DNA of 64,000 nt, from the NCBI RefSeq assembly GCF_001428105.1, contig NZ_LMSJ01000002.1, positions 159,475 to 223,474 of the forward strand, in the 5' to 3' direction. The position numbers and the translations under genes are program-made. The stretch is from Paenibacillus sp. Soil766 (GTDB taxonomy: Bacteria; Bacillota; Bacilli; Paenibacillales; NBRC-103111). Below are positions 1 through 64,000 of this stretch, piece by piece. The notes under the pieces are model-generated. The model did not search any database. It had not been told where the DNA came from and saw only the letters and a list, made by a program, of their open reading frames with translations. Within the stretch, counting starts at the first letter, position 1; the number at the start of each line of letters is the position of its first letter.

Positions 1-115
1 ATTCGACTATCTCGATGAAAACGGCGTACACGCGGGGTGAGATAGTCGAAAGATTCGACTATCTCGATGAAAACGTCGTCCGAGGGGGGAGATAGTCGAA
101 AAATTCGACTATCTC
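1..115. repeat. Tandem palindromic repeats (ACTATC/GATAGT ends)
   Basis: There are two full units and one half unit, spaced 52 and 50 bases. Each full unit has perfect 12-base inverted arms, TTCGACTATCTC (2-13, 54-65) and GAGATAGTCGAA (39-50, 89-100). A third left arm at 104-115 has no partner. The bases next to the left arms are conserved (GATGAAAACG), while the loop centres differ. The left edge may be cut by the window. The units would fold into long hairpins in DNA or RNA, and no coding sequence is evident. Confidence 0.8.
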
Positions 116-182
116 GATAGAATTCGGCGCCTACAAAGACATTCCGGGTTTGAATATAGGTAATGCTATATGCAGACAAGCA

Positions 183-223
183 AAAAAAGGACCGTCAGGA
201 TGAACATCCTGACGGTCCTTTTT
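183..223. terminator. Bidirectional intrinsic terminator
   Basis: A perfect 19-base stem with a two-base loop (arms 184-202 and 205-223) is flanked by an A-run on the left and a T-run on the right. It lies 18 bases beyond the stop codon of the chemotaxis gene, which it terminates on the minus strand. Confidence 0.9.
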
Positions 224-240
224 CAATTCCACTTCAAAAT

Positions 241-1500
241 TTACAGCTTAAATATTTGAATCGTTTGCTGCAACTGAGTCACAACCCGCGTCATTTCTTC
301 CGCTTGTGTTACGATGCCTTGTACGGTTGAAATTTGCTCATTCATGGAAGCCGACACTTCTTGTGTACCAGCCGCAGACTCTTCTGTGATAGCTGAAATA
401 TTTTCCATCGCTGCAGCGATTTGTCCGGAGCTTTGAAGCATACTTTCACTCTCTTCAGCGAACCTTGTAATTTCCTCTGAAATGAAGCCAACGCTGCCAA
501 CAATCTCAGCAAATACAATTTCAGTTTGATCGATTAAGACCGTTTGTTTCTTAACGACATCTTCATTGACTTGAATGCTGCGAATCGCATCTTGAATGCC
601 TTGCTCAATGCTCTTTACGAAGCCGAACACTTCACGTGTTAAGGAAGTTGATTCTTCAGCAAGCTTACGTACTTCTTGCGCTACGACAGCGAAGCCTCGG
701 CCGTGTTCACCAGCTCTTGCGGCTTCAATGGATGCGTTAAGTGACAATAGATTCGTTTGCTCAGCAATTTCGGAAATGGAACGTGTAACGCTATTAATTC
801 CTGCGGCTTGGCGAGCGAGCATATCAATTGTATCAGATACTTGTCTCGTTACTTCTACATTTCGTTTCATACCGACGCCTTGACTTTCAACCGACGTGCG
901 TCCTTTTTCAACGAGGGTCATCATCAGATCGGAACGGTTTTTCATTTCTTTAGCCGATCCGGCATAATTCACGATTTTTACTTCAATATCTTTGGAAGTG
1001 ATCGATACGCCAGAAATCTCCTCGGAGATTTGTCCTGCACCAGCAGCCAACTCATGGGCCGAAATACTCACTTGCTCAAGAACGTTACGGAAGCTTTCAT
1101 TCTTTACATAGATATCACGGCTTGTCTGGAAAACTTGCTTCGAAATAGATCCTGTATCGCGTAAAATATCGCGGAGTTTATCAATCATTTTATTGAAGGA
1201 TTGGCCTAGTTGACCGAGTGAATCGTCAGACGTGATTTCCACCTTTTGAGAAAAGTCCCCTTTGGAAATGTTAAGGGCAATCCGGGAGATACCATCGATA
1301 GGTTCAGTAAGTTGTCCTTCAAACCAACGGATGAAAGGGAAGCTTCCAGCTAGGATAATAACCAGGAAAATAATGCCAAGTAAGCGGTTCCAGTCTGAGG
1401 CGAAAGTTACAATTAACATGAAAAGCGAGTTTAAACCAATTAGTGCAAAACAACCAAGTTGTAGTTTCTTTCTAAACGATAACGATGAGATTTGTTCCAA
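241..1500 (-). CDS. Methyl-accepting chemotaxis protein without large sensor domain
   Basis: This is a chemoreceptor signalling protein that should feed the CheW/CheA kinase complex at the inner face of the membrane. Two hydrophobic helices (about residues 13-35 and 39-58) are separated by only a few residues, so there is no real extracellular ligand domain. A HAMP linker (about 60-112) and a long coiled-coil signalling domain follow. The conserved hairpin tip lies at about 247-285 ([19 protein letters not shown]). The start is TTG at 1500, with AGAGGGG about 9 bases upstream. At 419 residues it is short for a receptor. It may sense an internal or membrane state or act with a partner, but the stimulus cannot be read from the sequence. 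It is monocistronic and ends at the hairpin at 183-223. Confidence 0.93.
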
Positions 1501-1694
1501 TCCGATCGACCCCTCTGCAAAATTTGTTTACTTATGGAGAAAAATAATAGGTGTATTTGAAAATTATATCACTGAACATGGAAACATTCTACAGTTATTC
1601 GACAACAATCGTTCGGTATTTACAAGAATTTTGGAAATCATATAAGTTGAATACAAAGAATTTAGTGAATTATTCAAATATTGGAAATAAACTG

Positions 1695-1723
1695 TTGAAT
1701 TATGTAAATTGTCTAGGTATAAT
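1695..1723 (+). promoter_or_regulatory. Predicted sigma-A promoter for the 1790 gene
   Basis: A TTGAAT box (1695-1700) and a TATAAT box (1718-1723) are separated by 17 bases, in the AT-rich gap between the chemotaxis gene and the gene at 1790. The predicted transcript would start near 1730 and carry the AAGGAGG ribosome site at 1771-1777. Confidence 0.65.
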
Positions 1724-1789
1724 AGGTCTACAGTCACGAATTTAACATAATTAGTAAATAAACATAATTTAAGGAGGAGTAATACAAAA

Positions 1790-2152
1790 TTGGAACAGTT
1801 GACACTCGCGAGACAAATTGATGTGGTATTTCGTAAGATTAAAGATGAGCTTTCTCATGTGAATTCAGGCACAGTTTTTGTACATATTCGCAACAATGAT
1901 ATTGGCAAATTTGGCATTAAACATTTGCCATTTGAAAGCTCAGAGGGTGTATTGCCTGCAGTTGCTAACGCGGGGTTGACTGAATTGCAATTTCAAACTT
2001 TTCGTCAAATGGCGATCGAATCACTCAAGCGCAAGAAGAGCTGGACACATGGAGAAATCATGTTCGACTTTACGATAAGAAAGAATGTTATTTCCATAAG
2101 TGTTATGTTCGAAAGTAATTATAATATGGCTACATATGCACGTACGATTTAG
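1790..2152 (+). CDS. Conserved hypothetical protein, 120 aa
   Basis: I do not recognise a named family. The predicted protein is small and soluble, with no signal peptide or membrane helix, and has a mixed alpha/beta composition with no Cys or catalytic motif that stands out. It begins at TTG (1790), 12 bases after a strong AAGGAGG; no in-frame ATG exists near the start. A good promoter at 1695-1723 and a terminator at 2172-2211 frame it as a single-gene unit. This supports it being real and well expressed, but the role is unknown. Confidence 0.75.
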   Translation: MEQLTLARQIDVVFRKIKDELSHVNSGTVFVHIRNNDIGKFGIKHLPFESSEGVLPAVANAGLTELQFQTFRQMAIESLKRKKSWTHGEIMFDFTIRKNVISISVMFESNYNMATYARTI

Positions 2153-2171
2153 CACTCATACCTAATCCTAT

Positions 2172-2211
2172 TGAAAGAACCCCGATCACAATTGTGATTG
2201 GGGTTCTTTCG
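2172..2211. terminator. Bidirectional terminator overlapping the end of the siderophore ATPase gene
   Basis: A long GC-rich stem (arms about 2173-2190 and 2193-2210) is flanked by A and T runs. It serves the plus-strand gene ending at 2152. On the minus strand it overlaps the last codons and the stop (TGA at 2188-2186) of the iron transporter ATPase, so that coding end is part of the hairpin. Confidence 0.88.
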
Positions 2212-3016
2212 CTAATACTATGCGGCCTTTGCCATACGGAATGCACATCGGTGTCCCGAAGATCGGGTCGGTTGTTACCTGACAATCCAAATCAAACACC
2301 TCACGTAACAAAGGTGTATTGACAATGTCCTCTGGCTTTCCTTCCGCATAAATAGAACCTTTCTTGATGCTAACAATGTGGTGCGCGTAACGACAAGCTA
2401 GATTAATGTCATGTAGAACCATGACAATTGTGCGCTGTTCTCGCTCGTTCAGATCGAATAATAAGTCCAACACTTCAATCTGATGGGTAAGATCGAGATA
2501 GGTGGTTGGTTCATCTAGGAGTAATGTAGGTGTGTCTTGCGCTAAAGTCATCGCGATCCATGCGCGCTGGCGTTGTCCGCCAGAGAGTGAATCTACAGTG
2601 CGATCAGCAACCTCTAGCATATCGGTAAGTTCGAGTGCCTTCATGACCTTGTTTTCATCTTCTTGACTCCATTGCTGCAGCCAACTTTGATAAGGATAGC
2701 GCCCTTGTTTGACGAGTTGTCTGACCGTGAGTCCTTCTGGAGCTGTAGGGCCTTGGGGCAATATCGCCATTCGCCTTGCGATCTCTTTGGTCGAGAGCTT
2801 CGCGATCTCATGACCGTCCAATAGAATGCTGCCTGAGGTTGGTTTCATAAGCCGAGCAAGTGAGCGCAGCAGTGTGGATTTTCCGCAGCCGTTACTGCCG
2901 ATAAAGACGGTAATTTTGCCCTTAGGGATTTGCACATGTAAACTTTGGAAAATCGTTGTATCTCCATATGTCAATTGAAGCGATTGGGCTTCAAGTGCTT
3001 GGTCTGAGGTTGTCAT
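2186..3016 (-). CDS. Iron-siderophore ABC transporter ATPase (FecE/FhuC type)
   Basis: This is the cytoplasmic ATPase that powers Fe(III)-siderophore import through the two permeases encoded just upstream on the same strand. Walker A is GSNGCGKST (40-48), the ABC signature LSGGQ is at 144-148, and Walker B TLLLDEP (164-170) is followed by TTYLD, the form typical of siderophore/B12 importers. At 276 residues it is normal for the family. ATG at 3016 is preceded by AAAGGAG. It follows the second permease by 31 bases and is the last gene of the three-gene operon. The C-terminal residues are encoded inside a terminator stem. The siderophore cannot be predicted. Confidence 0.95.
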
Positions 3017-3047
3017 AAGTTAGTTCTCCTTTTTCGTAGACATAGGG

Positions 3048-4097
3048 TTATCCGCGATTCCTACTGCGATATAGGACGTAGATGAAAATAGGTGCACCAA
3101 TGGCTGCCGTGAATACACCTGCTGGGATATCGAGCGGTTTGAACAGGAAACGACCACATAAGTCTGCAAGCAGCAATAGTAGAGAGCCAGTGAGTGCAGA
3201 GACAGGAATCAAGGAGCCGAAGCTAGGACCGACAAGTTTACGTGAAATGTGCGGGGCCATAAGCCCAATGAAGCTTATCGCACCGCCAAAAGCGACAGCA
3301 GCACCAGCCAAGGCAACACTAAGCATAATTAACAGAAACCGCTGACGCTGTACATGGCTTCCAACACTTTGGGCAATATCCTCTCCAAGTGACTGGATGG
3401 TAATGTGCCGCGCATAGAAGAAAATAACAGGTATCAGCACAGCCACCCAAGGGAGTAAGGGGTAAACAGCTTTGGCCCAAGATACGCCATAGATACTGCC
3501 AGTCATAAAAGTTAGTGATTGTTGGGCGAGTACGATAGGACCGGTAAGCATCATGAGATAGGATACTGCGCTCATTGCAGCTGTGAGCCCTGTCCCAATG
3601 AGGACGAGACGCAACGGTGTAATGCCATTTCTCCAAGAAAAGAGGTACACCAGCAACGTTGCAAGGAATGCCCCTAGTATAGCTGCTACAGGCAGCCAAT
3701 GAATACTGAGTTTATCTGAGAAAAAGAAGAAGAAAGATACAGCGCCTAGTGTTGCACCGCCTGTTGTTCCAATCGTGTCTGGTGATGTGAGCGGGTTGCG
3801 CACGATCCCTTGTAGAATAGCGCCGGCTACACCTAAAGATGCGCCGATTAGAACAGCTACAATAACACGAGGTAAACGTAATGTTCGAACGATCATCGTA
3901 CTTGAATCCGATCCATAGCCGAATACGGCCTTTATGACATTCAAAGGTTTGATCGTAATACTGCCGACACCTGTGCTTATAATCATCATGAGGATGAGGG
4001 CAAGTAATAGAGATAGCGTAACGATAATGGCTTTTTTGCTTATTAAAAAAGAGTAACTTTTGCTTCGAATCATAATATCTCGCTTAGAAGTACTCAT
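3048..4097 (-). CDS. FecCD-family iron-siderophore permease (second)
   Basis: This is one half of the membrane channel of the siderophore importer. It has about nine to ten hydrophobic helices, the conserved early segment around GASLGVAGAILQG and the FecCD hallmark region RNPLTSPDTIGTTGGA. The late loop GAISFIGLMAPHISRKLVG contacts the ATPase. At 349 residues it is slightly longer than average because of a charged N-terminal extension. The start ATG overlaps the upstream permease stop by four bases (ATGA at 4097-4094), indicating translational coupling. AAAGGGGG lies upstream. It would pair with the permease at 4094-5116 as a heterodimer. Confidence 0.95.
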   Translation of the reverse strand: MSTSKRDIMIRSKSYSFLISKKAIIVTLSLLLALILMMIISTGVGSITIKPLNVIKAVFGYGSDSSTMIVRTLRLPRVIVAVLIGASLGVAGAILQGIVRNPLTSPDTIGTTGGATLGAVSFFFFFSDKLSIHWLPVAAILGAFLATLLVYLFSWRNGITPLRLVLIGTGLTAAMSAVSYLMMLTGPIVLAQQSLTFMTGSIYGVSWAKAVYPLLPWVAVLIPVIFFYARHITIQSLGEDIAQSVGSHVQRQRFLLIMLSVALAGAAVAFGGAISFIGLMAPHISRKLVGPSFGSLIPVSALTGSLLLLLADLCGRFLFKPLDIPAGVFTAAIGAPIFIYVLYRSRNRG

Positions 4098-5116
4098 CTC
4101 AAGAGTCCCCCTTTGCGTGCGATGTAAATGAAGAAAGGAACACCAAGAATAGCCGTCATAACACCGACATGGACTTCTTTCGGCATAATAATGAAGCGAG
4201 CCCCTATATCAGCGCTTACCAATAAAATACCGCCTAGTACAGCGCAATAGGGAATAACCCAACGATAGTCAATCCCGATAAGAAAGCGAACAATATGAGG
4301 GATCATTAGGCCGACGAACACAATCGGGCCCGCAACGGCTACAGATCCACCAGCAAGAATAATAATCATGAGTGCAGTAATAAGTTTAATGTACACCGTT
4401 TGTTGTCCTAATCCTTTGGCAATATCATCACCCATGGACAAGACATTGATATGGGGGGATAGCAGGATCGCTCCGATCCAAGCGAGCAGCATATAAGGGT
4501 ACACGGATTGCAGCATAGCCATCGTACGCCCTTCGACAGAACCTACAAGCCAATAGAGTACTTGCTCGAAGGCTTTGCCATTACCTAATAATATTCCCTG
4601 TGTGAGTGAAGCGAAAAAAGCCGTCATCGCAGCGCCCGCGAGTGTGATCTTCATCGGCGTTAAGCCGTCGCGACCTAGCGATCCAAGCCCATAAACCAAT
4701 GAAGCGCTCACGGCAGCTCCCATAAAAGCAATCCATGTAAATTGCGTTAGGCTGGATATGTTGAAAAAGCTAACAGCTACAACAATAGCAAAAGCAGCCC
4801 CAGAATTAATCCCGAAAATACTCGGCGAAGCCAGTGGATTTCGAGTCATTGCTTGCATAAGTGCACCAGCAACGGCTAAACTGCCGCCAACTAGTGCAGC
4901 AATCAAAGCTCTTGGTATTCGGACGGTTTGAATAATAATCGATTCATTCGTTGGTTTGTCAGAAGGATCAAAGGATGTAAGGATTTGATCCCAGGAGTAT
5001 GTTTTGAGGCCGAATCTGACACTGCTAAGTATGAGTATAAGAAGAACACAAATGGCTGCTAGTAGCCCTATACTTTTGTAAATATGAGAGAGACGTTCTG
5101 TTGTTCGTGTATGCAC
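4094..5116 (-). CDS. FecCD-family iron-siderophore permease (first)
   Basis: This is the first gene of the leftward iron-uptake operon and the other half of the channel. It has 340 residues with a hydrophobic N-terminal helix and the FecCD hallmark segments GGSLAVAGALMQA, TRNPLASPSIFGINSGAA and, near the C-terminus, GPIVFVGLMIPHIVRFLIG. The start is GTG at 5116, with AAGAGGG about 9 bases upstream. The promoter and Fur box lie in the 187-base gap shared with the divergent binding-protein gene. I infer co-regulation by iron. Confidence 0.95.
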   Translation of the reverse strand: MHTRTTERLSHIYKSIGLLAAICVLLILILSSVRFGLKTYSWDQILTSFDPSDKPTNESIIIQTVRIPRALIAALVGGSLAVAGALMQAMTRNPLASPSIFGINSGAAFAIVVAVSFFNISSLTQFTWIAFMGAAVSASLVYGLGSLGRDGLTPMKITLAGAAMTAFFASLTQGILLGNGKAFEQVLYWLVGSVEGRTMAMLQSVYPYMLLAWIGAILLSPHINVLSMGDDIAKGLGQQTVYIKLITALMIIILAGGSVAVAGPIVFVGLMIPHIVRFLIGIDYRWVIPYCAVLGGILLVSADIGARFIIMPKEVHVGVMTAILGVPFFIYIARKGGLLR

Positions 5117-5155
5117 GCTGTTTACCCTCTTCCTTCCTACCTTCTTGCTTCATTT

Positions 5156-5184
5156 ATTCTAAAGATATCAGGTATTGAAGTCAA
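5156..5184 (-). promoter_or_regulatory. Predicted promoter of the permease-ATPase operon
   Basis: Read on the minus strand, TTGACT (5184-5179) and TAGAAT (5161-5156) are separated by 17 bases. The Fur box at 5191-5205 lies just upstream of the -35 element. Confidence 0.7.
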
Positions 5185-5190
5185 TGAATA

Positions 5191-5205
5191 TGAGAATCAT
5201 TATCA
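5191..5205. promoter_or_regulatory. Fur box 1
   Basis: TGAGAATCATTATCA matches the 7-1-7 Fur consensus at 14 of 15 positions. It sits between the two divergent promoters, immediately upstream of both -35 elements, so iron-loaded Fur could shut both units. Confidence 0.88.
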
Positions 5206-5213
5206 AAAAAAAG

Positions 5214-5243
5214 TTGACAAGTAAGGTGGAATTCTAGTAATAT
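5214..5243 (+). promoter_or_regulatory. Predicted promoter of the siderophore-binding protein gene
   Basis: A perfect TTGACA (5214-5219) is followed after 18 bases by TAATAT (5238-5243). Transcription should begin near 5250, inside or next to Fur box 2. An initiation codon at the in-frame GTG (5244) is therefore unlikely. Confidence 0.75.
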
Positions 5244-5254
5244 GTGCTAATAAA

Positions 5255-5269
5255 TGAGAATCGTTATCA
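5255..5269. promoter_or_regulatory. Fur box 2
   Basis: TGAGAATCGTTATCA is a second near-consensus Fur site. It overlaps the predicted transcription start of the binding-protein gene, a position suited to direct repression. Confidence 0.87.
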
Positions 5270-5303
5270 CAATAACGAACAACATAGGGGGAACACCATT
5301 ATT

Positions 5304-6299
5304 ATGTTTAGTCAAAAATCCCGCACGTTTGGAAGAGCGTGGGCTCTTGTAGCATGTCTCTTTGTTTTTAGTATGGTCTTAACGGCATGTGGAGAAAAAG
5401 CAGAAACGAAGTCGTCTGCATCTGCAGCACCGCAAGAAACTGCGAAAGCAGAAGCTCCACGCACAATTAAGCACGCAATGGGGGAGACCGTTGTATCGGC
5501 GAATCCGAAACGTGTCGTTATATTGACCAATGAAGGAACAGAAGCCCTTCTTGCACTTGGGATTAAGCCCGTAGGGGCTGTAGAATCCTTCTATGGCAAT
5601 CCGTGGTACGACCATTTTAAAGCGGATATGCAAGGCGTGACCACCCTGGGAGTTGAGGGCCAACCGAACCTGGAAGTCATTGCATCGCTTAAGCCGGATT
5701 TAATTATTGGTAATAAGCTTCGCCAAGAGAAAGTGTATGAGCAACTGAAAGCCATTGCGCCGACGGTTTTCTCGGAAACGCTGCGTGGTGAATGGAAAAA
5801 CAACTTCAGTCTGTATGCAGATGCAGTGAATAAGAAGGCAGAAGGCGACAAAGTGATCGCTGATTTCGATAAACGTATTAATGATTTCAAAGCAAAAGCA
5901 GGCGATAAGCTAAAAGAAAAAATAGCTGTCATCCGGTTTATGGGTGGTAAAACGAGATTTTATTTTGATGATATGTTCTCAGGAGTTGTCTTCAAACAGC
6001 TAGGCTTCCCTCGTTCTGATGCAAAAAGTAGTGAGAAATCGTTCGAAGATATTACGAAAGAACGTTTAACTGAGCTGGATACCGCAGATCGCGTATTCTA
6101 CTTTACGTATGAAATCGGCGATGGCAAAGGGAATAAACAAGAACAAGAATGGATGAATGATCCGCTTTGGAAAAATCTAAAAGTGGTGAAAGAAAATAAA
6201 TTAGTCAAGGTTAACGATGCTACTTGGAATACAGGCGGCGGAGTTCGATCGGCTAACATCATGTTGGATGATTTGTACAAAATCTACGACATTAAATAG
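5304..6299 (+). CDS. Iron-siderophore-binding lipoprotein (FecB/FhuD type)
   Basis: This protein captures Fe(III)-siderophore outside the membrane and hands it to the divergent FecCD permeases. A lipoprotein signal peptide ends in LTAC with the lipidated Cys at residue 29, followed by a Ser/Ala/Glu linker. The periplasmic-binding (TroA-like, class III) fold follows, with typical segments PKRVVILTNEGTEALLALG and NLEVIASLKPDLIIG. The ATG at 5304 was chosen because AGGGGG lies at 5286-5291 and the in-frame GTG at 5244 falls within the -10 element. The protein is 331 residues. Two Fur boxes precede it, and a terminator follows at 6304-6349. Confidence 0.95.
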   Translation: MFSQKSRTFGRAWALVACLFVFSMVLTACGEKAETKSSASAAPQETAKAEAPRTIKHAMGETVVSANPKRVVILTNEGTEALLALGIKPVGAVESFYGNPWYDHFKADMQGVTTLGVEGQPNLEVIASLKPDLIIGNKLRQEKVYEQLKAIAPTVFSETLRGEWKNNFSLYADAVNKKAEGDKVIADFDKRINDFKAKAGDKLKEKIAVIRFMGGKTRFYFDDMFSGVVFKQLGFPRSDAKSSEKSFEDITKERLTELDTADRVFYFTYEIGDGKGNKQEQEWMNDPLWKNLKVVKENKLVKVNDATWNTGGGVRSANIMLDDLYKIYDIK

Positions 6300-6303
6300 G
6301 GTG

Positions 6304-6349
6304 AAAAAAGGGCTTTCTCCGAGTATCTACCCGGAAGAAGGCCCTTTTG
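6304..6349. terminator. Intrinsic terminator after the binding-protein gene
   Basis: An AAAAGGGC...GCCCTTTT hairpin with an imperfect TTCTCCG/CGGAAGAA inner stem lies just past the stop codon and ends in a short T-run. It can also serve the convergent SASP gene. Confidence 0.8.
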
Positions 6350-6373
6350 TTGCTTAAGTATTTTGGATCCACA

Positions 6374-6634
6374 TTATCTGCTGAAGTTATTGCTTGAACC
6401 AGCAAGTTGTTGCTCAGCAATTTGAACGAGACGACGAGTGATGCTGCCCCCGATAGATCCTGTGTCATAAGACGTCATGTAACCATAGTAGCCATCTTGA
6501 GGAATTTGGATGCCCAATTCTTGAGCTACTTCATACTTCAATTGGTCTAGGGCTGATGATGCTTGCGGAACTAGTAAGGAGTTACTGCTACTATTGTTGT
6601 TACTGTTACTGTTGCGAGATTGTCCTGTAGCCAT
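6374..6634 (-). CDS. Alpha/beta-type small acid-soluble spore protein (SASP), 86 aa
   Basis: This DNA-binding spore protein coats and protects chromosomal DNA in the dormant spore and is degraded by the Gpr protease at germination. The core runs from about residue 28 to 80: LDQLKYEVAQELGI contains the Gpr-type cleavage region, and GSIGGSITRRLVQIAEQQL is the conserved C-terminal motif. The N-terminus is an unusual Ser/Asn-rich stretch (about residues 5-20) not present in the paralogue at 13055. ATG at 6634 follows GGAGGTGAT. A sigma-G-like promoter precedes it. Confidence 0.95.
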   Translation of the reverse strand: MATGQSRNSNSNNNSSSNSLLVPQASSALDQLKYEVAQELGIQIPQDGYYGYMTSYDTGSIGGSITRRLVQIAEQQLAGSSNNFSR

Positions 6635-6657
6635 CTGATATCACCTCCAGTAATAGG

Positions 6658-6687
6658 TAGTATGAACAGTTTTGTTAATATTACTCA
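6658..6687 (-). promoter_or_regulatory. Predicted sigma-G promoter of the SASP gene
   Basis: On the minus strand the -10 is a perfect CATACTA (6664-6658). TGAGTAA lies 16 bases upstream (6687-6681), close to the sigma-G -35 pattern. The same -10 stands before the second SASP gene. Confidence 0.6.
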
Positions 6688-6790
6688 TTTTTTTATTGGG
6701 AATTTTAACCTTTTATAAAAAGCGTAAAAGCAGGAATGTTTCGACTTTGTTATAATGGAATAATGGACGTCGGGAAAGCGGGGAGAAAGC

Positions 6791-7288
6791 ATGTTTGAAC
6801 TAGCGATTAAGGGCTGGTCCTTAGATAAAGATTTGCAAATTATTCAAGCAGATGTTCATTTGTCTGTAGAAGATAGTCTAATTATTGAAGAACCTCTATG
6901 CATTGATGTTGGTCTGCCTGCTTTATTATACAGTGCGCTGCATGATACAGCTCCGAATCGCTTCGCCCCTGCCGATCAGTGGGAGCGGATGCCGTTCTTC
7001 GTATGTGGATGTGGTGACCCGGAGTGCAGGGGGTTCTCATTCGTTGTACGACATCTTGCAGAGGAACAGCTTGAACTTTCTTCTGTAGAAGAACGGTCGA
7101 ACGGTTCGTATCGCGAACTGGAGACGCATGTCATCCCGATTCGCGAATATCGCGAACAACTTGTCGACATTGGGGAAACCTATTTGCGATTTGTTGCAGA
7201 TTTGGATTACCGGCCGTATTTTCAAGATACGGTGAAGGTCGTCGAAGAGCTGGTAAAACAATTACAACTAACATTACGGAGTGAATAA
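6791..7288 (+). CDS. Hypothetical protein with a CGCGDPEC motif, 165 aa
   Basis: I do not recognise a named family. It is an acidic soluble protein without signal peptide or membrane segment. The one striking motif is FVCGCGDPECRGF (about residues 70-82). It contains three cysteines that could bind a metal or a small cluster, but no second cysteine pair is visible. ATG at 6791 follows a GGGGAGA site. Its stop lies one base before the RNase H start codon, so the two genes are probably co-transcribed. The function is unknown. Confidence 0.8.
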   Translation: MFELAIKGWSLDKDLQIIQADVHLSVEDSLIIEEPLCIDVGLPALLYSALHDTAPNRFAPADQWERMPFFVCGCGDPECRGFSFVVRHLAEEQLELSSVEERSNGSYRELETHVIPIREYREQLVDIGETYLRFVADLDYRPYFQDTVKVVEELVKQLQLTLRSE

Positions 7289-7289
7289 T

Positions 7290-7940
7290 ATGGCTGCATC
7301 GAAATTTTATGTGGTTTGGGTCGGGCACAAGCCAGGTGTGTATCGTTCGTGGGCGGAATGCCAGGCCCAGACCAATGGCTATCCACAAGCGAAGTTCAAG
7401 TCTTATGAATCCGAAGGTGAAGCGCGGCAAGCACTTGAGAAGGGGTGGCAGAAGTCACTTAATTTTGCGGCAAAAGGAACCGGAGGAGCTCAAGGTGCTG
7501 CTAAAAAGTCGGCGACTCCAGAGTCTGCGCCTGAGGTTGATTATGATAGTATTTCAGTGGATGTTGGCTGTTCCGGAAATCCAGGGATCGTGGAGTACAA
7601 GGGCGTGGATACGCGGACTGGTGAAATCATTTTCTACCAAGGACCGATTTCAAAGGGAACGAATAATCTAGGCGAGTTTCTAGCCATTGTACATGGACTA
7701 GCTTACTTGCAGAAAAAAGGAAGTAAACAAACCATTTATACCGATTCGGTTACAGCACTAAGTTGGATTCGAAAGAAGGAAGTATCTACGAATTTAGCTC
7801 GAGATGCGTCTACTGCGGAAATATGGACCTTGGTGGATCGTGCGCTGAAATGGCTGCATACGAATACGTATACCAATAAGATCGTCAAGTGGGATACCAA
7901 AAAATGGGGCGAGATTAAGGCCGATTTCGGCAGAAAATAA
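7290..7940 (+). CDS. rnhA: Ribonuclease HI with N-terminal hybrid-binding domain
   Basis: This endonuclease cleaves the RNA strand of RNA-DNA hybrids (R-loops, Okazaki primers). Residues about 4-50 form the hybrid-binding (viroplasmin-like) domain, with FYVVWVGHKPGVY and W21. A Lys/Ala/Glu-rich linker of about 30 residues follows, then the RNase H fold. The four catalytic acids are visible: D91 (SVDVG), E129 (LGEF), D152 (YTDS) and D212 (KADFG). The layout and many residues match the Bacillus halodurans enzyme. The ATG at 7290 was chosen because GGAGTG at 7278-7283 is ideally placed; an in-frame GTG at 7281 overlaps that site and the upstream stop. Confidence 0.95.
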   Translation: MAASKFYVVWVGHKPGVYRSWAECQAQTNGYPQAKFKSYESEGEARQALEKGWQKSLNFAAKGTGGAQGAAKKSATPESAPEVDYDSISVDVGCSGNPGIVEYKGVDTRTGEIIFYQGPISKGTNNLGEFLAIVHGLAYLQKKGSKQTIYTDSVTALSWIRKKEVSTNLARDASTAEIWTLVDRALKWLHTNTYTNKIVKWDTKKWGEIKADFGRK

Positions 7941-8035
7941 GTCGACAAACGTAACGTGCCGTTTCGTGTATAAGTTGGTTCGCACTTACTTTGATGCGTT
8001 ATCACACTAAAGGGAGAAATATTGCGAGAAGTGTG

Positions 8036-8042
8036 GTATGAT
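8036..8042 (+). promoter_or_regulatory. Possible extended -10 promoter for ilvD
   Basis: TATGAT (8037-8042) is preceded by TGG, an extended -10 element, but no good -35 element stands 16-18 bases upstream. The 149-base gap between rnhA and ilvD shows no T-box or other leader that I can recognise. Confidence 0.4.
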
Positions 8043-8089
8043 AGTTTCATTGTTTTCATAACAGATATGAATTCTAGGAGGAATAAAGT

Positions 8090-9775
8090 ATGGCACATCC
8101 AAAACAGCGCAGTGACATGATTAAAAAAGGTTTCGACCGCGCTCCACACCGTAGCTTACTACGTGCAGCCGGCGTTAAAGAGGAAGATTTCGGCAAGCCG
8201 TTTATTGCGGTTTGTAACTCTTATATAGACATTATTCCTGGACATGTTCATTTGCAAGAATTCGGTAAGCTTGTGAAAGAAGCGATTCGCGAAGCCGGCG
8301 GTGTTCCGTTCGAGTTCAACACAATCGGTGTTGACGATGGTATTGCGATGGGTCATATCGGTATGCGTTATTCCTTGCCAAGCCGTGAGATTATTGCGGA
8401 TTCCTTGGAAACCGTAGTAAATGCACACTGGTTTGATGGTATGGTTTGTATTCCTAACTGTGACAAAATTACACCGGGTATGATCATGGGTGCTCTACGC
8501 GTTAACATCCCAACGATGTTAGTTAGCGGTGGACCGATGAAAGCCGGTAAAGATAAAAACGGTAAATCCATTTCCCTTTCTTCCGTATTCGAAGGCGTTG
8601 GTGCTTTCCAAGCGGGTAAATTGGATGAAGCAGGTCTGGAAGAGTTGGAACAATACGGTTGTCCTACATGTGGATCATGCTCTGGTATGTTCACAGCGAA
8701 CTCCATGAACTGTCTAGCTGAAGGTCTTGGACTTGCTATGCCAGGTAACGGAACTATTCTTGCTGTTGCGGAAGAGCGTAAGCAATTCGTTAAAGATTGC
8801 GCGAAGCAATTGATGGTTCTAATTGAGAAAGACATCAAGCCGCGTGATATCGTAACGATTGATGCGATTGATAACGCATTTGCTTTGGATATGGCGATGG
8901 GCGGTTCCACGAACACCGTTCTTCACACATTGGCTATCGCGGCTGAAGCGGGTATCGAGTATCCGATCTCTCGTATTAACGAAGTAGCAGAGCGTGTTCC
9001 TCACCTTGCCAAAATTGCTCCAGCTTCCGATTACCACATCGAAGATGTGCATTTGGCGGGCGGTGTGAGTGCGGTAATCAATGAGTTGCTCAAAAAACCA
9101 GGTGCTTTCAATGGTGACTGTCTATCCGTTACAGCGCAAACACTTCGCGAGAACGTGGCTGGCCGTGAGATTCAGAACACGGACGTTATTCGTCCATTGA
9201 CGAACCCGCATAGTGAGCGCGGCGGTCTAGCTGTTCTGTTCGGTAACTTAGCGCCTGAAGGAAGTATCGTAAAAGTTGGTGCCGTTGATAAGTCCGTTGG
9301 CGGACGTCACGTTGGTCCAGCGATCTGCTTCGATTCCCAAGACGAAGCTTTGTACGGTATCGCAAACGGTAAAGTAAAAGAAGGACACGTTGTTGTCATT
9401 CGTTACGAAGGACCGAAGGGTGGACCTGGTATGCCAGAAATGTTGGCACCAACGTCCCAAATCGTTGGTATGGGTCTAGGCGCGAAAGTAGCCTTGATTA
9501 CAGATGGACGTTTCTCCGGAGCTTCCCGCGGCATCTCGCTTGGTCATATGTCACCTGAAGCTGCTGAAGGTGGACCACTTGCTTTCGTACATGATGGCGA
9601 TATCATCGACGTTGACATGGATGGACGCAAAATCGAATTGCAAATTAGCGATGAAGAGTTTGCCAAACGTCGTGAGTCATGGGCAGGATTCCAACAGAAG
9701 ATTACTTCTGGCTACTTAGCTCGTTATACGAAAATGGTAACCAACGCAAGTGCTGGTGCGATTTTGAAAATCTAA
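8090..9775 (+). CDS. ilvD: Dihydroxy-acid dehydratase
   Basis: It dehydrates 2,3-dihydroxy-isovalerate and 2,3-dihydroxy-3-methylvalerate to the 2-keto acids that precede valine, leucine and isoleucine. It is a soluble iron-sulfur enzyme. Characteristic segments include [17 protein letters not shown] (77-93), [11 protein letters not shown] (121-131) and [11 protein letters not shown] (191-201); the cysteines near 124 and 197 are the usual cluster ligands. The C-terminal [14 protein letters not shown] motif is intact. At 561 residues it has full length. ATG follows TAGGAGGA. It stands alone, without other ilv or leu genes, and ends at a strong terminator, so it is likely a single-gene unit. 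Confidence 0.98.
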
Positions 9776-9788
9776 TTTATTACAAGAT

Positions 9789-9824
9789 AAAGGCCCTATC
9801 CGACTTGTTCGGGTAGGGCCTTTT
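9789..9824 (+). terminator. Intrinsic terminator of ilvD
   Basis: A stem of AAGGCCCTA...TAGGGCCTTTT type with a small loop and T-run starts 13 bases after the ilvD stop. Confidence 0.9.
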
Positions 9825-9864
9825 GTACAATTATTGGATGCAAGTTCAAAAGATATACTATTAT

Positions 9865-9932
9865 CACTAACCCTTGAGCTCAGTTCAGTCAGTTTTTTTT
9901 GAACGAGAACCTGTGAGGGAATGATAAAGGTC
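9865..9932. repeat. Degenerate copy of the CACTATCCC palindrome
   Basis: The first 24 bases (9865-9888) match the left half of the repeat at 9955 with two differences. The right half (about 9911-9932) has decayed and no longer mirrors the left. Confidence 0.6.
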
Positions 9933-9954
9933 ACCGACGCATCCATCTTATCAT

Positions 9955-10015
9955 CACTATCCCTTAAGCTCAGTTCAGCACATGGGGAACGACATCCTGA
10001 GCAAAAGGGATAGTG
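9955..10015. repeat. Dispersed palindromic repeat, copy A
   Basis: The outer arms are CACTATCCC (9955-9963) and GGGATAGTG (10007-10015). The inner arms are GCTCAG (9968-9973) and CTGAGC (9997-10002). The same nested design recurs at 26380-26437. Confidence 0.8.
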
Positions 10016-10066
10016 GCCATAGATTCAGTTATCATGACTCTCCACGTAACTTGGTAGTGAGTCTAT

Positions 10067-11212
10067 TCAAGTCAGAAATAAATGCATAAACAGAAGCGAT
10101 CCGCTCAAAACGGTTATTGCAACAACAACGGAAAGCGTTAATACAAAGCGAGCTTTGAAAATCGATAGCATCATTAATGTACTCTTCACATCGATCATAG
10201 GCCCGAATACGAGGAAAGCGAGCAGAGAGCCAGGTGAGAATGACTTGGCGAAGGAGGCAGCTACGAAGGCGTCTGTCGTTGAGCATAAGGAGAGTAGGTA
10301 GGCGAAACCCATCATGAATACATGAGAGGTGAAGGCTCCCTGGCCGATCGTGCTCAGGCTGTCTTGTGCCACGAATGTCTGTATTAGGGCTGTCAGCAAG
10401 GCGCCTAGCATCAAATACTTGCTCATCTCGAACAGCTCGGAGGAGCCGTGGCTGACCATCGTCATGAGCCGACTGCCTCCGTGGGCGTGGTTGTGGCCAT
10501 GGTGGTCATGTCCATGATCGTGATGCTTATGACTATGATCATGAGGATGATCGTGGTCATGCTTGTGATCATGATCGTGGCTGTGATGATGATCATGGTG
10601 GTCAATGTGATGGTCTCCATGCGCATGGTTATGTTGGTGTGTCAGGCTTGTTACTGCAGGCTCAATAGGATGCCGCAAAGGGTTGCTCTTAAGGAAACGC
10701 GTGAGCAGCAAGCCAATGACTAGCGCGACACCGAAGGTTAGTCCCATGCGTGAATAGGCCATTGCTGGATTGCCGCGGAATGCCATCCAGGTGGAGGCGA
10801 AGACAATGGGGTTTAGAATAGGTCCCACAAGAATGAAAATGACGGCGATGTAGACCGGCATGCCTTTGCGCATCAGCCTGCGTACGAAAGGGATCATGCC
10901 GCACTCGCACAGTGGGAACATAATTCCCAACACACAGGCGAATAACACACCACCGAGTGGGTGTTTGGGGGTCAGTCGTTTGATGACACCCTCAGGAATG
11001 AAGTTTTCGACGATCGTAGATAACAGGACACCGAGAATCATGAACGGTAGGGCATCCAAGAAGATGTCCATAAAAGCCATAAAGACATGGCTGATAGGTT
11101 CCATGACTGTCCCCATTGGGGGAAGTTGTCTAGTTGTTACGATCAGAAACAATAGAAACACGCAAATCACCGTGGAGGCAGGAAGGCTCCAGCGGTATAG
11201 AGTTGAGGACAA
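10067..11212 (-). CDS. Permease of the YraQ/DUF318 family with a His-rich loop
   Basis: This is a membrane permease of a family tied to metal or metalloid export; the substrate is not settled. It has about eight to ten hydrophobic helices, with the signature PLCECGMIPFVRRLMRKGMP around residue 100-120 and GPILNPIVFAST soon after. Between the two halves (about residues 194-248) lies a low-complexity cytoplasmic-type loop made almost only of His, Asp, Gly and Lys, which should bind Zn, Ni, Co or Cu. The start is TTG at 11212 after AAGGGGTG. No metalloregulator gene adjoins it. The His-rich stretch also gives misleading open frames on the other strand. Confidence 0.88.
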   Translation of the reverse strand: MSSTLYRWSLPASTVICVFLLFLIVTTRQLPPMGTVMEPISHVFMAFMDIFLDALPFMILGVLLSTIVENFIPEGVIKRLTPKHPLGGVLFACVLGIMFPLCECGMIPFVRRLMRKGMPVYIAVIFILVGPILNPIVFASTWMAFRGNPAMAYSRMGLTFGVALVIGLLLTRFLKSNPLRHPIEPAVTSLTHQHNHAHGDHHIDHHDHHHSHDHDHKHDHDHPHDHSHKHHDHGHDHHGHNHAHGGSRLMTMVSHGSSELFEMSKYLMLGALLTALIQTFVAQDSLSTIGQGAFTSHVFMMGFAYLLSLCSTTDAFVAASFAKSFSPGSLLAFLVFGPMIDVKSTLMMLSIFKARFVLTLSVVVAITVLSGSLLFMHLFLT

Positions 11213-11293
11213 TACAGTGACACCCCTTTGCAGAAGGAATTGGTATGTAACTATCTTATGTACATGCTGGGCTATCTAGGACAATGTCCTGGA

Positions 11294-11321
11294 TTGACAT
11301 TGATACTTAAGCGTGTATAAT
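11294..11321 (+). promoter_or_regulatory. Promoter of the trpS T-box leader
   Basis: A perfect TTGACA (11294-11299) and a perfect TATAAT (11316-11321) are spaced by 16 bases. Transcription should begin near 11328. Confidence 0.85.
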
Positions 11322-11329
11322 AATAGGAA

Positions 11330-11630
11330 ATCAATTGCGATGATAGGAACAAGTACGTTTGTCTCCCGTTTCTCAGAGAGCCGGTGGTTGGTGCGAACCG
11401 GTGAAACAAGCAGACCGAATGGATCCTTGAGCTTGAAGCTGAACACTGTGTAGAATCACCGGAACCTAGGCCGGATTCCAACCACAGTAAATTATGCTAA
11501 ACGGTAGCTCTCCGTTATCAGAGCCTGAAGGTTTACATGCACATAACTACGGTTATGTAAGTAGACAAATTAGGGTGGTACCACGGTCTCTCGTCCCTTG
11601 CGGAGGGAGGCCTTTTTGTTGTCTTTTTTA
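11330..11630 (+). promoter_or_regulatory. T-box riboswitch (tryptophan-specific) upstream of trpS
   Basis: The leader senses uncharged tRNA-Trp and lets transcription proceed into trpS. The T-box core AGGGTGGTACCACGG lies at 11572-11586. It is followed by a terminator stem (about 11585-11617) and T-runs. The likely specifier codon is TGG at 11420-11422, followed by A as usual, which is the Trp codon and agrees with the downstream gene. The upstream arm and the central hairpins have the usual T-box size, about 250 bases. Confidence 0.93.
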
Positions 11631-11673
11631 CCAAAACGAATGACAAAGTGAAGATCATAGGAGGTTTTTTCGG

Positions 11674-12657
11674 ATGAAACGTGTACTATCCGGCATGCAA
11701 TCCAGCGGTCAGCTGACGATTGGTAATTATATTGGCGCACTTCGTAACTTTGTGAAACTGCAAGAACTTCATCGCTGTTATTTCATGGTGGTCGATATGC
11801 ATGCGATCACAGTGCCGCAGGATCCAGCCGCGCTTCGGGAACAAACGGAGTCTATCGCTTCGTTATACATTGCTTCGGGCCTAGATCCGAATAAGGCTTC
11901 TGTCTTCCTGCAGTCCCATGTTCACGCACATGCAGAGCTAGGCTGGATTATGACGACGCTGACACACATGGGCGAACTTGAGCGCATGACCCAATTTAAA
12001 GATAAGTCCGAAGGCAAAGAATCTGTGGGTGCAGGCTTATTCACGTATCCATCTCTGATGGCAGCTGACATTTTGTTATATAACGCAGATCTTATTCCAG
12101 TTGGAGACGATCAGAAACAGCATTTGGAGCTGACGCGTGATTTGGCTAACCGATTTAATAACCGTTTTGGCGATATGTTTGTCATGCCACAGCCTTATAT
12201 GCCTGAAGTGGGCGCACGCATTATGTCACTAGATGATGCTTCCAAGAAGATGAGCAAAAGCAGTCCGAATGCCGGCAGTTACATCGCGATGCTTGACGAG
12301 CCAGATGTCATCCGTAAGAAGCTAAGTCGTGCTGTTACGGACTCTGGGCGTGAGGTGAAGTATGATCCTCAGAATAAACCTGAGGTGAGTAATTTAATGT
12401 CGATTTACTCCCACTTTGCAGAGATGAGTTTAGCGGAGATTGAGGCTCGGTATGAGGGGCAAGGATATGGTCCTTTCAAAAAGGAACTGGCGGAACACAT
12501 TGTTGCCGTTCTGGAGCCTATCCAGCAGCGTTATCGTGAGATTCGCAGTTCGGGCGCCATTTTTGACATTTTGAAAAAAGGTGCGGACGAAGCTGCCGAA
12601 GTGGCGAATCAAACGTTGCTTGAGGTAAAGAAGCGGATGGGCTTTATTGTTCGCTAA
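11674..12657 (+). CDS. trpS: Tryptophanyl-tRNA synthetase
   Basis: This class I aminoacyl-tRNA synthetase charges tRNA-Trp. The HIGH-equivalent is TIGN (15-18) within SSGQLTIGNYIGAL, and the KMSKS loop is at 192-196. VGDDQKQHLELTRDLA (143-158) is the adenylate/Trp pocket segment typical of bacterial enzymes. It has 327 residues, the usual length. ATG follows ATAGGAGG. Expression is predicted to depend on the T-box leader directly upstream. A terminator lies at 12677-12715. Confidence 0.98.
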   Translation: MKRVLSGMQSSGQLTIGNYIGALRNFVKLQELHRCYFMVVDMHAITVPQDPAALREQTESIASLYIASGLDPNKASVFLQSHVHAHAELGWIMTTLTHMGELERMTQFKDKSEGKESVGAGLFTYPSLMAADILLYNADLIPVGDDQKQHLELTRDLANRFNNRFGDMFVMPQPYMPEVGARIMSLDDASKKMSKSSPNAGSYIAMLDEPDVIRKKLSRAVTDSGREVKYDPQNKPEVSNLMSIYSHFAEMSLAEIEARYEGQGYGPFKKELAEHIVAVLEPIQQRYREIRSSGAIFDILKKGADEAAEVANQTLLEVKKRMGFIVR

Positions 12658-12676
12658 GTATAACGCTACACATACG

Positions 12677-12715
12677 AAAAGCTCAAATCCCAATGATTGG
12701 GGATTTGAGCTTTTT
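12677..12715. terminator. Terminator between trpS and the 12718 gene
   Basis: A long stem (AAAAGCTCAAATCCC with its complement) and a T-run lie 20 bases after trpS. The A-run on the other side allows it to act also for the convergent small gene. Confidence 0.9.
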
Positions 12716-12717
12716 GT

Positions 12718-12903
12718 TCATTCGGTAGGTTTGTTTTTTCGACGCATTTTGGCTTTCATTGCAAAACCGTAACCGATAAATCCTAACGAAATAAGGGTGA
12801 AGAGGAGTGCCATCCAAGGCTCGCGTAGAGCAATGAATAGGGAAATGCTAGCGAGCAGCAGCGTTCCAACAACTGCGAATAGAAGAGCAAGTGGTTTACT
12901 CAT
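12718..12903 (-). CDS. Small membrane protein, DUF5325/YlaF-like, 61 aa
   Basis: Two hydrophobic helices (about residues 5-25 and 31-49) are followed by a short, strongly basic tail (KAKMRRKNK). Size, topology and the GYGF segment resemble the DUF5325/YlaF family of Bacillales, whose role is unknown. ATG at 12903 has only a weak ribosome site (AGTAGGTCG). The gene is convergent with trpS and shares its terminator. Confidence 0.75.
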   Translation of the reverse strand: MSKPLALLFAVVGTLLLASISLFIALREPWMALLFTLISLGFIGYGFAMKAKMRRKNKPTE

Positions 12904-12966
12904 TTGGGCGACCTACTTTCTTGAAGTTCATGATACCTTCTTATATTAAACTTTTTTGAGCGCCGT

Positions 12967-12995
12967 GCATATAAATTCATTTCCTCCACATACTA
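12967..12995 (+). promoter_or_regulatory. Predicted sigma-G promoter of the second SASP gene
   Basis: GCATA (12967-12971) and CATACTA (12989-12995) separated by 17 bases fit the sigma-G consensus. This predicts expression in the forespore after engulfment. Confidence 0.75.
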
Positions 12996-13054
12996 TCTTT
13001 GCAAGCTTGCAAATACATCAAAGATTATAGCTGACTGAAAGGAGTACGATCCTG

Positions 13055-13282
13055 ATGGCACAATCTCGTAGTAACACACTGGTAGTTCCGCAAGCCAATC
13101 AAGCTTTAGATCAATTGAAATATGAGGTAGCTCAAGAGCTGGGCATTCAAATTCCTCAAGACGGTTACTATGGAAACATGGCAACCCGAGACACTGGTTC
13201 CATTGGTGGTGCGATTACTCGCCGCTTGGTGCAAATCGCTGAGCAAACGCTAGCGGGGCAGTCTGGGTCAAACTTCCGTTAA
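13055..13282 (+). CDS. Alpha/beta-type small acid-soluble spore protein, 75 aa
   Basis: This is a second spore DNA-protection protein. Apart from the N-terminus it closely matches the SASP at 6374-6634: LDQLKYEVAQELGIQIPQDG, then GSIGGAITRRLVQIAEQTL. It lacks the Ser/Asn-rich N-terminal stretch of that paralogue. ATG follows AAAGGAG. A sigma-G-type promoter lies at 12967-12995 and a terminator at 13331-13363. Confidence 0.96.
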   Translation: MAQSRSNTLVVPQANQALDQLKYEVAQELGIQIPQDGYYGNMATRDTGSIGGAITRRLVQIAEQTLAGQSGSNFR

Positions 13283-13330
13283 CTTAGACAACATGTATCC
13301 GTACTAGCATACCCGAATTAAGTAATAATA

Positions 13331-13363
13331 GAGCCCAGGAGCCTTAATAGCTCCTGGGCTTTT
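13331..13363 (+). terminator. Terminator of the second SASP gene
   Basis: An 11-base perfect stem (AGCCCAGGAGC and complement) with a short loop and TTTT tail lies about 50 bases after the stop. Confidence 0.88.
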
Positions 13364-13390
13364 GATGTGTACAGGAAAGCATGGCAGATA

Positions 13391-13432
13391 AAACAAGGGC
13401 CTCTGCATTCACCATGCAGGGGCCCTCGTTTT
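13391..13432 (-). terminator. Terminator of the YfhP-like gene
   Basis: A stem of GGGCCTCTGCAT type with its near-perfect complement sits 33 bases beyond the minus-strand stop. An A-run on its left reads as a U-tail for the minus strand. Confidence 0.8.
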
Positions 13433-13464
13433 AAACATCGAACATCACATCGATTGAAGACTGC

Positions 13465-14448
13465 TCAATAAAGATCGACTTTCAGCTTCTTCTCAAGCTT
13501 CGTATCGTTCACCCAGCCTACATAAGAATCAAGCGTTTGGAAATTGCGATCCATTCGAATGACGCCAACGAATGGGAATTGCTTGCGATGGCGATAGCGG
13601 ACGTCTGCCCATCTCACTTCATAGCCCCACCGATGTTCTTTGACCTCAGCGCAAGTGAAGGAAGAGAAATAAAGCAGAGCTTGAATATCCTCATGCTGCT
13701 TGGAAACCTCAACGGCAGGGTGGTCAGAGCAGGTGATCGTGTCTAACCATTTCAGTTTGCCATTTTTGAGTTCGCCTAGCTGGTAGGTCCCGTCTGCACA
13801 CTCTTTCACAACATTCCAGACATAGAGGTTGAATGTTACAATAAGTGTATATTTATCACCGGGTTGATAAGTGGCATCTTTGCGATAGAGACCTTTTTCA
13901 ATAATAGCATGGTCCAGAGTCCGCCAAATGTAATATAGGGCAAGTAAGCCGTATAAGGTAGGGAAAATCAACTGTGGCTTCGCGAGATCGAAGGACCACA
14001 TGAAGATCGCGGCAATGTGACTCGTGAATATGAAAGGATCAAAGATGTGAATGATGTTCCATGACACCCATTTTTCTGAGAAAGGTCGAATGGCTTGGGT
14101 GCCGTAGGTATTGAAACAGTCGGTGAACACATGAACGCAGACCGCGATTCCAATCCACATAGCGAGATGCAGGAAGGATACGCCATGGAAAAATGGCGCA
14201 AGTGCACCAGTGATCAACAATGTCCATAAGGGTAGGGCTGGTAAGGAATGCGAGCGGCCGCGATGATTGCGAATATAGAGGGCATTGCCCTTGAATCGGA
14301 GCAATCCATCAATATCGGGAATCTGAGAACCAACGACAGTTCCAATGAAAACAGCAGTTGTTGCTGCCGTATCTGTGGAAATGCTCGGGTCGATTTGCGA
14401 GAGCCCTGCTAATCCTAAGCCAATGACAAGATGAGTGCCTGTATCCAA
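13465..14448 (-). CDS. YfhP-like membrane-bound metal-dependent hydrolase (DUF457)
   Basis: This is a membrane protein of the LexA-binding/metal-dependent hydrolase (DUF457) family. The N-terminal half has four to five hydrophobic helices and the family motifs MDTGTHLVIGLGLAGL (1-16), SQIPDIDG and NHRGRSHS, whose His and Asp residues are the presumed metal ligands. The C-terminal 150 residues are soluble and less conserved. At 327 residues it has the length of B. subtilis YfhP, which it resembles from the first residue. The enzymatic substrate is unknown for the family. ATG at 14448 has GGAGGAGAA just upstream on the coding strand. Confidence 0.88.
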   Translation of the reverse strand: MDTGTHLVIGLGLAGLSQIDPSISTDTAATTAVFIGTVVGSQIPDIDGLLRFKGNALYIRNHRGRSHSLPALPLWTLLITGALAPFFHGVSFLHLAMWIGIAVCVHVFTDCFNTYGTQAIRPFSEKWVSWNIIHIFDPFIFTSHIAAIFMWSFDLAKPQLIFPTLYGLLALYYIWRTLDHAIIEKGLYRKDATYQPGDKYTLIVTFNLYVWNVVKECADGTYQLGELKNGKLKWLDTITCSDHPAVEVSKQHEDIQALLYFSSFTCAEVKEHRWGYEVRWADVRYRHRKQFPFVGVIRMDRNFQTLDSYVGWVNDTKLEKKLKVDLY

Positions 14449-14569
14449 CTGGTTCTCCTCCTAAGTGTTGTGTACACATGGTTGTTCTGTATCTGATTGA
14501 GGGTCAATTAACATCTTGCTCTTAGTTTACCATTTTAGAGCAAAAAATAAATCAGAAGGAGATCTAAAA

Positions 14570-14869
14570 ATGTCTAAAGTTTTTGTAGAGTATGCCATAA
14601 ATCCAGAATTTCGAGCTTCATTTCTCATCTATATGCAAGGGCAACAGCTACGGGAAGGGCATTTGGAGCTATTGGAGGGGACCGATCAAGATGGACTTTA
14701 TGTAGAAATTTGGCATGATGTAACATATGAAGAGTACCTGATCATGAAGGAGGAACGTTTGAATGTTGAACGGATGGGTGATGGGCAGCATGGTGACTGG
14801 GAACGATGGATCAAAGGGGGTATCTCGAAGTTGCATATGTGGCATTTCTCACCGGCTAATTATATTTAA
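14570..14869 (+). CDS. Hypothetical protein, 99 aa
   Basis: This is a small soluble acidic protein that I cannot assign to a named family. The pattern (short beta-like start KVFVEYAINPEF, alternating helices, Trp-rich C-terminal third) could fit a ferredoxin-like alpha/beta monooxygenase-type fold, but this is a guess. The start is ATG at 14570 because AGAAGGAGAT stands 6 bases before it; the frame is open for 18 more codons upstream without a ribosome site. It is divergent from the YfhP-like gene and convergent with gerQ. A small terminator follows. Confidence 0.72.
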   Translation: MSKVFVEYAINPEFRASFLIYMQGQQLREGHLELLEGTDQDGLYVEIWHDVTYEEYLIMKEERLNVERMGDGQHGDWERWIKGGISKLHMWHFSPANYI

Positions 14870-14875
14870 AAACAG

Positions 14876-14909
14876 AAAACCGCTGCTCTCTATCCGAGCA
14901 ACGGTTTTT
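14876..14909. terminator. Terminator between the 14570 gene and gerQ
   Basis: An AAAACCG...CGGTTTTT hairpin with an inner CTC/GAG pairing lies 6 bases after the plus-strand stop and 17 bases before the gerQ stop. Confidence 0.75.
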
Positions 14910-14925
14910 GAATGTGATTGGGCAA

Positions 14926-15378
14926 TTATCTGGAGAGTGCTCCGCCCCGGAATGGGTAGGCGTAATTCAGTTCTTCATCGAATGTGATGTAATCCAAATT
15001 CACCATAAGTAATAGGAAACGCATCCCAGTAACTGGATCACTGATAATGATATGATCACGACCTGCGGCTTCTAGTTTTCCTTTGAAAATTTTGGCGTTC
15101 CACTCGGAGTTATTTTCATATGTCATATAGATGGTTGCCATTTTACCAAGGTTCAAACGAAGAATATTTTCGATATACGATTCTTCGAGTGCTGGCATTC
15201 CCGGTACATTCACGCCTGTTTGTAATCCACTTCCTGGGGGTGTGAGGACAGATCCAGCTGGGGTTTGGGGAACAATCTTATTCGTGATGGAAGTTGGGAC
15301 AGGGTAAGCTGGGTAGGGATTGCCATATTGCATTTGCGGCATTGCTTGATTACCTATTTTGTAAGGGTTATTCAACAT
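14926..15378 (-). CDS. gerQ: Spore coat protein GerQ
   Basis: This coat protein is needed for proper function and placement of the cortex-lytic enzyme CwlJ and is cross-linked by the coat transglutaminase Tgl in B. subtilis. The N-terminal 60 residues are a Pro/Tyr/Gln/Asn-rich low-complexity segment. The conserved C-terminal domain runs from about 65 to 143, with SYIENILRLNLGK, NNSEWNAKIFKGK, EAAGRDHIIISDP and LDYITFDE. It has 150 residues. ATG follows AAGGAGGAAA. No cwlJ gene adjoins it. It is expected in the mother cell during sporulation. Confidence 0.95.
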   Translation of the reverse strand: MLNNPYKIGNQAMPQMQYGNPYPAYPVPTSITNKIVPQTPAGSVLTPPGSGLQTGVNVPGMPALEESYIENILRLNLGKMATIYMTYENNSEWNAKIFKGKLEAAGRDHIIISDPVTGMRFLLLMVNLDYITFDEELNYAYPFRGGALSR

Positions 15379-15515
15379 GATGATAATTTCCTCCTTGAGC
15401 TTTCCATACGAAAGCTTTCTTCATAAATGTGTTTTAACGATCGAAAAGGTCATTTTCCATAATCATCATATTGTGCTTCTGCCTATTTGGTGACGAATTT
15501 GTGGGCATTTTACAA

Positions 15516-15540
15516 AACAAAAAAAGCTCCCGAAGGAGCC
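15516..15540 (-). terminator. Terminator of the response regulator gene
   Basis: On the minus strand a GGCTCC-TTCG-GGAGC hairpin with a stable UUCG-type tetraloop is followed by seven T residues. It begins right at the stop codon at 15541. Confidence 0.9.
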
Positions 15541-16233
15541 TTATCCTAGTAGAAACTTATAACCGACCCCCCACACGGTCTTGACGTGCTTGGGTTCTTT
15601 GGGGTCATCCTCGATTTTTTTGCGGAGGTTTGCGATGTGCACATCGATGGCACGCTCTGTTACTTGGGAATCAAAGCCGCGCACACGATTTAACAACTCT
15701 TCACGACTGTATACTCTGCCTTGATTTTGCCAGAACAGCTTCATAATTTCGAATTCGGAGAAGGTAGTCTCGATACTCTTACCGTTAACATAGAGGCAGC
15801 GCTTTTCTAAATCCAAGTGGATCCCCAGAGGATCGAGTGTGTCAGAGGGAGGCGCAACCTGTGGTGGATAGCTGCTGGAACGTCGAAATAAGGCTTGAAT
15901 TCTGGCGGATAGCTCTCTCATCGAAAATGGTTTGCATAAATAGTCATCAGCACCCGTCTGAAGGCCCCTTACACGATCCGAAACTTCGTTCCTGGCGGTT
16001 ACCATCAAGATTGGAATGGTTGAGGTCTGACGAATTGTAGTACACAGTTGAATCCCATCCATATCTGGAAGCATAAGATCAAGAATAATCATATCAGGCT
16101 GGAAATCCCGAAATAAGTCCTCGCCTTGTCGGCCGTTCTCTGCGCGTTTCACTTCATAGCCATCTTCGTATAAGTAAATGGACATCATTTCACCGATACT
16201 TAAATCGTCTTCGATGATTAAAATTTTGGACAT
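15541..16233 (-). CDS. OmpR/PhoB-family response regulator (orphan)
   Basis: This DNA-binding response regulator has a receiver domain (1-118) with the acidic pair E8/D9/D10, phospho-acceptor D52 (LDLMLPDMDG), T/S and a conserved K (CKPFSMREL). The winged-helix effector (about 132-230) ends with VKTVWGVGYKF. A short Ser/Pro linker joins them. ATG follows AAGGAGGGG. No histidine kinase gene lies on either side, and the gene is flanked by terminators, so the partner must be elsewhere. The target genes are unknown. Confidence 0.95.
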   Translation of the reverse strand: MSKILIIEDDLSIGEMMSIYLYEDGYEVKRAENGRQGEDLFRDFQPDMIILDLMLPDMDGIQLCTTIRQTSTIPILMVTARNEVSDRVRGLQTGADDYLCKPFSMRELSARIQALFRRSSSYPPQVAPPSDTLDPLGIHLDLEKRCLYVNGKSIETTFSEFEIMKLFWQNQGRVYSREELLNRVRGFDSQVTERAIDVHIANLRKKIEDDPKEPKHVKTVWGVGYKFLLG

Positions 16234-16362
16234 ACTGGTTCCCCTCCTTTTCCTTTAAAAGGCTAGGTGCTCGTTATGCCTTCCCGCAATAATCGATCCT
16301 ATCTATATGACATGTTATCCTATCCATTTTGTGACGTCCAGTTTTAACTTATTTTTAAATGG

Positions 16363-16424
16363 AAAAAAGAAGCTGATTGTGACTTGAACCTTCACTCTTA
16401 AGGTCAAGTTGTTCAGCTTCTTTT
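16363..16424 (-). terminator. Terminator of the urea transporter operon
   Basis: A long interrupted stem (AAAAGAAGCTGA with CAGCTTCTTTT outside, GACTTGAACCTT with AAGGTCAAGTT inside) lies just after urtE on the minus strand, where the A-rich left side reads as U. Confidence 0.85.
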
Positions 16425-16447
16425 GCGTAGGGTAAGCATGAGAACGA

Positions 16448-17143
16448 TCATACCGTCAAGTGCTTCCGGACAAGCTCTTCGCTCAGGTGCTCATCTTTCC
16501 CTTCGGCAGCAATGGTGCCGCGGTCGAGTACATAATAGTAATCAGCGATGCTTGTGGCAAATTCTAAGCTTTGCTCTACTAGAAGAACGGCAATTTCTCG
16601 ATTGCGTTTAATCGTTTCAATGATGGCCTCAATCTCCAAGACGATAGATGGCTGTATCCCCTCCATAGGTTCATCCAGAAGCAACAGTTTAGGTCCTGGA
16701 GCTAATGCCCGTGCGATAGCTAATTGCTGCTGCTGACCACCGCTGAGGTCCCCGCCTTTGCGATGGAGCATTTGTCGAAGCACAGGAAACGTATCGAAAA
16801 TCGTATCGGGTAATTTCTTGCGACGGTCTGATGAGGCTTCTAAGCCAAGTAAAAGATTTTCTTCGACAGTGAGTTGGGGGAATATCTCCCTGCCCTGTGG
16901 TACATAGCCAATGCCTGACTTGGCACGGCGATCTGGTGAAGATGTAGTGATCTCTGTATCCGCGTAATGAATGGAACCCGATCGGGGCTTAATGAGCCCC
17001 ATAATACTCTTCATTAATGTTGATTTCCCAACGCCGTTGCGTCCCATTAGACAAACGATCTGACCGGGTCTTACTTCGAGGTTGACGTTACGTATAACCA
17101 TGCTTTCACCATAGCCCGACTCTATACTTTGTAGTTTAAGCAC
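16448..17143 (-). CDS. urtE: Urea ABC transporter ATPase UrtE
   Basis: This is the second ATPase (LivF type) of the urea importer. Walker A GRNGVGKST, signature LSGGQQQQLAIARAL and Walker B LLLLDEPMEGIQPS are all present; the last is the UrtE form that ends in EGIQPS. Two starts are possible. TTG at 17152 is only two bases from GGAAGGAG, so GTG at 17143, 11 bases away, is preferred, giving about 231 residues. It overlaps the end of urtD. It is the last gene of urtABCDE and pairs with UrtD on the UrtB/UrtC channel. Confidence 0.94.
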   Translation of the reverse strand: MLKLQSIESGYGESMVIRNVNLEVRPGQIVCLMGRNGVGKSTLMKSIMGLIKPRSGSIHYADTEITTSSPDRRAKSGIGYVPQGREIFPQLTVEENLLLGLEASSDRRKKLPDTIFDTFPVLRQMLHRKGGDLSGGQQQQLAIARALAPGPKLLLLDEPMEGIQPSIVLEIEAIIETIKRNREIAVLLVEQSLEFATSIADYYYVLDRGTIAAEGKDEHLSEELVRKHLTV

Positions 17144-17927
17144 GGCGTTCAACTCTCCTTCCGAGGTAGACTTCCGCTACTTTATCGTCATTCTGAATAT
17201 CTTGCATAGTGCCTTCACGCAGGACGGTTCCTTCATGGAGAACGGTTACCATTTGAGCGAATTGGCGTACGAAGGCCATGTCGTGCTCAACGACAATAAT
17301 AGTCCGATTCGCTGCAATTTCATGAAGCAGTTCACCTGTTTTCTCTGTTTCACTATCCGTCATGCCAGCGGCGGGCTCATCGAGCAGCAAGAGATCAGGC
17401 TCTTGCATGAGAAGCATGCCGATTTCAAGCCACTGCTTCTCACCGTGGGAGAGGGAGCCCGCACGTTCGTTGGCTTTGCTTGTCAGACCAATCATGCCAA
17501 GCCTCAGGTGAAGTCGTTCTCTTTGATCACTTGTGGTTTTGGCCCAGAGCGCGCTGAGGAGTCCGCGCTGCTGCTTCATCGAAAGTGCCAAATTTTCAAA
17601 CACTGTCAACGTGGAGAAAACGGTAGGTGTTTGGAATTTGCGTCCAATCCCAAGCTGGGCAATTTGGTGCTCCTGGTGCTTGGTGAGGTCAATCGAACCC
17701 TTGAATAAGACGTGGCCTTGGGAAGGCTTTACTTTGCCGCAAATGACATCAAGCAGTGTTGTTTTGCCAGCACCATTGGGACCGATAAGGAAGCGGAGTT
17801 CACCTTGTTTTAACGAGAAATCTAGATTTCGCAAGGCTTTGAAACCGTCGAAGTTCACCTCAAGTCCCTTGACGCTCAGGATTGTCTCATCTGTTGTCGG
17901 TTGTAGTTTCGCTAATTGTCCTAGCAT
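17136..17927 (-). CDS. urtD: Urea ABC transporter ATPase UrtD
   Basis: This is the LivG-type ATPase of the urea importer. Walker A GPNGAGKTT, signature LSHGEKQWLEIGMLL (the UrtD form, with HGEKQWLEI) and Walker B LLLLDEPAAGMTDSE are present. It is 263 residues. ATG at 17927 follows AAAGGGGAA. It stands 35 bases after urtC and overlaps the start of urtE, so it is translationally coupled. Confidence 0.96.
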   Translation of the reverse strand: MLGQLAKLQPTTDETILSVKGLEVNFDGFKALRNLDFSLKQGELRFLIGPNGAGKTTLLDVICGKVKPSQGHVLFKGSIDLTKHQEHQIAQLGIGRKFQTPTVFSTLTVFENLALSMKQQRGLLSALWAKTTSDQRERLHLRLGMIGLTSKANERAGSLSHGEKQWLEIGMLLMQEPDLLLLDEPAAGMTDSETEKTGELLHEIAANRTIIVVEHDMAFVRQFAQMVTVLHEGTVLREGTMQDIQNDDKVAEVYLGRRVERRA

Positions 17928-17962
17928 TGAAATGTTCCCCTTTCCGGTTTATATAAGTACGG

Positions 17963-19045
17963 TCATGTTTCTATGACTTCTTGCGATGTAGCGATCTGCT
18001 TTGGACGCTGAGTTCTTTTCCAATTGGAGAAATAGGGGGTCAATGTGCCGACGATTCCTTTCGGCAGTAAGAGAACAACGACAATGAACATGGCGCCGAG
18101 CATGATTGGCCACCAAGCTGGATAGGCTTCGCTGAAGGTTGTTTTAGCTGCATTCGTAACTAATGCCCCAAGAACAGCGCCGCCAATTGTTGAACGACCA
18201 CCGATGGCTACCCATAGCACCATCTCAATAGATGGCACGATCCCCATTTGGGCAGGGGAGATGATCCCTTCTTGAAGGACATAGAGTACGCCGGCAAGTC
18301 CAGCTAACCCCGCGGATAAACAGTAGATGAAAACTTTATACGTAACCGGATTATAGCCAATGAATCGCACCCGATTCTCACCATCGCGAATGGCTGTAAG
18401 AATGTTGCCCAGTCGGCTTGTCACGAGCAAGGTGCTAAGGATCAGTACGATAATCACAATAGCTAGGGTGAGGTAGAAAAACAATAACTTGGTTGATTGT
18501 AATTGCAGATTCAGACCAAGAAAGGTCGAGAAATTCGTCAAACCATTCGTCCCGCCCGTATAACCTTGCTGACCTACGAAGAGTGTCACCGTAATGATGA
18601 CTAAGGCTTGGGATAAAATGGAGAAGAATGCGCCTTTAATCCGATTACGGAACGTGAAATACCCAAGGATGAAGGCGACGATCATCGGTACAATGAGCGC
18701 CAATAGGAACGCGGCCGCGGCACTGTGGAATGGCACCCAGAACCACGGCAAGCTTTTGACACCACTCCAGGACATGAAATCAGGCAATTGATTAGGCATA
18801 GAAGCCAGCTTCAAATGCATCGCCATACAATAAGCGCCGAGTCCGAAATAAACGCCATGACCAAGGCTTAAAATACCGGTATATCCCCAGATTAAATCAA
18901 TTCCGATCGCGATAATGGCATAAGCAAGGAATTTGCCGAGTAAGGATAAACGAAAGTCAGACAAGAAGAGGGGGGCAAGCGCGATGAGCAGCAGGCAGAT
19001 CCCATAGATGCTTAGTTTGAGCTTAGAATGTTTGGAGAAAAGCAT
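17963..19045 (-). CDS. urtC: Urea ABC transporter permease UrtC
   Basis: This LivM-type permease forms one half of the urea channel. It has about ten hydrophobic helices, with [20 protein letters not shown] in the first third and the coupling-loop region [37 protein letters not shown] is typical of UrtC/LivM. It has 360 residues, the usual length. It lies 22 bases downstream of urtB. A basic C-terminal tail follows the last helix. Confidence 0.96.
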
Positions 19046-19067
19046 AGAAGGTACTCACATCCTTTCT

Positions 19068-19973
19068 TCAATCTAAGGATCTCGAACGCATCGTTACAAG
19101 ACCCATTGGTTTCCATTGTAGGAAGGCGATGATCAGTGTAAACACAAGTACCTTGCCGAGTGTGGCGCTGGTTGTGTACTCCAAGGCCGTATTGAAAACA
19201 CCGATTCCTAATGCGCCGGCTACGGTGCCGATCAACTTGCCAATCCCGCCAAGTACAACGACCATAAAGGCATCTACAATATAATAGGTCCCAATTGTAG
19301 GCCCGATCGGTCCAAGTAAGGACAGGGCACAGCCAGCGATACCTGCCATTGCAGAGCCGAAAGCGAAGGATTGTGCATCGACTCTACGCGTGGATATGCC
19401 TAAACATGAAGCCATTTGGCGATTCTGCATAACCGCTCTCATACGTCTTCCGCCTGCAGAGTGATAGAGATAGAGGTAGATGATCAAGATGCATATTGCC
19501 ACAAGTCCAATGATAAAGAGTCTCTTATATGGAAGAATTAAATCTGCCGTTGCATGCCATCCGCCTTCTAGCCATTGCGGTGCTTTCACTGCGACATTGG
19601 GAGCGCCGAAGATGGATCGCGCAATTTGCTGTAAGGCAAGGGAGACCCCCCAGGTAGCTAATAAACTATCCAATGGTCTGCCGTACATGAAGCGGATAAG
19701 CACAACTTCGAGCAGCCAGCCTATCGCAAAGGCGACGACAAAGGCAACGCCAAGTGATACGACGAAATACCAACCGAATGCAGAGGCAGGCAAATAGGAT
19801 TGGAACCATTTCTGCACGAGGTAAGCCATGTAAGCACCGATCATAATAAATTCGCCATGCGCCATATTCATAACATTCATCAGACCGAACGTAATGGCGA
19901 GACCGATTGCGATCAAAAGCAGTATGGAGCTTAAGCTGAGTCCGTTAAATATTTGAAGCAGCAGTAAACTCAT
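19068..19973 (-). CDS. urtB: Urea ABC transporter permease UrtB
   Basis: This LivH-type permease is the other half of the channel. It has eight or so hydrophobic helices, the motif GLAITFGLMNVMNMAHGEFIM split over residues 22-43, and a late VVLGGIGKLIGTVAGALG segment. It is 301 residues. ATG at 19973 follows AGAGGAG. A gap of 91 bases holding a hairpin separates it from urtA, which probably sets the permease level below that of the binding protein. Confidence 0.96.
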   Translation of the reverse strand: MSLLLLQIFNGLSLSSILLLIAIGLAITFGLMNVMNMAHGEFIMIGAYMAYLVQKWFQSYLPASAFGWYFVVSLGVAFVVAFAIGWLLEVVLIRFMYGRPLDSLLATWGVSLALQQIARSIFGAPNVAVKAPQWLEGGWHATADLILPYKRLFIIGLVAICILIIYLYLYHSAGGRRMRAVMQNRQMASCLGISTRRVDAQSFAFGSAMAGIAGCALSLLGPIGPTIGTYYIVDAFMVVVLGGIGKLIGTVAGALGIGVFNTALEYTTSATLGKVLVFTLIIAFLQWKPMGLVTMRSRSLD

Positions 19974-20014
19974 GACAACTTCTCCTCTCTGTGACGGGAG
20001 TAAAATGATGAAAT

Positions 20015-20040
20015 CCAGGACTGCGGCTAGGCGGTCCTGG
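20015..20040 (-). promoter_or_regulatory. Intercistronic hairpin between urtA and urtB
   Basis: CCAGGAC (20015-20021) and GTCCTGG (20034-20040) form a stable stem. On the minus strand it is followed only by a loose T-rich stretch, so it looks like a partial terminator or an mRNA-stabilising structure behind urtA, not a full stop. Confidence 0.65.
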
Positions 20041-20064
20041 TTTCTGAGTACTAACTTGTAAGGA

Positions 20065-21315
20065 TTATTTCGTTACTTCTGCGCCCCAAGGGTATGTTTT
20101 GAGGAAAGGATCTGGTTTAAGCGCTTTACCGGAATTCCAAATTTCCTTGATTTGACCATCCGCTGTAATTTGGCCGATACGTGCTGTTTTGTAAATATGT
20201 TGATTCTCACCATCAATGGTGACTTTACCTTCAGGTGAATTCCACTCGATTCCTTTGGCGGCTGCTTTTACTTTCTCTACATCAAAGGAGCCAGCTTTCT
20301 TCACAGCTTCAGCCCACAGATAGACAGCTGTGTATCCAGCTTCAATCGGATCATCCGTTACACGGTCCTTACCATATTTGGCCTTGTAAGCTTCAACAAA
20401 TTTTTTGTTTTCAGGTGTATCTGTTGTTTGGTAGTAGTTCCATGCTGTGTAGTGACCATCGAGAACGGAGGCGCCGATACCGCGCACTTCTTCTTCAGCA
20501 ATACTCACGGACATGGTTGTTAGATCTTTAGCCGTAATACCGGCATCTTTCAACTGCTTGAAGAAGGCAACGTTACTATCGCCGTTCAATGTGTTGAAGA
20601 CAACGTCCGGTTTTTCCTTTTTAATCTTACTAATGATTGTATTGTAGTCGGTGTGTCCAAGCGGTGTGTATTCCTCAGCAACAAGTGTTCCGCCATCTGC
20701 TTTCAATTGCTCTTTAATAATTTTGTTGGCTGTTCGAGGGAAGACGTAATCGGAACCAAGGAGGAAGAATTTCTTGCCTTTGTTTTGAAGGAGCCATGTG
20801 ACTGCGGGGATGATTTGTTGATTCGTTGTTGCGCCGATGTAGAAGATGTTAGGTGAGGATTCTACGCCTTCATACTGAACCGGATACCACAGTAATCCTT
20901 TATTTTGCTCGACAACCGGCAGTACAGCTTTACGGCTAGCCGATGTCCAACACCCGAAAATTGTGACTACGCTGTCTTTTTGCAGGAGCTTCTTTGTCTT
21001 CTCTGCAAAAGTTGGCCAATCCGATGCCCCATCTTCGATCACGGGTTTAATCTTTTTGCCTAGTAATCCCCCAGCTGCATTAATTTCATCAATCGCCATG
21101 AGCTCAGCATCTCGAACAGATACCTCACTGATGGACATTGTACCTGTTAGTGAGTGAAGAATGCCCACAGGTACAGTGTCGCCAGATGTTGTGGAAGCCA
21201 CAGGTGCAGTCGTCGTAGAGGTGGTAGATTCTGTCTTCGCACAGCCGGCCGCTACTAACATCAAAGCCATACTTAGTGCAACTGTAAGCTTACCTTTGTT
21301 TCTTATCTCTCTCAT
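20065..21315 (-). CDS. urtA: Urea-binding lipoprotein UrtA
   Basis: This is the extracellular urea receptor of the ABC importer. A lipoprotein signal ends in VAAGC with the lipidated Cys at 25, followed by a Ser/Thr-rich linker. The binding domain is the amide-binding class I fold, with [18 protein letters not shown] and [18 protein letters not shown], the latter close to the UrtA hallmark. It has 416 residues. ATG at 21315 follows AGGGAGTGG. It is the first gene of urtABCDE and is divergent from ureA; the shared region carries two GlnR/TnrA boxes. Confidence 0.97.
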
Positions 21316-21350
21316 TCACGTCCCACTCCCTTGCCTTACAAGATTTGGAA

Positions 21351-21379
21351 TACATGGCTTATGATAAATGGCGAGACAA
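21351..21379 (-). promoter_or_regulatory. Possible activator-dependent promoter of urtA
   Basis: On the minus strand TTGTCT (21379-21374) precedes a poor -10 (CATGTA, 21356-21351) by 17 bases. The centre of the GlnR/TnrA box at 21385-21401 would be about 49 bases upstream of the start, the place where TnrA activates weak promoters. Confidence 0.45.
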
Positions 21380-21384
21380 GTTAG

Positions 21385-21401
21385 TGTCAATATATATGAC
21401 A
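21385..21401. promoter_or_regulatory. GlnR/TnrA box 1 (urtA side)
   Basis: TGTCAATATATATGACA fits TGTNA-N7-TNACA at every fixed position and is also a good palindrome. It lies on the urtA side of the divergent region. Confidence 0.85.
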
Positions 21402-21499
21402 TTAACATGAGGTATTTTAGTGGGGATGCACAATTTTGAGTGAAATACTTGTGAAAATCACATGAAATCGAAAAAAGTGTTTTGAATATCGCAATTTTA

Positions 21500-21516
21500 T
21501 GTGAGAATACATGACA
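21500..21516. promoter_or_regulatory. GlnR/TnrA box 2 (ureA side)
   Basis: TGTGAGAATACATGACA fits TGTNA-N7-TNACA at every fixed position. Its centre is about 51 bases upstream of the predicted urease transcription start, the classical TnrA activation distance. Confidence 0.85.
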
Positions 21517-21523
21517 TACAAGA

Positions 21524-21552
21524 TTTACAATCATGAAAACCACGAATATAAT
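21524..21552 (+). promoter_or_regulatory. Predicted urease operon promoter
   Basis: TTTACA (21524-21529) and a perfect TATAAT (21547-21552) are separated by 17 bases. Initiation near 21559 excludes the in-frame ATG at 21533 as the ureA start. Confidence 0.8.
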
Positions 21553-21598
21553 GAGTGTAAAGTATTTCCATAATTCGGTTTTTGAAGAGGTGAGACAC

Positions 21599-21901
21599 GT
21601 GCATTTAACGGAAAGAGAAAAAGAGAAATTGCTCATAACCGTAGCTGCTGACCTAGCCAGACGAAGATTAGCCAGAGGATTAAAGTTGAATTACCCGGAA
21701 AGTATTGCTCTGCTGACTTCCGAAATCTTGGAAGGAGCTAGGGATGGCTTGACGGTTGCGCAGCTCATGGCGTTTGGTACGACTATTTTGAAGGCAGATC
21801 AGGTTATGGAAGGTGTGCCTCAAATGATTCATGAGGTGCAAGTAGAAGCCACGTTCCCCGATGGAACCAAATTAGTTACCGTACATGAACCCATTATTTA
21901 A
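21599..21901 (+). CDS. ureA: Urease gamma subunit
   Basis: This is the smallest structural subunit of the nickel urease that hydrolyses urea to ammonia and carbamate. The sequence from [11 protein letters not shown] is typical from the second residue on, and [24 protein letters not shown] follows in two parts (about 30-54). The start is GTG at 21599, chosen because GAGGTGAG stands just upstream, the result is the standard 100 residues, and the upstream ATG would precede the transcript. It is the first gene of ureABCFGD. Confidence 0.96.
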
Positions 21902-21924
21902 TTGCGTATGAAAGGGGCGAGCAC

Positions 21925-22308
21925 ATGGTTCCCGGTGAATTTCGAACAGCTAAAGGCGATATAGAAATGAATGTTGGCAGACAAACGATTGGCATTATCG
22001 TTACCAATACAGGAGATCGACCGGTTCAAGTAGGGTCGCATTTTCACTTCTTTGAGGTCAATCGAGGATTAGATTTCACAAGAGAGGATGCCTTTGGGAT
22101 GCGCTTAGACATTCCGGCAGGAACGGCAGTCCGTTTCGAGCCTGGTGAGCAGAAGCCGGTTCAACTTGTCGAATTGGGCGGAGCGAAATTGAGCTATGGT
22201 CTTAACAATCTGAGTCAAGGCTTAGCGGAAAAAGACAAAATGACGGCCGAAACAAAAGCAAGATGGCAGGCTTGGGAGGGGTTGCTCGGTGAGTCGAATC
22301 GATCGTAA
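21925..22308 (+). CDS. ureB: Urease beta subunit
   Basis: This is the second structural subunit. Conserved segments include [16 protein letters not shown] at the N-terminus, [20 protein letters not shown] (residues about 29-48) and [16 protein letters not shown]. It has 127 residues; the C-terminal 25 are a variable tail. ATG at 21925 follows AAAGGGGCG. It lies 23 bases after ureA, and its last 20 bases overlap ureC, so the two are coupled. Confidence 0.97.
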
Positions 22309-24004
22309 GAACTATGCACTGATGTTTGGCCCTACAACAGGAGATGCCATTCGATTGGCAGACACAGAGCTCTGGGCACAAATTGAGCATGATTACACGG
22401 TATACGGGGATGAATGCAAATTTGGCGGCGGGAAGGTTATCCGTGACGGCATGGGACAATCTAGTGGCGCGACCCGGGCACAGGGTGTTCTAGATACCCT
22501 AATAACGAATGCTGTCATTATTGATCACTGGGGCATAGTCAAAGGCGATATCGGGATTCGGGATGGCCACATTGTTGGTATTGGCAAAGCAGGCAACCCG
22601 GATATCATGGATGGTGTGCATCCGAATATGATCGTAGGTGCAAGCACAGAGGTTATTGCTGGTGAGGGTAAACTCGTAACGGCCGGCGGCATCGATGCGC
22701 ATATCCATTTCATTTGTCCGCAGCAGATAGAAACTGCGCTTTCCTCAGGCGTGACGACGATGATCGGCGGTGGTACAGGGCCAGCAACGGGGACGAACGC
22801 GACAACATGCACGCCAGGCGCTTGGCACATGCAGCGGATGTTAGAGGCGGCTGAAGCGTTTCCGATGAATCTAGGCTTTACCGGCAAAGGGAACTCTTCC
22901 TTCTTGGAGCCTCTGACGGAACAAATTGAAGCGGGCGCCATTGGCTTGAAGCTTCATGAAGATTGGGGCACAACGCCGGCAGCGATCGACATGTGTTTGG
23001 AAGCGGCGGATCGCTATGATGTGCAAGTGGCGATTCATACGGATACATTAAATGAGGCGGGATTTCTTGAAGATACCTTGGCAGCGATAAAAGGGCGAAC
23101 AATTCATACGTACCATACCGAGGGCGCAGGGGGCGGTCATGCCCCGGATATTATCCGAGCAGCCGCTGAGTTGAACGTCTTGCCCTCCTCGACCAATCCG
23201 ACTCGTCCGTACACGATCAATACAATCGAAGAACATTTGGATATGTTGATGGTGTGTCATCACTTGGATAGTCGAATTCCGGAGGATGTCGCTTTCGCGG
23301 ATTCGCGAATTCGTCCTGAGACGATTGCAGCAGAAGATATTCTGCATGACCTAGGCGTGTTCAGTATGTTAAGCTCTGATTCCCAGGCGATGGGGAGAGT
23401 TGGCGAGGTCATTATTCGAACGTGGCAAACGGCGGATAAAATGAAAAAACAACGCGGCCCCCTAGCTCCCGATACCGAAGACAATGATAATTTTCGCATC
23501 AAGCGCTACATCGCGAAATATACAATAAATCCAGCGATTACCCACGGCATCTCGCATCTTGTTGGGTCGATTGAACCCGGTAAGTTTGCAGATTTGGTCA
23601 TTTGGAGTCCCATGTTTTTCGGTGTGAAGCCGGATCTCGTTCTTAAGGGTGGCAGCATCGCGTATGCGCAAATGGGCGATCCGAACGCTTCAATACCAAC
23701 ACCGCAGCCAGTCTTCGGAAGACCGATGTTCGCAGCATTTGGGAAAGCGTTAACGCAAAGCTCCATTACTTTCGTTTCTCAGGCAGCATATGACAGCGGA
23801 ATCGGAAAACGATTCGGATTGCAGAAGCGGATTGAGCCGGTGAAAGGCTGCCGCAGCATTTCCAAGAGGGATATGATTCATAATGATGGAACTCCTTCTA
23901 TAGAAGTGAATCCGGAAACTTACGAGGTGAAGGTGGATGGCGAAGCCGTGACCTGTGAGCCTGCGACAGAGCTTCCGATGGCACAGTTATATTTCTTATT
24001 TTAA
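22289..24004 (+). CDS. ureC: Urease alpha (catalytic) subunit
   Basis: This subunit carries the dinuclear nickel site. The expected residues are all present: H138 and H140 (DAHIHF), K221 to be carbamylated (GLKLHEDWG), H250 (IHTDTLNE), H276 ([14 protein letters not shown]) and D364 (SSDSQAMGR). The flap has the catalytic His at 324 (MVCHH). It is 571 residues, full length. GTG at 22289 follows GGGAGGGG. It belongs to the amidohydrolase superfamily and acts in the cytoplasm. Urea enters through the divergent UrtABCDE. Confidence 0.98.
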
Positions 24005-24042
24005 AAAAAGAATGGAAGACAGTCCCGATTGAGGTGACAACA

Positions 24043-24747
24043 ATGACTGCGTTCGAACATCCACCGTTCCACTGGTTAGCCTATCAGCAATTGTTGGATT
24101 CGGCGCTTCCAATTGGTGGGTTTTCCCACTCCTTTGGATTGGAAACACTAGTTCAGCAAGGAAGATTGACGACGATCTCCGAACTGGAAGCCTATATTCG
24201 GTCGATGCTTGCGGGCAGCTGGGCAACCTCGGATGCTATGGTCATTAAAGCGGCTTATCAGCATATCCCTCGAGGGGAGTTGGGACAGCTTTGGGACCTC
24301 GATCACATGCTTCATGTGCAGCGAGTGGGGAGTGAGACGCGGAGCGGTGTTCAGAAAATGGGGCGCAGATTGCTTCAACTATCACGTTCGCTGTATCCGC
24401 AGCTGCATTGGCAGCCGCTCGATGATGCGATAAGTGCGGGGAGATGCAGCTCGAATCATCCCGTTGTTCACGGTTGGGTGAGCTACCATCTGGGGGTTCC
24501 TCTCCATCAGGCTGCTGAAGGGTATCTCTATACTTGTATTATGACGAGTATCAACAGTGCACTTCGGCTGATGTCCATAGGACAAACACAAGGGCAGATG
24601 TTACTTGCGAAGCTGGTTCCTTTGACGGGAAGTGAATGGCAGCGCGTTTCACAGATGGATCCGATGGAGGCTTATACGAATTCACCGTCGGCTGATCTTG
24701 CGATGATGCAGCATGAAACGTTATATTCACGGTTATTCATGTCTTAA
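24043..24747 (+). CDS. ureF: Urease accessory protein UreF
   Basis: This nickel-insertion chaperone bridges UreD and the UreG GTPase on apo-urease. The family motifs SALPIGGFSHSFGLE and TYCQQGRL-like TLVQQGRLTT are near the N-terminus, and an all-helical body follows. ATG at 24043 was chosen because GAGGTG (24031-24036) stands 6 bases before it; an in-frame GTG at 24034 lies within that site. This gives 234 residues. It follows ureC by 38 bases, with no ureE between them. Confidence 0.94.
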   Translation: MTAFEHPPFHWLAYQQLLDSALPIGGFSHSFGLETLVQQGRLTTISELEAYIRSMLAGSWATSDAMVIKAAYQHIPRGELGQLWDLDHMLHVQRVGSETRSGVQKMGRRLLQLSRSLYPQLHWQPLDDAISAGRCSSNHPVVHGWVSYHLGVPLHQAAEGYLYTCIMTSINSALRLMSIGQTQGQMLLAKLVPLTGSEWQRVSQMDPMEAYTNSPSADLAMMQHETLYSRLFMS

Positions 24748-24783
24748 TTGACAGTTTATTCATATATCTGAGGAGGAATGACG

Positions 24784-25446
24784 ATGTGTCAAGGTAACGG
24801 TCAACATCATCATCACGAATGGGAGAAGCCTGCAGCAGATCGCAATCGCCCTATGCGAATTGGAATTGGAGGTCCCGTAGGCTCAGGCAAAACCGCGCTA
24901 GTAGAGCGCTTGGCAAGAAAGCTGAACGACCGCTATAGTATCGCAGTTATTACGAATGACATTTATACGAAGGAAGATGCACGTATTCTGATTAGTTCTG
25001 AAGCACTGCCAGAGGAGCGAATCATTGGGGTAGAGACAGGCGGATGTCCGCATACGGCGATCCGTGAGGATGCATCGATGAATTTCGAAGCGATTGAAGA
25101 GTTGGAGAAGCGATTCGTGAATCTCGATATTATTTTTATTGAGAGTGGCGGGGATAATTTGGCAGCTGCATTCAGTCCGGAGCTCGTGGATCGCTTCATC
25201 TATATTATTGACGTGGCCCAAGGGGAGAAGATTCCTCGTAAAGGAGGCCCTGGCATCATGCGTTCGGATATGTTAATTATCAATAAAATTGATCTTGCTC
25301 CATATGTAGGTGCTAGCCTAGAAGTGATGGATTCCGATACGAAAAAAATGCGCGGCGAGCGTCCGTATATCTTCTCAAACCTGATGGGTGGTACAGGGTT
25401 GGATGACATCGTGTCTTGGGTGGAGACGGAGTTCAGCCATGCCTAA
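24784..25446 (+). CDS. ureG: Urease accessory GTPase UreG
   Basis: This SIMIBI-class GTPase delivers nickel to urease with UreF and UreD. P-loop GPVGSGKT (30-37), [11 protein letters not shown] (57-67), the Ni-binding CPH motif (88-90, in [11 protein letters not shown]) and NKID are present. The N-terminus carries a short run of four histidines (HHHH at 8-11), an addition that may store or bind nickel. ATG at 24784 has AGGAGG at 24771-24776; the ATG at 24778 is too close to it. It has 220 residues. The stop overlaps the ureD start. Confidence 0.97.
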
Positions 25447-26293
25447 ACTGAAGGGGGAGATAACCGCACAATTTGCGGTGCGCAGCGGCTTCACACGGCT
25501 CGTACACAAATATCATGCCTCCCCGCTCAAAATTGCCAAAACGTTTCGTTATGAAAATGAAACGTGCAAAGTTGGTGCCGCCCCCATGGATCAATTAGGC
25601 GTCTATATGATGGATTGTTCACCTGGGCTGATGGCTGATGATCAATTTGAAATTAACATGCGCCTTGAAGAGGGCGCACGTGTTTTTCTAACGAACCAGT
25701 CGTTCACGAAGGTGCATCCTTCGGCTGAAGATCAGGGAAGCACGCAGCATCAGATACTTCGACTGGAAGCTGACGCGCTGCTTGAGTACATACCAGAACC
25801 ATTAATGCTGTATAAAGATGCAGTCTTATTCGCTGAAACGGAGGCACATTTAGCGAGAGGATCGACATTGATTTTCTCTGATATACTTTGTCCCGGTCGC
25901 ACGCAGCGAGGGGAAATATTTCACTATACAAAGTATGTGAACAGGATGAGGGTCTGGTATGAAGGCGAACTGATCTTTTATCAGAACCAGCGAATTGAAC
26001 CAGCGACGATGGAGCTGTCTTCACTAGGTTGCTGGGAAAAGGAGACGCATATGGGCAATCTGTTTATCTTCTCAGACCGTCTTGGGGCACGCCACCTTGA
26101 AGCTATTGTGGACAAATTAAGTCAACTGGAAGATGGGCAGGTACGTATGGGAGCGAGTCTAACGTATAAGCACGGGCTTGTGGTGACTGTCTTGGGCAGG
26201 CATGCTTGGGAGCTGCAAGATGTCCTGATGAAGGCATGGCATCAAATCCGCCGCAGTGTATTTGATTTAACACCATTGCTAGTGAACAAATAG
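25439..26293 (+). CDS. ureD: Urease accessory protein UreD (UreH)
   Basis: This scaffold protein binds apo-urease and receives UreF and UreG. It has 284 residues with the family segments [27 protein letters not shown] and [11 protein letters not shown]. The start is ATG at 25439, which overlaps the end of ureG by eight bases; the frame is open further upstream, but only within ureG. In this lineage ureD is last in the order ureABCFGD. The terminator is at 26291-26330. Confidence 0.95.
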
Positions 26294-26330
26294 AAAGAGG
26301 AGGCGGGTTATGACCTGTCTCCTCTTTCTA
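26291..26330 (+). terminator. Hairpin at the end of the urease operon
   Basis: A stem of TAGAAAGAGGAG with its complement includes the ureD stop codon in its first arm. The tail is short in T (TTTCTATG), so termination may be incomplete. Confidence 0.7.
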
Positions 26331-26602
26331 TGTGTACGGGTTGCAGGTGAGGAATAGGTTTAACGTTAAAGTTTATGGACACTATCCCATTGGCTCAGGA
26401 TTCTCGACGTTTGCTAACCTGAGCGAAGGGGATAGTGGCAATAGCTAGCTTTATGAGAGCATAGATAGGGGTGTTAAGGTGTCCCATGCGATAATCCCCA
26501 CAAATTTTTCACATATTCCAAAATGGAATCGAATGGTAAGTGCATTTTCCACGCATACTGGAAGGGAGAATCGACAATATGATGACAACTGCCCGTGCTT
26601 CA
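26331..26602. other. Gene-free stretch with one palindromic repeat
   Basis: The gap from ureD to ctaB (357 bases in all) contains the palindrome at 26380-26437 and the ctaB promoter at 26603-26631. Apart from these I see no gene or leader structure. Confidence 0.6.
26380..26437. repeat. Dispersed palindromic repeat, copy B
   Basis: The outer arms are CACTATCCC (26380-26388) and GGGATAGTG (26429-26437). The inner arms are GCTCAGG (26393-26399) and CCTGAGC (26418-26424). The design and arm sequences equal those at 9955-10015, while the loop differs. Confidence 0.8.
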
Positions 26603-26631
26603 TTGTCAAATGATGTAGGGGTTGGTATGAT
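26603..26631 (+). promoter_or_regulatory. Predicted promoter of ctaB-sco
   Basis: TTGTCA (26603-26608) and TATGAT (26626-26631) are spaced by 17 bases, 56 bases before the ctaB start codon. Confidence 0.65.
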
Positions 26632-26687
26632 GAGAATGTTCATTAAGATGTAGGATCGGAAATTCAACATAGAGGAGGTCAATTTAC

Positions 26688-27665
26688 ATGGAAAATCAAG
26701 TCACCTACGAAACCGTTTCGAAAGGCTCGTCACAAGAGTCCGTTGGAACTGATTCTATAGATGCCAAGCTAACGAGAGGTACAGCAGAGCCTGTGACCCT
26801 GAAAGAGTTTTACAGACTGGTGAAACCAGGAATTATTTATTCCAATCTGATGACAGCTTTTGCTGGATACTGGCTGGCTGCTCAGTGGGATGTTGACTGG
26901 ATTCATCTGATTATGACCATGCTGGGGACAGCATTGGTGATGGCTGGTGGTACAGTACTTAACAATTATCTGGACCGTGAGATGGATGCCAAGATGGAGC
27001 GCACGCAGAATAGAGCACTCCCAAGCGGAAGGCTCAGCGCAAATTTCGTGCTCGGCTACGGAATCATATTGGGTACCATTGGTTTAGGTGTTCTATACTT
27101 TGGAGCGCAATCACCATTAGCAACATTGATCGGTTTACTCGGATTGTTTTTATATGTGTGGCTCTATACAGCATGGTTCAAAAGAACATCTGTATGGAGT
27201 ACATTCGTTGGTGCATTCTCAGGTGCGACACCACCGGTCATCGGATATTGTGCAGTAAGCGGGACGGTAGATTTAGGCGCTATCTTGATATTCCTCTTCT
27301 TATTCTTATGGCAGCCGCCGCATTTCTGGGCGCTTGGTATTCGCCGTATGGAAGAGTATCGTGCAGCAGGCTTCCCGTTATTGCCGGTAGTCAAAGGAAC
27401 TTTCGTTACGAAAATTAGTATGGTTCGTTATGTCGTTCTATTAGTACCTGTAACGGTGATGTTAACGGCATATGGCTATGTAGGAACGATCTTCTTAATT
27501 GTATCAACGATTCTTGGATTGACTTGGGTTTTCATGAGCGTCAAAGGGTTCAAAGCAAATGGGGAAGCGGAAATTGTATGGGCAAAGCGTATGTTCCTGT
27601 TCTCCCTTTTATATTTAACGCTGTTATCGTTCTTGATGGTTATTGATACGACAGCGAAACTTTAG
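26688..27665 (+). CDS. ctaB: Protoheme IX farnesyltransferase (heme O synthase)
   Basis: This membrane UbiA-family prenyltransferase adds a farnesyl group to heme B to give heme O, the precursor of heme A in cytochrome oxidase. It has about nine hydrophobic helices after a 45-residue polar N-terminal extension. The first Asp-rich prenyl-diphosphate motif is NNYLDREMDAKMERTQNR (about 88-105), and the second region is DLGAILIFLFLFLWQPPHF in two parts. It has 325 residues. ATG follows AGAGGAGG. It lies 17 bases ahead of a sco gene, fitting cytochrome oxidase assembly; the oxidase subunits are not in this window. Confidence 0.96.
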   Translation: MENQVTYETVSKGSSQESVGTDSIDAKLTRGTAEPVTLKEFYRLVKPGIIYSNLMTAFAGYWLAAQWDVDWIHLIMTMLGTALVMAGGTVLNNYLDREMDAKMERTQNRALPSGRLSANFVLGYGIILGTIGLGVLYFGAQSPLATLIGLLGLFLYVWLYTAWFKRTSVWSTFVGAFSGATPPVIGYCAVSGTVDLGAILIFLFLFLWQPPHFWALGIRRMEEYRAAGFPLLPVVKGTFVTKISMVRYVVLLVPVTVMLTAYGYVGTIFLIVSTILGLTWVFMSVKGFKANGEAEIVWAKRMFLFSLLYLTLLSFLMVIDTTAKL

Positions 27666-27682
27666 TCTGGAGGACGAAAACG

Positions 27683-28315
27683 ATGGGGACGTTTTTGGAG
27701 AAAAACTGGTTTAAGTTAGCACTTGGTGCGATATTAATTGCGATGATTGCATCTTTTGCATATAAATTAGTATCGAACGGCAGTAAGCCGGATGAAAGAT
27801 TAACAGCCATGAAGGCAGCACCTTCGTTTCAGCTTCAGGATTTAGATGGCAAAACGGTTACTTCTCAAGATATGGAAGGTAAAGTAAGACTCGTTTATTT
27901 CTTCTTTTCATATTGTCCTGATGTGTGTTTGCCAACAAGCTTCTTAATTTCGCAGATTCAGGATGAATTGAAGAAAAAGGATCTGCTAGGGTCGAAAGCA
28001 GAAATTCTATCCATTACAATTGATCCAACAAGAGACACTCCTGAAGTGTTAAAAGCATTCGGAAATCGCTTCGAATCGAAGCCAATTCCAGGCGGTTGGA
28101 CGTTCCTCCGAGGTGAGGAAGCGAAAGTTCAGAAGCTTGCAGAGGACTTCGGTATCATGGTCATCAAAGAGAAGGACGGTAATTTCTCGCATGCGAATGC
28201 GATTTTGCTAGTCGATCCGAAAGGACAACTAAGAAATTACTACGATGCAAGCAATCCAGAGTTGGATGCGGCGCATATCGTGAAGGATGTTGTAACCCTT
28301 TCAAAAGGGAAATAA
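27683..28315 (+). CDS. SCO1/SenC-family copper chaperone
   Basis: This membrane-anchored thioredoxin-fold protein helps assemble the CuA site of cytochrome oxidase. An N-terminal helix (about 10-28) anchors it outside. The copper ligands are present: C78 and C82 (SYCPDVC) and H170 (FSHANA). The segment SITIDPTRDTPEVLK is a family hallmark. It has 210 residues. ATG follows GGAGGACG. It is co-transcribed with ctaB. Confidence 0.95.
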   Translation: MGTFLEKNWFKLALGAILIAMIASFAYKLVSNGSKPDERLTAMKAAPSFQLQDLDGKTVTSQDMEGKVRLVYFFFSYCPDVCLPTSFLISQIQDELKKKDLLGSKAEILSITIDPTRDTPEVLKAFGNRFESKPIPGGWTFLRGEEAKVQKLAEDFGIMVIKEKDGNFSHANAILLVDPKGQLRNYYDASNPELDAAHIVKDVVTLSKGK

Positions 28316-28326
28316 CGCAAAATAGA

Positions 28327-28680
28327 TTATTCATAAGCAGGGTTGGGCGCTGGGTAGATAATATACGCGTCCAGTCCTGCTTTTTCTAATTGCCCAATGA
28401 GATATTCTTCAGGGGTGCCTTCGACACCTGCATAACCCTTACGAGTATAAATGTGTTCGGCGTCTGGGAATGTATCGCGCAGCAAATATCGGATTTTTTT
28501 GCCGGAAGCGTCGTTGTCGGTGAAAATATAAACGGGCAGATCGCCTACCTTTTTTCGCAACGAGTCAAGCGTAATGGAACTCGGAGTGCCGAAGGTACAA
28601 TGGATGATGACGGTATCATCAACGACACGCTTCAAGCGACTCTTATCATTTTTCCCCTCAACAATAATGGTAATGGACAT
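28327..28680 (-). CDS. Small TOPRIM-domain protein
   Basis: This stand-alone TOPRIM fold protein of 117 residues has IIVEGKND near the N-terminus (catalytic-type Glu at about 8) and FTDNDASGKKIR with the DxD-like acids at about 53-57. This family resembles the N-terminal domain of RNase M5 and small YusF-type proteins; the substrate is unknown, with RNA or DNA cleavage or joining possible. It is convergent with sco, with only 11 bases between and no clear terminator. ATG at 28680 follows AAAAGGAGTGA. Confidence 0.85.
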   Translation of the reverse strand: MSITIIVEGKNDKSRLKRVVDDTVIIHCTFGTPSSITLDSLRKKVGDLPVYIFTDNDASGKKIRYLLRDTFPDAEHIYTRKGYAGVEGTPEEYLIGQLEKAGLDAYIIYPAPNPAYE

Positions 28681-28795
28681 GGGATGACTTCACTCCTTTT
28701 AGAGTAGTATACCCTGTTTGGAGCAGCGATCCAAGTAACGCCAAGCTACGATATTTCCTGGGAAATGACAAGGATTTACAGCGTGTGACACATGG

Positions 28796-28826
28796 AAAAA
28801 GGCTTGACGATATCAAGCCTTTTTTT
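28796..28826. terminator. Bidirectional terminator after the MFS gene
   Basis: AAAAAGGCTTGA and its complement form a perfect hairpin with a long T-run, 11 bases beyond the minus-strand stop. Confidence 0.9.
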
Positions 28827-28836
28827 ATGTTGAAAA

Positions 28837-30051
28837 TTATGAAGTTATTAGAGGTGATTTGAACGTACGAAGCGGCAAAAGTGAAAGGGCTAACATGAGA
28901 ATGAAGAAGGCAATGAAATAGGAGGAAATATGATCACGAAGCTGACCAGCCATCATTGGACCGATAAAAGCACCGACAGAATATGAAATGGATAGCAACG
29001 AAAACACGCGACCGTATCTAGAACTGCTAGTAATACTGGCAAGTAAAGCTGCAAGTGCTGGGTATATGACGCCTTTGGCCATACCGATTAAGAAGAGGGA
29101 TACAGTTAATGGAATTGGCCACTGGATGGCTAATCCGAAGAAAACCACGGCAAGCCCGATGCTTCCGCAAATTGTCCGTAGAAATGGTGATATTTTATTC
29201 AAAAACCAGAAAGAGATACTAAGCAGTGCGCCTAAACTAACTAGCGTGAAAAATACCCCAGAAGTCAGTATGGACTCTCTTGCCGATTTCATTAAGGGCA
29301 GTTCAAAGAACAGAATCCCCTGTGAGCAAGAGAGTGCCATAGGGATGAGGAAGAAAAGCCAGGGGATTGAGACACCCTCACTATCTTCACCATCATTAAT
29401 ATTCTGAGATGCATGGTGACCGTGCGGATCTAGGATGGCCTTGGAGCCCAACTTGTCCACTTTGTGAGACAGCATCTCCTTCTCTTTTACTCCGAAGATG
29501 GCAAGAATCCCTGTGATAATAAGGATCCAACCTAACACGGAAAATGCGGTTGTAAAGCCAATTTTGGCCACTAATACAGCGCCTGCTGCAGGTGAAACCA
29601 CGGATGCTAAAGTGTGAACGAGTCCATTGCCTGCCATGAGCTTGCTTTGATGAATGCGATCACGGGCGATGCGAGCTAGTAAAGTTAAACAAGCAGGTGA
29701 TAAGAAGGCAAGTACAAATCCGCTGATGGAACGAATGTAAAGCAGATGCCACGGATCTTTCACGTTGGATTGAAATAGTAAGATGATCCCTGCTACAATT
29801 AAACTGAAAACAATGAAAAGTTTACTGCCGTATTTGTCTACACCATAGCCTGCAATGAGATTGCCAGGAAGATGTGTGAGTGAATATACGCCCATGATGA
29901 GCCCTATAAATGAAGGTGCAGCTCCCAGTGATAAGGCGAAAGGGGATAAAATCGGGTATTGCGCGTGTAAATCAAAAAATGCAACAAACATAAATAAGTA
30001 CAACCATATGGCTGTTCGCACGGTTTTACCACCTCGATCCTTTAGTTTCAT
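28837..30051 (-). CDS. Major facilitator superfamily transporter
   Basis: This is a membrane transporter with about twelve hydrophobic helices in two halves, separated by a polar loop (residues about 197-225) rich in Asp, His and Asn. The motif-A region between helices 2 and 3 is GYGVDKYGSKL (about 68-78), the usual MFS pattern. The best guess is a drug or metabolite exporter; the substrate is not predictable. It has 404 residues. ATG at 30051 has only a weak AAGAAGAG upstream. It is divergent from a run of envelope-related genes. Confidence 0.88.
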   Translation of the reverse strand: MKLKDRGGKTVRTAIWLYLFMFVAFFDLHAQYPILSPFALSLGAAPSFIGLIMGVYSLTHLPGNLIAGYGVDKYGSKLFIVFSLIVAGIILLFQSNVKDPWHLLYIRSISGFVLAFLSPACLTLLARIARDRIHQSKLMAGNGLVHTLASVVSPAAGAVLVAKIGFTTAFSVLGWILIITGILAIFGVKEKEMLSHKVDKLGSKAILDPHGHHASQNINDGEDSEGVSIPWLFFLIPMALSCSQGILFFELPLMKSARESILTSGVFFTLVSLGALLSISFWFLNKISPFLRTICGSIGLAVVFFGLAIQWPIPLTVSLFLIGMAKGVIYPALAALLASITSSSRYGRVFSLLSISYSVGAFIGPMMAGQLRDHISSYFIAFFILMLALSLLPLRTFKSPLITS

Positions 30052-30132
30052 CTCTTCTTAAGTTTTACGCCGCTCGTCCCAAGGATATGACCGTTCGGGA
30101 CAAATGACACAAATTCGAAACAGGGAGGACCT

Positions 30133-30288
30133 ATGGACCCTATCGTTTTTATACTTTTGGCAGCAGTTGGCATTTTTCTTGTTTTCCGATTAAGACAATC
30201 ATATCGTAAGACTGGAAAAAGCATAGATAAGACCAAGGAAATTGAGGAGAAGCTAGCACAATTAAGGAAAAAAAGAGATGAAGATTAA
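30133..30288 (+). CDS. Small single-helix membrane protein, 51 aa
   Basis: This short gene starts at ATG (30133) with GGGAGG four bases upstream. It encodes one hydrophobic helix at residues 3-18 followed by a highly charged, probably coiled-coil tail (KSIDKTKEIEEKLAQLRKKR). The arrangement suggests an anchored small regulatory or scaffolding protein. It is 55 bases ahead of another small membrane protein in the same direction and probably opens the operon that continues to the PBP gene. I know of no named family. Confidence 0.65.
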   Translation: MDPIVFILLAAVGIFLVFRLRQSYRKTGKSIDKTKEIEEKLAQLRKKRDED

Positions 30289-30343
30289 GGAGTCCATGTA
30301 GTATGATAGGAAGGGACTTTTGGATTATGAGGAGGGGTTACAG

Positions 30344-30772
30344 ATGGATCAGTGGATTTCATTTGCACAGGATCGTTGGTATTTAATTGTAGGAGCTATT
30401 ATCGTTTTATTTATTGTTATTGGTATTGTAAAAACGGTGGTGAAATGGGTCGTAGTCCTTGTCATCGTTGGGGCACTTATCGTTTATGGAGCGAGTTATA
30501 AGGATAAAATAAAGGATATTGGGGCAAATGTTATTTCCCAAGTTAGTGATGACATCAAGGACAAGGCGGTTAGTGCCTTGACATCCGAGGCTAAAGAAGC
30601 GAAATTCAAGGCTAACCCGGACGGTTCTTTTTTAATTACGACGAAAAGCTTGCAAGTAGAAGGGAAACCAGGATCCTACGAGGTTCAGGTCACTTTTTTA
30701 GGAAAAACATTCAAGATGAATGCCAATGCTTCCGTGAATGCATTCATCGAACAAGCAAGGAAAAATGCCTAG
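30344..30772 (+). CDS. Membrane-anchored hypothetical protein, 142 aa
   Basis: A tight hydrophobic hairpin (two helices at about residues 12-32 and 36-52) is followed by an amphipathic linker with KDKIKDIGANVISQV. A soluble domain (about 85-142), probably a small beta-sheet with LITTKSLQVEGKPG, forms the C-terminus. The ATG at 30344 is used because GGAGGGG is 8 bases upstream, while the frame before it has only a TTG without a site. I do not recognise the family. It sits between two other membrane-protein genes, all in one direction. Confidence 0.8.
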   Translation: MDQWISFAQDRWYLIVGAIIVLFIVIGIVKTVVKWVVVLVIVGALIVYGASYKDKIKDIGANVISQVSDDIKDKAVSALTSEAKEAKFKANPDGSFLITTKSLQVEGKPGSYEVQVTFLGKTFKMNANASVNAFIEQARKNA

Positions 30773-30812
30773 TCATTAACTGGGCTAGCCTATCAAAGGA
30801 AGGTGAGTACGC

Positions 30813-31961
30813 ATGACGGATAACGCGTGGTTTCAAACCAGCTCAATTAATTTTATATCCATCTTGATTGTTCTCACGATTGCAACTTCTGTCTTGCAAG
30901 GATTTTTCCGTGGTGGCTCTGGCTCAGCCAGGCATTTCGTTGCTATGTTGGTGGAAGCGGTGCTCGCCATCCTTTCCATGTTTATTGCTTGGAAAAGTGT
31001 GCAACTGATTTCACCATGGATTCAAATATGGCTGAAAGATCAGAATTTGCAGATTCCGACGGTGGACATAAGTGCGTTCAAACAAGCTTACTATACCGTC
31101 ATTACTAGCTTGCGCGATTTTCCATTACTCCGCTTTGGTGTTTTATTTCTTCTTGGCTACGTCATTATCAAGCAAATCTTGAATCACTTGGTTGATTTAG
31201 TGTTAGGGCGTTGGTTAGCTGAACGGTATGCTATGCCTAAACGGAGTCATTCTATTCTGAGCTCGGTTTCAGGCGGAGCCATCGGATCCATAGCTGGATT
31301 TGCTAGAGCGCTTATGCTAATCGCTATTTTATTTATTTATGCCTCCATATTCCCACACTCGATGCTAACCCCCTATATTGAGTCCTCACACATGTATCAA
31401 AAAGGTGCTCAAGAAGTGATTTCACCGTTTACAGGTGATTTTATAGCGGAGAAGGCACCCGTTTTCACACGTGCTGTAGAACAAGAATTCACGAATATTT
31501 TGCAACGGAAATATGAAGTCCTTGATGCGAAAATCCCAGGTAACATTGCTGATGCGGCCAAAGAAATTACAGCGAATGCTACCACAGACGAAGAAAAGGC
31601 TAAATTGCTATACAGTTGGGTCGGAACCCGAGTCCAATATGATTGGAATAAAGTGAAGCTATATGAAGAACAGCGAATTTGGAAGGAGCAAACGCCAGAG
31701 GATACGTTCAATACCAAAGAAGGCGTTTGTATAGATTATTCAAGGTTATACGCACAAATGGCCAGATCCATTGGACTTGATGTGAAGGTTGTCACAGGTC
31801 TAGGGTATGATGGTCAAGGCGGATATGGTCCTCATGCTTGGAATGAAGTGTACCTTAAGGAAACGAATAGGTGGGTACCTCTGGATTCTACTTGGGTGGC
31901 AAGCGGAGCCAATTGGTTCAATCCGCCGAATTTCGATCAAACACATGTGAGGGACGTTTAG
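30813..31961 (+). CDS. Membrane protein with transglutaminase-like domain
   Basis: The N-terminal 190 residues hold four or five hydrophobic helices, similar in pattern to CvpA-type membrane regions. The C-terminal part (about 235-370) is a transglutaminase-like papain fold with the full Cys-His-Asp triad: C306 (EGVCIDYS), H341 (PHAWNEVY) and D358 (PLDSTW). Such enzymes act as proteases or amide cross-linkers; with a PBP gene two genes downstream a cell-wall or surface protein substrate is plausible. It has 382 residues. ATG follows AAGGAAGGTG. Confidence 0.88.
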   Translation: MTDNAWFQTSSINFISILIVLTIATSVLQGFFRGGSGSARHFVAMLVEAVLAILSMFIAWKSVQLISPWIQIWLKDQNLQIPTVDISAFKQAYYTVITSLRDFPLLRFGVLFLLGYVIIKQILNHLVDLVLGRWLAERYAMPKRSHSILSSVSGGAIGSIAGFARALMLIAILFIYASIFPHSMLTPYIESSHMYQKGAQEVISPFTGDFIAEKAPVFTRAVEQEFTNILQRKYEVLDAKIPGNIADAAKEITANATTDEEKAKLLYSWVGTRVQYDWNKVKLYEEQRIWKEQTPEDTFNTKEGVCIDYSRLYAQMARSIGLDVKVVTGLGYDGQGGYGPHAWNEVYLKETNRWVPLDSTWVASGANWFNPPNFDQTHVRDV

Positions 31962-31971
31962 AGGAGAGAAT

Positions 31972-32709
31972 ATGCAAAGAGAGCTTAATGCTTATAAGAT
32001 GATTTATTTAGACGCAGGTGATACGTTAGTCACGATTCCTGCAGCACAAACGATATTGAAGCAATATTTGCAGCTGCGCGCGGTTGATCGGGATGAAGAT
32101 CATATAAATGAACTTTTTACAGAAGCATTTCGTCTATTTTATTATGTTGAAAAAAAAGATAACTTCGTGGTGTGTAGTCCAGAGTCAGATCGTGAATTCT
32201 GGGTTAACCTATATCACTATGTCCTGCATAAGCTAGGCGTTCATGAGGATTGGAATGAGGAAGAGATTTTCAACTGCTGTCATGAGTTATATGAAATTTT
32301 CACAGCACCGGAGTATTATGATTTATTTGATGATGTGAAGCCATTTCTGGAAGAGCTGAAGACGCGAGGCTTCCGTATTGGTATTATTTCTAATTTTGCT
32401 CCTACGCTGAAAGCCATTCTGGCTGACAAGGGGGTATTACATTATTTTGACCCGGTACTTGTATCAACTGAAGTTGGCTTGGAGAAGCCGGACCCAGCTA
32501 TTTTCCAGCTTGCTTTGCAGATGGCGGACGTTGAGGCCAGTGATGTACTGTATGTCGGGGACCACGAGACGAACGATGTATGGGCCCCTAATCAAGTAGG
32601 AATTGATGCTGTTCGTATCATTCGGTACCCGTATCACACGGGAGATGGGATCCGTTCCCTGCTTGAACTTATTCAGGAGCCTGCTGGTGAAGTAGGACCT
32701 AAGTGTTAG
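31972..32709 (+). CDS. HAD-family hydrolase
   Basis: This cytoplasmic haloacid dehalogenase-like phosphatase has a helical cap. Motif I is YLDAGDTLV (about 10-18), with the nucleophile Asp and general acid Asp two residues apart being D-A-G-D, so the usual DxD is spaced by one more residue (DAGDT). Motif II is IISNFA, motif III has the Lys in LEKPDPAIF, and motif IV is YVGDHETND. This is the YjjG/REG-2-like subtype, in which DxGxT is common. It has 245 residues. ATG is 10 bases after the transglutaminase gene. Confidence 0.9.
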   Translation: MQRELNAYKMIYLDAGDTLVTIPAAQTILKQYLQLRAVDRDEDHINELFTEAFRLFYYVEKKDNFVVCSPESDREFWVNLYHYVLHKLGVHEDWNEEEIFNCCHELYEIFTAPEYYDLFDDVKPFLEELKTRGFRIGIISNFAPTLKAILADKGVLHYFDPVLVSTEVGLEKPDPAIFQLALQMADVEASDVLYVGDHETNDVWAPNQVGIDAVRIIRYPYHTGDGIRSLLELIQEPAGEVGPKC

Positions 32710-32730
32710 TAAGAAAGGATATGAACCCGC

Positions 32731-34788
32731 ATGAAGTCATCCATTATGGATGATCCGAAGAAAAAAGAAATTACTAAAAAACGGCACTTTTCGTTTCGGA
32801 TCAATATATTTTTCTTCGTTACTTTTATACTCTTTTCCGTACTCATTGTGCGGCTAGCGATTCTTCAATTCGTTCAAGCCAAGGATCTGAAGGCTGCTGA
32901 GAATACCAATACGAATACAACGAACAAGATCGCTCCGATTCGCGGCAATATTTATGATTCTACGAAATCCCCGCTGGCATATACCATTCCCGTACAGTCC
33001 TTATTTTTCCGTATTGAACCAGGCCAGGATAAGGATACGATTATTGAATTAGCCAAACGTATTAAGAGGGATGTTTTTGACCCATTTGCTAAACCGAATA
33101 CCGTTAGCCCAACAGCTGAAGAGATCGTCCTTGCGATGGACCTTGGTTATGATATTAATAAAAACCCAGTGAAAGATCCGAGCTACTATTCTGTACCACG
33201 CCGTATTAAAGCAGATTTATCCAATGGTGAAATTGCGTACTTGTTGGAGCACCGGGATGAATTTAAGGGTCTAGAAGTGACGGAAGAAAGTATCCGCACC
33301 TACGAGGTGGAGGACGACAAGACGACAATTGCAACGCAATTGGTCGGGTATACGAATGCATTTTCAACCGAAACAGCGAAAAAAATCTATAAGGATAATC
33401 CGAATAGTGAAGAATATTTAAGTAACGAGAATGTCGGTTTCGATGGGATCGAGCGAATGTATCAGGATGAGCTGCGCGGCAAGAATGGCAGTAAGAAGTA
33501 TCCAGTGAATGCCGCGATGAAAATCATCGGAAGAGCTGAAGTCACAGCTCCAATTAAGGGGAATAATCTGTATCTGTCGATCAATAAGGACGTTCAGAAG
33601 GCGACGGAGAAAATGCTGCATGATCATATCCAATATCTCCGAAGTCCTTCTCATGCAAATGATCTCTATATGAAAACGGGAATGAAAGCTTCGTCAGGTT
33701 TCGCTGTTGCGATGGAAGTGGATACAGGCCGAATCGTAACGATGGCGAATTATCCAGATTATGATGCCAATGCTTGGACAGGAGGTATTTCACCAAATAT
33801 TTATAAAGAAATCAGTACATTTATTTCGAATGGATCGATTATGACAGCCAAATCGAGGTTTCCCGACGAGAAGGAAAATGCGAAACATCCTTCTTCCATT
33901 GTTTTCATGGGCTCTACGATTAAGCCACTATCTGTCTTGATTGGTTTGAAAGAGAAGCTCTTTTCAGCGGGTCAGTACTATTACGACTCAGGAACTTTCA
34001 CTTTCGGTAAGGATGGCAAAAGTGCTATTTCGAACTCTGGTAAAGCATCCTACGGTAACATAAATGCAGCACAAGCCATTGAACACTCCTCAAATACGTA
34101 TATGTCCGCGATGGTAGGTATTCCTTTCTGGATGAAGTATGGGAGAGAGAATCCGAAGGTGACAGCTAAGTGGGCTGAGTACTTGGCTAAGTTCGGCATG
34201 GGAGTGAAAACGGGAAGCGGCTTGCCAGGTGAATTTGCAGGTTCGAATGACTTTATCACAAATGCGAAGAATGATAGTTATCAATCGGCGATGGTTTTCG
34301 CATCTTGGGGACAAAATGAGAAAACGACAACACTCCAACTTGCGCAATATACGGCAACACTTGCAAGTCGTGGGAAACGAATGAAGCCTCAGTTTGTTGA
34401 TGAAATAAGAGACTATCAAGGCAATTTGGTGAGAAAGATTGAGCCTGAGGTCCTAGAAGATTCATCCAAGGAATTCGCTGCAGCCGATTGGAATACGATT
34501 ATTCACGGGATGAAAAGTGGCGCTGAAGGCATCGAAGAATTACCCTACAATGTCGCGCGTAAGACAGGTACTTCAACACAAGTCGTAGCTGGTGGATCTG
34601 TCGAGAATGCCGTACTGATCGCCTTCGCACCTGTTGAGAATCCAAAATTGGCCGTAGCGGTTGTTGTGCCAGAAGGTGGATTCGGACGTTACGGGGCATC
34701 CCCGATCGCGGCGAAGATCTTCGAATCGTATGACGCGGCAAACGATGGTATTCTGACGAAGCTTGGCGGCGGGAAGCGGCCTTGGTAA
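32731..34788 (+). CDS. Class B penicillin-binding protein (D,D-transpeptidase)
   Basis: This peptidoglycan cross-linking enzyme is anchored by one N-terminal helix (about 24-46). The region of about 65-285 is the PBP dimerisation domain (RGNIYDSTKSPLAYT at the start). The transpeptidase follows with its three motifs: S395-T-I-K398, S453-S-N455 and K611-T-G613. There is no PASTA domain. It has 685 residues. ATG at 32731 follows AGAAAGGA by about 11 bases. The cytoplasmic tail is short and basic. It fits the PBP2-type group used for elongation or sporulation, but which one I cannot say. Confidence 0.95.
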   Translation: MKSSIMDDPKKKEITKKRHFSFRINIFFFVTFILFSVLIVRLAILQFVQAKDLKAAENTNTNTTNKIAPIRGNIYDSTKSPLAYTIPVQSLFFRIEPGQDKDTIIELAKRIKRDVFDPFAKPNTVSPTAEEIVLAMDLGYDINKNPVKDPSYYSVPRRIKADLSNGEIAYLLEHRDEFKGLEVTEESIRTYEVEDDKTTIATQLVGYTNAFSTETAKKIYKDNPNSEEYLSNENVGFDGIERMYQDELRGKNGSKKYPVNAAMKIIGRAEVTAPIKGNNLYLSINKDVQKATEKMLHDHIQYLRSPSHANDLYMKTGMKASSGFAVAMEVDTGRIVTMANYPDYDANAWTGGISPNIYKEISTFISNGSIMTAKSRFPDEKENAKHPSSIVFMGSTIKPLSVLIGLKEKLFSAGQYYYDSGTFTFGKDGKSAISNSGKASYGNINAAQAIEHSSNTYMSAMVGIPFWMKYGRENPKVTAKWAEYLAKFGMGVKTGSGLPGEFAGSNDFITNAKNDSYQSAMVFASWGQNEKTTTLQLAQYTATLASRGKRMKPQFVDEIRDYQGNLVRKIEPEVLEDSSKEFAAADWNTIIHGMKSGAEGIEELPYNVARKTGTSTQVVAGGSVENAVLIAFAPVENPKLAVAVVVPEGGFGRYGASPIAAKIFESYDAANDGILTKLGGGKRPW

Positions 34789-34816
34789 GGTAGCGGAATT
34801 AAATGAATGGGATAGG

Positions 34817-34842
34817 GAGCTTGCTGCTGCAGGCTCTTTTTT
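34817..34842 (+). terminator. Terminator of the PBP operon
   Basis: GAGC-T-TGC and GCA-G-GCTC form a small hairpin with a six-T tail, 29 bases after the PBP stop codon. Confidence 0.75.
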
Positions 34843-35331
34843 GTATGGAACTTGCTTGGTTATGGAAATAGATGGATTTCCTGTAGTTAATTCATCGTAT
34901 AATCGATACAAGTCGGGAATAAATGGAATTGGTACAGCTAATTTCAGGTAATTACGTCAATAAGTGCTGATTAGGGAGAATTAGCTACATGTATTCCATC
35001 TATTACGATTTATTGGATTGATTTCTCCGAAATAGCTGTACAATTTCCAGTTAAGTTGTGTTGCTGGGATTGTAGTCACCTAACCTTGCCTAATGTGCTA
35101 TGCACCAGTTACGCCATAACAGCATATCCTATTCCAGGGGTTGAATAAGCTTCACCCTAAATGTTGCCTGAAGTCAACTTTTGTGCGCAGAGGAAAGGTG
35201 GTCGAATCTCATGAAAAAAAGCCGGTTATCTGCTTCTTTAAAACGACTTCTCATTTCCATCATTTTTCTATAGGCATCTGGGTTTTTCTATTCTCGTACA
35301 CTCACGCTATTTCCTGAATGACGGGCTGATA
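34843..35331. other. Gene-free stretch upstream of asnB
   Basis: About 490 bases lie between the PBP terminator and the asnB promoter. No protein of normal length is credible here. The only coding-like element is a 20-codon frame at 35211-35273 with a good ribosome site (AAAGGTGG). I see no known riboswitch. Confidence 0.5.
35211..35273 (+). other. Tiny open frame (20 aa), leader peptide or gene remnant
   Basis: ATG at 35211, seven bases after AAAGGTGGTCG, opens a Lys/Arg/Ser-rich start with a hydrophobic end (LLISIIFL). It resembles the beginning of a membrane anchor and stops at TAG. In the next frame hydrophobic codons go on to about 35320, so it may be a frameshifted remnant. Confidence 0.25.
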
Positions 35332-35340
35332 TGGTATACT
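35332..35340 (+). promoter_or_regulatory. Extended -10 promoter of asnB
   Basis: TGGTATACT is an extended -10 element (TGn plus TATACT at 35335-35340); only a weak TTCCTG stands at -35. Start would be near 35347, 50 bases before asnB. Confidence 0.55.
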
Positions 35341-35396
35341 AATATATCGGTTGTCCAAGAGTAGAATGATGAGAGTACGGAGGAGTGAGTCTCACC

Positions 35397-37271
35397 ATGT
35401 GTGGTATTACAGGTGTTATGTATTTTGAAGATAGAGAACCAACTGAGGCTAGTTTGAAGCAAATGACGGATGTGATTGTTCATCGGGGGCCGAATGATGA
35501 GGGCTTCTGGACAGAGAATCGCATTGGTTTAGGGTTTAGACGTTTATCCGTTATTGATATCAGAGAAGGCCATCAGCCATTAGCGAATGAAGATGAAACC
35601 GTTTGGATTATTTTCAACGGTGAAATTTATAATTACAAAGAGCTGCGCACGATGCTCCAGGAGCGCGGACACATTTTCCGTACGCAGAGTGACACAGAGG
35701 TCATCGTCCATCTGTATGAGGAATTCGGCGAGGATTGCGTGAAGCACATGCGCGGTATGTTTGGTTTTGTTATCTGGGACCGCAAGAAGAAGCAGCTGTT
35801 CGGTGCGAGAGACCACTTCGGCATTAAGCCGTTTTATTATCATGTGAGTGACCGTCAATTCCTGTTCGGCTCGGAAATCAAGAGCTTGCTGGCGGCGGAA
35901 GGCATGAATCGGTTGATCCATACGGACAGCTTGCTGAATTATTTGACCTTTCAATATGTACCGGAGCCGCATACGATGTTCCAAGGGATTTATAAGCTGC
36001 CCCCGGCTCATTCAGTTACCATCACATTTGAAGGCAAAATGACCCTACATAAGTATTGGGATCCCATGTTTGAGCCAGAAGAGAAACCATTTGATTACTA
36101 TGTGGAACAAATTCGTGAAGGCTTGAAAGAATCCGTCAAGCTCCACATGGTCAGCGATGTGGAACGCGGATGCTTCCTGTCGAGCGGGATCGACTCGACG
36201 GCAATTGCTACACACATGCGGAACATCGAACCGATCCGCACGTTCTCCGTTGGCTTCGATGGCGCCAACAACGAGACGCCGATCGCTGCTCAGACCGCAG
36301 CGACGCTCGGGACAGAGCACTACGACAAAATCATCACGCAGGATGATTTCTTCGCTACCATGCCGAAAGCGATCTGGCACCAGGACGAGCCTGTCGCCGA
36401 TCCTTCGGCCATTGCTCTCTACCACGTGGCTCAGCTTGCGCGCGAGCAGGTAACGGTTGTGCTGTCCGGCGAAGGCGCGGACGAGCTCTTCGGCGGCTAT
36501 CGCATTTATCGCGAGCCGCAGTCGCTCAAGCCGCTGGATCAGCTGCCGCCATCGGTGAAGCGTATGCTGAACCGCTTCGCACGCATTTTACCGAGCGGAG
36601 TGAAAGGCCGCAACTATGTGTTGCGGGGGACGACTCCGCTGGAGGAACGTTTCCTCGGGAATGCCAAAATCTTCTCCGAGGATATGAAAGCGGAAGTGCT
36701 CCGCCTCGATAGCGAGATGCTGCGCGCCTACAAAAATCCCGTGCAAATCGCCGGCGATTACTATAACAAAACGAAGCATCTAGATCCCGTAAGCCGGATG
36801 CAGTACATCGACATGAATTTGTGGATGCCTGGGGATATTCTCATGAAAGCCGACAAAATGACGATGGCGCATTCCCTGGAACTGCGCGTTCCTTTTCTGG
36901 ACAAGGAATTGTTCGAAGTGGCTCGCCGCATTCCAGCGAAGTATCGCATAGCGAACGGGACAACGAAGTACATTTTCCGCAAAGCGATGGAAGGGATCAT
37001 TCCAGATCCGATTCTGAATCGTCCAAAGTTAGGCTTCCCAGTACCCCTGCGGGATTGGATGAAAGGTAAGATGGGCGATATGGTGATGGATCAAATCAAA
37101 ACCAGCGGTATTGAGGATTATATTGATATTCAGGCAGTTGAGAAAATGCTGCATAAGCATCGCATCGGTCAAGGAGACTACGCACGCCGATTGTGGACCC
37201 TATATATATTTGCACTTTGGCACAAAACGTTCATGGAAGAACTGCCTAAAAAAGTGCTCACTGCTTACTAG
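35397..37271 (+). CDS. asnB: Asparagine synthetase (glutamine-hydrolysing)
   Basis: It makes asparagine from aspartate, ATP and glutamine. The N-terminal class II amidotransferase domain (about 2-190) needs a free Cys at position 2, which fixes the start at ATG 35397 (MCGITGV) and not at the GTG four codons before. RGPNDEGFW and FNGEIYNY are present. The C-terminal synthetase domain has the PP-loop SSGIDS (262-267) and SGEGADELFGGY. It has 624 residues. GGAGGAGTGA lies upstream. The middle of the gene is visibly richer in G and C than its surroundings. No neighbour is functionally linked. Confidence 0.97.
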   Translation: MCGITGVMYFEDREPTEASLKQMTDVIVHRGPNDEGFWTENRIGLGFRRLSVIDIREGHQPLANEDETVWIIFNGEIYNYKELRTMLQERGHIFRTQSDTEVIVHLYEEFGEDCVKHMRGMFGFVIWDRKKKQLFGARDHFGIKPFYYHVSDRQFLFGSEIKSLLAAEGMNRLIHTDSLLNYLTFQYVPEPHTMFQGIYKLPPAHSVTITFEGKMTLHKYWDPMFEPEEKPFDYYVEQIREGLKESVKLHMVSDVERGCFLSSGIDSTAIATHMRNIEPIRTFSVGFDGANNETPIAAQTAATLGTEHYDKIITQDDFFATMPKAIWHQDEPVADPSAIALYHVAQLAREQVTVVLSGEGADELFGGYRIYREPQSLKPLDQLPPSVKRMLNRFARILPSGVKGRNYVLRGTTPLEERFLGNAKIFSEDMKAEVLRLDSEMLRAYKNPVQIAGDYYNKTKHLDPVSRMQYIDMNLWMPGDILMKADKMTMAHSLELRVPFLDKELFEVARRIPAKYRIANGTTKYIFRKAMEGIIPDPILNRPKLGFPVPLRDWMKGKMGDMVMDQIKTSGIEDYIDIQAVEKMLHKHRIGQGDYARRLWTLYIFALWHKTFMEELPKKVLTAY

Positions 37272-37318
37272 ATCGACAATGACAAATGTAAGGCAGCATG
37301 AAACAGGAGTTGGCGCGA

Positions 37319-38056
37319 ATGGGAACCTATAAATTAATCGCACTTGATATGGATGGCACGCTACTAAACGAGGACAAGAAAATATCTGCGGAGAATCAAG
37401 CAGCGATTCGCGAAGCCTCTGCACAAGGCAAAGTGGTGATCATGTCCACGGGTCGCGGTGCCATCAGTGCTATGCCTTTCATTAAGGAGCTGGGGCTCTC
37501 AACGCCTCTTGTTGTGGTAAACGGCAGTGAAGTGTGGGCGTCGCCAGATACATTGCTGAAACGAACACTAGTACCGATTGAAACAATACGCAATTTGCAT
37601 CAGTTAGCGGTAGATAATGACTGCTGGTGGTGGGCGTATTCCGTCGCAGGTGTGTTCAATCGGGAAAGTTTAGGTCTAGATTTCAATCAGCATGAATGGC
37701 TTAAATTCGGATACTTTACGGACAATGCAGAGAAATTGCAACGCATTCGCGAAGTGGTGTCGAGTTGGGGAACACTTGAAATCACCAATTCACACCCGTC
37801 GAATCTCGAAATGAATCCGCTCGGCATCTCCAAAGCAACGGGCGTAGAAGCGGTGTGCCAACTTTTGGGTATTGCGATGTCCGAGGTGATTGCTATGGGT
37901 GACAGCGAAAATGATATTGCGATGATTCGTGAAGCAGGATTAGGTGTGGCTATGGGAAATGCCCAGGATGAAGTGAAGCGGATCGCTGATATCACGACAG
38001 TTACGAACAATGAGCATGCTGTCGCACAAGTCATTCGCACTTACATGCTCACCTAG
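37319..38056 (+). CDS. Cof-type HAD phosphatase
   Basis: This cytoplasmic sugar-phosphate or cofactor phosphatase is of the Cof/YkrA type (HAD class IIB). Motif I is LDMDGTLL (about 8-15) and the end motif is MGDSENDIAMI (about 198-208), with the cap between them. The start ATG at 37319 is preferred because AGGAG lies 9 bases upstream; the ATG at 37298 has no proper site. That gives 245 residues. It lies 47 bases after asnB and may be co-transcribed. The substrate is unknown. Confidence 0.92.
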   Translation: MGTYKLIALDMDGTLLNEDKKISAENQAAIREASAQGKVVIMSTGRGAISAMPFIKELGLSTPLVVVNGSEVWASPDTLLKRTLVPIETIRNLHQLAVDNDCWWWAYSVAGVFNRESLGLDFNQHEWLKFGYFTDNAEKLQRIREVVSSWGTLEITNSHPSNLEMNPLGISKATGVEAVCQLLGIAMSEVIAMGDSENDIAMIREAGLGVAMGNAQDEVKRIADITTVTNNEHAVAQVIRTYMLT

Positions 38057-38105
38057 TCCAGGACCAAGCTCCACATTCACGCTATAATGGAGGAATGAAC
38101 TGCGC

Positions 38106-38585
38106 ATGATTACCTTGGGTTGGATTGTCGTTATTCTTTTATTTGTCATCGGAATGGTGGGTGCCGTCTACCCGATTCTGCCTGGTGTATTGGCTATTTA
38201 TGCGGCTTTTTTCATCTATGGTTGGCTGAACACCTGGAAACACTTCGGCTTCTGGTTCTGGTTGATTCAGACTTTGATTGTCATTATTATTATCGTGGCG
38301 GATTATGCAGTAAGTGCCCTAGGTGTCAAAAAGTTCGGTGGCTCTAAACCGGCAATTGTCGGAAGTACCATTGGTTTGATCATTGGCCCTTTCGTGATTC
38401 CAGCATTCGGGATCATCCTTGGACCATTCATCGGCGCCGTAGTAGGTGAATTAATTGCCGGAACCTCCTGGCAGAACGCTGTTCGCGCAGGTATTGGGTC
38501 TGTGCTCGGTTTTTTTGCCAGCTCTGTGGTGAAAATTGTTTTGCAGCTCGCTATGATTATCATATTCTTCCTATGGATCTTTTGA
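38106..38585 (+). CDS. DUF456 membrane protein
   Basis: This is a 159-residue integral membrane protein with four to five helices. It shows the DUF456 pattern: an early GAVYPILPG, a charged loop after VADYAVSALGVKKFGGSK, and glycine-rich helices (GSTIGLIIGPF, GPFIGAVVGELIAG) that look like the glycine zippers of this family. The function is not known. ATG at 38106 is preceded by GGAGGAATG. A TATAAT (38083-38088) just upstream may give it its own promoter, although no good -35 is seen. Confidence 0.9.
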   Translation: MITLGWIVVILLFVIGMVGAVYPILPGVLAIYAAFFIYGWLNTWKHFGFWFWLIQTLIVIIIIVADYAVSALGVKKFGGSKPAIVGSTIGLIIGPFVIPAFGIILGPFIGAVVGELIAGTSWQNAVRAGIGSVLGFFASSVVKIVLQLAMIIIFFLWIF

Positions 38586-38631
38586 AGCTAAGAAGATCGT
38601 AACAAAACTGTAAGAGAGAGAAGGAACGGAC

Positions 38632-40326
38632 TTGACGAAGGTAACCAAAGATTCCCTTGTAAAAGGGACGCTCATTCTCACCGTAGCCGCGCTTGTAGCG
38701 CGGTTTCTCGGCGTTTTTCAGCGAATACCGCTGGTGCATCTCCTTGAGGAGAAAGGGATGGGCAGCTATTCCATTGCTTTTAATTTATATTCGATCCTGC
38801 TCGTTATCGCAACGGCGGGTATACCGAGTGCATTAAGTAAAATGGTTGCCGAGAAGAGAGCCATCGGTCGACCACAAGAAGCGCAAAGGATTTATCGGGC
38901 AGCGATTTGGTTTGCTGTCGTGGCTGGAGTTGGGATGACGGTACTGTTATACGTCTTCGCGCCAATTTATGCCGAGAATATTTCGCATGGTGGACCGGAT
39001 GCTACGTTAGCGACTAGAGCTATCGCACCAGCGATGCTGTTCTTCCCGCTTATCGCTATTATGCGCGGATACTTCCAAGGCAGACAACATATGATGCCTA
39101 ACGGTATCTCGCAAGTGGTGGAGCAAATATTCCGATTGATTACATCGATTCTACTTGCCTTTTTCTTGCTTAATATTTCACTCGGTTGGGGCGTTGCAGG
39201 GGCTTCCTTCGGGGGTGTTGTTGGTGGTATTGCCGCACTTGCCGTCATGCTGTACTATGCGTTGAAGCTGAAGCGAAATGATGCGCAAACGCGCCAGTCC
39301 GTCGGGACTGCTTCACAAGCCGCGGCAGAGCAGATTGGAGCTGCACGAACAGGTGATCAACCAGCTGAATTGTTCAGGTATCGGGATATTTATCGAAGCT
39401 TGCTGAAGCTTTCGATCCCGATCGTCGTTTTCTCCGTCACCGTCACCCTGGTGTATGCGATCGATACCTCGATGATTATACCGATGCTTGAAGATTCAAT
39501 CGGTGCCGCAGAGGCCTTAGGCTTAGTCGGGATCATTGGCGGCCGCGCGCAATCGCTTGCGGGGATTCCCATCATTTTGGCCATCGCATTGAGTCAATCC
39601 GTCGTCCCTATTATTTCGGCTGCGTATTCACGCAAAGATTTGAAACAAGTCGGACAGCAGACGACGCGCGTGTTGCAACTCGCGATTTTATCTGGTCTTC
39701 CTGCTGTACTTATGATTAGTATTGCGGCTAGGCCGATCGACTTCTTCGTGTTTGGGTATGAAGATTCCGCCTATGGGATTGCCCATGGTCCTGCGATGAT
39801 TTCCTTGCTGACAGCAGGAGCAATGTTCCAGATCGTCATGCAGACCTCAGGAGCCGTTCTGATGGGCATGGGACGGATGAAGCCGTTGATGGCTCATGTT
39901 GGTGTAGGAATCGCGATCAAGCTGCTTGGCAGCTTTGTATTAGGACAATGGTTTGGAATTTACGGCATCATTATTTCAACAGGACTTTGTTTTATCGCGA
40001 TGTCATGGCTGAATTTACGTTCACTCCGTAAGGAAGTATCGTTCACGATTCTGGGGCGTCGTTTCAGTGGACTTATGATAACGATCATTGTCATCGGCGT
40101 GGTTGGCTTTGCAGCGGAATGGCTGACGCACAACTATGTGGTGCCATTTCCTTGGTACCGTTTGAATCAAGGTATCCAAGCGGTGCTGATCTGCGGATTA
40201 ACCGTGGCGATGTATCCCCTTATGCTCATGGTTACGCGTGTGGTGACGAAGGAAGATGTGAAGAGCTTTCCATCACCCATACAGAAGCTCATTGCGAAAG
40301 CGAGTCGTGTCTTGAAACGATCTTAG
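38632..40326 (+). CDS. MOP-superfamily flippase (SpoVB/YtgP/MurJ-like)
   Basis: This membrane flippase for lipid-linked wall or polysaccharide precursors has about fourteen helices over 564 residues. The opening segment (KGTLILTVAALVARFLGVFQ) and GIPSALSKMVAEK are hallmarks of the polysaccharide-biosynthesis/SpoVB branch. A Gln/Ala-rich polar loop is present at about residues 214-245. The start is TTG at 38632, six bases after AAGGAACGG. YtgP of B. subtilis is a functional MurJ; this protein could fill that role or the SpoVB cortex role. Confidence 0.92.
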   Translation: MTKVTKDSLVKGTLILTVAALVARFLGVFQRIPLVHLLEEKGMGSYSIAFNLYSILLVIATAGIPSALSKMVAEKRAIGRPQEAQRIYRAAIWFAVVAGVGMTVLLYVFAPIYAENISHGGPDATLATRAIAPAMLFFPLIAIMRGYFQGRQHMMPNGISQVVEQIFRLITSILLAFFLLNISLGWGVAGASFGGVVGGIAALAVMLYYALKLKRNDAQTRQSVGTASQAAAEQIGAARTGDQPAELFRYRDIYRSLLKLSIPIVVFSVTVTLVYAIDTSMIIPMLEDSIGAAEALGLVGIIGGRAQSLAGIPIILAIALSQSVVPIISAAYSRKDLKQVGQQTTRVLQLAILSGLPAVLMISIAARPIDFFVFGYEDSAYGIAHGPAMISLLTAGAMFQIVMQTSGAVLMGMGRMKPLMAHVGVGIAIKLLGSFVLGQWFGIYGIIISTGLCFIAMSWLNLRSLRKEVSFTILGRRFSGLMITIIVIGVVGFAAEWLTHNYVVPFPWYRLNQGIQAVLICGLTVAMYPLMLMVTRVVTKEDVKSFPSPIQKLIAKASRVLKRS

Positions 40327-40337
40327 GAATAACGGCA

Positions 40338-41651
40338 TCAGGGGATAAATTTCTTAATCGCTTGAGCGCCAACAATAGCCAATTCAATTTTGCTCAGACC
40401 GAGGCACATATCTTGTGTTAAGTCGTAATTAACCGGAGCCGAAATGGATCGGATATGCTTAATTGGTTCTTCCACATTAGTAAACCAATCTCCTCGTTCA
40501 ACCGGCGCTAGCTGCCGATCAGGCCAAGCTGAGCGAAGAGGTGGACTATAGAACTGCGCTGCTCCTTCCTTTAAGTTGCAGCCATCAAGCCTCTCCTGAT
40601 ATTTAAGATCGGGAGGGGTTTTTCGTATGGGCGCGAACAGATGAGGCCAATAATCCGAGCGAGATCCGGTATGGGGAGTTGAAGAAGCAAACGTAAGGAC
40701 ACCTTGTAACACGCTTGGCACTCCGAAAAGAATCGCATATAAGGTTTTTCCGAACTCAATGCGTTCTGTGAGATTTTTGAAATTTTCAAGAATAAGGCCA
40801 GCAAGCCGTGGTTGAGGCAGCGATGCATCCGTTGAGTTGGATACAAAGGGGAATCCAACTTGATTAAGCTGCAGCCAAGCTTGTGTTTTGAAGAGAGGCG
40901 TGTCTAAGACGGTTCGTCGATACATAGGATGCTGGACAACACGTTCTTCAACGTAATTCTGTTCATTGACAATTAACCCAAGGGTTAGAAGGGCGGTATC
41001 TTGATAATGCCAGAAATCCTGCCAGATCGGGAGCATCCATGCGGATATTTGCAAATGAGGGAGAAGATGAAATAAACTGACTTTCCTTCGTTTACTTTCG
41101 GCATACAGCAGCATTTGTGGATAGGCATCTTGGAAGATAAGGGCATTCGCGCGTTCCAAAAAGGAAAATAAGTAATCTTTAGCTGTATTGCTGATCAAGT
41201 GAGGCAGCAGCTCCCCGCGCAAATCCGTCATGCACCATCCCCCATTGCGCGATACCATGTGAGCTAACAACGCCCAATGCAGCTCAGGAAAATCGCGATA
41301 GCATACCCAGTACGCTTGAGTACGAGTCACATTATTACGATTATTTATGCGAGTCTTAGCGACGATTTGTTCCACAATCTGTTGTTCTTGAAGTGTGGGT
41401 GAGGGAGATTTGACGCCTCCATGTTGTAAGGATAGTTGTTGGTGCAATGCTTTTTCTAATTTGGCCAGTGTAGCAGGAGGGATTTCGATGTTGGGAGTCG
41501 ACGATCCATGCTCATGTTCAGCAAGCTCTGAGAAATTCATGAACTTGGCGGCCTGCTGTTTAACAAGCTGTACAACTGCACCCGGGAGCCCTCGCATTTT
41601 TCCGTAAAAACCTTGATTATCGTTGCTTTTCGGTGGAAGATTGACTCTCAT
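40338..41651 (-). CDS. DUF2515 (YppC-like) protein
   Basis: This is a 437-residue soluble protein of the DUF2515 family known from Bacillales, with no assigned role. Recognisable segments are TRTQAYWVCYRDFPELHWALLAHMVSRNGGW in two parts, with many Trp, Tyr and His residues, and AESKRRKVSLFHLLP. The start is put at ATG 41651 because AAAGGAGG ends five bases before it; an open extension of 59 codons upstream is Cys/Tyr-rich and runs into the promoter of the next gene. It is convergent with the flippase gene, with 11 bases between them. Confidence 0.88.
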   Translation of the reverse strand: MRVNLPPKSNDNQGFYGKMRGLPGAVVQLVKQQAAKFMNFSELAEHEHGSSTPNIEIPPATLAKLEKALHQQLSLQHGGVKSPSPTLQEQQIVEQIVAKTRINNRNNVTRTQAYWVCYRDFPELHWALLAHMVSRNGGWCMTDLRGELLPHLISNTAKDYLFSFLERANALIFQDAYPQMLLYAESKRRKVSLFHLLPHLQISAWMLPIWQDFWHYQDTALLTLGLIVNEQNYVEERVVQHPMYRRTVLDTPLFKTQAWLQLNQVGFPFVSNSTDASLPQPRLAGLILENFKNLTERIEFGKTLYAILFGVPSVLQGVLTFASSTPHTGSRSDYWPHLFAPIRKTPPDLKYQERLDGCNLKEGAAQFYSPPLRSAWPDRQLAPVERGDWFTNVEEPIKHIRSISAPVNYDLTQDMCLGLSKIELAIVGAQAIKKFIP

Positions 41652-41763
41652 CATGGCCTCCTTTCTGGAAACGCAATCCTTCTTTCTATTATTTGCATGT
41701 AACCAGTCAGGTATGTCAACGCGGTGGAAATAACAAAGTGAGAACCTATATTTATTCCAAATG

Positions 41764-41793
41764 TTGACAGAATATGTGTATGAGTAGTATAGT
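41764..41793 (+). promoter_or_regulatory. Promoter of the GntR-ABC operon
   Basis: A perfect TTGACA (41764-41769) and TATAGT (41788-41793) are spaced by 18 bases. Confidence 0.75.
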
Positions 41794-41830
41794 ACACTTG
41801 TAGTGTATGAACTAGTTAGTACACACACTA
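41793..41830. promoter_or_regulatory. Putative operator for the YtrA-like repressor
   Basis: TACAC-N5-GTGTA (41793-41807) is followed by overlapping TAGTGT...ACACTA symmetry (41801-41830). Both overlap the start of transcription just downstream of the -10. The repressor gene begins 45 bases further, so autoregulation is likely. Confidence 0.6.
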
Positions 41831-41874
41831 AATAATTCCAGTTTTACCTAGAAAGGAACATAGGAGATGGGTAG

Positions 41875-42261
41875 ATGAACATTACGTTTAATAATCGCGA
41901 TCCCGTTTATCTGCAGGTTGTAAGGTATTTCAAAGAGGAAATGGCCACGGGCAGGCTGATAGGCGGACAGGAAATTCCGTCAAGGCGAGAGCTAGCAGGG
42001 CTGCTTCAAATCAATCCGAACACCGCACAGAAAGCTTATAAAGAAATGGAGGAGCAGAACTTGATCACAACAGCAGGTAATTCCCCGAGTCGGATAACGA
42101 CGGATAAGCATATTTTGAATACCATTCGTGAAGAACTCATTCAAGAAGCCGTTGGGGTGTTCGTTCAATCCATCAGCAAAATTGGGCTGCCAACGGAAGA
42201 ATTGCTGCGTGTTGTGAAAGAGAAATATGAGGCGGAACGCGTAAGGGAGGTATCGGAATGA
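41875..42261 (+). CDS. GntR-family repressor, YtrA type
   Basis: This winged-helix DNA-binding protein has the short C-terminal tail of the YtrA subfamily instead of a ligand-binding domain. The helix-turn-helix spans about residues 13-75: VYLQVVRYFKEEMATG, IPSRRELAGLLQINPNTAQK and the wing LITTAGNSPSRIT. It has 128 residues. ATG follows an AGGAGATGGGTAG stretch. Genes of this type repress the ABC transporter they precede and are often released by wall-active antibiotics, as ytrA is in Bacillus. The stop overlaps the next start by four bases. Confidence 0.93.
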   Translation: MNITFNNRDPVYLQVVRYFKEEMATGRLIGGQEIPSRRELAGLLQINPNTAQKAYKEMEEQNLITTAGNSPSRITTDKHILNTIREELIQEAVGVFVQSISKIGLPTEELLRVVKEKYEAERVREVSE

Positions 42262-42947
42262 TCGAAGTGGATGCACTTGTGAAGCGATTTGGGCGAAAAA
42301 ATGTATTGGAACAGGTTTCCTTTACCGCGGAGAAAGGCCAAATCACCTGTTTGATAGGGATCAACGGCGTGGGCAAATCTACGATTATGAAGGCGATTAT
42401 GGGGTTGACCCCCATCCAAGGTGGAGCCATTCGTGTGGATGGCCAGATTCCAACTACGAAAACGTATGAAAAGGTTGTATTCATTCCGGACACCTTAACG
42501 ATGCCCTCTCACATGAAAATTAAAGAAGCCATGCTATTTATGAAAGATTTCTATGGGAATTGGAATGAAGCACGGGCGGAGGAGTTGATCACCTTTTTCA
42601 AATTGAATCCTGAGGATCGACTTTCGAGCTTGTCCAAAGGAAACTCAGCAAAGGCGAATCTGCTGCTGGGACTTTCATTGGATGCGGATTATTTACTCAT
42701 GGACGAGCCATTCTCAGGGATTGATATGTTCAGTCGCGAGCAAATTACAGCCGTATTCACAAGCCATTTGATGGAAGACCGCGGTGTTCTGATCACTACT
42801 CACGAAATTCAAGATATTGAGCATCTTATTGATAAAGTCGTTTTGCTGGATGGAGGGCGGGTTCGCAAACAGTTTTATCCAGAGGAAGTGCGCTCGAATG
42901 AAGGAAAGTCCGTTGTGGATGTCATGAGAGAGGTGTATGTGACTTGA
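42258..42947 (+). CDS. ABC transporter ATPase, YtrB-like
   Basis: This is the ATPase of an exporter-type ABC system. Walker A is GINGVGKST (about 34-42) and Walker B LLMDEPFSGID. The signature is degenerate (SLSKGNSAKANLL instead of LSGGQ), as is usual in the YtrB/GntR-linked group. It has 229 residues. ATG overlaps the repressor stop (ATGA). The stop overlaps the start of the membrane subunit, so the three genes form a tightly coupled unit. Confidence 0.93.
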   Translation: MIEVDALVKRFGRKNVLEQVSFTAEKGQITCLIGINGVGKSTIMKAIMGLTPIQGGAIRVDGQIPTTKTYEKVVFIPDTLTMPSHMKIKEAMLFMKDFYGNWNEARAEELITFFKLNPEDRLSSLSKGNSAKANLLLGLSLDADYLLMDEPFSGIDMFSREQITAVFTSHLMEDRGVLITTHEIQDIEHLIDKVVLLDGGRVRKQFYPEEVRSNEGKSVVDVMREVYVT

Positions 42948-43777
42948 AATTCTTTATTAAGTTGTTGAACTGGGAACTGGTACGGTTCAGCAAACTATAT
43001 GGTGCCTTGGCGCTTCTGTTGGTGGTATCTCAATTTGTGGGGATTTGGCTAACGGCCCAATCCTATCTCAGTGATGCACATGCTTGGGTGGACAGAAATG
43101 GCGGAACAGAAGCACAGTACGCGGAAAACTTTCAAAAATTGAATCTTATTAATATTTTTCATTCGGTCTGGTACGAAGGAGCAATCAGTTTATGTGCAAT
43201 CGTTCTGCTTCTTTATGTTTTCATGATTTGGTACAAGGAATGGTTCGGTCGGAATACGTTTGCTTATCGACTGCTTATGTTGCCAACTTCACGGATGAAC
43301 GTATATTACGCTAAGTTAAGTGCGATTGTGCTGTTTGTATTTGGTTTTGTTTCCCTACAATTTGTGGTGATTCCGCTTCAATTGGCCTCCTTCCTTGCTA
43401 TCATCCCAGCTGAACTAAGAGCAGCGGTTACTATTGGAGAACTGATCCGAAGAGATCCTTTGCTGAATTTGTTTATGCCTAGCTATGTTATGCAATTTAT
43501 TTTGTATTATGGAGCTGGTATTCTAGGTGTTTTTGTACTCTTCACGGCCATACTGCTGGAACGAAGTTATCGATGGAAGGGCATTGTTGCGGGTATTCTG
43601 TACGGTGCAGCGGTTCTGACCTTGATCGTTTTGCCACAAGAAATAAGTCAATTAGGAATTACACTTCCGCTATTTCCAAGCGAAATCGTGTTGCTGCAGG
43701 TGTTCATCGGACTGTGTATGATCGCCGTTTCAATAGGATTTAGTTCCTATTTGCTGCGAAAAAAGGTAACGGTGTAA
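42944..43777 (+). CDS. ABC-2 type membrane subunit
   Basis: This is a membrane protein with about six hydrophobic helices over 277 residues, without conserved permease motifs, as is usual for ABC-2 subunits that go with YtrB-like ATPases. A polar extracellular loop follows the first helix (about 40-70). The start is TTG at 42944, overlapping the ATPase stop (TTGA), with AGAGAGGTG about 10 bases upstream. It is the probable partner of the ATPase at 42258. The substrate is unknown; cell-envelope stress is a plausible context. Confidence 0.88.
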   Translation: MKFFIKLLNWELVRFSKLYGALALLLVVSQFVGIWLTAQSYLSDAHAWVDRNGGTEAQYAENFQKLNLINIFHSVWYEGAISLCAIVLLLYVFMIWYKEWFGRNTFAYRLLMLPTSRMNVYYAKLSAIVLFVFGFVSLQFVVIPLQLASFLAIIPAELRAAVTIGELIRRDPLLNLFMPSYVMQFILYYGAGILGVFVLFTAILLERSYRWKGIVAGILYGAAVLTLIVLPQEISQLGITLPLFPSEIVLLQVFIGLCMIAVSIGFSSYLLRKKVTV

Positions 43778-43847
43778 ATTCTCGAACTCTCGAATTCTCG
43801 AGATTCGCATGAAAAGCTTTCAAAGACAATGCTAAGGAGGTGCACGC

Positions 43848-45074
43848 ATGAAACGATACTGGCTGCTTGCTACACTGATACCCTTTTGTGTATTAGCTAT
43901 GGGAACGTATTATGTGTCAGGTACTAGTGATCAGAAGCAGGAATATGTGTTGAAAACGATGAAAGGCTCAGAAAGCGATGCTGCTGGGCTGCAAATCAAG
44001 GTAGATATGGAAGGCATACAGACTATGGTTTCTACTAAGGGAAGCGAGTCTGGAGTCGAGCAACTCTCTTATTTCGAAAGCCTTGATGCTAATCATTACT
44101 ATGAAAATGATTTGAAAAGGCTTGTCAAAGAGCATCGTTCATTCATGCGAGGGAAGAATGATGTGAACGCCTTTTATGAGGATGATCAGGTACTTGCGTA
44201 TGTGGGTACTGAAGCTCACAATGATGTATCGAAGAAACAATCAAACCGGTTAACCATCTCATTAATGGGGAAATTGGACCAAGAAACATCATCATTTCAG
44301 GTTCTTACAGACAAGAAAAACGACGAATATATAAATATCCATGATGTTCAGGTCAAAGATCAGATTATGAAGGTACTTGTTAATCGTATGCGAACCGACA
44401 AATATCCGCAGTTCTATCATGTTGGATACGATATGTATACGATTGATCTTACAAGCAAAAGCTTGTTGAAAAGCGAGCAGATCCTGGCTGCTGAGACACG
44501 AGCGAATGAAATAAGAACGACCACATGGTATATATCGGGCAAAGATCGGATTGCCCCAGGTGGATATGCGATATTTGATCGCAGTGAAAATAAAATCGTA
44601 GATAAGGTCGAAAGTAAGACCGTAAAGAGAAATGAAGGGTTAGTAAATCGGGAGATTCGTGTATACGATATTTGGAACGGACAATGGCGGACACTGCAGA
44701 GTGAGCCACTGCATAGCTTTTTGATGGAGGATAACTCGATGGGGATGTCTATCCAGTATGTCAATCAAGAGCTATCATTGGCTGCTATATCGGAAAATAA
44801 AGATACTCACGTCATGGTAGTCAATGTAGTGGAGAATAAAGTGATTCGTGATGTTCAACTACCGCTTCAAGCTATTCAGAAAGAGTGGGGCAGAGTCAAT
44901 TATAGCGTAGTAGAGAAGGATCGATTGTACCTACTCATGTCCGGTCGTCCCAAACCAGCCGCTGCAATCGTTGAACTGCAAACAGGGAACATTCTCTATC
45001 AGGGCGAGGTAGAGCGTAAGGATCAGAATAGTATTGGCTATATCAATGCGAACGGAATCAACGTGCAGGAATAA
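43848..45074 (+). CDS. Exported or membrane-anchored accessory protein
   Basis: An N-terminal hydrophobic segment (about 5-24) without a lipobox is followed by about 380 residues of soluble, beta-rich sequence with many Lys, Asp and Ser. No family is recognised with certainty; the repeated short strands may form a propeller-like fold. ATG follows AAGGAGGTGCACGC. It is 70 bases behind the ABC membrane subunit and before a strong terminator, so it is likely the fourth gene of the repressor-ABC operon, perhaps a sensor or partner of the exporter on the outer face. Confidence 0.75.
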   Translation: MKRYWLLATLIPFCVLAMGTYYVSGTSDQKQEYVLKTMKGSESDAAGLQIKVDMEGIQTMVSTKGSESGVEQLSYFESLDANHYYENDLKRLVKEHRSFMRGKNDVNAFYEDDQVLAYVGTEAHNDVSKKQSNRLTISLMGKLDQETSSFQVLTDKKNDEYINIHDVQVKDQIMKVLVNRMRTDKYPQFYHVGYDMYTIDLTSKSLLKSEQILAAETRANEIRTTTWYISGKDRIAPGGYAIFDRSENKIVDKVESKTVKRNEGLVNREIRVYDIWNGQWRTLQSEPLHSFLMEDNSMGMSIQYVNQELSLAAISENKDTHVMVVNVVENKVIRDVQLPLQAIQKEWGRVNYSVVEKDRLYLLMSGRPKPAAAIVELQTGNILYQGEVERKDQNSIGYINANGINVQE

Positions 45075-45084
45075 AACGGTAGAG

Positions 45085-45115
45085 AACCCCCTAATCACAA
45101 GGATCAGGGGGTTTT
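45085..45115 (+). terminator. Terminator of the GntR-ABC operon
   Basis: AACCCCCT and AGGGGGTTTT with an inner ATC/GAT pair form a strong hairpin 11 bases after the stop. Confidence 0.88.
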
Positions 45116-45193
45116 GTATGTCATAAATGGGGATACGTACTGCGTAAAATATCCAATTTTAGGTAAATATTCTCGCGTAGAATAACATAATCT

Positions 45194-45499
45194 ATGAGCG
45201 GTAAGCGAGGTGATTCACATCCGGAAGCGCAAACGTATTTCTATTACGCCATTTCAGATGGAGACAAGCGTTGCTATACGGAAGAGGATCGTACCAAAGG
45301 CTATGGCGCTCAATCCATTCCTGACCCGAAAGTTGTTACCTATTCACAAGTTTTCGTTAATGGTGTGCTCCAGCCTAGCACGCTCTATCAGATAGATAAA
45401 GGTACGATAACGTTAATTTCGAGAGATGTACCTGAAAAAGGTGTTCCCATCATCGTGCAAAGCATTCGCATTTACAAGCGAAGAATGGGAAGGTGGTGA
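45194..45499 (+). CDS. DUF4183 protein, 101 aa
   Basis: This is a small beta-rich protein of the DUF4183 family; the hallmark is FVNGVLQPSTLYQIDKGTI (about 54-72) followed by VPIIVQSIRI. Members often stand next to collagen-like exosporium or coat proteins of spore formers, so a spore-surface location is possible; none is present here. ATG at 45194 has no good ribosome site. The only strong Shine-Dalgarno-like string (GAGGTGA) lies inside the first codons, so the true start may be a few residues later or translation may be weak. It is five bases ahead of the next DUF4183 gene. Confidence 0.75.
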   Translation: MSGKRGDSHPEAQTYFYYAISDGDKRCYTEEDRTKGYGAQSIPDPKVVTYSQVFVNGVLQPSTLYQIDKGTITLISRDVPEKGVPIIVQSIRIYKRRMGRW

Positions 45500-45504
45500 A
45501 TTAG

Positions 45505-45933
45505 ATGGCAGCCTCACTAATTAAACTTCATATTACAGCTGCGTTGGTTACTGCGCCCGTAGCTTCGAACGGTACAGTAACTACAACCGTGAATCCTGCA
45601 GTAACGAGATACAACGCACTGCTTACTCAAAGTATGATTTCGGGCACGGAAACAACCATTCTTGCAGAAGAGTTCCTGGATGATGATGGAGACCCCGTAG
45701 ACCCGAACTCACTTCCAGCAGTACCTACTAGCGGATATATCAATGTATACGTCAATGGAGTGTTGCAAGAAGCGGCTCTCTCGAACTTAACAACGGCTTC
45801 ATTGGTGCTTGCTACGATCGGAGCATCAGTTGGTACCCCTGTCGTTCTCGAAGTTACTGATTTCTCAAATACAAGCTCCGCGATTACTGTACCACAGACC
45901 ATTTCTGCCCCAGCGATTAATGTTACAACGTAA
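45505..45933 (+). CDS. DUF4183 protein, 142 aa
   Basis: A Thr/Val/Ala-rich N-terminus leads into a DUF4183-like domain with YINVYVNGVLQEAAL (about 75-89), the same core as in its upstream neighbour. The protein has no Cys or Trp and looks like a repetitive surface beta-protein. ATG at 45505 follows GGAAGGTGG. The pair is followed by a very strong bidirectional terminator. Assembly into spore-surface structures is an inference from the family. Confidence 0.8.
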   Translation: MAASLIKLHITAALVTAPVASNGTVTTTVNPAVTRYNALLTQSMISGTETTILAEEFLDDDGDPVDPNSLPAVPTSGYINVYVNGVLQEAALSNLTTASLVLATIGASVGTPVVLEVTDFSNTSSAITVPQTISAPAINVTT

Positions 45934-45936
45934 GAA

Positions 45937-45982
45937 AACCAAAAACATCTTACATGCCTAGGGCATGTAAGATGTTTTTGGT
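45937..45982. terminator. Bidirectional terminator between DUF4183 and RHH genes
   Basis: A perfect 22-base stem (45937-45958 with 45961-45982) has A-rich and T-rich ends. The last base touches the stop codon of the minus-strand RHH gene. Confidence 0.92.
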
Positions 45983-46173
45983 TAGTCGTCCAATTCTTCA
46001 TTCGTTTGCTGCGCGGCACTAGATTTGGAGAGTCGTCCCGAACGGAGGAGCGCTTCTCGGAGTAAATATTCAATGTGTCCGTTAACACTTCGGAACTCAT
46101 CTTCTGCCCATTGCTCTAATGCCTGGTAAAGCTTCGGATCTAGTCGAAGCGGGAAATTTTTCTTGGGAGCCAT
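45982..46173 (-). CDS. Ribbon-helix-helix (Arc-like) protein, 63 aa
   Basis: This small DNA-binding type protein has a beta-strand FPLRLDPKLYQALEQWA (about 7-23) followed by two helices (SVNGHIEYLLREAL), a typical MetJ/Arc pattern. The C-terminal 15 residues are polar and disordered. It follows the SPFH gene by 12 bases on the same strand, a pairing I believe is common in related genomes. It may regulate the pair or, as an Arc-type protein, act without DNA. It has a poor ribosome site and may be coupled to the upstream gene. Confidence 0.85.
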   Translation of the reverse strand: MAPKKNFPLRLDPKLYQALEQWAEDEFRSVNGHIEYLLREALLRSGRLSKSSAAQQTNEELDD

Positions 46174-46185
46174 ACCATGGCCCCG

Positions 46186-47025
46186 TTAGTACAACGTTCC
46201 GGTATTAATGACCGGGCTCGCTGAACGATCAGATACAATCGCAACTAGGAGATTGTTGATCATCGCAGCTTTACGCTCCTCGTCAAGCTGCAGTCCCTTC
46301 GCTTCTAATTGCACGACAGCCAGTTGAACCATGCCCACGGCGCCTTCTACAATTATGGAGCGAGCGGATAAAATCGCCGATGCTTGTTGACGCTGCAGCA
46401 TCGCGCTGGCAATTTCGGTGGAGTAGGCCAAATGAGTCAGACGAGACTCGATCACCTCAACACCTGCAACCGAAAGGCGTTGCTGAAGCTCCGTGCTCAG
46501 CTCAGCTGCAACTTCATCGGCATTTCCTCGTAACGAATAACCTTCTGTTTCATAACGATCATAAGGGTACTTGCTAGCCACATGACGTAGTGCAGTCTCA
46601 CTTTGAATTTCAACGAATTTCTCATAACTATCTACATCGAACAAAGCTTTGTACGTATCAACGACTTTAAACACAATTACAGCGGCAATTTCAATCGGAT
46701 TCCCATCGATATCATTTACTTTTAATTTGACACTGTTAAAATTCCGAACCCGCAGCGAAATTTTCTTATGAGAAGAGAATGGGATAACAAGCCATATTCC
46801 GCTTTTGCGAATTGTCCCAAGGTAGCTCCCGAAAAAAGTAATGACCGTGGCTTGATTCGGCTGAACGACAGTAAATGACGTCAGGGAGATGATGCTAACT
46901 ACGATTAGAATAGCCCCAACGAGAAAGCTCATCTGTGTGAAACTGTAAATGCCTAGCCCAAGTGCGGCGAAAAATAAGAGTAGGCCAATAAAGCCATTAA
47001 ATGACCCTGCTTTCGTTTCTTTCAT
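46186..47025 (-). CDS. SPFH/stomatin-family membrane protein
   Basis: This is a membrane scaffold protein of the SPFH (band 7, flotillin-like) family. Two adjacent hydrophobic helices (about residues 11-28 and 33-50) are followed by the band-7 domain: VVQPNQATVITFFGSYLGT and IEIAAVIVFKVVDTYKALFDVDSYEKFVEIQ in parts. A helical coiled-coil region ends it. ATG at 47025 was chosen because GGGAGG is 10 bases upstream; the reading frame stays open for 17 more codons. It has 279 residues. It is possibly involved in membrane microdomains or protease control. Confidence 0.9.
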   Translation of the reverse strand: MKETKAGSFNGFIGLLLFFAALGLGIYSFTQMSFLVGAILIVVSIISLTSFTVVQPNQATVITFFGSYLGTIRKSGIWLVIPFSSHKKISLRVRNFNSVKLKVNDIDGNPIEIAAVIVFKVVDTYKALFDVDSYEKFVEIQSETALRHVASKYPYDRYETEGYSLRGNADEVAAELSTELQQRLSVAGVEVIESRLTHLAYSTEIASAMLQRQQASAILSARSIIVEGAVGMVQLAVVQLEAKGLQLDEERKAAMINNLLVAIVSDRSASPVINTGTLY

Positions 47026-47114
47026 AGATGTAAGCCTCCCAATACATATATTGTTTTGATATTTATATGATATCACTTTTTACTTTAATTGTAAAATGAA
47101 ATATAAGAGCAAAC

Positions 47115-47219
47115 ACTTTTGTGAACAACAACTGATCAAGGAAAATAAAGATCGTTAGTGGAAAATAAAGTGTGTTAGTGGAAAATAAAGTTCGTTAGTG
47201 GGTGTTTACTTTTGTGAAC
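47115..47219. repeat. Three tandem 20-bp repeats bounded by 12-bp direct repeats
   Basis: GGAAAATAAAGNNNGTTAGT occurs three times without gaps (47140-47159, 47160-47179, 47180-47199); only two or three bases vary. The array is bounded by two copies of ACTTTTGTGAAC (47115-47126 and 47208-47219). Such arrays of about 20 bp are typical of transposase-binding ends of Tn7/Tn5053-like elements, but no transposase is present nearby. Confidence 0.75.
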
Positions 47220-47277
47220 GCCCATTTTTTTATTATTTGAGGTTCGTTATTAGTTTATGATAAAGGCTGTTGCCGGC

Positions 47278-47392
47278 GGGCATTAAACTAAAACTAAAGA
47301 GCGGAATGCCTTGTCTTAAGAACTGAGACCCTTAGCCCGTTGCTGAGAGTCTCTTTGTAGTAATCCACTCCAACTGACTGTGCAGGACAAGG
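47278..47392 (+). ncRNA. Possible structured RNA or attenuator
   Basis: Several complementary stretches nest here: GGCATT (47279-47284) with AATGCC (47305-47310); CCTTGTC (47309-47315) with GACAAGG (47386-47392); GAGAC (47325-47329) with GTCTC (47349-47353), enclosing AGC/GCT. The first two pairings compete for the same CC, so they are alternatives. The stretch is richer in G and C than its surroundings. I know no family with this design. Confidence 0.3.
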
Positions 47393-47459
47393 AATATCGC
47401 GAATCATGTCAAATATTTATTGTGGAATATTATGTAAGTAAATAGGGAGTATTAACAAA
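47393..47459. other. Non-coding remainder of the 749-base gap before the dioxygenase gene
   Basis: The gap from SPFH (47025) to the dioxygenase gene (47775) contains the repeats, the possible RNA and a 31-codon frame. The rest is AT-rich sequence without visible features. Confidence 0.5.
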
Positions 47460-47555
47460 GTGAAAGAAATTATTATTTCTATTACAATTATTGGAGGTGC
47501 GGTCCTAACCTTTGCCACTGGTATATATGCAGGAGCTTACATTGAGATTATTTAG
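47460..47555 (+). CDS. Possible hydrophobic micropeptide, 31 aa
   Basis: GTG at 47460, ten bases after AGGGAG, opens 31 codons that encode an almost fully hydrophobic helix (IIISITIIGGAVLTFATGIY) ending in TAG. It looks like a small membrane peptide such as a toxin or regulatory subunit, but the length and GTG start leave chance as a serious alternative. Confidence 0.3.
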   Translation: MKEIIISITIIGGAVLTFATGIYAGAYIEII

Positions 47556-47774
47556 GCATATATTAACCGGGATATCAAATTTAGTGTCGAAGCAATGGGT
47601 ACCTCTCAAGTTTACCTGTATTATTCGCCACATAGTAGCAAGCATAATTTGGAGAATTTGTTGATAAATTCTTATTTAGCAAATAAGTAAAACTGGTTAA
47701 GTGTTTGATGGCCGGCTTGATAAATACTTATCAAATGGATAGAAGCAAACTAAATTTTCTATGGGGCGTGTAGT

Positions 47775-48437
47775 ATGGATATTAACTTAAACAAATTGCG
47801 CGATAACGGATGGATATTCGAAAGGGAGAAATTAATTAACCAGGATAACCTACTACAACTAGCATTTGATTTGGGTGAGCCAATACCATCCAGGTTAAAT
47901 AGTACTCTTATTGATACATTAGTGCCTATGGATGCGAATAAAGCAAAACCAAAGTCATTGAGTGCAGTATATGGAGTAGGGCAATTTCCGTTACATACTG
48001 ATACTGCATACATAAAAATTCCAGCAAGGTATATTATTTTATATGCAAAGCAAATTGAAGGTGAAGTCCAGCCAACAACTCTATTGGATCTTAGTAAAAT
48101 AGGGTTTTCTCAAGATCTTGAAGAGCGACTGGATAGATGTTTATACACCATTGCAAATAGTCGGCATAGTTTCTTGGCTACATTACGTGGGTATAGCAAT
48201 ATTCACAGAAAGAAATGGATCAGGTTCGATTCAAGTTGCATGCGCCCAACGAATAAGGAATCATCTGTTACAATGAACGAGCTTAATGATTCGATCTCTA
48301 AAATTAAATTGGAAATAATAAACTGGTCTCAAGGCGATATCTTGATCATAGATAATTGGCGCTGTTTGCATGGGCGAGGTGTAGCTAATTCAAGCGCCAA
48401 AGCAGTTAGGGTTATAGAAAGAGTTACAATACTATAA
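47775..48437 (+). CDS. Fe(II)/2-oxoglutarate-dependent dioxygenase (TauD/TfdA-like)
   Basis: This is a 220-residue protein with the iron-binding facial triad: H-x-D in FPLHTDTAYI (about 75-77) and the distal His in NWRCLHGRG (about 198), with the 2-oxoglutarate Arg shortly after in RVIERV. This makes an oxygenase of the TauD/Gab (clavaminate-synthase-like) superfamily likely. It is shorter than TauD itself (about 280). ATG follows GGGGCGTG. It stands 17 bases ahead of a HEPN/zinc-ribbon gene in an AT-rich accessory region, so the two are probably one transcript. The substrate is unknown; a small metabolite, a nucleic acid or a protein residue are all possible. Confidence 0.82.
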   Translation: MDINLNKLRDNGWIFEREKLINQDNLLQLAFDLGEPIPSRLNSTLIDTLVPMDANKAKPKSLSAVYGVGQFPLHTDTAYIKIPARYIILYAKQIEGEVQPTTLLDLSKIGFSQDLEERLDRCLYTIANSRHSFLATLRGYSNIHRKKWIRFDSSCMRPTNKESSVTMNELNDSISKIKLEIINWSQGDILIIDNWRCLHGRGVANSSAKAVRVIERVTIL

Positions 48438-48454
48438 GAAATAGGGAGGCCATT

Positions 48455-49348
48455 ATGATAGACTACGAATCTTTATGGAACAAATCCAAATTATTCATAG
48501 GAAAAGCAATTAACAGACGTGACGAAGGCGATTTTTCAGAGTTCCAACTCTGGGCATCTCTTTCTTTGGAACTCTTAGGAAAGGCTGCATTAACATATAA
48601 GCACCCGTCATTGATTGTTGATCCCAACACTCCAAATGGATTCTTGGTTGCCATTAACGAGTCTCAGAGTGTGGATTTTAAGACAATTACAGCAAAAACA
48701 GTTTTTGAACGCCTTCAAAACTTAGTAAATGTTTCTCGTTTTGATGCTGATACAAAGAAATTTTGCATGACGCTAGCAAATCACAGAAATGAGGAATTGC
48801 ATTCTGGAGCACTTCCTTTTGTAGGAATGAATATGGACCACTGGTTGCCGAAGTTTTGGGATGTATGCAAAATGCTTCTTGAGTTTCAAAACAAATCGTT
48901 AAGTGATCTGCTCGGACCAAGAGAAGCAAGAGCGGCAGAAGAGATTATTCAAGCTAGGTCCGTTAGTTTGAAGGCGCTAATTGAAGCTCGAATTCAAAGA
49001 CATCGTACAGAAGTGAGGCAAAAATACGAAGGGCCAGTTCCTCGAGATATGTTGAAAGTGATCCCTGTACTAACAGATGATGATCAGGAAACCATTTCAT
49101 GCCCTTCTTGCGGTGGACACGCAGTAATATACGGAGAAATTTTAGATGAAGGACCAGAATATATCGACAAGGAGGAGCCTTGGATAACATATCAGGATAA
49201 TCAATATGAAATCACGTCATTAAAGTGTAGGGTTTGCGATTTGAAACTGAATAGTTTGGACGAGGTAACCGCCGCTGGCATAGATCATACATTTGAGAAA
49301 ACAATCACTATTGAACCTGATTATGAACCCGATTATGGAAATGACTAA
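48455..49348 (+). CDS. HEPN-like protein with C-terminal zinc ribbon
   Basis: This protein of 297 residues has an all-helical N-terminal half containing NHRNEELHSG (about 109-118), which has the R-x4-H form (R-NEEL-H) of HEPN ribonucleases. The C-terminal third holds CPSCGG (about 215-220) and CRVC (about 258-261), a four-Cys zinc ribbon, followed by a very acidic tail (PDYEPDYGND). HEPN proteins with this motif often cleave RNA in toxin-antitoxin or defence systems. ATG follows AGGGAGG. It is coupled to the dioxygenase 17 bases upstream; no antitoxin of the MNT type is adjacent. The family assignment is by pattern only. Confidence 0.7.
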   Translation: MIDYESLWNKSKLFIGKAINRRDEGDFSEFQLWASLSLELLGKAALTYKHPSLIVDPNTPNGFLVAINESQSVDFKTITAKTVFERLQNLVNVSRFDADTKKFCMTLANHRNEELHSGALPFVGMNMDHWLPKFWDVCKMLLEFQNKSLSDLLGPREARAAEEIIQARSVSLKALIEARIQRHRTEVRQKYEGPVPRDMLKVIPVLTDDDQETISCPSCGGHAVIYGEILDEGPEYIDKEEPWITYQDNQYEITSLKCRVCDLKLNSLDEVTAAGIDHTFEKTITIEPDYEPDYGND

Positions 49349-49433
49349 AATGCAATGTAACAATTAGAACTAGGTAATTCAGATTTGGGATGGTAATTAT
49401 ATTTTTATGATTAATTATGATATTCACATGATG

Positions 49434-49470
49434 CGTCCCGCATTTTAGAGATTGTTTAGCGGGACGATTT
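49434..49470 (+). terminator. Probable terminator of the dioxygenase-HEPN pair
   Basis: CGTCCCGC (49434-49441) and GCGGGACG (49459-49466) pair perfectly, with a 17-base loop followed by ATTTTGGG. The T-run is short. A near-copy of the flanking string GATTTGGGATGG (49382) recurs after the hairpin at about 49467. Confidence 0.55.
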
Positions 49471-49557
49471 TGGGATGGCGATCTATATTCATATCATAAT
49501 TTGTTTCACTGTGAATTGCTTAGTACTTTCAACTAAGAATTAGAGGTGCATTATTCA

Positions 49558-51333
49558 ATGAGCAATATTCGTATTGAGGGCATAAAAGTCCAAAATTACA
49601 GGTCATTTGGCCAAGAAGTTACAGTAAGTTTTCCTAATAGCGAATATAAAAAACCAGTAGCAATAGTGGGATACAATAATGCAGGTAAGACAAATTTTCT
49701 TAATTCAATTTTGTATGGAATAACAGAAAAGTATGTGACTAAAGATACCTTTACAATCAACGACTTCCACAAAAGGTCTTATAGCAATATACCTAAAATT
49801 GTAACTAAAGTAACCAGTAGTAGCGAGCCTAAAGTTGAATGGGGGACGGCGAATCTCACTGGATATCATTTTTTAGAAATCAAACTCGATGGTCATGAAA
49901 TAGAGAGCACAAAAATTAGTTCATATGATGATTACAATCAAAGTAACAGGAGTTCTGGCGCTTTCGGTGCAGCAAAGTATTTTAAAATATTCTACATAAA
50001 CTTCCATGAAATTAAAAAAGAAATATCGACAAAGAAAACAAGTTGGGGAAATCTGTCTTCTTTTCTAGCAAAGCATATCAAAAGCATAGTTGATACAGAC
50101 AATATTATGGTCGGCAAAAAGGATGTTTTTAAAGGGGAAGTAAAAAGCGCGACTGATAAAGTACTTGCAAACTCAAAGTTAAATGAGTTTCTTTGCAAAA
50201 TACAATTTAATTATTCAACAAATTTAAGACAGAATCAGTGCCACATTGAATTTGGATTACCTGATTATGAAGATATATTTTTAGAGATGATGTTTAAAGT
50301 TGGTCTTAACGGAGATATGGATAATCTAGTTCCAATTGACCATTTTGGCGATGGCTACATCTCTATGTTTGTAATGGCAGTAATTCAAGCAATAGCGGAG
50401 AGCAACGAAGTTGACAAGTGCCTGTTTTTATTTGAAGAACCTGAAAGCTTTTTGCATGAAAATCACCAAGAATATTTCTACAAAACCGTCCTTTGTGGAT
50501 TAGCAGAAAAGGGACATCAAGTAATTTATACAACGCATTCTGACAAAATGTTGGATATATTTGATACCCGAGGCTTGATTCGTTTTGAGTTTGATGAAAT
50601 AACAAAGCAAACTGTTTTAAAGTACAACAAGCATAATAAAGAAATTTTCGAAGATAAAGATGATGAAGCACTATCTGAAATTAAAGATTACAACAATTAT
50701 ATTAAGTTAATTGAACCCAATCTAAATAAAATAATATTCAGCAAAAAAGTATTACTAGTGGAAGGCCCCAACGATCTGATGACGTATAAAGAAATTATCA
50801 GGAGATATGTATTAGGTATCACAGGTGATGAGAAGTTTGCTGCAACATTTTTGAATTTTAATAATATTGCTATTGTTCCTCATCATGGTAAATTAACCGC
50901 TTCGATATTAATAAAACTCTGTAAACATTTTGGTATTGACTATTTTGTGATTAATGATTTCGACTTTAAACAAGATTTTGTCTCACAACTCACCTTTACA
51001 TCAATCGAAGAGTTACAAAAAAGCCATCTCTACAATGAAGGTTTAGAGCAAATTATTATTTTTAATTCCAAGGGTGAAGCATTGAATGATAAAACCAAAC
51101 GTTCAATGATAACAACGAATTGGAGATTAATTTCGGAGGCATCCTTTGAGAAAATACATTTTAACATTCCAAAACTTGAGTCGGTTATAGGCTATGACTC
51201 CAATGACAAAAACAGTGTCGGAATCTGGAAGGCACTCAAAGATATCTCTCAATTTGGAGAGGAAATTTTCCCGATAAAACTTCAAGAATTCCTTGAGATA
51301 AATCAGATCAAGAAGAAGGATTCATCTTCTTAA
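49558..51333 (+). CDS. OLD-family ATPase with TOPRIM nuclease domain
   Basis: This is a protein of 591 residues that joins an ABC/SMC-type ATPase to a TOPRIM nuclease. Walker A is GYNNAGKT (38-45), preceded by VQNYRSFG as in RecF-like proteins. The signature/Walker B region FGDGYISMF and LFLFEEPESFLH lies near 260-294. The TOPRIM half starts at about 397 with VLLVEGPNDLM and has the DxD-like FVINDFDFK near 463-470. ATG at 49558 is 9 bases after AGAGGTG; an in-frame GTG lies inside that site. This is the class of Old (phage P2) and GajA. No UvrD-type GajB helicase is next to it, so it would be a stand-alone OLD nuclease. Confidence 0.88.
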   Translation: MSNIRIEGIKVQNYRSFGQEVTVSFPNSEYKKPVAIVGYNNAGKTNFLNSILYGITEKYVTKDTFTINDFHKRSYSNIPKIVTKVTSSSEPKVEWGTANLTGYHFLEIKLDGHEIESTKISSYDDYNQSNRSSGAFGAAKYFKIFYINFHEIKKEISTKKTSWGNLSSFLAKHIKSIVDTDNIMVGKKDVFKGEVKSATDKVLANSKLNEFLCKIQFNYSTNLRQNQCHIEFGLPDYEDIFLEMMFKVGLNGDMDNLVPIDHFGDGYISMFVMAVIQAIAESNEVDKCLFLFEEPESFLHENHQEYFYKTVLCGLAEKGHQVIYTTHSDKMLDIFDTRGLIRFEFDEITKQTVLKYNKHNKEIFEDKDDEALSEIKDYNNYIKLIEPNLNKIIFSKKVLLVEGPNDLMTYKEIIRRYVLGITGDEKFAATFLNFNNIAIVPHHGKLTASILIKLCKHFGIDYFVINDFDFKQDFVSQLTFTSIEELQKSHLYNEGLEQIIIFNSKGEALNDKTKRSMITTNWRLISEASFEKIHFNIPKLESVIGYDSNDKNSVGIWKALKDISQFGEEIFPIKLQEFLEINQIKKKDSSS

Positions 51334-51562
51334 TTATTTATCCACACAAAGGCACCCTCAATGATCTCTTGAGTCCCGACTTTAGATTTGAGCATTTAGT
51401 CCACTTAACAGTGTACGTGATCTTTTGTTGCGCTTTTGCCAGGAAGCCGCTTCACTGCTCTGAATCCGGAATACAAGCATTAACTATGATAGTCAGTTGT
51501 TCGTTGCAACTTAGCATGATGGACAAACATTAAAACAGCTAACCTATATTAATTGAAAGGGC
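51334..51562. other. Non-coding gap with mixed composition
   Basis: The 229 bases between the OLD gene and the AlbA_2-type gene have no credible frame or hairpin. The segment at about 51420-51480 is richer in G and C than the flanking genes and could be a remnant of older chromosomal sequence. Confidence 0.4.
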
Positions 51563-52696
51563 ATGGAAGAAATGACAACTTTTCATAAAGCTTTCGATGA
51601 AGTGACGGAAAACGATTTGAAATTATTAATTGAAAGTGGTGCTACAGAAGGGTTACAGCTCGAATTTAAAGAAACGATTTCAAATAATATCAGTCTAGTT
51701 GAAGAGGTAGTTGCGTTTGCAAATACACAAGGAGGAGATCTTTTTATAGGGGTGAAGGAGAGGGATGGGACTCCGGTTAATGTTAGTGGTATTGATATCA
51801 ACCCGGATCAAGAAATTTTAAAGTATAAGCAGTGGGTAGAAACTAATACTGATCCAGCTCTTACAAATATATTATATAGACATATTTCCTTGGCCAATGG
51901 AGGGCATGTTATCCATATCCGCGTACCAAGGAGCTGGAATGGGCCGCATATGGTAAAGAATTACAAGTTTATGATACGTACAGCCTCTGCTAAAGTCCCT
52001 GCAGGTACATCTGATATTAGAAGAATGATGAATGTTAGAGATCATTTTCTTGAGCAATACAATCGATTTCGTGTACAACGTATTGAAAAAACATTAAATG
52101 TATACAAACAAGAGACGCCACTTGTACTAGTTCACTTCTTACCAACTTCTGCATTTGATATCGAATCAAATTATCCTTTAACCGAAACGCGAAATAGTAT
52201 TAATCTTTCTATCCTGGGCGGTTCAGGATATAACCAAGGAATAAATGCACATGGATTATACTATCAATCTATTGGTGCCAATGGTTATAGGGGGCATACC
52301 CAAGTATTCCGGAGCGCTATTATTGAGCAGGTGTCAAACCTTTCGTTTAATTATCGTGAAAGCTATGATGAGCCACGTAAAGAGTTTTTTAGCGCAACAC
52401 ATTTTGAAGATTCTCTTAGAGAATCAATTCTTAATCAATTAATAAATTATAGAGAGTTAAGCATGCAAGATCCTTTTTACATATTTGTTAACATAATTGG
52501 GGCAAGGGGGGTAATAGGAAGTTCTTACGGGGCATCTTTCATTTCAGCTCCTCAATCAATTGATGATGACTTCCTTCAACTACCAGAAATAATGATTGAT
52601 TCGCATGTAAATCAAGATTTAGAAAGGGTTATTTTAACAATTATTAACTATTTATGGAATGCCTTTGGATTTGTAAGTAAGCCAGAATATGGTTAA
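51563..52696 (+). CDS. AlbA_2/Schlafen-like ATP-binding protein
   Basis: The first 150 residues match the AlbA_2 (formerly AAA_4, Schlafen core) fold: LEFKETISNNISLVEEVVAFANTQGGDLFIGVKERDG in parts, then HISLANGGHVIHIRVPRSW. The remaining 220 residues are an uncharacterised C-terminal region, with no helix-turn-helix that I can see. Schlafen-type domains act on nucleic acids and several are defence nucleases, while others are regulators. The frame starts with ATG at 51563, two bases after GAAAGG; ATG at 51572 is the other option. It lies alone between two gaps of 229 and 315 bases. Confidence 0.8.
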   Translation: MEEMTTFHKAFDEVTENDLKLLIESGATEGLQLEFKETISNNISLVEEVVAFANTQGGDLFIGVKERDGTPVNVSGIDINPDQEILKYKQWVETNTDPALTNILYRHISLANGGHVIHIRVPRSWNGPHMVKNYKFMIRTASAKVPAGTSDIRRMMNVRDHFLEQYNRFRVQRIEKTLNVYKQETPLVLVHFLPTSAFDIESNYPLTETRNSINLSILGGSGYNQGINAHGLYYQSIGANGYRGHTQVFRSAIIEQVSNLSFNYRESYDEPRKEFFSATHFEDSLRESILNQLINYRELSMQDPFYIFVNIIGARGVIGSSYGASFISAPQSIDDDFLQLPEIMIDSHVNQDLERVILTIINYLWNAFGFVSKPEYG

Positions 52697-53011
52697 TACA
52701 AATAACATTTTAACATTACAAATCTCAATATCCATTAATTTCGGCTAGGATGCATTTGTGTCATTGGACAGATAACTCTACACTAGCGGCTGATTATGAG
52801 AGGACGAAGTGTGTCCAAACGCCTTTATTAGGGAAGTGTTCAAGGAAATAGGACCACGTTTGAAATTTGCGCTATAGTGTATCGCTTTGACAGAGTTTGA
52901 ATGAATAGCCCGACTCTGGAAATTTCATTTATTTAATCCAATAATATTAGTAAATCTTAGAAATTAGATTATTCTGTCAACAATCGTAACAAAGGAGTAG
53001 CAATCAAACAA
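52697..53011. other. Gene-free stretch, 315 bases
   Basis: No open frame with a ribosome site, hairpin or repeat is visible. The right end contains the AAAGGAG (52991-52997) of the next gene. The central part (52770-52900) is richer in G and C than the genes around it. Confidence 0.45.
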
Positions 53012-54298
53012 ATGAATTCCATAAGTGAGATAACCAAACGTGATATTTTCGATTTGTTTAAATATGGGATGGATATACCTGATTTATGGGAGATGCAAAA
53101 AGTGCAGTACAATTACTTTGGAAGGTTAGAAGAATTCGAGTTTTGCAAGAGACTATATGATTTAAAGGAAATGCCAAGTCTAGATAAAAGGTACTGCAAT
53201 GCTGAAGAAGATATTTGGCAACATACAGTAAACAATGATGATTATCCATTTTGTTGGGTATTTGAAGACGAACGATTCCAATTAAAAAACGGAAGTGATG
53301 AAATATATTTAAAATTCATCTGTGAGATTTTTCATCCGACAGTAAGAAACGAGAATGGATATTGGGAAAAGTTTCTGGACGAAGTTAACAAATTCCTTAA
53401 AAACGATGGGTATGAAGTTTTCCCAGCAGGAAAGATTTCCAACCGGGATGTCTATAGTTGGAGGATTTATAATTTAGCAGAAAACAAACTATTTATTCCG
53501 TTTTCTCAAAGGAATCAAAAGGCAATTAAAGAGAAAAGAATGCCAATTTCAATCAAAAAGAACGCTAGGAATCAAATATATCAACTGTTTGAAAAAAATA
53601 ATGATGTTTATCGAAAAACAGATAAAACTACTGGTTGGGATTACGATGTTACAACAAATGAAGAGGTTATCGCTGATATTCGGCAATTTTACATACCTAA
53701 ATGTTTTAATGAGCAGGGTCAGTATGAGGAAACTAATAACTTAAAAGATTTTGTGTTTTCAAGTTCACCCAATTGTGTACTCGATGCAATAGAGTTTTTT
53801 GAAAATTATAACAAGAATACCGATTTCGAGGCAGAAGTTAATGCAATTTTTAAACTGAATGAAGTTCCTTTCAAGCTGAGTAATGGTAAAGTCGCAAGCA
53901 CATTTAATATACAAATAAAGGATAGTGCATTAATACCGATTCAGGAAGCAGGTCTCAAAGAGTTGCTCCAAGAAGCAGCAAACTATTACGATAAAGGTAA
54001 TCTTAATATTGCTGTTGAAAAACTATGGGACGCTTTTGAGAGGCTTAAAACATACTATTCTCCTACTTTGGACAAGAAGAAATCTGTAAGTAAGATTATT
54101 GGAGATATGAGCGGTCAAAAAGCTCATTATATGGATCTATTTGAAAAGGAATTTATTGAGCTTACGCAAATCGGGAACAGCTTTAGGATTCGTCATCATG
54201 AAACAACAAAAATCAATATTGAGGATGATAGACACTATGATTATTTTTATAAGCGTTGTCTATCACTAATTTCAGTTTCGGTTCAATATTTAGCCTAA
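53012..54298 (+). CDS. AbiJ-like protein (AbiJ_NTD4 plus HEPN-type C-terminus)
   Basis: This protein of 428 residues starts with SEITKRDIFDLFKYG (about 4-18), as in the AbiJ N-terminal domain 4 family. A central region rich in Tyr, Trp and Asn follows. The last 130 residues are all-helical, with FRIRHHETTKI (about 394-404), an Arg-His-His-Glu pattern like that of HEPN-type abortive-infection C-terminal domains. ATG at 53012 lies 14 bases after AAAGGAG, longer than usual. AbiJ proteins were found as phage abortive-infection factors in lactococci. It is the last gene of the accessory island. Confidence 0.75.
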   Translation: MNSISEITKRDIFDLFKYGMDIPDLWEMQKVQYNYFGRLEEFEFCKRLYDLKEMPSLDKRYCNAEEDIWQHTVNNDDYPFCWVFEDERFQLKNGSDEIYLKFICEIFHPTVRNENGYWEKFLDEVNKFLKNDGYEVFPAGKISNRDVYSWRIYNLAENKLFIPFSQRNQKAIKEKRMPISIKKNARNQIYQLFEKNNDVYRKTDKTTGWDYDVTTNEEVIADIRQFYIPKCFNEQGQYEETNNLKDFVFSSSPNCVLDAIEFFENYNKNTDFEAEVNAIFKLNEVPFKLSNGKVASTFNIQIKDSALIPIQEAGLKELLQEAANYYDKGNLNIAVEKLWDAFERLKTYYSPTLDKKKSVSKIIGDMSGQKAHYMDLFEKEFIELTQIGNSFRIRHHETTKINIEDDRHYDYFYKRCLSLISVSVQYLA

Positions 54299-54469
54299 GG
54301 TGATCTAGATTAATTAAATTAACGTCTGCCGCGTGCAGCCCTTTATTGTATGCGACAGGGAACGGGGAGGCCGAATTTGTCGGGTTTCGATACCGTGCGA
54401 TTAAGGAATGAGTAGTAATGGACCATTTGGCTATGAACTGTTTATAGAAAAACCTTCATGAAAATAAAG

Positions 54470-54509
54470 AAAGGCGACTCAATTCCGAATGGAATTGAGT
54501 CGTCTTTTT
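54470..54509. terminator. Strong terminator at the right edge of the island
   Basis: A 16-17 base perfect stem with a GAAT loop is followed by TTTTT. It is 170 bases after the AbiJ-like gene and 48 bases beyond the araC-type stop codon, so it also serves the minus strand. Confidence 0.88.
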
Positions 54510-54556
54510 GTTCATGTACTTCATAACTAAAATTATAAATATGAGTAAATAGCAGA

Positions 54557-55459
54557 TCACTGATACCTAGCTTTATATTGGGATGGAGAAAACCCCATCA
54601 CGTTTCTAAACATCCTGGAGAAGTAATGGATGGAAGAGAAGTTGTACTTATGAGCGATTTCACTAACGCTTAAATTGCTTGTACATAAATCTTTTGCAGC
54701 CTGATAGAGTCTTCGCCGCTGAACATACTCTTTTGGAGTATATCCTGTTTCATTTTTAAATAACTGATGAAAACGACTCTTCCCGATGTTAAGATCCTTC
54801 GCCCATTGATAAATATCGATTTCCGCTTGCTCAAATGGTATGCTTTCAATCTTCTCAAGAATTTGGGCAATTCGAGGCTCGTACCACGAGTCATTTTTTA
54901 CAGCAAACGATAAATATTGGTAAAGGAACGTTTGGAAAGCAGCGTTATATTGCAGGGATTCAATTGGGCTTCGTGCTCCGAGTACGGCTGGGGGTTGAGT
55001 AAAGGCATTGTAGTGTGATAGCCAGATTGATATATTACTGACTTTCATTACCGTATGGATCTTTAAGCTTGGAAAAAAACTCGTCCATTCTTCCCTAAAT
55101 GGTTGCTCGATTGATGCAAAGTAATCTTTTTGATAATTAAAATCAGGTCTGTTCGTATATTTCCAATCAAAATAAGCACAGCGATGGATCATTAATTGAT
55201 CATTATGGGATATCCATTGATGAGGGACTCCAGATGCGATAAACACAATTGAACCTGCCTGCATAGGGTGCTCTATTCCATTTAATAAAAGCACACCACT
55301 TCCTTCTTCGACGAGAATAATCGCATTAGCATAACATCGCCTCAGGGGAGATTGTTCAGTTTCTATGAATTCGTACTTCTGTGCAAATAGAAGCATTGGA
55401 TTAATATCCGAATAGCGCGTCAAGTAATCAACTCTATAACGGTAGAGAGGAATTTTCAT
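54557..55459 (-). CDS. AraC-family regulator with cupin sensor domain
   Basis: This is a transcription regulator of 300 residues. The N-terminal half is a cupin-like sugar-sensing domain, with EEGSGVLLLNGIEHPMQAGS (about 51-70) and IASGVPHQW. The C-terminal 100 residues contain two helix-turn-helix motifs: DLNIGKSRFHQLFKNETG and LSVSEIAHKYNFSSIHYFSRMFRNV in parts, ending with the AraC signature GFSPSQYKARYQ. It diverges from the GH95 gene and probably activates the sugar-use genes to its right. A CTACAA/TTGTAG palindrome in the shared gap is a candidate operator. Confidence 0.94.
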   Translation of the reverse strand: MKIPLYRYRVDYLTRYSDINPMLLFAQKYEFIETEQSPLRRCYANAIILVEEGSGVLLLNGIEHPMQAGSIVFIASGVPHQWISHNDQLMIHRCAYFDWKYTNRPDFNYQKDYFASIEQPFREEWTSFFPSLKIHTVMKVSNISIWLSHYNAFTQPPAVLGARSPIESLQYNAAFQTFLYQYLSFAVKNDSWYEPRIAQILEKIESIPFEQAEIDIYQWAKDLNIGKSRFHQLFKNETGYTPKEYVQRRRLYQAAKDLCTSNLSVSEIAHKYNFSSIHYFSRMFRNVMGFSPSQYKARYQ

Positions 55460-55524
55460 AGCGGCACATCCCGACGAATCTAGATTTTTCTATATAAATA
55501 TACTATAGCGCAGTGCTATTTGTG

Positions 55525-55544
55525 CTACAAGATCATAATTGTAG
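55525..55544. promoter_or_regulatory. Candidate operator between araC-type and GH95 genes
   Basis: CTACAA (55525-55530) and TTGTAG (55539-55544) form an inverted repeat with an eight-base spacer, in the 239-base divergent gap. A second symmetry, TTTGC...GCAAA, lies at 55622-55637. Confidence 0.4.
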
Positions 55545-55698
55545 TTTCTCAGATGTTTATTATTCTAGAGACATCGAAACAAAAAAGCCAGTTAATTTAT
55601 ATTGGAAAAAAGGACAAATCATTTGCTTTTATGCAAAGACAGCTGCCATATAAGCAAGTATTATAAGAATGAATTTACTTGAAGAGGAGATACGATAA

Positions 55699-58095
55699 AT
55701 GACAAATAGTGAAGTTACCAAAAATAAACTTAATTTAAAATATCCTGCTTCCTGGTGGAGAAATATGTGGAGAGAAGGTTTACCATCGGGGAATGGAAAG
55801 ATTGGAGCTTCCGTGTATGGTGGTGTAAAGGAAGAGACAATTCTACTCAATCATAATAAGTTATGGCATTTAGGTCGCAAGGATACATTACCAGACGTGG
55901 GGCATACCTTAGCAGAAACGAGAAAGCTGATGCTCGAAAGCAAGTATTTGGAGGCTAGTTGGCATCTAACAAACCAGGTTAAAGATTCAGGTTATGCAAC
56001 CGAGTTAGCCTCAAGACTTCCATTAGGTGATATTAAGCTATCGATGCCATGTTCCGGGGCATTTCGTAAGTATGGTAGAAGTGTGGACATGGAAACAGGT
56101 GAAGTAACAGTCCGATGGGAAGATGCTAACATAGAATATGAAAGAAAACTATTTGTTTCCCGTACGGACGATGTAGTTGTCTATGAAATTAGCAGTTCTG
56201 AGGGAATAGTAGAAGGGGAGTTTTGGTTAAATTTACATCAGACAGATGATCCTGATTCCTTGGCTGTATATAAAAAATTGGCGGAAACGCTCGAGGTCAA
56301 AACGGATGGCTCTTACTTGTACTATGCAGCTACAAATGATGATGGAAAAGACTTTGGTGCTGTGCTGCGAGTTATTGCATCAGATGGACGAATCACCGCT
56401 AAGGATGGAAAAATTCAATTTGCAGAGGCAAATAAAGTTCTAGCCTTGGCGAAAGTGTTCACCCATGGAGACAGAGAACAAGAATGGATAAGATTACATA
56501 ATGAGCTTTCAAGCATGGATCAGACCTATAAACAGCTACTTGCTTCTCATCTTATTGAGCATCAGAGATTGTTTTTATCCACTACATTAAACTTATTCGG
56601 CGAACAGGATCATCTATCAAATGAAGAGTTACTGCTGCATGCTTACGATGGTGAGGCACCTACTAGCTTAATTGAAAAAATGTGGGCATACGGAAGGTAC
56701 TTGTTTATATCGGGTACAGCTTCAGACGGCATGCCATTCGAAATGTATGGACTGTGGGCAGGGGATTACAAGCTTACATGGTCCCATAATATGGCTAATG
56801 AGAACGTTCAGATGATGTATTGGCACGCCATGGCTGGAGGTTTAAGTGAGATGATGCCGGCGTTGGTACATTACTATGAAAGTATGATGGATGATTTCAA
56901 GGATAATGCGAAGAAACTCTTTGGTTGTCGTGGAATCTATATTCCTGCTGGTACAACTCCTGGAATTGGTGTTCCTAACCAGATCGTTCCTGTCATTATG
57001 AATTGGACGAGTGCTGCAGGTTGGTTGGCTAGACATTATTATGAATATTACTTATACACGGGAGACAAGGAATTCCTACTTGAGAAAGTACTGCCTTTTA
57101 TGAAGCAGATTGCGATGTTCTATGAAGATTATCTGGATACGGACGAAAATGGCCGAATTTGTTATTTTCCATCCGTATCTCCAGAAAATACGCCACTTAA
57201 TTTCATGCCGAAAGATGGCAAACCACTTGCACACCCAATGCCTACGACGATCAATGCTACCATGGATCTGGCTATTTTAAAAGAGCTGCTGACACATCTT
57301 ATTCAAGGCAGTCAAGAAGTTGGTGTATATGCAGATGAAATTGGCAAATGGGCAAATCTGCTCGAGCGTATACCAGCCTATCAGATCAATGAAGATGGTG
57401 CACTTCGTGAATGGATGCATCCAGACTTTGACGATCGCTATGAGCACCGCCATTTGTCGCATATTTATCCGATTTTCCCAGGTCAAGAATTCACTAGAGA
57501 GCTTTCTCCTGAATTGTTTGATGCATTCGAGACGGCAGTAAAGAAAAGATTGATCGGCGCGCAGAGCGGTTGGTCTCTTGCCCATATGGCAGCCGTTTAT
57601 GCACGCTTGGGGGACGGAAGCAGTGCCGTCGAATGTCTTGATATTCTATCTAGATCATGCCTTTTGAATAATTTCTTTACACTGCATAATGACTGGAGAA
57701 ATATGGGGATCTGCATGAACATGGTCGAGGCTCCAATTCAATTGGATGCTTCAATGGGATGGGTTAACGCCGTACAGGAAATGCTTCTTTATGTTTCACC
57801 TTGGTTAGTCAAGTTGTTACCTGCCGTGCCAGACAAATGGAAAAAGGGCGAATTCACAGGACTTTGCTTCACTACGGGGACGATTTCAATGTCATGGGAT
57901 AAACAGATTGGAAAGTTTCAAGCAAATCTTGTTGCCAATAGGGAGACAAACATAACTTTGAAGTTGCCTGAGTGGTTTAACGAGTATAGTTTCTCAGGTT
58001 CAGGCGTTGCGATTGCTTCATCCACTTTCGGTAAAGGATATTACGAGTTGAAGATGATGGCAGGGCAATCGTTGGTAATAACAGTCACAGAGTAG
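55699..58095 (+). CDS. Glycoside hydrolase family 95-type glycosidase
   Basis: This is an enzyme of 798 residues with the GH95 plan: an N-terminal beta-sandwich, whose opening WREGLPSGNGKIGASVYGG is the family hallmark, and a long (alpha/alpha)6 barrel (about 290-720). Segments such as NVQMMYWHAMAGGLSEM, YEHRHLSHIYPIFPG and QSGWSLAHMAAVYARLGDG match GH95 landmarks. A small C-terminal beta domain closes it. GH95 members are alpha-L-fucosidases or alpha-L-galactosidases. There is no signal peptide, so it should act in the cytoplasm on imported oligosaccharides. ATG follows GAAGAGGAG. The terminator is at 58143-58187. Confidence 0.9.
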   Translation: MTNSEVTKNKLNLKYPASWWRNMWREGLPSGNGKIGASVYGGVKEETILLNHNKLWHLGRKDTLPDVGHTLAETRKLMLESKYLEASWHLTNQVKDSGYATELASRLPLGDIKLSMPCSGAFRKYGRSVDMETGEVTVRWEDANIEYERKLFVSRTDDVVVYEISSSEGIVEGEFWLNLHQTDDPDSLAVYKKLAETLEVKTDGSYLYYAATNDDGKDFGAVLRVIASDGRITAKDGKIQFAEANKVLALAKVFTHGDREQEWIRLHNELSSMDQTYKQLLASHLIEHQRLFLSTTLNLFGEQDHLSNEELLLHAYDGEAPTSLIEKMWAYGRYLFISGTASDGMPFEMYGLWAGDYKLTWSHNMANENVQMMYWHAMAGGLSEMMPALVHYYESMMDDFKDNAKKLFGCRGIYIPAGTTPGIGVPNQIVPVIMNWTSAAGWLARHYYEYYLYTGDKEFLLEKVLPFMKQIAMFYEDYLDTDENGRICYFPSVSPENTPLNFMPKDGKPLAHPMPTTINATMDLAILKELLTHLIQGSQEVGVYADEIGKWANLLERIPAYQINEDGALREWMHPDFDDRYEHRHLSHIYPIFPGQEFTRELSPELFDAFETAVKKRLIGAQSGWSLAHMAAVYARLGDGSSAVECLDILSRSCLLNNFFTLHNDWRNMGICMNMVEAPIQLDASMGWVNAVQEMLLYVSPWLVKLLPAVPDKWKKGEFTGLCFTTGTISMSWDKQIGKFQANLVANRETNITLKLPEWFNEYSFSGSGVAIASSTFGKGYYELKMMAGQSLVITVTE

Positions 58096-58142
58096 TAGCA
58101 AAAATATAAAATTGTTTGTGCTAATTCATATCTTTCTTGCAC

Positions 58143-58187
58143 ATAACCAGACAAAATCATCAATGAGACTGTCTGGTTATTTTTTTT
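58143..58187 (+). terminator. Terminator of the GH95 gene
   Basis: ATAACCAGAC (58143-58152) and GTCTGGTTAT (58171-58180) pair perfectly and are followed by seven T residues. Confidence 0.9.
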
Positions 58188-58247
58188 ATATATGTACACA
58201 GTGCTTTAAAACGTTCCTCTTTCTTTGTAAAACCTCTATTGGAAATA

Positions 58248-58268
58248 AAGGGGGTGAGATATATGTAA
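58248..58268 (+). promoter_or_regulatory. Start-stop element with strong ribosome site
   Basis: AAAGGGGGTGAG (58248-58259 region) is followed at ideal spacing by ATG (58263-58265) and at once by TAA (58266-58268). A ribosome could bind and stop there, about 90 bases before the lyase start codon. Confidence 0.4.
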
Positions 58269-58271
58269 GAG

Positions 58272-58285
58272 AGTAAGCGGTTACA
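58272..58285. promoter_or_regulatory. Candidate cre (CcpA) site
   Basis: AGTAAGCGGTTACA differs from the ideal cre palindrome TGTAAGCGCTTACA at two of 14 positions. It stands upstream of the secreted lyase gene, where glucose repression would be expected. Confidence 0.5.
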
Positions 58286-58356
58286 AAAATGAAGGTGTAG
58301 GTTTTACATGAAAATCAGACGAAAAAGTCAAACCAAAAATGAATTGGAGGTTTTTT

Positions 58357-60057
58357 ATGTCAATGATTAGTAAAAACTTTCGTATAATCCTTGCTTTCGT
58401 ATTACTGTCCATCGTCTTCTGCATGCAGAAGGTAAGCCCGTTACCAATTGCTAGCGCAGCAGGTACAGTGACACTGACCGCTGACACCACCGCAAGAACT
58501 GCAACTATTTCAAATGAGTACATAACAATAAGGTTTGATAGCTCTGGAAAGGGGGTTTCTCTTAAAAAAGGCGGCACAGAGTTAATTGGATCTGCAGCAG
58601 GCTTTTATTGGTCAACGGAAAATGGAGGCCTTTCACCAACTCAACTCCAGATAGTGACAAACACCTCTGATATGGTAGATATTGCGTATGTAGGTTCAGC
58701 AGGGGAACTGCATTACGTTGTGCGAAGTGGGGTTAGTGGGGTGTACTCGTATTATGTGACAGACTCCGTTGGAACAATTGCTGAGCTAAGGACAGTCTAT
58801 CGAGTGGATGGTCAAATTTTTCGAAACGCTTATATTGGTGAAAGAAGTGGTTCTTTGCCGACACTCGCACAAATTCAAGGCGCCACGGAATTACAAGACA
58901 GCACCTATCAATTAGCTGATGGTACTATCTACACGAAGTATGATTGGGCAGGTTATTATAAAAACGATTTTGTGCATGGCGTTTATGGCAATGGCTATGG
59001 CGTTTGGGTAATTCCTGCAAGTAAAGAATATAATGACGGTGGACCATTGAAACAGGATTTGATGGTACATTTAGAAAGTAACACTGGAGATGCAGTGGTA
59101 TTAAACATGCTGACCTCCAGTCATTTTGGAACTGGCAGCAGAACTCTCCCGAGTGGAAAAATATTCGGACCGTGGCTGGTGTACGTTAATAATGGAAGCA
59201 GTTCCGATGCCGTATCAAGATCTTCCACAGAAAGAGCTGCGTGGCCTTATAGTTGGCTCTCCGATTCCAGCTATCCATTATCGCGGTCTACAGTAACGGG
59301 TAATCTACAGGTTGCTGATGGCAGATCGACTTCAGGAGCTACGGTTGTATTGGCAAAGTCAGGTGAAATTTATACACAAGGCAACGATTACATGTTCTGG
59401 GCTACGGTTGATTCCTCTGGTAATTTCAGTATCCCTAAGGTTAGACCAGGTACATATATGTTATATGCCTATGCGACTAGTGGGGATATAACTCACCAAT
59501 ATTCGAAGAATATAACAGTGAGTGGAATAACGACCGATTTAGGCACTTTAACATGGGCACCACAGAATTATACAAATAAACTTTGGCAAATTGGGAAAGC
59601 GGATCGTAAGGCGACAGAGTTTAAATTTGGCAACATATCTAGACAATATGGTCTGCCTGCCCAAGTCCCTGCCAATTTTACATATACAATCGGTACTACA
59701 CACTCTAGCGATTGGTACTATGCCCAGACAAAGATCGGTAGTTGGGATATTAATTTCAATCTTACAAGCACATATAGTAAAAACGCTTATTTGACTGTTG
59801 CTATGGCTAGCATAGCTAAAAATCCTATAACTGATGTCTTCGTAAACGGAACGAACATTGGAACATTAGATTATTCAAGCATAAATGATGGAACAACGTA
59901 TCGGAGTGTTACGGAAAGTGGCAGATATCAGTTACAGGAGATTAGTTTCCCAGCTTCTTTACTCATTGTTGGTACCAATACAGTATCACTTAAAATGAAG
60001 AGCGTTGGAACAGATGGCGGCATTTTGTATGATACGATTAAGTTGGAAGCTAATTAA
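58357..60057 (+). CDS. Secreted rhamnogalacturonan lyase-like protein (PL4 type)
   Basis: An N-terminal signal peptide (about 1-34, ending near SAAG) leads to a three-domain protein like family PL4 lyases. It has a large beta-sandwich (about 35-310), a fibronectin/carboxypeptidase-regulatory-like domain (about 318-395, with GNLQVADGRSTSGATVVLA and FSIPKVRPGTYMLYAYA) and a C-terminal carbohydrate-binding-like beta domain (about 400-566, with WQIGKADRKATEF). Such enzymes cut rhamnogalacturonan I of pectin by beta-elimination. ATG at 58357 has TTGGAGG 8 bases before it; an earlier in-frame ATG (58339) overlaps that site. It has 566 residues. Confidence 0.85.
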   Translation: MSMISKNFRIILAFVLLSIVFCMQKVSPLPIASAAGTVTLTADTTARTATISNEYITIRFDSSGKGVSLKKGGTELIGSAAGFYWSTENGGLSPTQLQIVTNTSDMVDIAYVGSAGELHYVVRSGVSGVYSYYVTDSVGTIAELRTVYRVDGQIFRNAYIGERSGSLPTLAQIQGATELQDSTYQLADGTIYTKYDWAGYYKNDFVHGVYGNGYGVWVIPASKEYNDGGPLKQDLMVHLESNTGDAVVLNMLTSSHFGTGSRTLPSGKIFGPWLVYVNNGSSSDAVSRSSTERAAWPYSWLSDSSYPLSRSTVTGNLQVADGRSTSGATVVLAKSGEIYTQGNDYMFWATVDSSGNFSIPKVRPGTYMLYAYATSGDITHQYSKNITVSGITTDLGTLTWAPQNYTNKLWQIGKADRKATEFKFGNISRQYGLPAQVPANFTYTIGTTHSSDWYYAQTKIGSWDINFNLTSTYSKNAYLTVAMASIAKNPITDVFVNGTNIGTLDYSSINDGTTYRSVTESGRYQLQEISFPASLLIVGTNTVSLKMKSVGTDGGILYDTIKLEAN

Positions 60058-60073
60058 GCAATAGGTATGAAAT

Positions 60074-60153
60074 AAAACAGCCGATTTCATTTGAGTAGGT
60101 TACTTGGTTCCTAATCCGGGTAGGTCTAAATCGAATGATATTGGCTGTTTTTT
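60074..60153 (+). terminator. Terminator of the lyase gene
   Basis: AAAACAGCC (60074-60082) pairs with GGCTGTTTT (60143-60151), followed by more T. The 60-base loop can fold internally. Confidence 0.7.
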
Positions 60154-60169
60154 CAATGTTACAGACTCA

Positions 60170-60224
60170 GGGTATGCTTGAAAAATGGGTATTTAACTTC
60201 TGGGTATCGTTAAAAACTAGGTAT
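60170..60224. repeat. Four spaced GGGTAT direct repeats upstream of the transporter genes
   Basis: GGGTAT at 60170, 60187 and 60202 and AGGTAT at 60219 are spaced by 17, 15 and 17 bases, mostly followed by T/A-rich tracts. The spacing suggests a regulator binding in phase on one face of DNA ahead of the permease gene. Confidence 0.5.
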
Positions 60225-60268
60225 TTATTAAAGATTGTGATCCCTGTTATCTTAGGAATGCACCAACG

Positions 60269-61264
60269 ATGAAGCTAGCATACGGAAAGGAAGGCATGGC
60301 GAATATGAAAACAGTGTCAGTGGGTCAAGTGCAAGTAGAGAAACATGGATTAATCGTGAAACAGAGCAGATTTAAAAAAATGCTAATTAGAAATGCACCC
60401 TTGCTTCTCATGTTTGCACCGGTAATTGTTTACTTTGTAATATTCAAATACATCCCTATGGTGGGCACGATTATTGCATTTAAAGATTACAATTACAAAG
60501 ACGGAATCTTTGGAAGTCCTTGGGTAGGATTCGATAACTTCAAAGCGTTGTTTCAAATGCCAGATACCGTAAGAGTTATCATGAATTCCTTTCGAATTAG
60601 CATATTAAAACTGATTGTTGAGTTTCCTCTCCCAATCTTGCTCGCCATCTTGCTAAATGAAGTGAGAAAAAGTTGGTACAAAAAAACTGTGCAAACACTT
60701 GTATATCTGCCTCACTTTTTATCGTGGGTCATTGTAGGCGGAGTAGTCGTTGTACTTTTTTCACAGGAAACGGGAATCATTAATAAAATTATTGCGTATT
60801 TCGGGTTGCCCAAAACGGCATTTTTGTATCAAACCGGATCTTGGTTTGCAATCTTTTTGGGAGCAGGCGTTTGGAAAGAAGCAGGATATCAGGCAATCGT
60901 ATACTTGGCTGCGCTAAGTGCTATTGATCCATCGCTGTATGAGGCTGCCAGTATTGATGGAGCAGGGAAGTGGAGAAAGATTTGGAACATCACCTTACCT
61001 TCGTTAACACCGACAATCATGATCATGTTTATCCTTACTATTGGAAGAATCCTTGAGGTAGGATTTGATCAGGTTTATATTTTGCAAAATCCGGTGGTCA
61101 CGGATGTTTCACAAATTATCAGCACATACATCTACAAATTTGGTCTTCAAGGCGGTCAAATCAATTTAACTTCTGCAATGGGATTATTTGAATCTTTCAT
61201 TTCTCTTGTATTGATCGTTTTGGCTAATGGGATAGCTAGAAAATTCGGAAACGGATTATGGTAG
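60269..61264 (+). CDS. Sugar ABC transporter permease (LplB/YtcP-linked type)
   Basis: This is the first membrane subunit of a CUT1-type importer. It has six helices after a polar N-terminus. The EAA loop that docks the ATPase is EAASIDGAGKWRKIWNITLP (about 228-247). KYIPMVGTIIAFKDY near residue 65 is typical of the LplB group in Paenibacillus. Its 331 residues assume ATG at 60269; ATG at 60296 or 60305 are alternatives, the last having AAGGAAGG 11 bases upstream. No ATPase gene is in the cluster; in this group a shared MsmX-type ATPase powers several importers. Confidence 0.93.
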   Translation: MKLAYGKEGMANMKTVSVGQVQVEKHGLIVKQSRFKKMLIRNAPLLLMFAPVIVYFVIFKYIPMVGTIIAFKDYNYKDGIFGSPWVGFDNFKALFQMPDTVRVIMNSFRISILKLIVEFPLPILLAILLNEVRKSWYKKTVQTLVYLPHFLSWVIVGGVVVVLFSQETGIINKIIAYFGLPKTAFLYQTGSWFAIFLGAGVWKEAGYQAIVYLAALSAIDPSLYEAASIDGAGKWRKIWNITLPSLTPTIMIMFILTIGRILEVGFDQVYILQNPVVTDVSQIISTYIYKFGLQGGQINLTSAMGLFESFISLVLIVLANGIARKFGNGLW

Positions 61265-61280
61265 AGAGGACGTAGTCATC

Positions 61281-62177
61281 ATGAAAATTACAAGAGGCGA
61301 AAAAATATTTAACATCACAAACAATACCATATTGTTAGTAGCATCGTTGAGCTGCTTACTCCCGCTAATTCATACATTGGCTATGTCTCTTAGCAGTCCA
61401 TCTGCTATTGATTCTGGATTTGTAGGATTGTGGCCAGTTGAGTTTAGTCTAAATGCTTATAAAACGCTATTTACGCATACAACAGTGCTAACTAATTTTA
61501 AAAATAGTACGGTGATTACTGTTGTTGGTGTACTTCTAAGCATGGTATTTACAATTTTGTGCGCGTATCCATTATCGAGAGGATACTTCGTAGGTAGACG
61601 TTTCTTCTCCCTGGCTATCCTTTTTACGATCGTTTTTAATGGAGGGGTAATTCCGACTTATTTGGTAGTTAAAAACCTTCATTTAATAGATACGTATTGG
61701 GCAATATGGCTTCCTGGTATTCAAGGAGGATTGATGGGAGTAATCAATGTTTTTAACATGCTGGTGCTAAAGACATTTATTGAGAATATCCCTTCTGAGA
61801 TTGAAGAGTCGGCCAAAATGGATGGTTGTAGTGAATGGCGCTATCTTCTCTCTCATGTTCTTCCTTTATCGATGCCGATCATCGCGGTTTTGTCCTTATT
61901 TTATGCAGTTAGTTATTGGAATAACTTTATGAACGTTTTGATTTACATGAATAGTCCTGATAAGCAAAATTTAGCCGTGATGCTTCAACAGATGATTTCT
62001 AGCCAACGTCTTGAAACAGCATTACAAGCGACAAGTCCTGAAGAACTCATGTTAATTACACCTGAATCGTTAAAGTCTGCCACAATTATGGTTATGGTAT
62101 TGCCGATGGTTGTAGTTTATCCGTTTGTGCAAAAGCACTTTACCAAAGGCATTATGCTTGGGGCAATTAAAGGCTAA
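61281..62177 (+). CDS. Sugar ABC transporter permease (LplC/YtcP type)
   Basis: This is the second membrane subunit of the same importer. It has six helices, with the EAA loop EESAKMDGCSEWRYLLSHVLP (split here as about 174-194) and a late PMVVVYPFVQKHFTKGIMLGAIKG, the usual CUT1 C-terminus, in parts. It has 298 residues. ATG at 61281 follows AGAGAGGACG. It is 16 bases after the first permease and forms a heterodimer with it. Confidence 0.95.
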   Translation: MKITRGEKIFNITNNTILLVASLSCLLPLIHTLAMSLSSPSAIDSGFVGLWPVEFSLNAYKTLFTHTTVLTNFKNSTVITVVGVLLSMVFTILCAYPLSRGYFVGRRFFSLAILFTIVFNGGVIPTYLVVKNLHLIDTYWAIWLPGIQGGLMGVINVFNMLVLKTFIENIPSEIEESAKMDGCSEWRYLLSHVLPLSMPIIAVLSLFYAVSYWNNFMNVLIYMNSPDKQNLAVMLQQMISSQRLETALQATSPEELMLITPESLKSATIMVMVLPMVVVYPFVQKHFTKGIMLGAIKG

Positions 62178-62279
62178 TGGAATGAAGAAGATTGAAAGGG
62201 GTGATATTCTCAGGATTCTTTGAAATTTTTATAAGTAGTAGTAAAATTAAAAAATTAATATTTAGGGGAGCTTATGTAT

Positions 62280-63899
62280 ATGAAAAAATGGATTGCAGTA
62301 TCTTTTGTAGCTTTATCCGCCGTGCTTACCATTACTGCGTGTTCAAAAGAAAAAGAAGTGCCTTCTGCTTCGCAAGGAACTGAAAGCGCTAAGCCAGAAG
62401 CGAAGAAAAATATTTCCGTCAGTATCTATGACCGTGGAAATATACCCCAAGGAGAGGGCAGCGTAGATAAAAATAGATGGACGGAATGGTTAAATAGTAA
62501 AGCGCCGGCTAATGTCTCTTTTATTCCAATTCCTCGTAACGAATCCGTTAGTAAATTAAATGTTCTGTTTGCATCCGGCAGCGCGCCTGATCTTATCTTT
62601 GATTTTGACAGCAATTACCGCAATCAGTTATTCACGCAGAAACAGTTGATGCCGTTAGATGAACTTATCGATAAATACAGTGTCGAATATAAAAAGCGTC
62701 TACAAGAAAATCCGCTTTTGAAAACGGCTACAACTTTCGATGATGGGAAAATTTATGCATTCGGAAGACTACAGAACACAACTCCTGGTGGAGCTCTAGT
62801 AATTCGTACAGATTGGTTAAAGAAATTGGGTCTGCAAGCGCCGAAAACACCTGAGGAAATGCTTAATGTAGCGAAAGCATTTGCTTCACAAGATCCGGAT
62901 GGTAACGGAAAACAGGATACGTACGGTTTCGCACTAAGCAGTTGGAATGGAGCGGTTATAGATCATATGTTCGGAAGTGCGATGACCTTCCAGGACAAAA
63001 TTCCATTCCAAATTCAAAGCGATATATGGACACACGACTGGGAACGCGCTAAATCAGCAACCGAATTTAAAAAGAAAATGTTTGAATCGGGAGTAGTTGA
63101 TAAGGACTTCTTGACGGATAAAGATGGAAATAAAGCAAAACAAGATTTCTTAAGCGGCAAGCTGGGCATGGCTTATCTCCTTGTAGATCCTAAAGCGTTT
63201 GAGACTTTTTGGAAAAACAACCCGCAAGCAGAGTTAGATATTATCTCATATCCGACAACTGCGTACGGGCAATACGGTCCATTATGGAATAACCCTGTTC
63301 AAGCAGTTGGGGTTATAAATGAATCGGCAAAAAATCCCGAAGCAATTATGAAATATGTGGATTTTACATTAAAGCAAGAAACAAGTAATACGATGGTATA
63401 CGGAACGGAGGGCCAGCATTACAAAGTAGAGAATGGATGCCCTAAACCAACCTTAACGGAAGAAAATAAGAATCAAGTTGGATCTTATACGAAAGATTAC
63501 GTCATGCTGTATAACCAAAACTTCGAAGATCCTAAATGTAAACCTGCAGTTATCACTGATGCCAATTTACAGAAAAAATATGAAGATTGGCTAGCTGCTG
63601 ATTACAAAACGTATAAAACGGTTAATCCTGCACTGCCAGTCATCCATCCAGAAAATATGCCGGCACTTCCGAAAGATTTGGCCACTTCGAGTTCTTCCGC
63701 ATTAAGTGCTATTTGGGATATTTGGCAAAAATCGATCGTTAGCGGTGCTTCGTACACGGTTGATGCGGCATTTGAGGAAAGTAAAGCATACTGGGATAAA
63801 TCCAATGGTCAGAAGATTGATAGTTGGTATAAGGATTATTACGCAAAAAATAAAAGTCGCATTTTGAATGTAGATCAATTGAATACTTTCCGTAAGTAA
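62280..63899 (+). CDS. Extracellular sugar-binding lipoprotein (LipO/YtcQ type)
   Basis: This is the solute receptor of the importer. A lipoprotein signal ends in TITAC with the lipidated Cys at 21, then a Lys/Glu/Ser linker. The large two-lobe fold of cluster D binding proteins follows, with SAPDLIFDFDSNYRNQLF and DPDGNGKQDTYGFALS, the last being a calcium-loop-like motif common in this group. It has 539 residues. The ATG at 62280 is preferred because AGGGGAG lies 9 bases upstream; ATG at 62274 is too near. The substrate is presumably a pectin-type oligosaccharide, inferred from the lyase next door. Confidence 0.95.
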   Translation: MKKWIAVSFVALSAVLTITACSKEKEVPSASQGTESAKPEAKKNISVSIYDRGNIPQGEGSVDKNRWTEWLNSKAPANVSFIPIPRNESVSKLNVLFASGSAPDLIFDFDSNYRNQLFTQKQLMPLDELIDKYSVEYKKRLQENPLLKTATTFDDGKIYAFGRLQNTTPGGALVIRTDWLKKLGLQAPKTPEEMLNVAKAFASQDPDGNGKQDTYGFALSSWNGAVIDHMFGSAMTFQDKIPFQIQSDIWTHDWERAKSATEFKKKMFESGVVDKDFLTDKDGNKAKQDFLSGKLGMAYLLVDPKAFETFWKNNPQAELDIISYPTTAYGQYGPLWNNPVQAVGVINESAKNPEAIMKYVDFTLKQETSNTMVYGTEGQHYKVENGCPKPTLTEENKNQVGSYTKDYVMLYNQNFEDPKCKPAVITDANLQKKYEDWLAADYKTYKTVNPALPVIHPENMPALPKDLATSSSSALSAIWDIWQKSIVSGASYTVDAAFEESKAYWDKSNGQKIDSWYKDYYAKNKSRILNVDQLNTFRK

Positions 63900-63909
63900 A
63901 CGAAATCGA

Positions 63910-63941
63910 GATATCCTCACGAATAAGTTCGTGGGGATATC
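63910..63941 (+). terminator. Hairpin after the binding-protein gene
   Basis: GATATCC and GGATATC with an inner CACGAA/TTCGTG stem form a good hairpin, but only weak T-richness follows (TAAATTT). It may limit read-through into the next gene without ending it. Confidence 0.6.
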
Positions 63942-63976
63942 TAAATTTAGAAAAATAGGAAAGGTGGGCTCAATTT

Positions 63977-64000
63977 ATGTTAAAAATAAGCAAAACAATT
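63977..64000 (+). CDS. Start of a further gene, cut by the window
   Basis: ATG at 63977 stands eight bases after AAGGTGGG and opens MLKISKTI before the window ends. From position it probably belongs to the sugar-use cluster (for example another glycosidase or lyase), but nothing can be said from eight codons. Confidence 0.5.

Follow-up and report, generated by a model that had tools for sequence, protein, structure and literature searches.

Introduction

GlnR boxes, repression by GlnR and regulation without TnrA in Paenibacillus are already known. According to the available text of one study, P. polymyxa GlnR lowers the expression of glnRA, glnA1, amtB, nasA, nasDC and glnQHMP, and deleting glnR improves growth on urea even though the strain lacks ureABC (PMC9948412). 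The C-terminus of GlnR binds inside the feedback-inhibited glutamine synthetase (FBI-GS), bringing two GlnR monomers together, as described in the accessible part of PMC9249791. The literature is divided on TnrA in Paenibacillus: in the portions available, a 2012 table credits tnrA to two Paenibacillus strains (PMC3412718), whereas P. polymyxa WLY78 is described as lacking TnrA (PMC9948412).

The locus studied here consists of divergent urea import (urt) and urease (ure) genes with one GlnR box for each promoter. In B. subtilis glnRA, one site lies over the -35 element, as at urt, and one lies just upstream, as at ure, and GlnR represses its own operon cooperatively (available text of PMC6191146), to which we liken the cooperation proposed below. 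Both glnRA sites serve a single promoter, whereas here there is one box per divergent promoter and the two are 11 helical turns apart. The P3 promoter of B. subtilis ureABC is driven by PucR, and Brandenburg reportedly found in 2002 that two sites cooperate there; to our knowledge, no urt operon is attached to ureABC. Urease at P3 is under GlnR repression, as predicted here, but unlike P3 the box pair in our locus is predicted to couple import with hydrolysis.

Paenibacillus nif resembles our locus in having GlnR without TnrA and two sites (I and II). Site I activates, whereas the urt box overlaps the -35 element; the likeness to site II lies in a box at +31 to +36 in the ure promoters of some relatives. 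For P. riograndensis nif, looping bridged by glutamine synthetase (GS) has been put forward, a model that Wang 2018 disputed (available text of PMC6191146). P. polymyxa nasA and nasD1 are, as here, divergent nitrogen genes that share GlnR sites, across a 353-bp gap and in a strain (WLY78) without ureABC; the available parts of that literature do not discuss helical phasing. A literature search covering mainly papers outside subscription returned no publication on a urt/ure switch, on fusion of a urt box with a -35 element or on helical phasing of GlnR boxes.

Results

A divergent urea locus with two GlnR boxes

The window (the whole 64,000-nucleotide stretch of DNA that was analysed) is part of an 8.26-Mb genome, and the closest named relative of its UrtA is that of Paenibacillus qinlingensis. 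The genes urtABCDE run leftwards and ureABCFGD rightwards from a gap of 283 bp (Table 1). An 11-gene urea block had been proposed from the sequence, and the gene families of all 11 members (UrtA-E plus UreA, B, C, F, G and D) were confirmed using NCBIfam and Pfam. The true start of ureD probably lies further inside its open reading frame. UreE (PF02814) was not found in a search of the whole genome; the His-rich stretch that opens UreG might help with nickel. The Rfam family RF02514 (5' ureB sRNA) matches the minus strand at 22441-22736, antisense to ureC, with 79.9 bits, a match that may only mirror coding conservation.

Table 1. Features of the urt/ure locus (positions in the window)
Feature	Position	Strand	Remarks
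urtE	16448..17152	-	TIGR03410 over cut-off
urtD	17136..17927	-	TIGR03411 over cut-off
urtC	17963..19045	-	TIGR03408 over cut-off
urtB	19068..19973	-	TIGR03409 over cut-off
urtA	20065..21315	-	urea ABC transporter substrate-binding protein; ATG at 21315; TIGR03407 over cut-off
urt -10 hexamer	21361..21366	-	TATCAT; predicted start near 21354
urt -35 hexamer	21385..21390	-	TTGACA; inside box 1, its last six bases
Box 1, predicted GlnR operator of urt	21385..21401		TGTCAATATATATGACA; minus-strand reading TGTCATATATATTGACA; perfect motif
Box 2, predicted GlnR operator of ure	21500..21516	+	TGTGAGAATACATGACA; perfect motif
ure -35 hexamer	21524..21529	+	TTTACA; promoter scan
ure -10 hexamer	21547..21552	+	TATAAT; predicted start near 21559
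ureA	21599..21901	+	urease gamma subunit; GTG start; NF009712 over cut-off
ureB	21925..22308	+	urease beta subunit; TIGR00192 over cut-off
ureC	22289..24004	+	urease alpha subunit; TIGR01792 over cut-off
ureF	24034..24747	+	PF01730
ureG	24778..25446	+	TIGR00101; N-terminus His-rich (sequence)
ureD	25388..26293	+	longest ORF; PF01774 from residue 73

As the original prediction stated, the gap between urtA and ureA contains two GlnR/TnrA boxes, each with 0 mismatches to the palindrome TGTNA-N7-TNACA. Perfection of the motif was rejected as a sign of significance by itself, the bare motif being near background: the window has three matches versus 1.19 expected (11 of 100 shuffles reach three), and the genome has 149 versus 125 for the reversed pattern. 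Restricted to an A/T-rich core, the motif is enriched genome-wide (32 forward and 31 reverse matches versus 12 and 14 in controls). It is conservation across relatives, not the motif match, that sets the pair above chance. Box 1 is conserved with at most one mismatch in all 33 Paenibacillaceae urtA upstream regions, and a box 2 equivalent is found at -51/-52 in 17 of 27 close UrtA orthologue loci. Other box-bearing places in the genome include glnRA, pucR, purine genes, an adenosine deaminase and a nitrite-reductase-like gene, a set consistent with a GlnR regulon. To judge from these sequences, urt and ure very probably answer jointly to nitrogen status through GlnR-type boxes. The third perfect motif of the window (TGTCAACAATCGTAACA, 52975-52991), just 5' of an open reading frame of unknown role, is probably a chance match.

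One GlnR, with TnrA not detected

Using the genome's own GlnR as query (E<=1e-7), we searched 22 genomes. The genome of the window, which is 99.63% complete, yielded a single GlnR, and no TnrA-like protein passed this threshold; the sole second match (5.7e-8) is an ordinary MerR protein. Against the PDB sequence set, the GlnR matched GlnR best (4r4e, 3e-33) and then TnrA (4e-16). All nine non-Paenibacillaceae Bacillales genomes with GlnR also yielded TnrA, and a tenth (G021) yielded neither. Short TnrA-like proteins were present in 4 of 11 other Paenibacillaceae genomes (five proteins of 71-97 aa: L145, L146, L151, L155 and L156). They lack the usual C-terminal tail and might compete for GlnR boxes as free DNA-binding proteins.

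The check for glnR and tnrA thus pointed to a genome with GlnR alone, a case in which, it had been argued, GlnR must do the activating. This does not follow: the GlnR of P. polymyxa, another species lacking TnrA, reduces the expression of nitrogen genes (available text of PMC9948412). The contrast drawn with B. subtilis has a loose premise as well, as ureABC is listed in papers as GlnR-repressed, yet is also named among TnrA-activated genes in the available text of PMC6191146.

The -35 hexamer of urt lies within box 1

A promoter scan returned the two best promoters of the region with 11 of 12 consensus matches each, one facing each way. The urt promoter (TTGACA-18-TATCAT, minus strand) has the right half of box 1 as its -35 hexamer, which puts the centre of this box at about -39, a predicted repressor position. 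Overlap of the operator with the -35 element, as in a GlnR-repressed promoter of the glnRA type, is found at the predicted urt promoter. An alternative -10 (TGTATT, 21354-21349), which would centre box 1 near -51, scores 0.6 versus 5.6; close relatives have TGTAAT at this weak position, which is not kept outside the closest group.

We analysed boxes at 32 Paenibacillaceae and 10 other Bacillales loci out of 80, the 38 left out being from actinobacteria, Chloroflexi and others. Together with the window, all 33 Paenibacillaceae urtA promoters have the fused arrangement (21 distinct boxes); because a TTGAC right half served as the criterion for picking the box in this set, the independent evidence consists of the -10 offset and the zero failures rather than of that half. 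The best -10 lies at 17 or 18 bp in all 33, in one of them (L014) tied with an offset of 11. Box 1 invariably has TTGAC(A/G) as its right half, with T and G always at positions 12 and 14, whereas the mirror positions 6 and 4 are variable, which suggests that the right half is under a second constraint. A sample of 59 family genomes, which overlaps with the named urtA loci in several genomes, contained 27 close UrtA orthologues. All 27 are divergent from ureA and have the fused box, and in 26 of them the -10 follows after 17 or 18 bp; three remote UrtA paralogues in the same sample (34-36% identity) do not have it. These counts do not support the claim that both boxes are activation sites at about -50, and a symmetric layout with activation from -50 on both sides was rejected as contradicted by the conserved urt promoter.

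The fused layout was found in 0 of 10 urtA upstream regions from other Bacillales, one of which (L047) has no box. Promoters there could not be assigned reliably, and we therefore make no claim of a shift from activation to repression. In the genome of the window, the fusion occurs at five other places (six matches versus one control). At another locus (L087:1871-1987; G000:C3 near 57342), a terminator-like hairpin lies no more than about 40 nt beyond a fused promoter (TTGACA-17-TATACT), with no long open reading frame. This promoter possibly drives a GlnR-controlled small RNA or leader. An inverted CGAAC...GTTCG repeat lies between the urt -10 and urtA in eight loci (L025, L026, L030, L031, L034, L035, L041 and L042) and is absent from the window; we take it to resemble PurR boxes.

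The ure promoter and the position of its box

The ure promoter (TTTACA-17-TATAAT, plus strand) is near-consensus, with box 2 centred at -51 from the predicted start at about 21559. Activation boxes at the TnrA sites treated by Wray in 1998 are said to be centred at about -49 to -51. The expectation that each box would lie about 49-51 bases upstream of its start thus agrees with the predicted ure promoter and disagrees with the predicted urt promoter. The genome's own glnRA box stands at -48, where repression is the expected role.

The TTTACA-17-TATAAT core is kept in 21 of 27 orthologues. Two of the 17 orthologues with a box at -51/-52 also carry one at +35/+36. The ure-side box is at -59 to -61 in three more (L230 and L231 have it at -61, a full turn further away) and only downstream, at +31 to +36, in six; the remaining orthologue has a one-mismatch box at -96 as its sole ure-side box. 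By analogy with nif site II, a box 3' of the start should be able to act only by repression. Because both core promoters are near-consensus, derepression explains the arrangement more simply.

Helical phasing of box pairs

The centres of boxes 1 and 2 are 115 bp, or 11 helical turns, apart. Nine relatives from the closest group (L005-L013) have spacings of 115 or 116, and another group (L025, L026, L030, L031 and L035) has 93 or 94. Spacings among the 27 orthologues were 104 (one), 114-117 (ten), 124-126 (five), 135-136 (three) and 139 (one), with long spacings of 170, 205, 207, 210 and 212; L224 has boxes at 63 and 145. L034 carries a single box, and the only partner box in L225, at 112, has one mismatch. 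The main clusters correspond to about 9 to 13 helical turns, and 139, 170, 205 and 207 fit whole turns poorly. In the 17 orthologues with a ure box at -51/-52, the boxes are anchored to their own promoters, and the gap between promoters amounts to about 10, 11, 12 or 13 turns. The orthologue statistic is based on 26 spacings, contributed by 25 of the 27 loci (L218 and L225, with a one-mismatch partner only, were left out). For spacings up to 150 bp, R was 0.83 at 10.45 bp with phase 0.00, and after deduplication by genus it was 0.73 (simulated p=0.00065).

Across the 59 family genomes there are 278 pairs of perfect boxes, versus 13 for the reversed pattern (110, 82, 49 and 37 versus 1, 4, 2 and 6 in four gap ranges). 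Among the pairs listed, 236 of 278 were measured (75/110, 75/82, 49/49 and 37/37), with spans entered by hand. Their spacings cluster near 42, 52, 62, 73, 84, 94, 105, 115, 126, 137 and 147 bp, with R=0.66 at the best period of 10.6 bp (maximum of 300 uniform simulations, 0.197) and R=0.64 at 10.45 bp (phase 0.01). Reduction to one genome per genus gave R=0.65 (n=87, null maximum 0.351), and deduplication by genus and spacing gave R=0.57 (n=140, null maximum 0.248); all these statistics ignore kinship, and orthologous pairs are non-independent. Phasing drops with distance (R of 0.78, 0.68, 0.63 and 0.45). Some regions were selected visually among the listed pairs; the 27-orthologue set is free of such selection. 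That boxes stay on the same face at distances of 4 to about 13 turns points to cooperation between GlnR dimers across the gap.

A sample of 43 genomes from the Bacillus-type family gave 17 pairs versus three in controls, mostly from one recurring locus at 67-68 bp, and no comparable phased set was found in it. This out-of-phase pair recurs in G092, G103, G106-G108, G110, G111, G114 and G115.

Discussion

We consider it rather probable that GlnR, probably with FBI-GS, shuts urt and ure as one cooperative unit under nitrogen excess. What the sequence shows is the pair of boxes, the -35 hexamer inside one of them, the constant geometry at ure, phasing along the helix, one GlnR and no TnrA detected; that GlnR occupies the boxes, in which direction it acts, that it binds cooperatively and that GS forms the bridge are our inferences. 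The intergenic region would be a bidirectional GlnR switch made as a single unit. When nitrogen is in excess, FBI-GS would keep GlnR in its DNA-binding form; GlnR on box 1 would cover the urt -35 element and block RNA polymerase, and GlnR would also sit on box 2, a short way 5' of the ure -35 element. The two dimers, on the same helix face 11 turns apart, would bind cooperatively, a GS oligomer possibly joining them through a small loop, and urease and the import of urea would thereby be closed together. When nitrogen is short, FBI-GS would be lost, GlnR would leave and both near-consensus sigma-A promoters would fire. The near-consensus cores and the downstream-only ure boxes in six of 27 orthologues count for repression, as do the negative control by P. 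polymyxa GlnR of six nitrogen genes or operons that carry boxes and the better growth of its deletion mutant on urea. Against control as one unit count the spacings that fit poorly, L225, L034 and the weakening of phasing with distance. Looping is opposed by P. polymyxa nif mutants that were judged not to support the loop model (available text of PMC6191146), and GS as the bridge is our suggestion; direct GlnR-GlnR contact or phasing to polymerase are possible alternatives.

Pure repression also has to be set against the activation of nif by GlnR from an upstream site, reported for P. polymyxa and P. sabinae (available text of PMC6191146 and PMC9894248). Since nif is activated in this way, the box at -51 could activate ure, and control may be mixed, with GlnR repressing urt through the fused box and activating ure under nitrogen shortage, as proposed for nif site I. 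The papers on P. polymyxa assign both roles to GlnR, and -51/-52 is a fixed position in 17 of 27 orthologues. However, a core as close to consensus as TTTACA-17-TATAAT (21 of 27) hardly needs an activator, six orthologues have a downstream box only and the box of the genome's own glnRA is at -48, where repression is expected; we regard mixed control as rather unlikely. Activation from about -50 on both sides, with GlnR replacing TnrA, agrees with the ure box at -51 and, if the weaker -10 (TGTATT, or TGTAAT in close relatives) were used, with a urt box near -51. The loss of TGTAAT outside the closest group, the universal TTGACA with a -10 at 17/18 bp and the expectation that a protein on the -35 hexamer should block polymerase make it very improbable.

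The phasing itself might reflect a preferred face of each box relative to RNA polymerase, without contact between GlnR dimers. Many tandem pairs share one promoter, and the ure box is at -51 or, in L230 and L231, one turn further at -61, as this account would have it. The divergent boxes are anchored at -39 and -51, each to its own promoter, and polymerase-face phasing alone does not demand steps of nearly whole turns in the distance between promoters from one species to another, which leaves it an unlikely explanation. That a TnrA-like protein missed through an assembly gap or divergence acts at the boxes is suggested by the short proteins in 4 of 11 other Paenibacillaceae genomes and by the two Paenibacillus tnrA of the 2012 table (available part of PMC3412718). 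It is a very doubtful account given the completeness of the genome, its only second match being an ordinary MerR protein and the recovery of TnrA by the same search in nine of nine non-Paenibacillaceae Bacillales with GlnR.

Under the cooperative repression that we favour, a lineage without TnrA could gain nitrogen-responsive urea uptake by fusing a GlnR operator to the -35 element, with control by derepression. The family-wide phasing, together with the near-whole-turn steps at a divergent promoter, is comparative evidence on the disputed GS loop at nif. More tentatively, and with somewhat more doubt than confidence, we suggest that FBI-GS serves as an architectural bridge of DNA, GS-held GlnR dimers clamping phased operator pairs throughout the Paenibacillaceae, including both urt/ure promoters. 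If this is true, one GS-GlnR clamp at urt/ure would close two divergent promoters at once.

A further pair of GlnR boxes, 94 bp apart, lies 5' of an operon with DUF1989 and biotin-carboxylase-like proteins (L099:2045-3735). The biotin-carboxylase-like protein is, judged by eye, of the urea or guanidine carboxylase type.

Follow-up and report, generated by a model that had tools for sequence, protein, structure and literature searches.

Genes and features of the locus

The window, by which we mean the whole stretch of 64,000 nucleotides analysed, is part of an 8.26-Mb genome, and the nearest relatives that carry the gene pair described here are also Paenibacillus. An earlier note, made from the sequence alone, had reported an oxygenase gene followed by a gene for a HEPN-like protein with a zinc ribbon; the two open reading frames lie where it had placed them, on the same strand and separated by a 17-base gap. 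The features of the locus are as follows.

47235–54325 (no strand assigned): accessory island with the gene pair and three further defence-type genes, adjoining a core SPFH gene
47775–48437, + strand: small (220 aa) TauD-family Fe(II)/2-oxoglutarate oxygenase, clavaminate-synthase-like
47994–48002, + strand: HTD, with the iron ligands H74 and D76 of the oxygenase
48369–48371, + strand: distal iron ligand H199 of the oxygenase
48408–48422, + strand: segment with R212 and R216, the predicted 2-oxoglutarate-binding arginines of the oxygenase
48444–48449, + strand: GGGAGG, a good ribosome-binding site for the HEPN gene, before the ATG of that gene, as read in the sequence
48455–49348, + strand: HEPN/zinc-ribbon protein (297 aa), predicted RNase effector
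48785–48802, + strand: RX4H motif R111-N-E-E-L-H116 of the HEPN protein
49100–49237, + strand: zinc ribbon of the HEPN protein, C216/C219 and C258/C261
49334–49345, + strand: C-terminal tail Y-G-N-D of the HEPN protein, which the oxygenase might use as a substrate or for docking
49546–51333, + strand: OLD-family AAA ATPase/TOPRIM neighbour (PF13175, PF20469; PADLOC Old, E 3.5e-34)
51563–52696, + strand: Schlafen AlbA_2 neighbour (PF04326, E 6.8e-17)
53012–54298, + strand: AbiJ_NTD3/NTD4 protein, PDC-S32 (PF18860, E 5.8e-52; PDLC04995, E 4.7e-52)

As had also been proposed, the pair starts an island of defence-like genes, with the OLD-type AAA/TOPRIM, Schlafen AlbA_2 and AbiJ_NTD3/NTD4 genes downstream of it. 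Between 47296 and 54325 the sequence is 97.4% identical to that of Paenibacillus sp. V4I3, compared with 76.5% for the left flank bearing the SPFH gene, which is core to the genus (29/30 genomes), and in an empty-site comparison homology to relatives lacking the pair stops at 47095–47234. The jump in identity, the core SPFH gene and the end of homology together indicate that the island is an accessory segment, recently shared and sited at a variable locus; the fetched relatives did not yield the right flank, so the boundary obtained is that on the left. Rfam yielded no match in the region, and a promoter scan returned no more sites there than in shuffled sequences.

At its left edge the island has a terminator-like hairpin (47197–47234), before which, at 47139–47200, copies of a GTTAGTGGAAAATAAAG-like repeat lie in tandem; as homology to the pair-less relatives ends there, hairpin and repeat may point to a hotspot for insertion next to the SPFH gene. 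Among the neighbouring genes, that at 53012–54298 (AbiJ_NTD3 and AbiJ_NTD4, with a PDC-S32 C-terminal part) may be another HEPN-type defence gene of this island, and the Schlafen AlbA_2 protein encoded at 51563–52696 has an uncharacterised C-terminal half and no NCBIfam match.

The first gene encodes an amino-acid-type oxygenase with an intact catalytic site

Profile and structure searches agreed with the oxygenase fold proposed for the first protein. It matches the Pfam TauD family (PF02668) with E 3.7e-10 and 40.6 bits, against a Pfam cut-off of 27 bits, and its AlphaFold2 model (pLDDT 94.3) finds its PDB counterparts among oxygenases of the TauD/clavaminate type (best E 5e-12). The best PDB matches of a profile of 57 relatives were clavaminate synthase (CAS), NapI, the lysine hydroxylase KDO1, AsnO and VioC, and we therefore group the protein with the amino-acid-type oxygenases; these closest solved enzymes hydroxylate or oxidise amino acids, AsnO being an asparagine oxygenase. 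The curated cut-offs of the named equivalogs Cs1, GntD and VioC were not reached (for example, 34.7 vs 345 bits).

Residue conservation was counted in a non-redundant set (n = 57), in which H74 and an Asp or Glu at position 76 are kept in 57/57 members, H199 in 56/57 (the lone exception being a gap), R212 in 56/57 and R216 in 57/57. The HxD/E...H triad and the 2-oxoglutarate-binding arginine that mark TauD/TfdA proteins are consequently retained in 56–57 of the 57, and the triad is H74/D76/H199, the ligands having earlier been numbered one too high, as H75/D77. This retention bears on the view that the oxygenase has no catalytic role and works as an antitoxin simply by binding its HEPN partner. 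Overlap between the two genes in many carriers does suggest a complex, but iron ligands and 2-oxoglutarate arginines kept throughout such divergent members would be needless for mere binding, and we regard this view as very improbable.

The second gene encodes a likely HEPN protein with a zinc ribbon

Both landmarks described earlier for the second protein, an R-NEEL-H motif and a four-Cys ribbon, were located, as R111-NEEL-H116 and Cys 216, 219, 258 and 261. The former conforms to the RX4-6H motif of the HEPN superfamily, with R111 conserved in 56/57 members and N112, H116 and E39 each in 57/57; the four ribbon cysteines are likewise all present in 57/57. In the AlphaFold2 model (pLDDT 92.9) the N-terminal part is helical and the RX4H motif lies at the end of helix 98–117. 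The top PDB matches of the model include the archaeal HEPN structures 1wol and 2hsb (probability 0.89 and 0.94, target TM 0.58 and 0.70, respectively, with a Foldseek E of only ~1), and other HEPN structures (2q00, AbiV, HepT and sacsin) matched with E about 1. In PADLOC the protein matched DUF3644 (E 1.3e-6), HEC-08 (E 6.8e-6) and PDC-S64 (E 9e-4). None of the Pfam HEPN models matched it and, across the subfamily, the PADLOC DUF3644 model matches only 6/57 members and Pfam PF12358 (DUF3644) 0/57 at E 0.01. Because of the DUF3644 profile match, the invariant motif residues and the HEPN structures among the top matches of the model, we consider the HEPN identity of the protein likely and well supported but short of proof, support for the proposed fold itself being moderate, with Foldseek E values near 1.

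The two genes are co-inherited on mobile elements and beside defence genes

With the HEPN profile, a scan that took one genome per species turned up 77 loci, and four more came from viral contigs; together with plasmid and relative loci these made up the locus set. The oxygenase gene lies directly upstream, on the same strand, in 89/89 loci with a recognisable HEPN gene of the subfamily (in the remaining locus, L086, neither gene was recognised), and the genes overlap by 4 bp in 43/56 non-redundant pairs, the +17 spacing in the window being an exception. Since the seeds of the locus scan were members of the pair, plasmids were searched separately with each protein, and at E 1e-3 the oxygenase and HEPN queries each matched the same 46 of 72,556 records, of which 32 are conjugative. 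The 89/89 linkage and the identical plasmid sets from either query lead us to reject chance neighbourhood. Moreover, pairwise distances among the oxygenases track those among the HEPN proteins (r = 0.89), and none of 2000 permutations gave a value above 0.13.

Carriers are found in Bacillota, Pseudomonadota, Actinomycetota and Verrucomicrobiota; other labels occur only on single metagenome-derived records. Their distribution is patchy, the pair being present in 3/298 genomes of the host's order and in about 6/385 genomes of an alphaproteobacterial class. Four loci on viral contigs were reached by the HEPN query (three have phage-type neighbours in common) and more by the oxygenase query; as the pair was absent from all 50,697 phage records searched, phage genomes were rejected as its main home.

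Outside the window, the pair neighbours TrlF/Ppl genes (seven loci), type I restriction–modification (R-M) genes, Gabija-like ATPase and UvrD helicase pairs, and Lamassu, among others. At E ≤ 1e-20, 41 PADLOC families were found beside the pair compared with 10 in matched control regions of the same genomes, crude counts because one protein may match several models; the families beside the pair included Ppl, REase_I, Lamassu and pAgo-type, whereas the control regions held mostly general enzymes and regulators. The survey across genomes suggested earlier thus returned a conserved gene order with defence genes nearby, and placement in defence islands and on mobile elements, combined with patchy distribution, is that expected of a defence or conflict module. 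Of the outcomes that the earlier note had named as refuting, the two that sequence data can reveal, a structure prediction lacking a HEPN fold and a pair not conserved elsewhere, did not occur. The pair is a genuine two-gene module, conserved across phyla, borne by mobile elements, plasmids and prophages among them, and found beside defence genes.

We also considered that the oxygenase might be a plain secondary-metabolism amino-acid hydroxylase, with the HEPN-like protein next to it only as a regulator or as a neighbour of no related function. Its relatives by fold and profile are indeed natural-product enzymes, but biosynthetic genes do not recur beside the pair, co-inheritance is strict across four phyla, and the subfamily stands apart from other TauD proteins of the same genomes: the oxygenase profile found a single strong member in each of 20 whole genomes, always the paired one, with the next more than 100 bits lower. 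We hold this explanation to be extremely unlikely.

A TrlF-family (PADLOC Ppl) gene was observed upstream of the pair in loci L005, L009, L018 and L024, about 10 bases away in the first two, where a GIY-YIG gene also lies downstream. TrlF, the pair and GIY-YIG possibly constitute a larger, four-gene variant in Alphaproteobacteria.

Oxygenase-paired HEPN proteins share a conserved C-terminal tail

HEPN proteins paired with the oxygenase end in a short N-[DE] tail (EPDYGND in the window). The pattern N[DE]x0-2 at the C-terminus occurs in 93/96 oxygenase-paired proteins vs 0/25 scored homologues without an oxygenase, which amounts to a single evolutionary contrast and not to 121 independent ones, as one branch of the tree holds both tail and oxygenase. 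On that tree the paired HEPN proteins form one clade (support 100/99) apart from the unpaired homologues, and the link between tail and oxygenase is clean but rests on this one split. The three paired exceptions are L031, with a single-residue change, L044, whose gene is truncated, and the divergent L114 of A. tumefaciens, which ends in YQDE, without the Asn. The tail takes the form E-P-[DE]-Y-G-N-D or, in other sub-clades, Y-E-x-D-N-N-E-x, F-E-E-D-F-N-E or H-F-S-N-D.

Pairwise identity reaches 79% over the last four residues, compared with 28% over residues 267–289 and 38% over residues 1–200, and yet the tail is the least ordered part of the model (mean pLDDT 59 for residues 291–297), being predicted to be flexible. 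Conservation for a DNA-level reason, such as a regulatory element or gene overlap, was rejected, because codon choice and the stop differ freely between genes (35 distinct 15-mers among 66 genes); this synonymous variation indicates that the tail is under selection at the protein level. The YGND end occurs in no other protein of the host genome, and the single extra DNA match to it there is antisense within a permease gene. The conserved N-[DE] tail, found only in HEPN proteins paired with the oxygenase, may be a site at which the oxygenase acts on its partner.

A proposed model for control of the HEPN protein by the oxygenase

Few bacterial toxins and immune effectors are as common as HEPN RNases. 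For the present pair, the conserved pairing, the intact catalytic residues in both proteins, the oxygenase-tied tail and the defence and mobile context are directly supported. From these we infer a substrate (the tail, and within it the Asn), a direction of control, an RNA target and protection against phage, to arrive at a model that we advance tentatively, as somewhat short of probable in its entirety: a mobile defence or toxin–antitoxin-like module in which the oxygenase hydroxylates the HEPN tail to set the RNase. Both genes would belong to one such module, the HEPN/zinc-ribbon protein serving as an RNase effector that cuts RNA and the oxygenase as a working amino-acid-type Fe(II)/2-oxoglutarate enzyme produced in step with it. 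The oxygenase would recognise its partner by the flexible tail (...EPDYGND), where it would most likely hydroxylate a side chain, with the near-invariant Asn as the prime candidate, a choice that accords with amino-acid oxygenases, including asparagine oxygenase, as the closest solved relatives. Modification of the tail would switch the RNase on or off; in the simplest version the RNase would stay silent until infection disturbs the modification.

The strongest rival to tail hydroxylation is that the tail only docks the oxygenase, or acts as an inhibitory plug, and that the true substrate lies elsewhere (a phage or host protein, nucleic acid or a small molecule), its oxidation, or the failure of it, being sensed by the HEPN protein. 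A conserved flexible tail would fit docking equally well, CAS-like relatives act mostly on free amino acids, and the zinc ribbon could sense nucleic acid. On the other hand, a short end that barely diverges across proteins 25–30% identical, with a single Asn, an acidic residue next to it and at most two variable residues after that, resembles a modification site, with which docking is still compatible. We judge the docking explanation to be on the unlikely side.

Under the hydroxylation model, a strictly co-inherited oxygenase would add to HEPN modules, whose characterised modifying partner in the literature cited here is a nucleotidyltransferase, a control chemistry of protein hydroxylation that needs O2, Fe(II) and 2-oxoglutarate. 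In its most specific form, which we think rather unlikely, this would be an O2- and 2-oxoglutarate-dependent immune or toxin switch in prokaryotic defence, operating through FIH-like hydroxylation of the tail Asn of an RNase effector. If so, what the effector reads during infection would be the state of oxygen, iron or 2-oxoglutarate, or else that its modifying enzyme has been lost. FIH is an asparaginyl protein hydroxylase of animals and a JmjC-type cupin, and its reaction would be of the same kind as the hydroxylation of a flexible-peptide Asn that is proposed, and only proposed, here.

Broken copies of the pair and a possible role as toxin–antitoxin

The HEPN gene is interrupted by in-frame stops or a frameshift, downstream of an intact oxygenase gene, in a Rhizobium sp. 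007 plasmid (L093:7657-8802) and in the IncP plasmid pRSB223 (L117:5977-6911); in another plasmid locus, L115, the oxygenase gene is apparently frameshifted and the HEPN gene intact, and in L044 both genes are affected. These copies are not decisive in telling which protein would be an antitoxin, being too few and possibly sequencing errors, with L115 weighing weakly against a strict need for the oxygenase in that role. They bear on a further explanation, namely that the pair is a plasmid- or island-stabilising toxin–antitoxin without an anti-phage role, the oxygenase neutralising a HEPN toxin. The 32/46 conjugative plasmid carriers, the small overlapping two-gene layout with the modifier first, and L093 and L117 would all suit such a system. 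Repeated siting in defence clusters (Ppl, type I R-M, Gabija-like, OLD and AbiJ) and the reverse state of L115 argue against it, and we consider it improbable.

Relation to known systems

The closest functional parallel, drawn already in the earlier note, is HEPN/MNT (HepT/MntA, the type VII toxin–antitoxin), likewise a two-gene operon with an RX4H HEPN protein and a partner enzyme that could modify the toxin. The parallel is functional at most: the partner in HEPN/MNT is a nucleotidyltransferase with GSX10DXD, whereas here it is a 2-oxoglutarate oxygenase, and the HEPN protein, unlike HepT, has a zinc ribbon and a conserved C-terminal tail. Furthermore, the tyrosine of the HepT RX4HXY motif, the class I modification site (PMC7641770), is absent, with G, A, S or P at that position in 57/57 members. 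Given a TauD/CAS-like rather than MNT partner and no RX4HXY Tyr, membership of HEPN/MNT was rejected.

HEPN similarity to the second protein is detectable in the DUF3644/EC042_2821-type proteins and in PADLOC HEC-08 and PDC-S64. EC042_2821 is a zinc-ribbon fusion found in R-M operons, and the survey of the HEPN superfamily that describes it includes zinc-ribbon fusions and DUF3644 and does not mention an oxygenase (PMC3710099). The oxygenase, in turn, shares with CAS, VioC, AsnO, NapI, KDO1 and GntD the fold, the HxD/E...H triad, the C-terminal arginines and an R-x-D region, but is ~100 aa shorter than clavaminate-synthase-like enzymes, scores about tenfold below their curated cut-offs and, unlike them, has an obligate HEPN partner and a defence context.

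PADLOC has no match for the oxygenase, only weak ones for its HEPN partner and no system containing both genes, and we found no description of the pair in the open literature, the search covering neither subscription papers nor preprints. The earlier suggestion of an undescribed two-gene system accordingly stands as regards a conserved pair absent from the family libraries and open papers searched, with control by hydroxylation as a hypothesis. The pair is a real, conserved and, in the sources searched, undescribed two-gene system, a variant among modifier-plus-HEPN modules, and can now be annotated in many genomes, where the genes are labelled 'TauD/TfdA family dioxygenase' and 'hypothetical protein'.

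HEPN/zinc-ribbon proteins without a TauD partner (the A7 family, in Streptomyces and relatives) resemble the paired ones in combining HEPN with a four-Cys ribbon, and carry RNGxxH, but have no adjoining oxygenase and no N-[DE] tail and form a separate clade. This oxygenase-less family, represented by L077:16411-17310, L105, L106 and L119-L138, is the sister clade of the paired family and occurs in about one in ten of the sampled genomes of the Streptomyces order.
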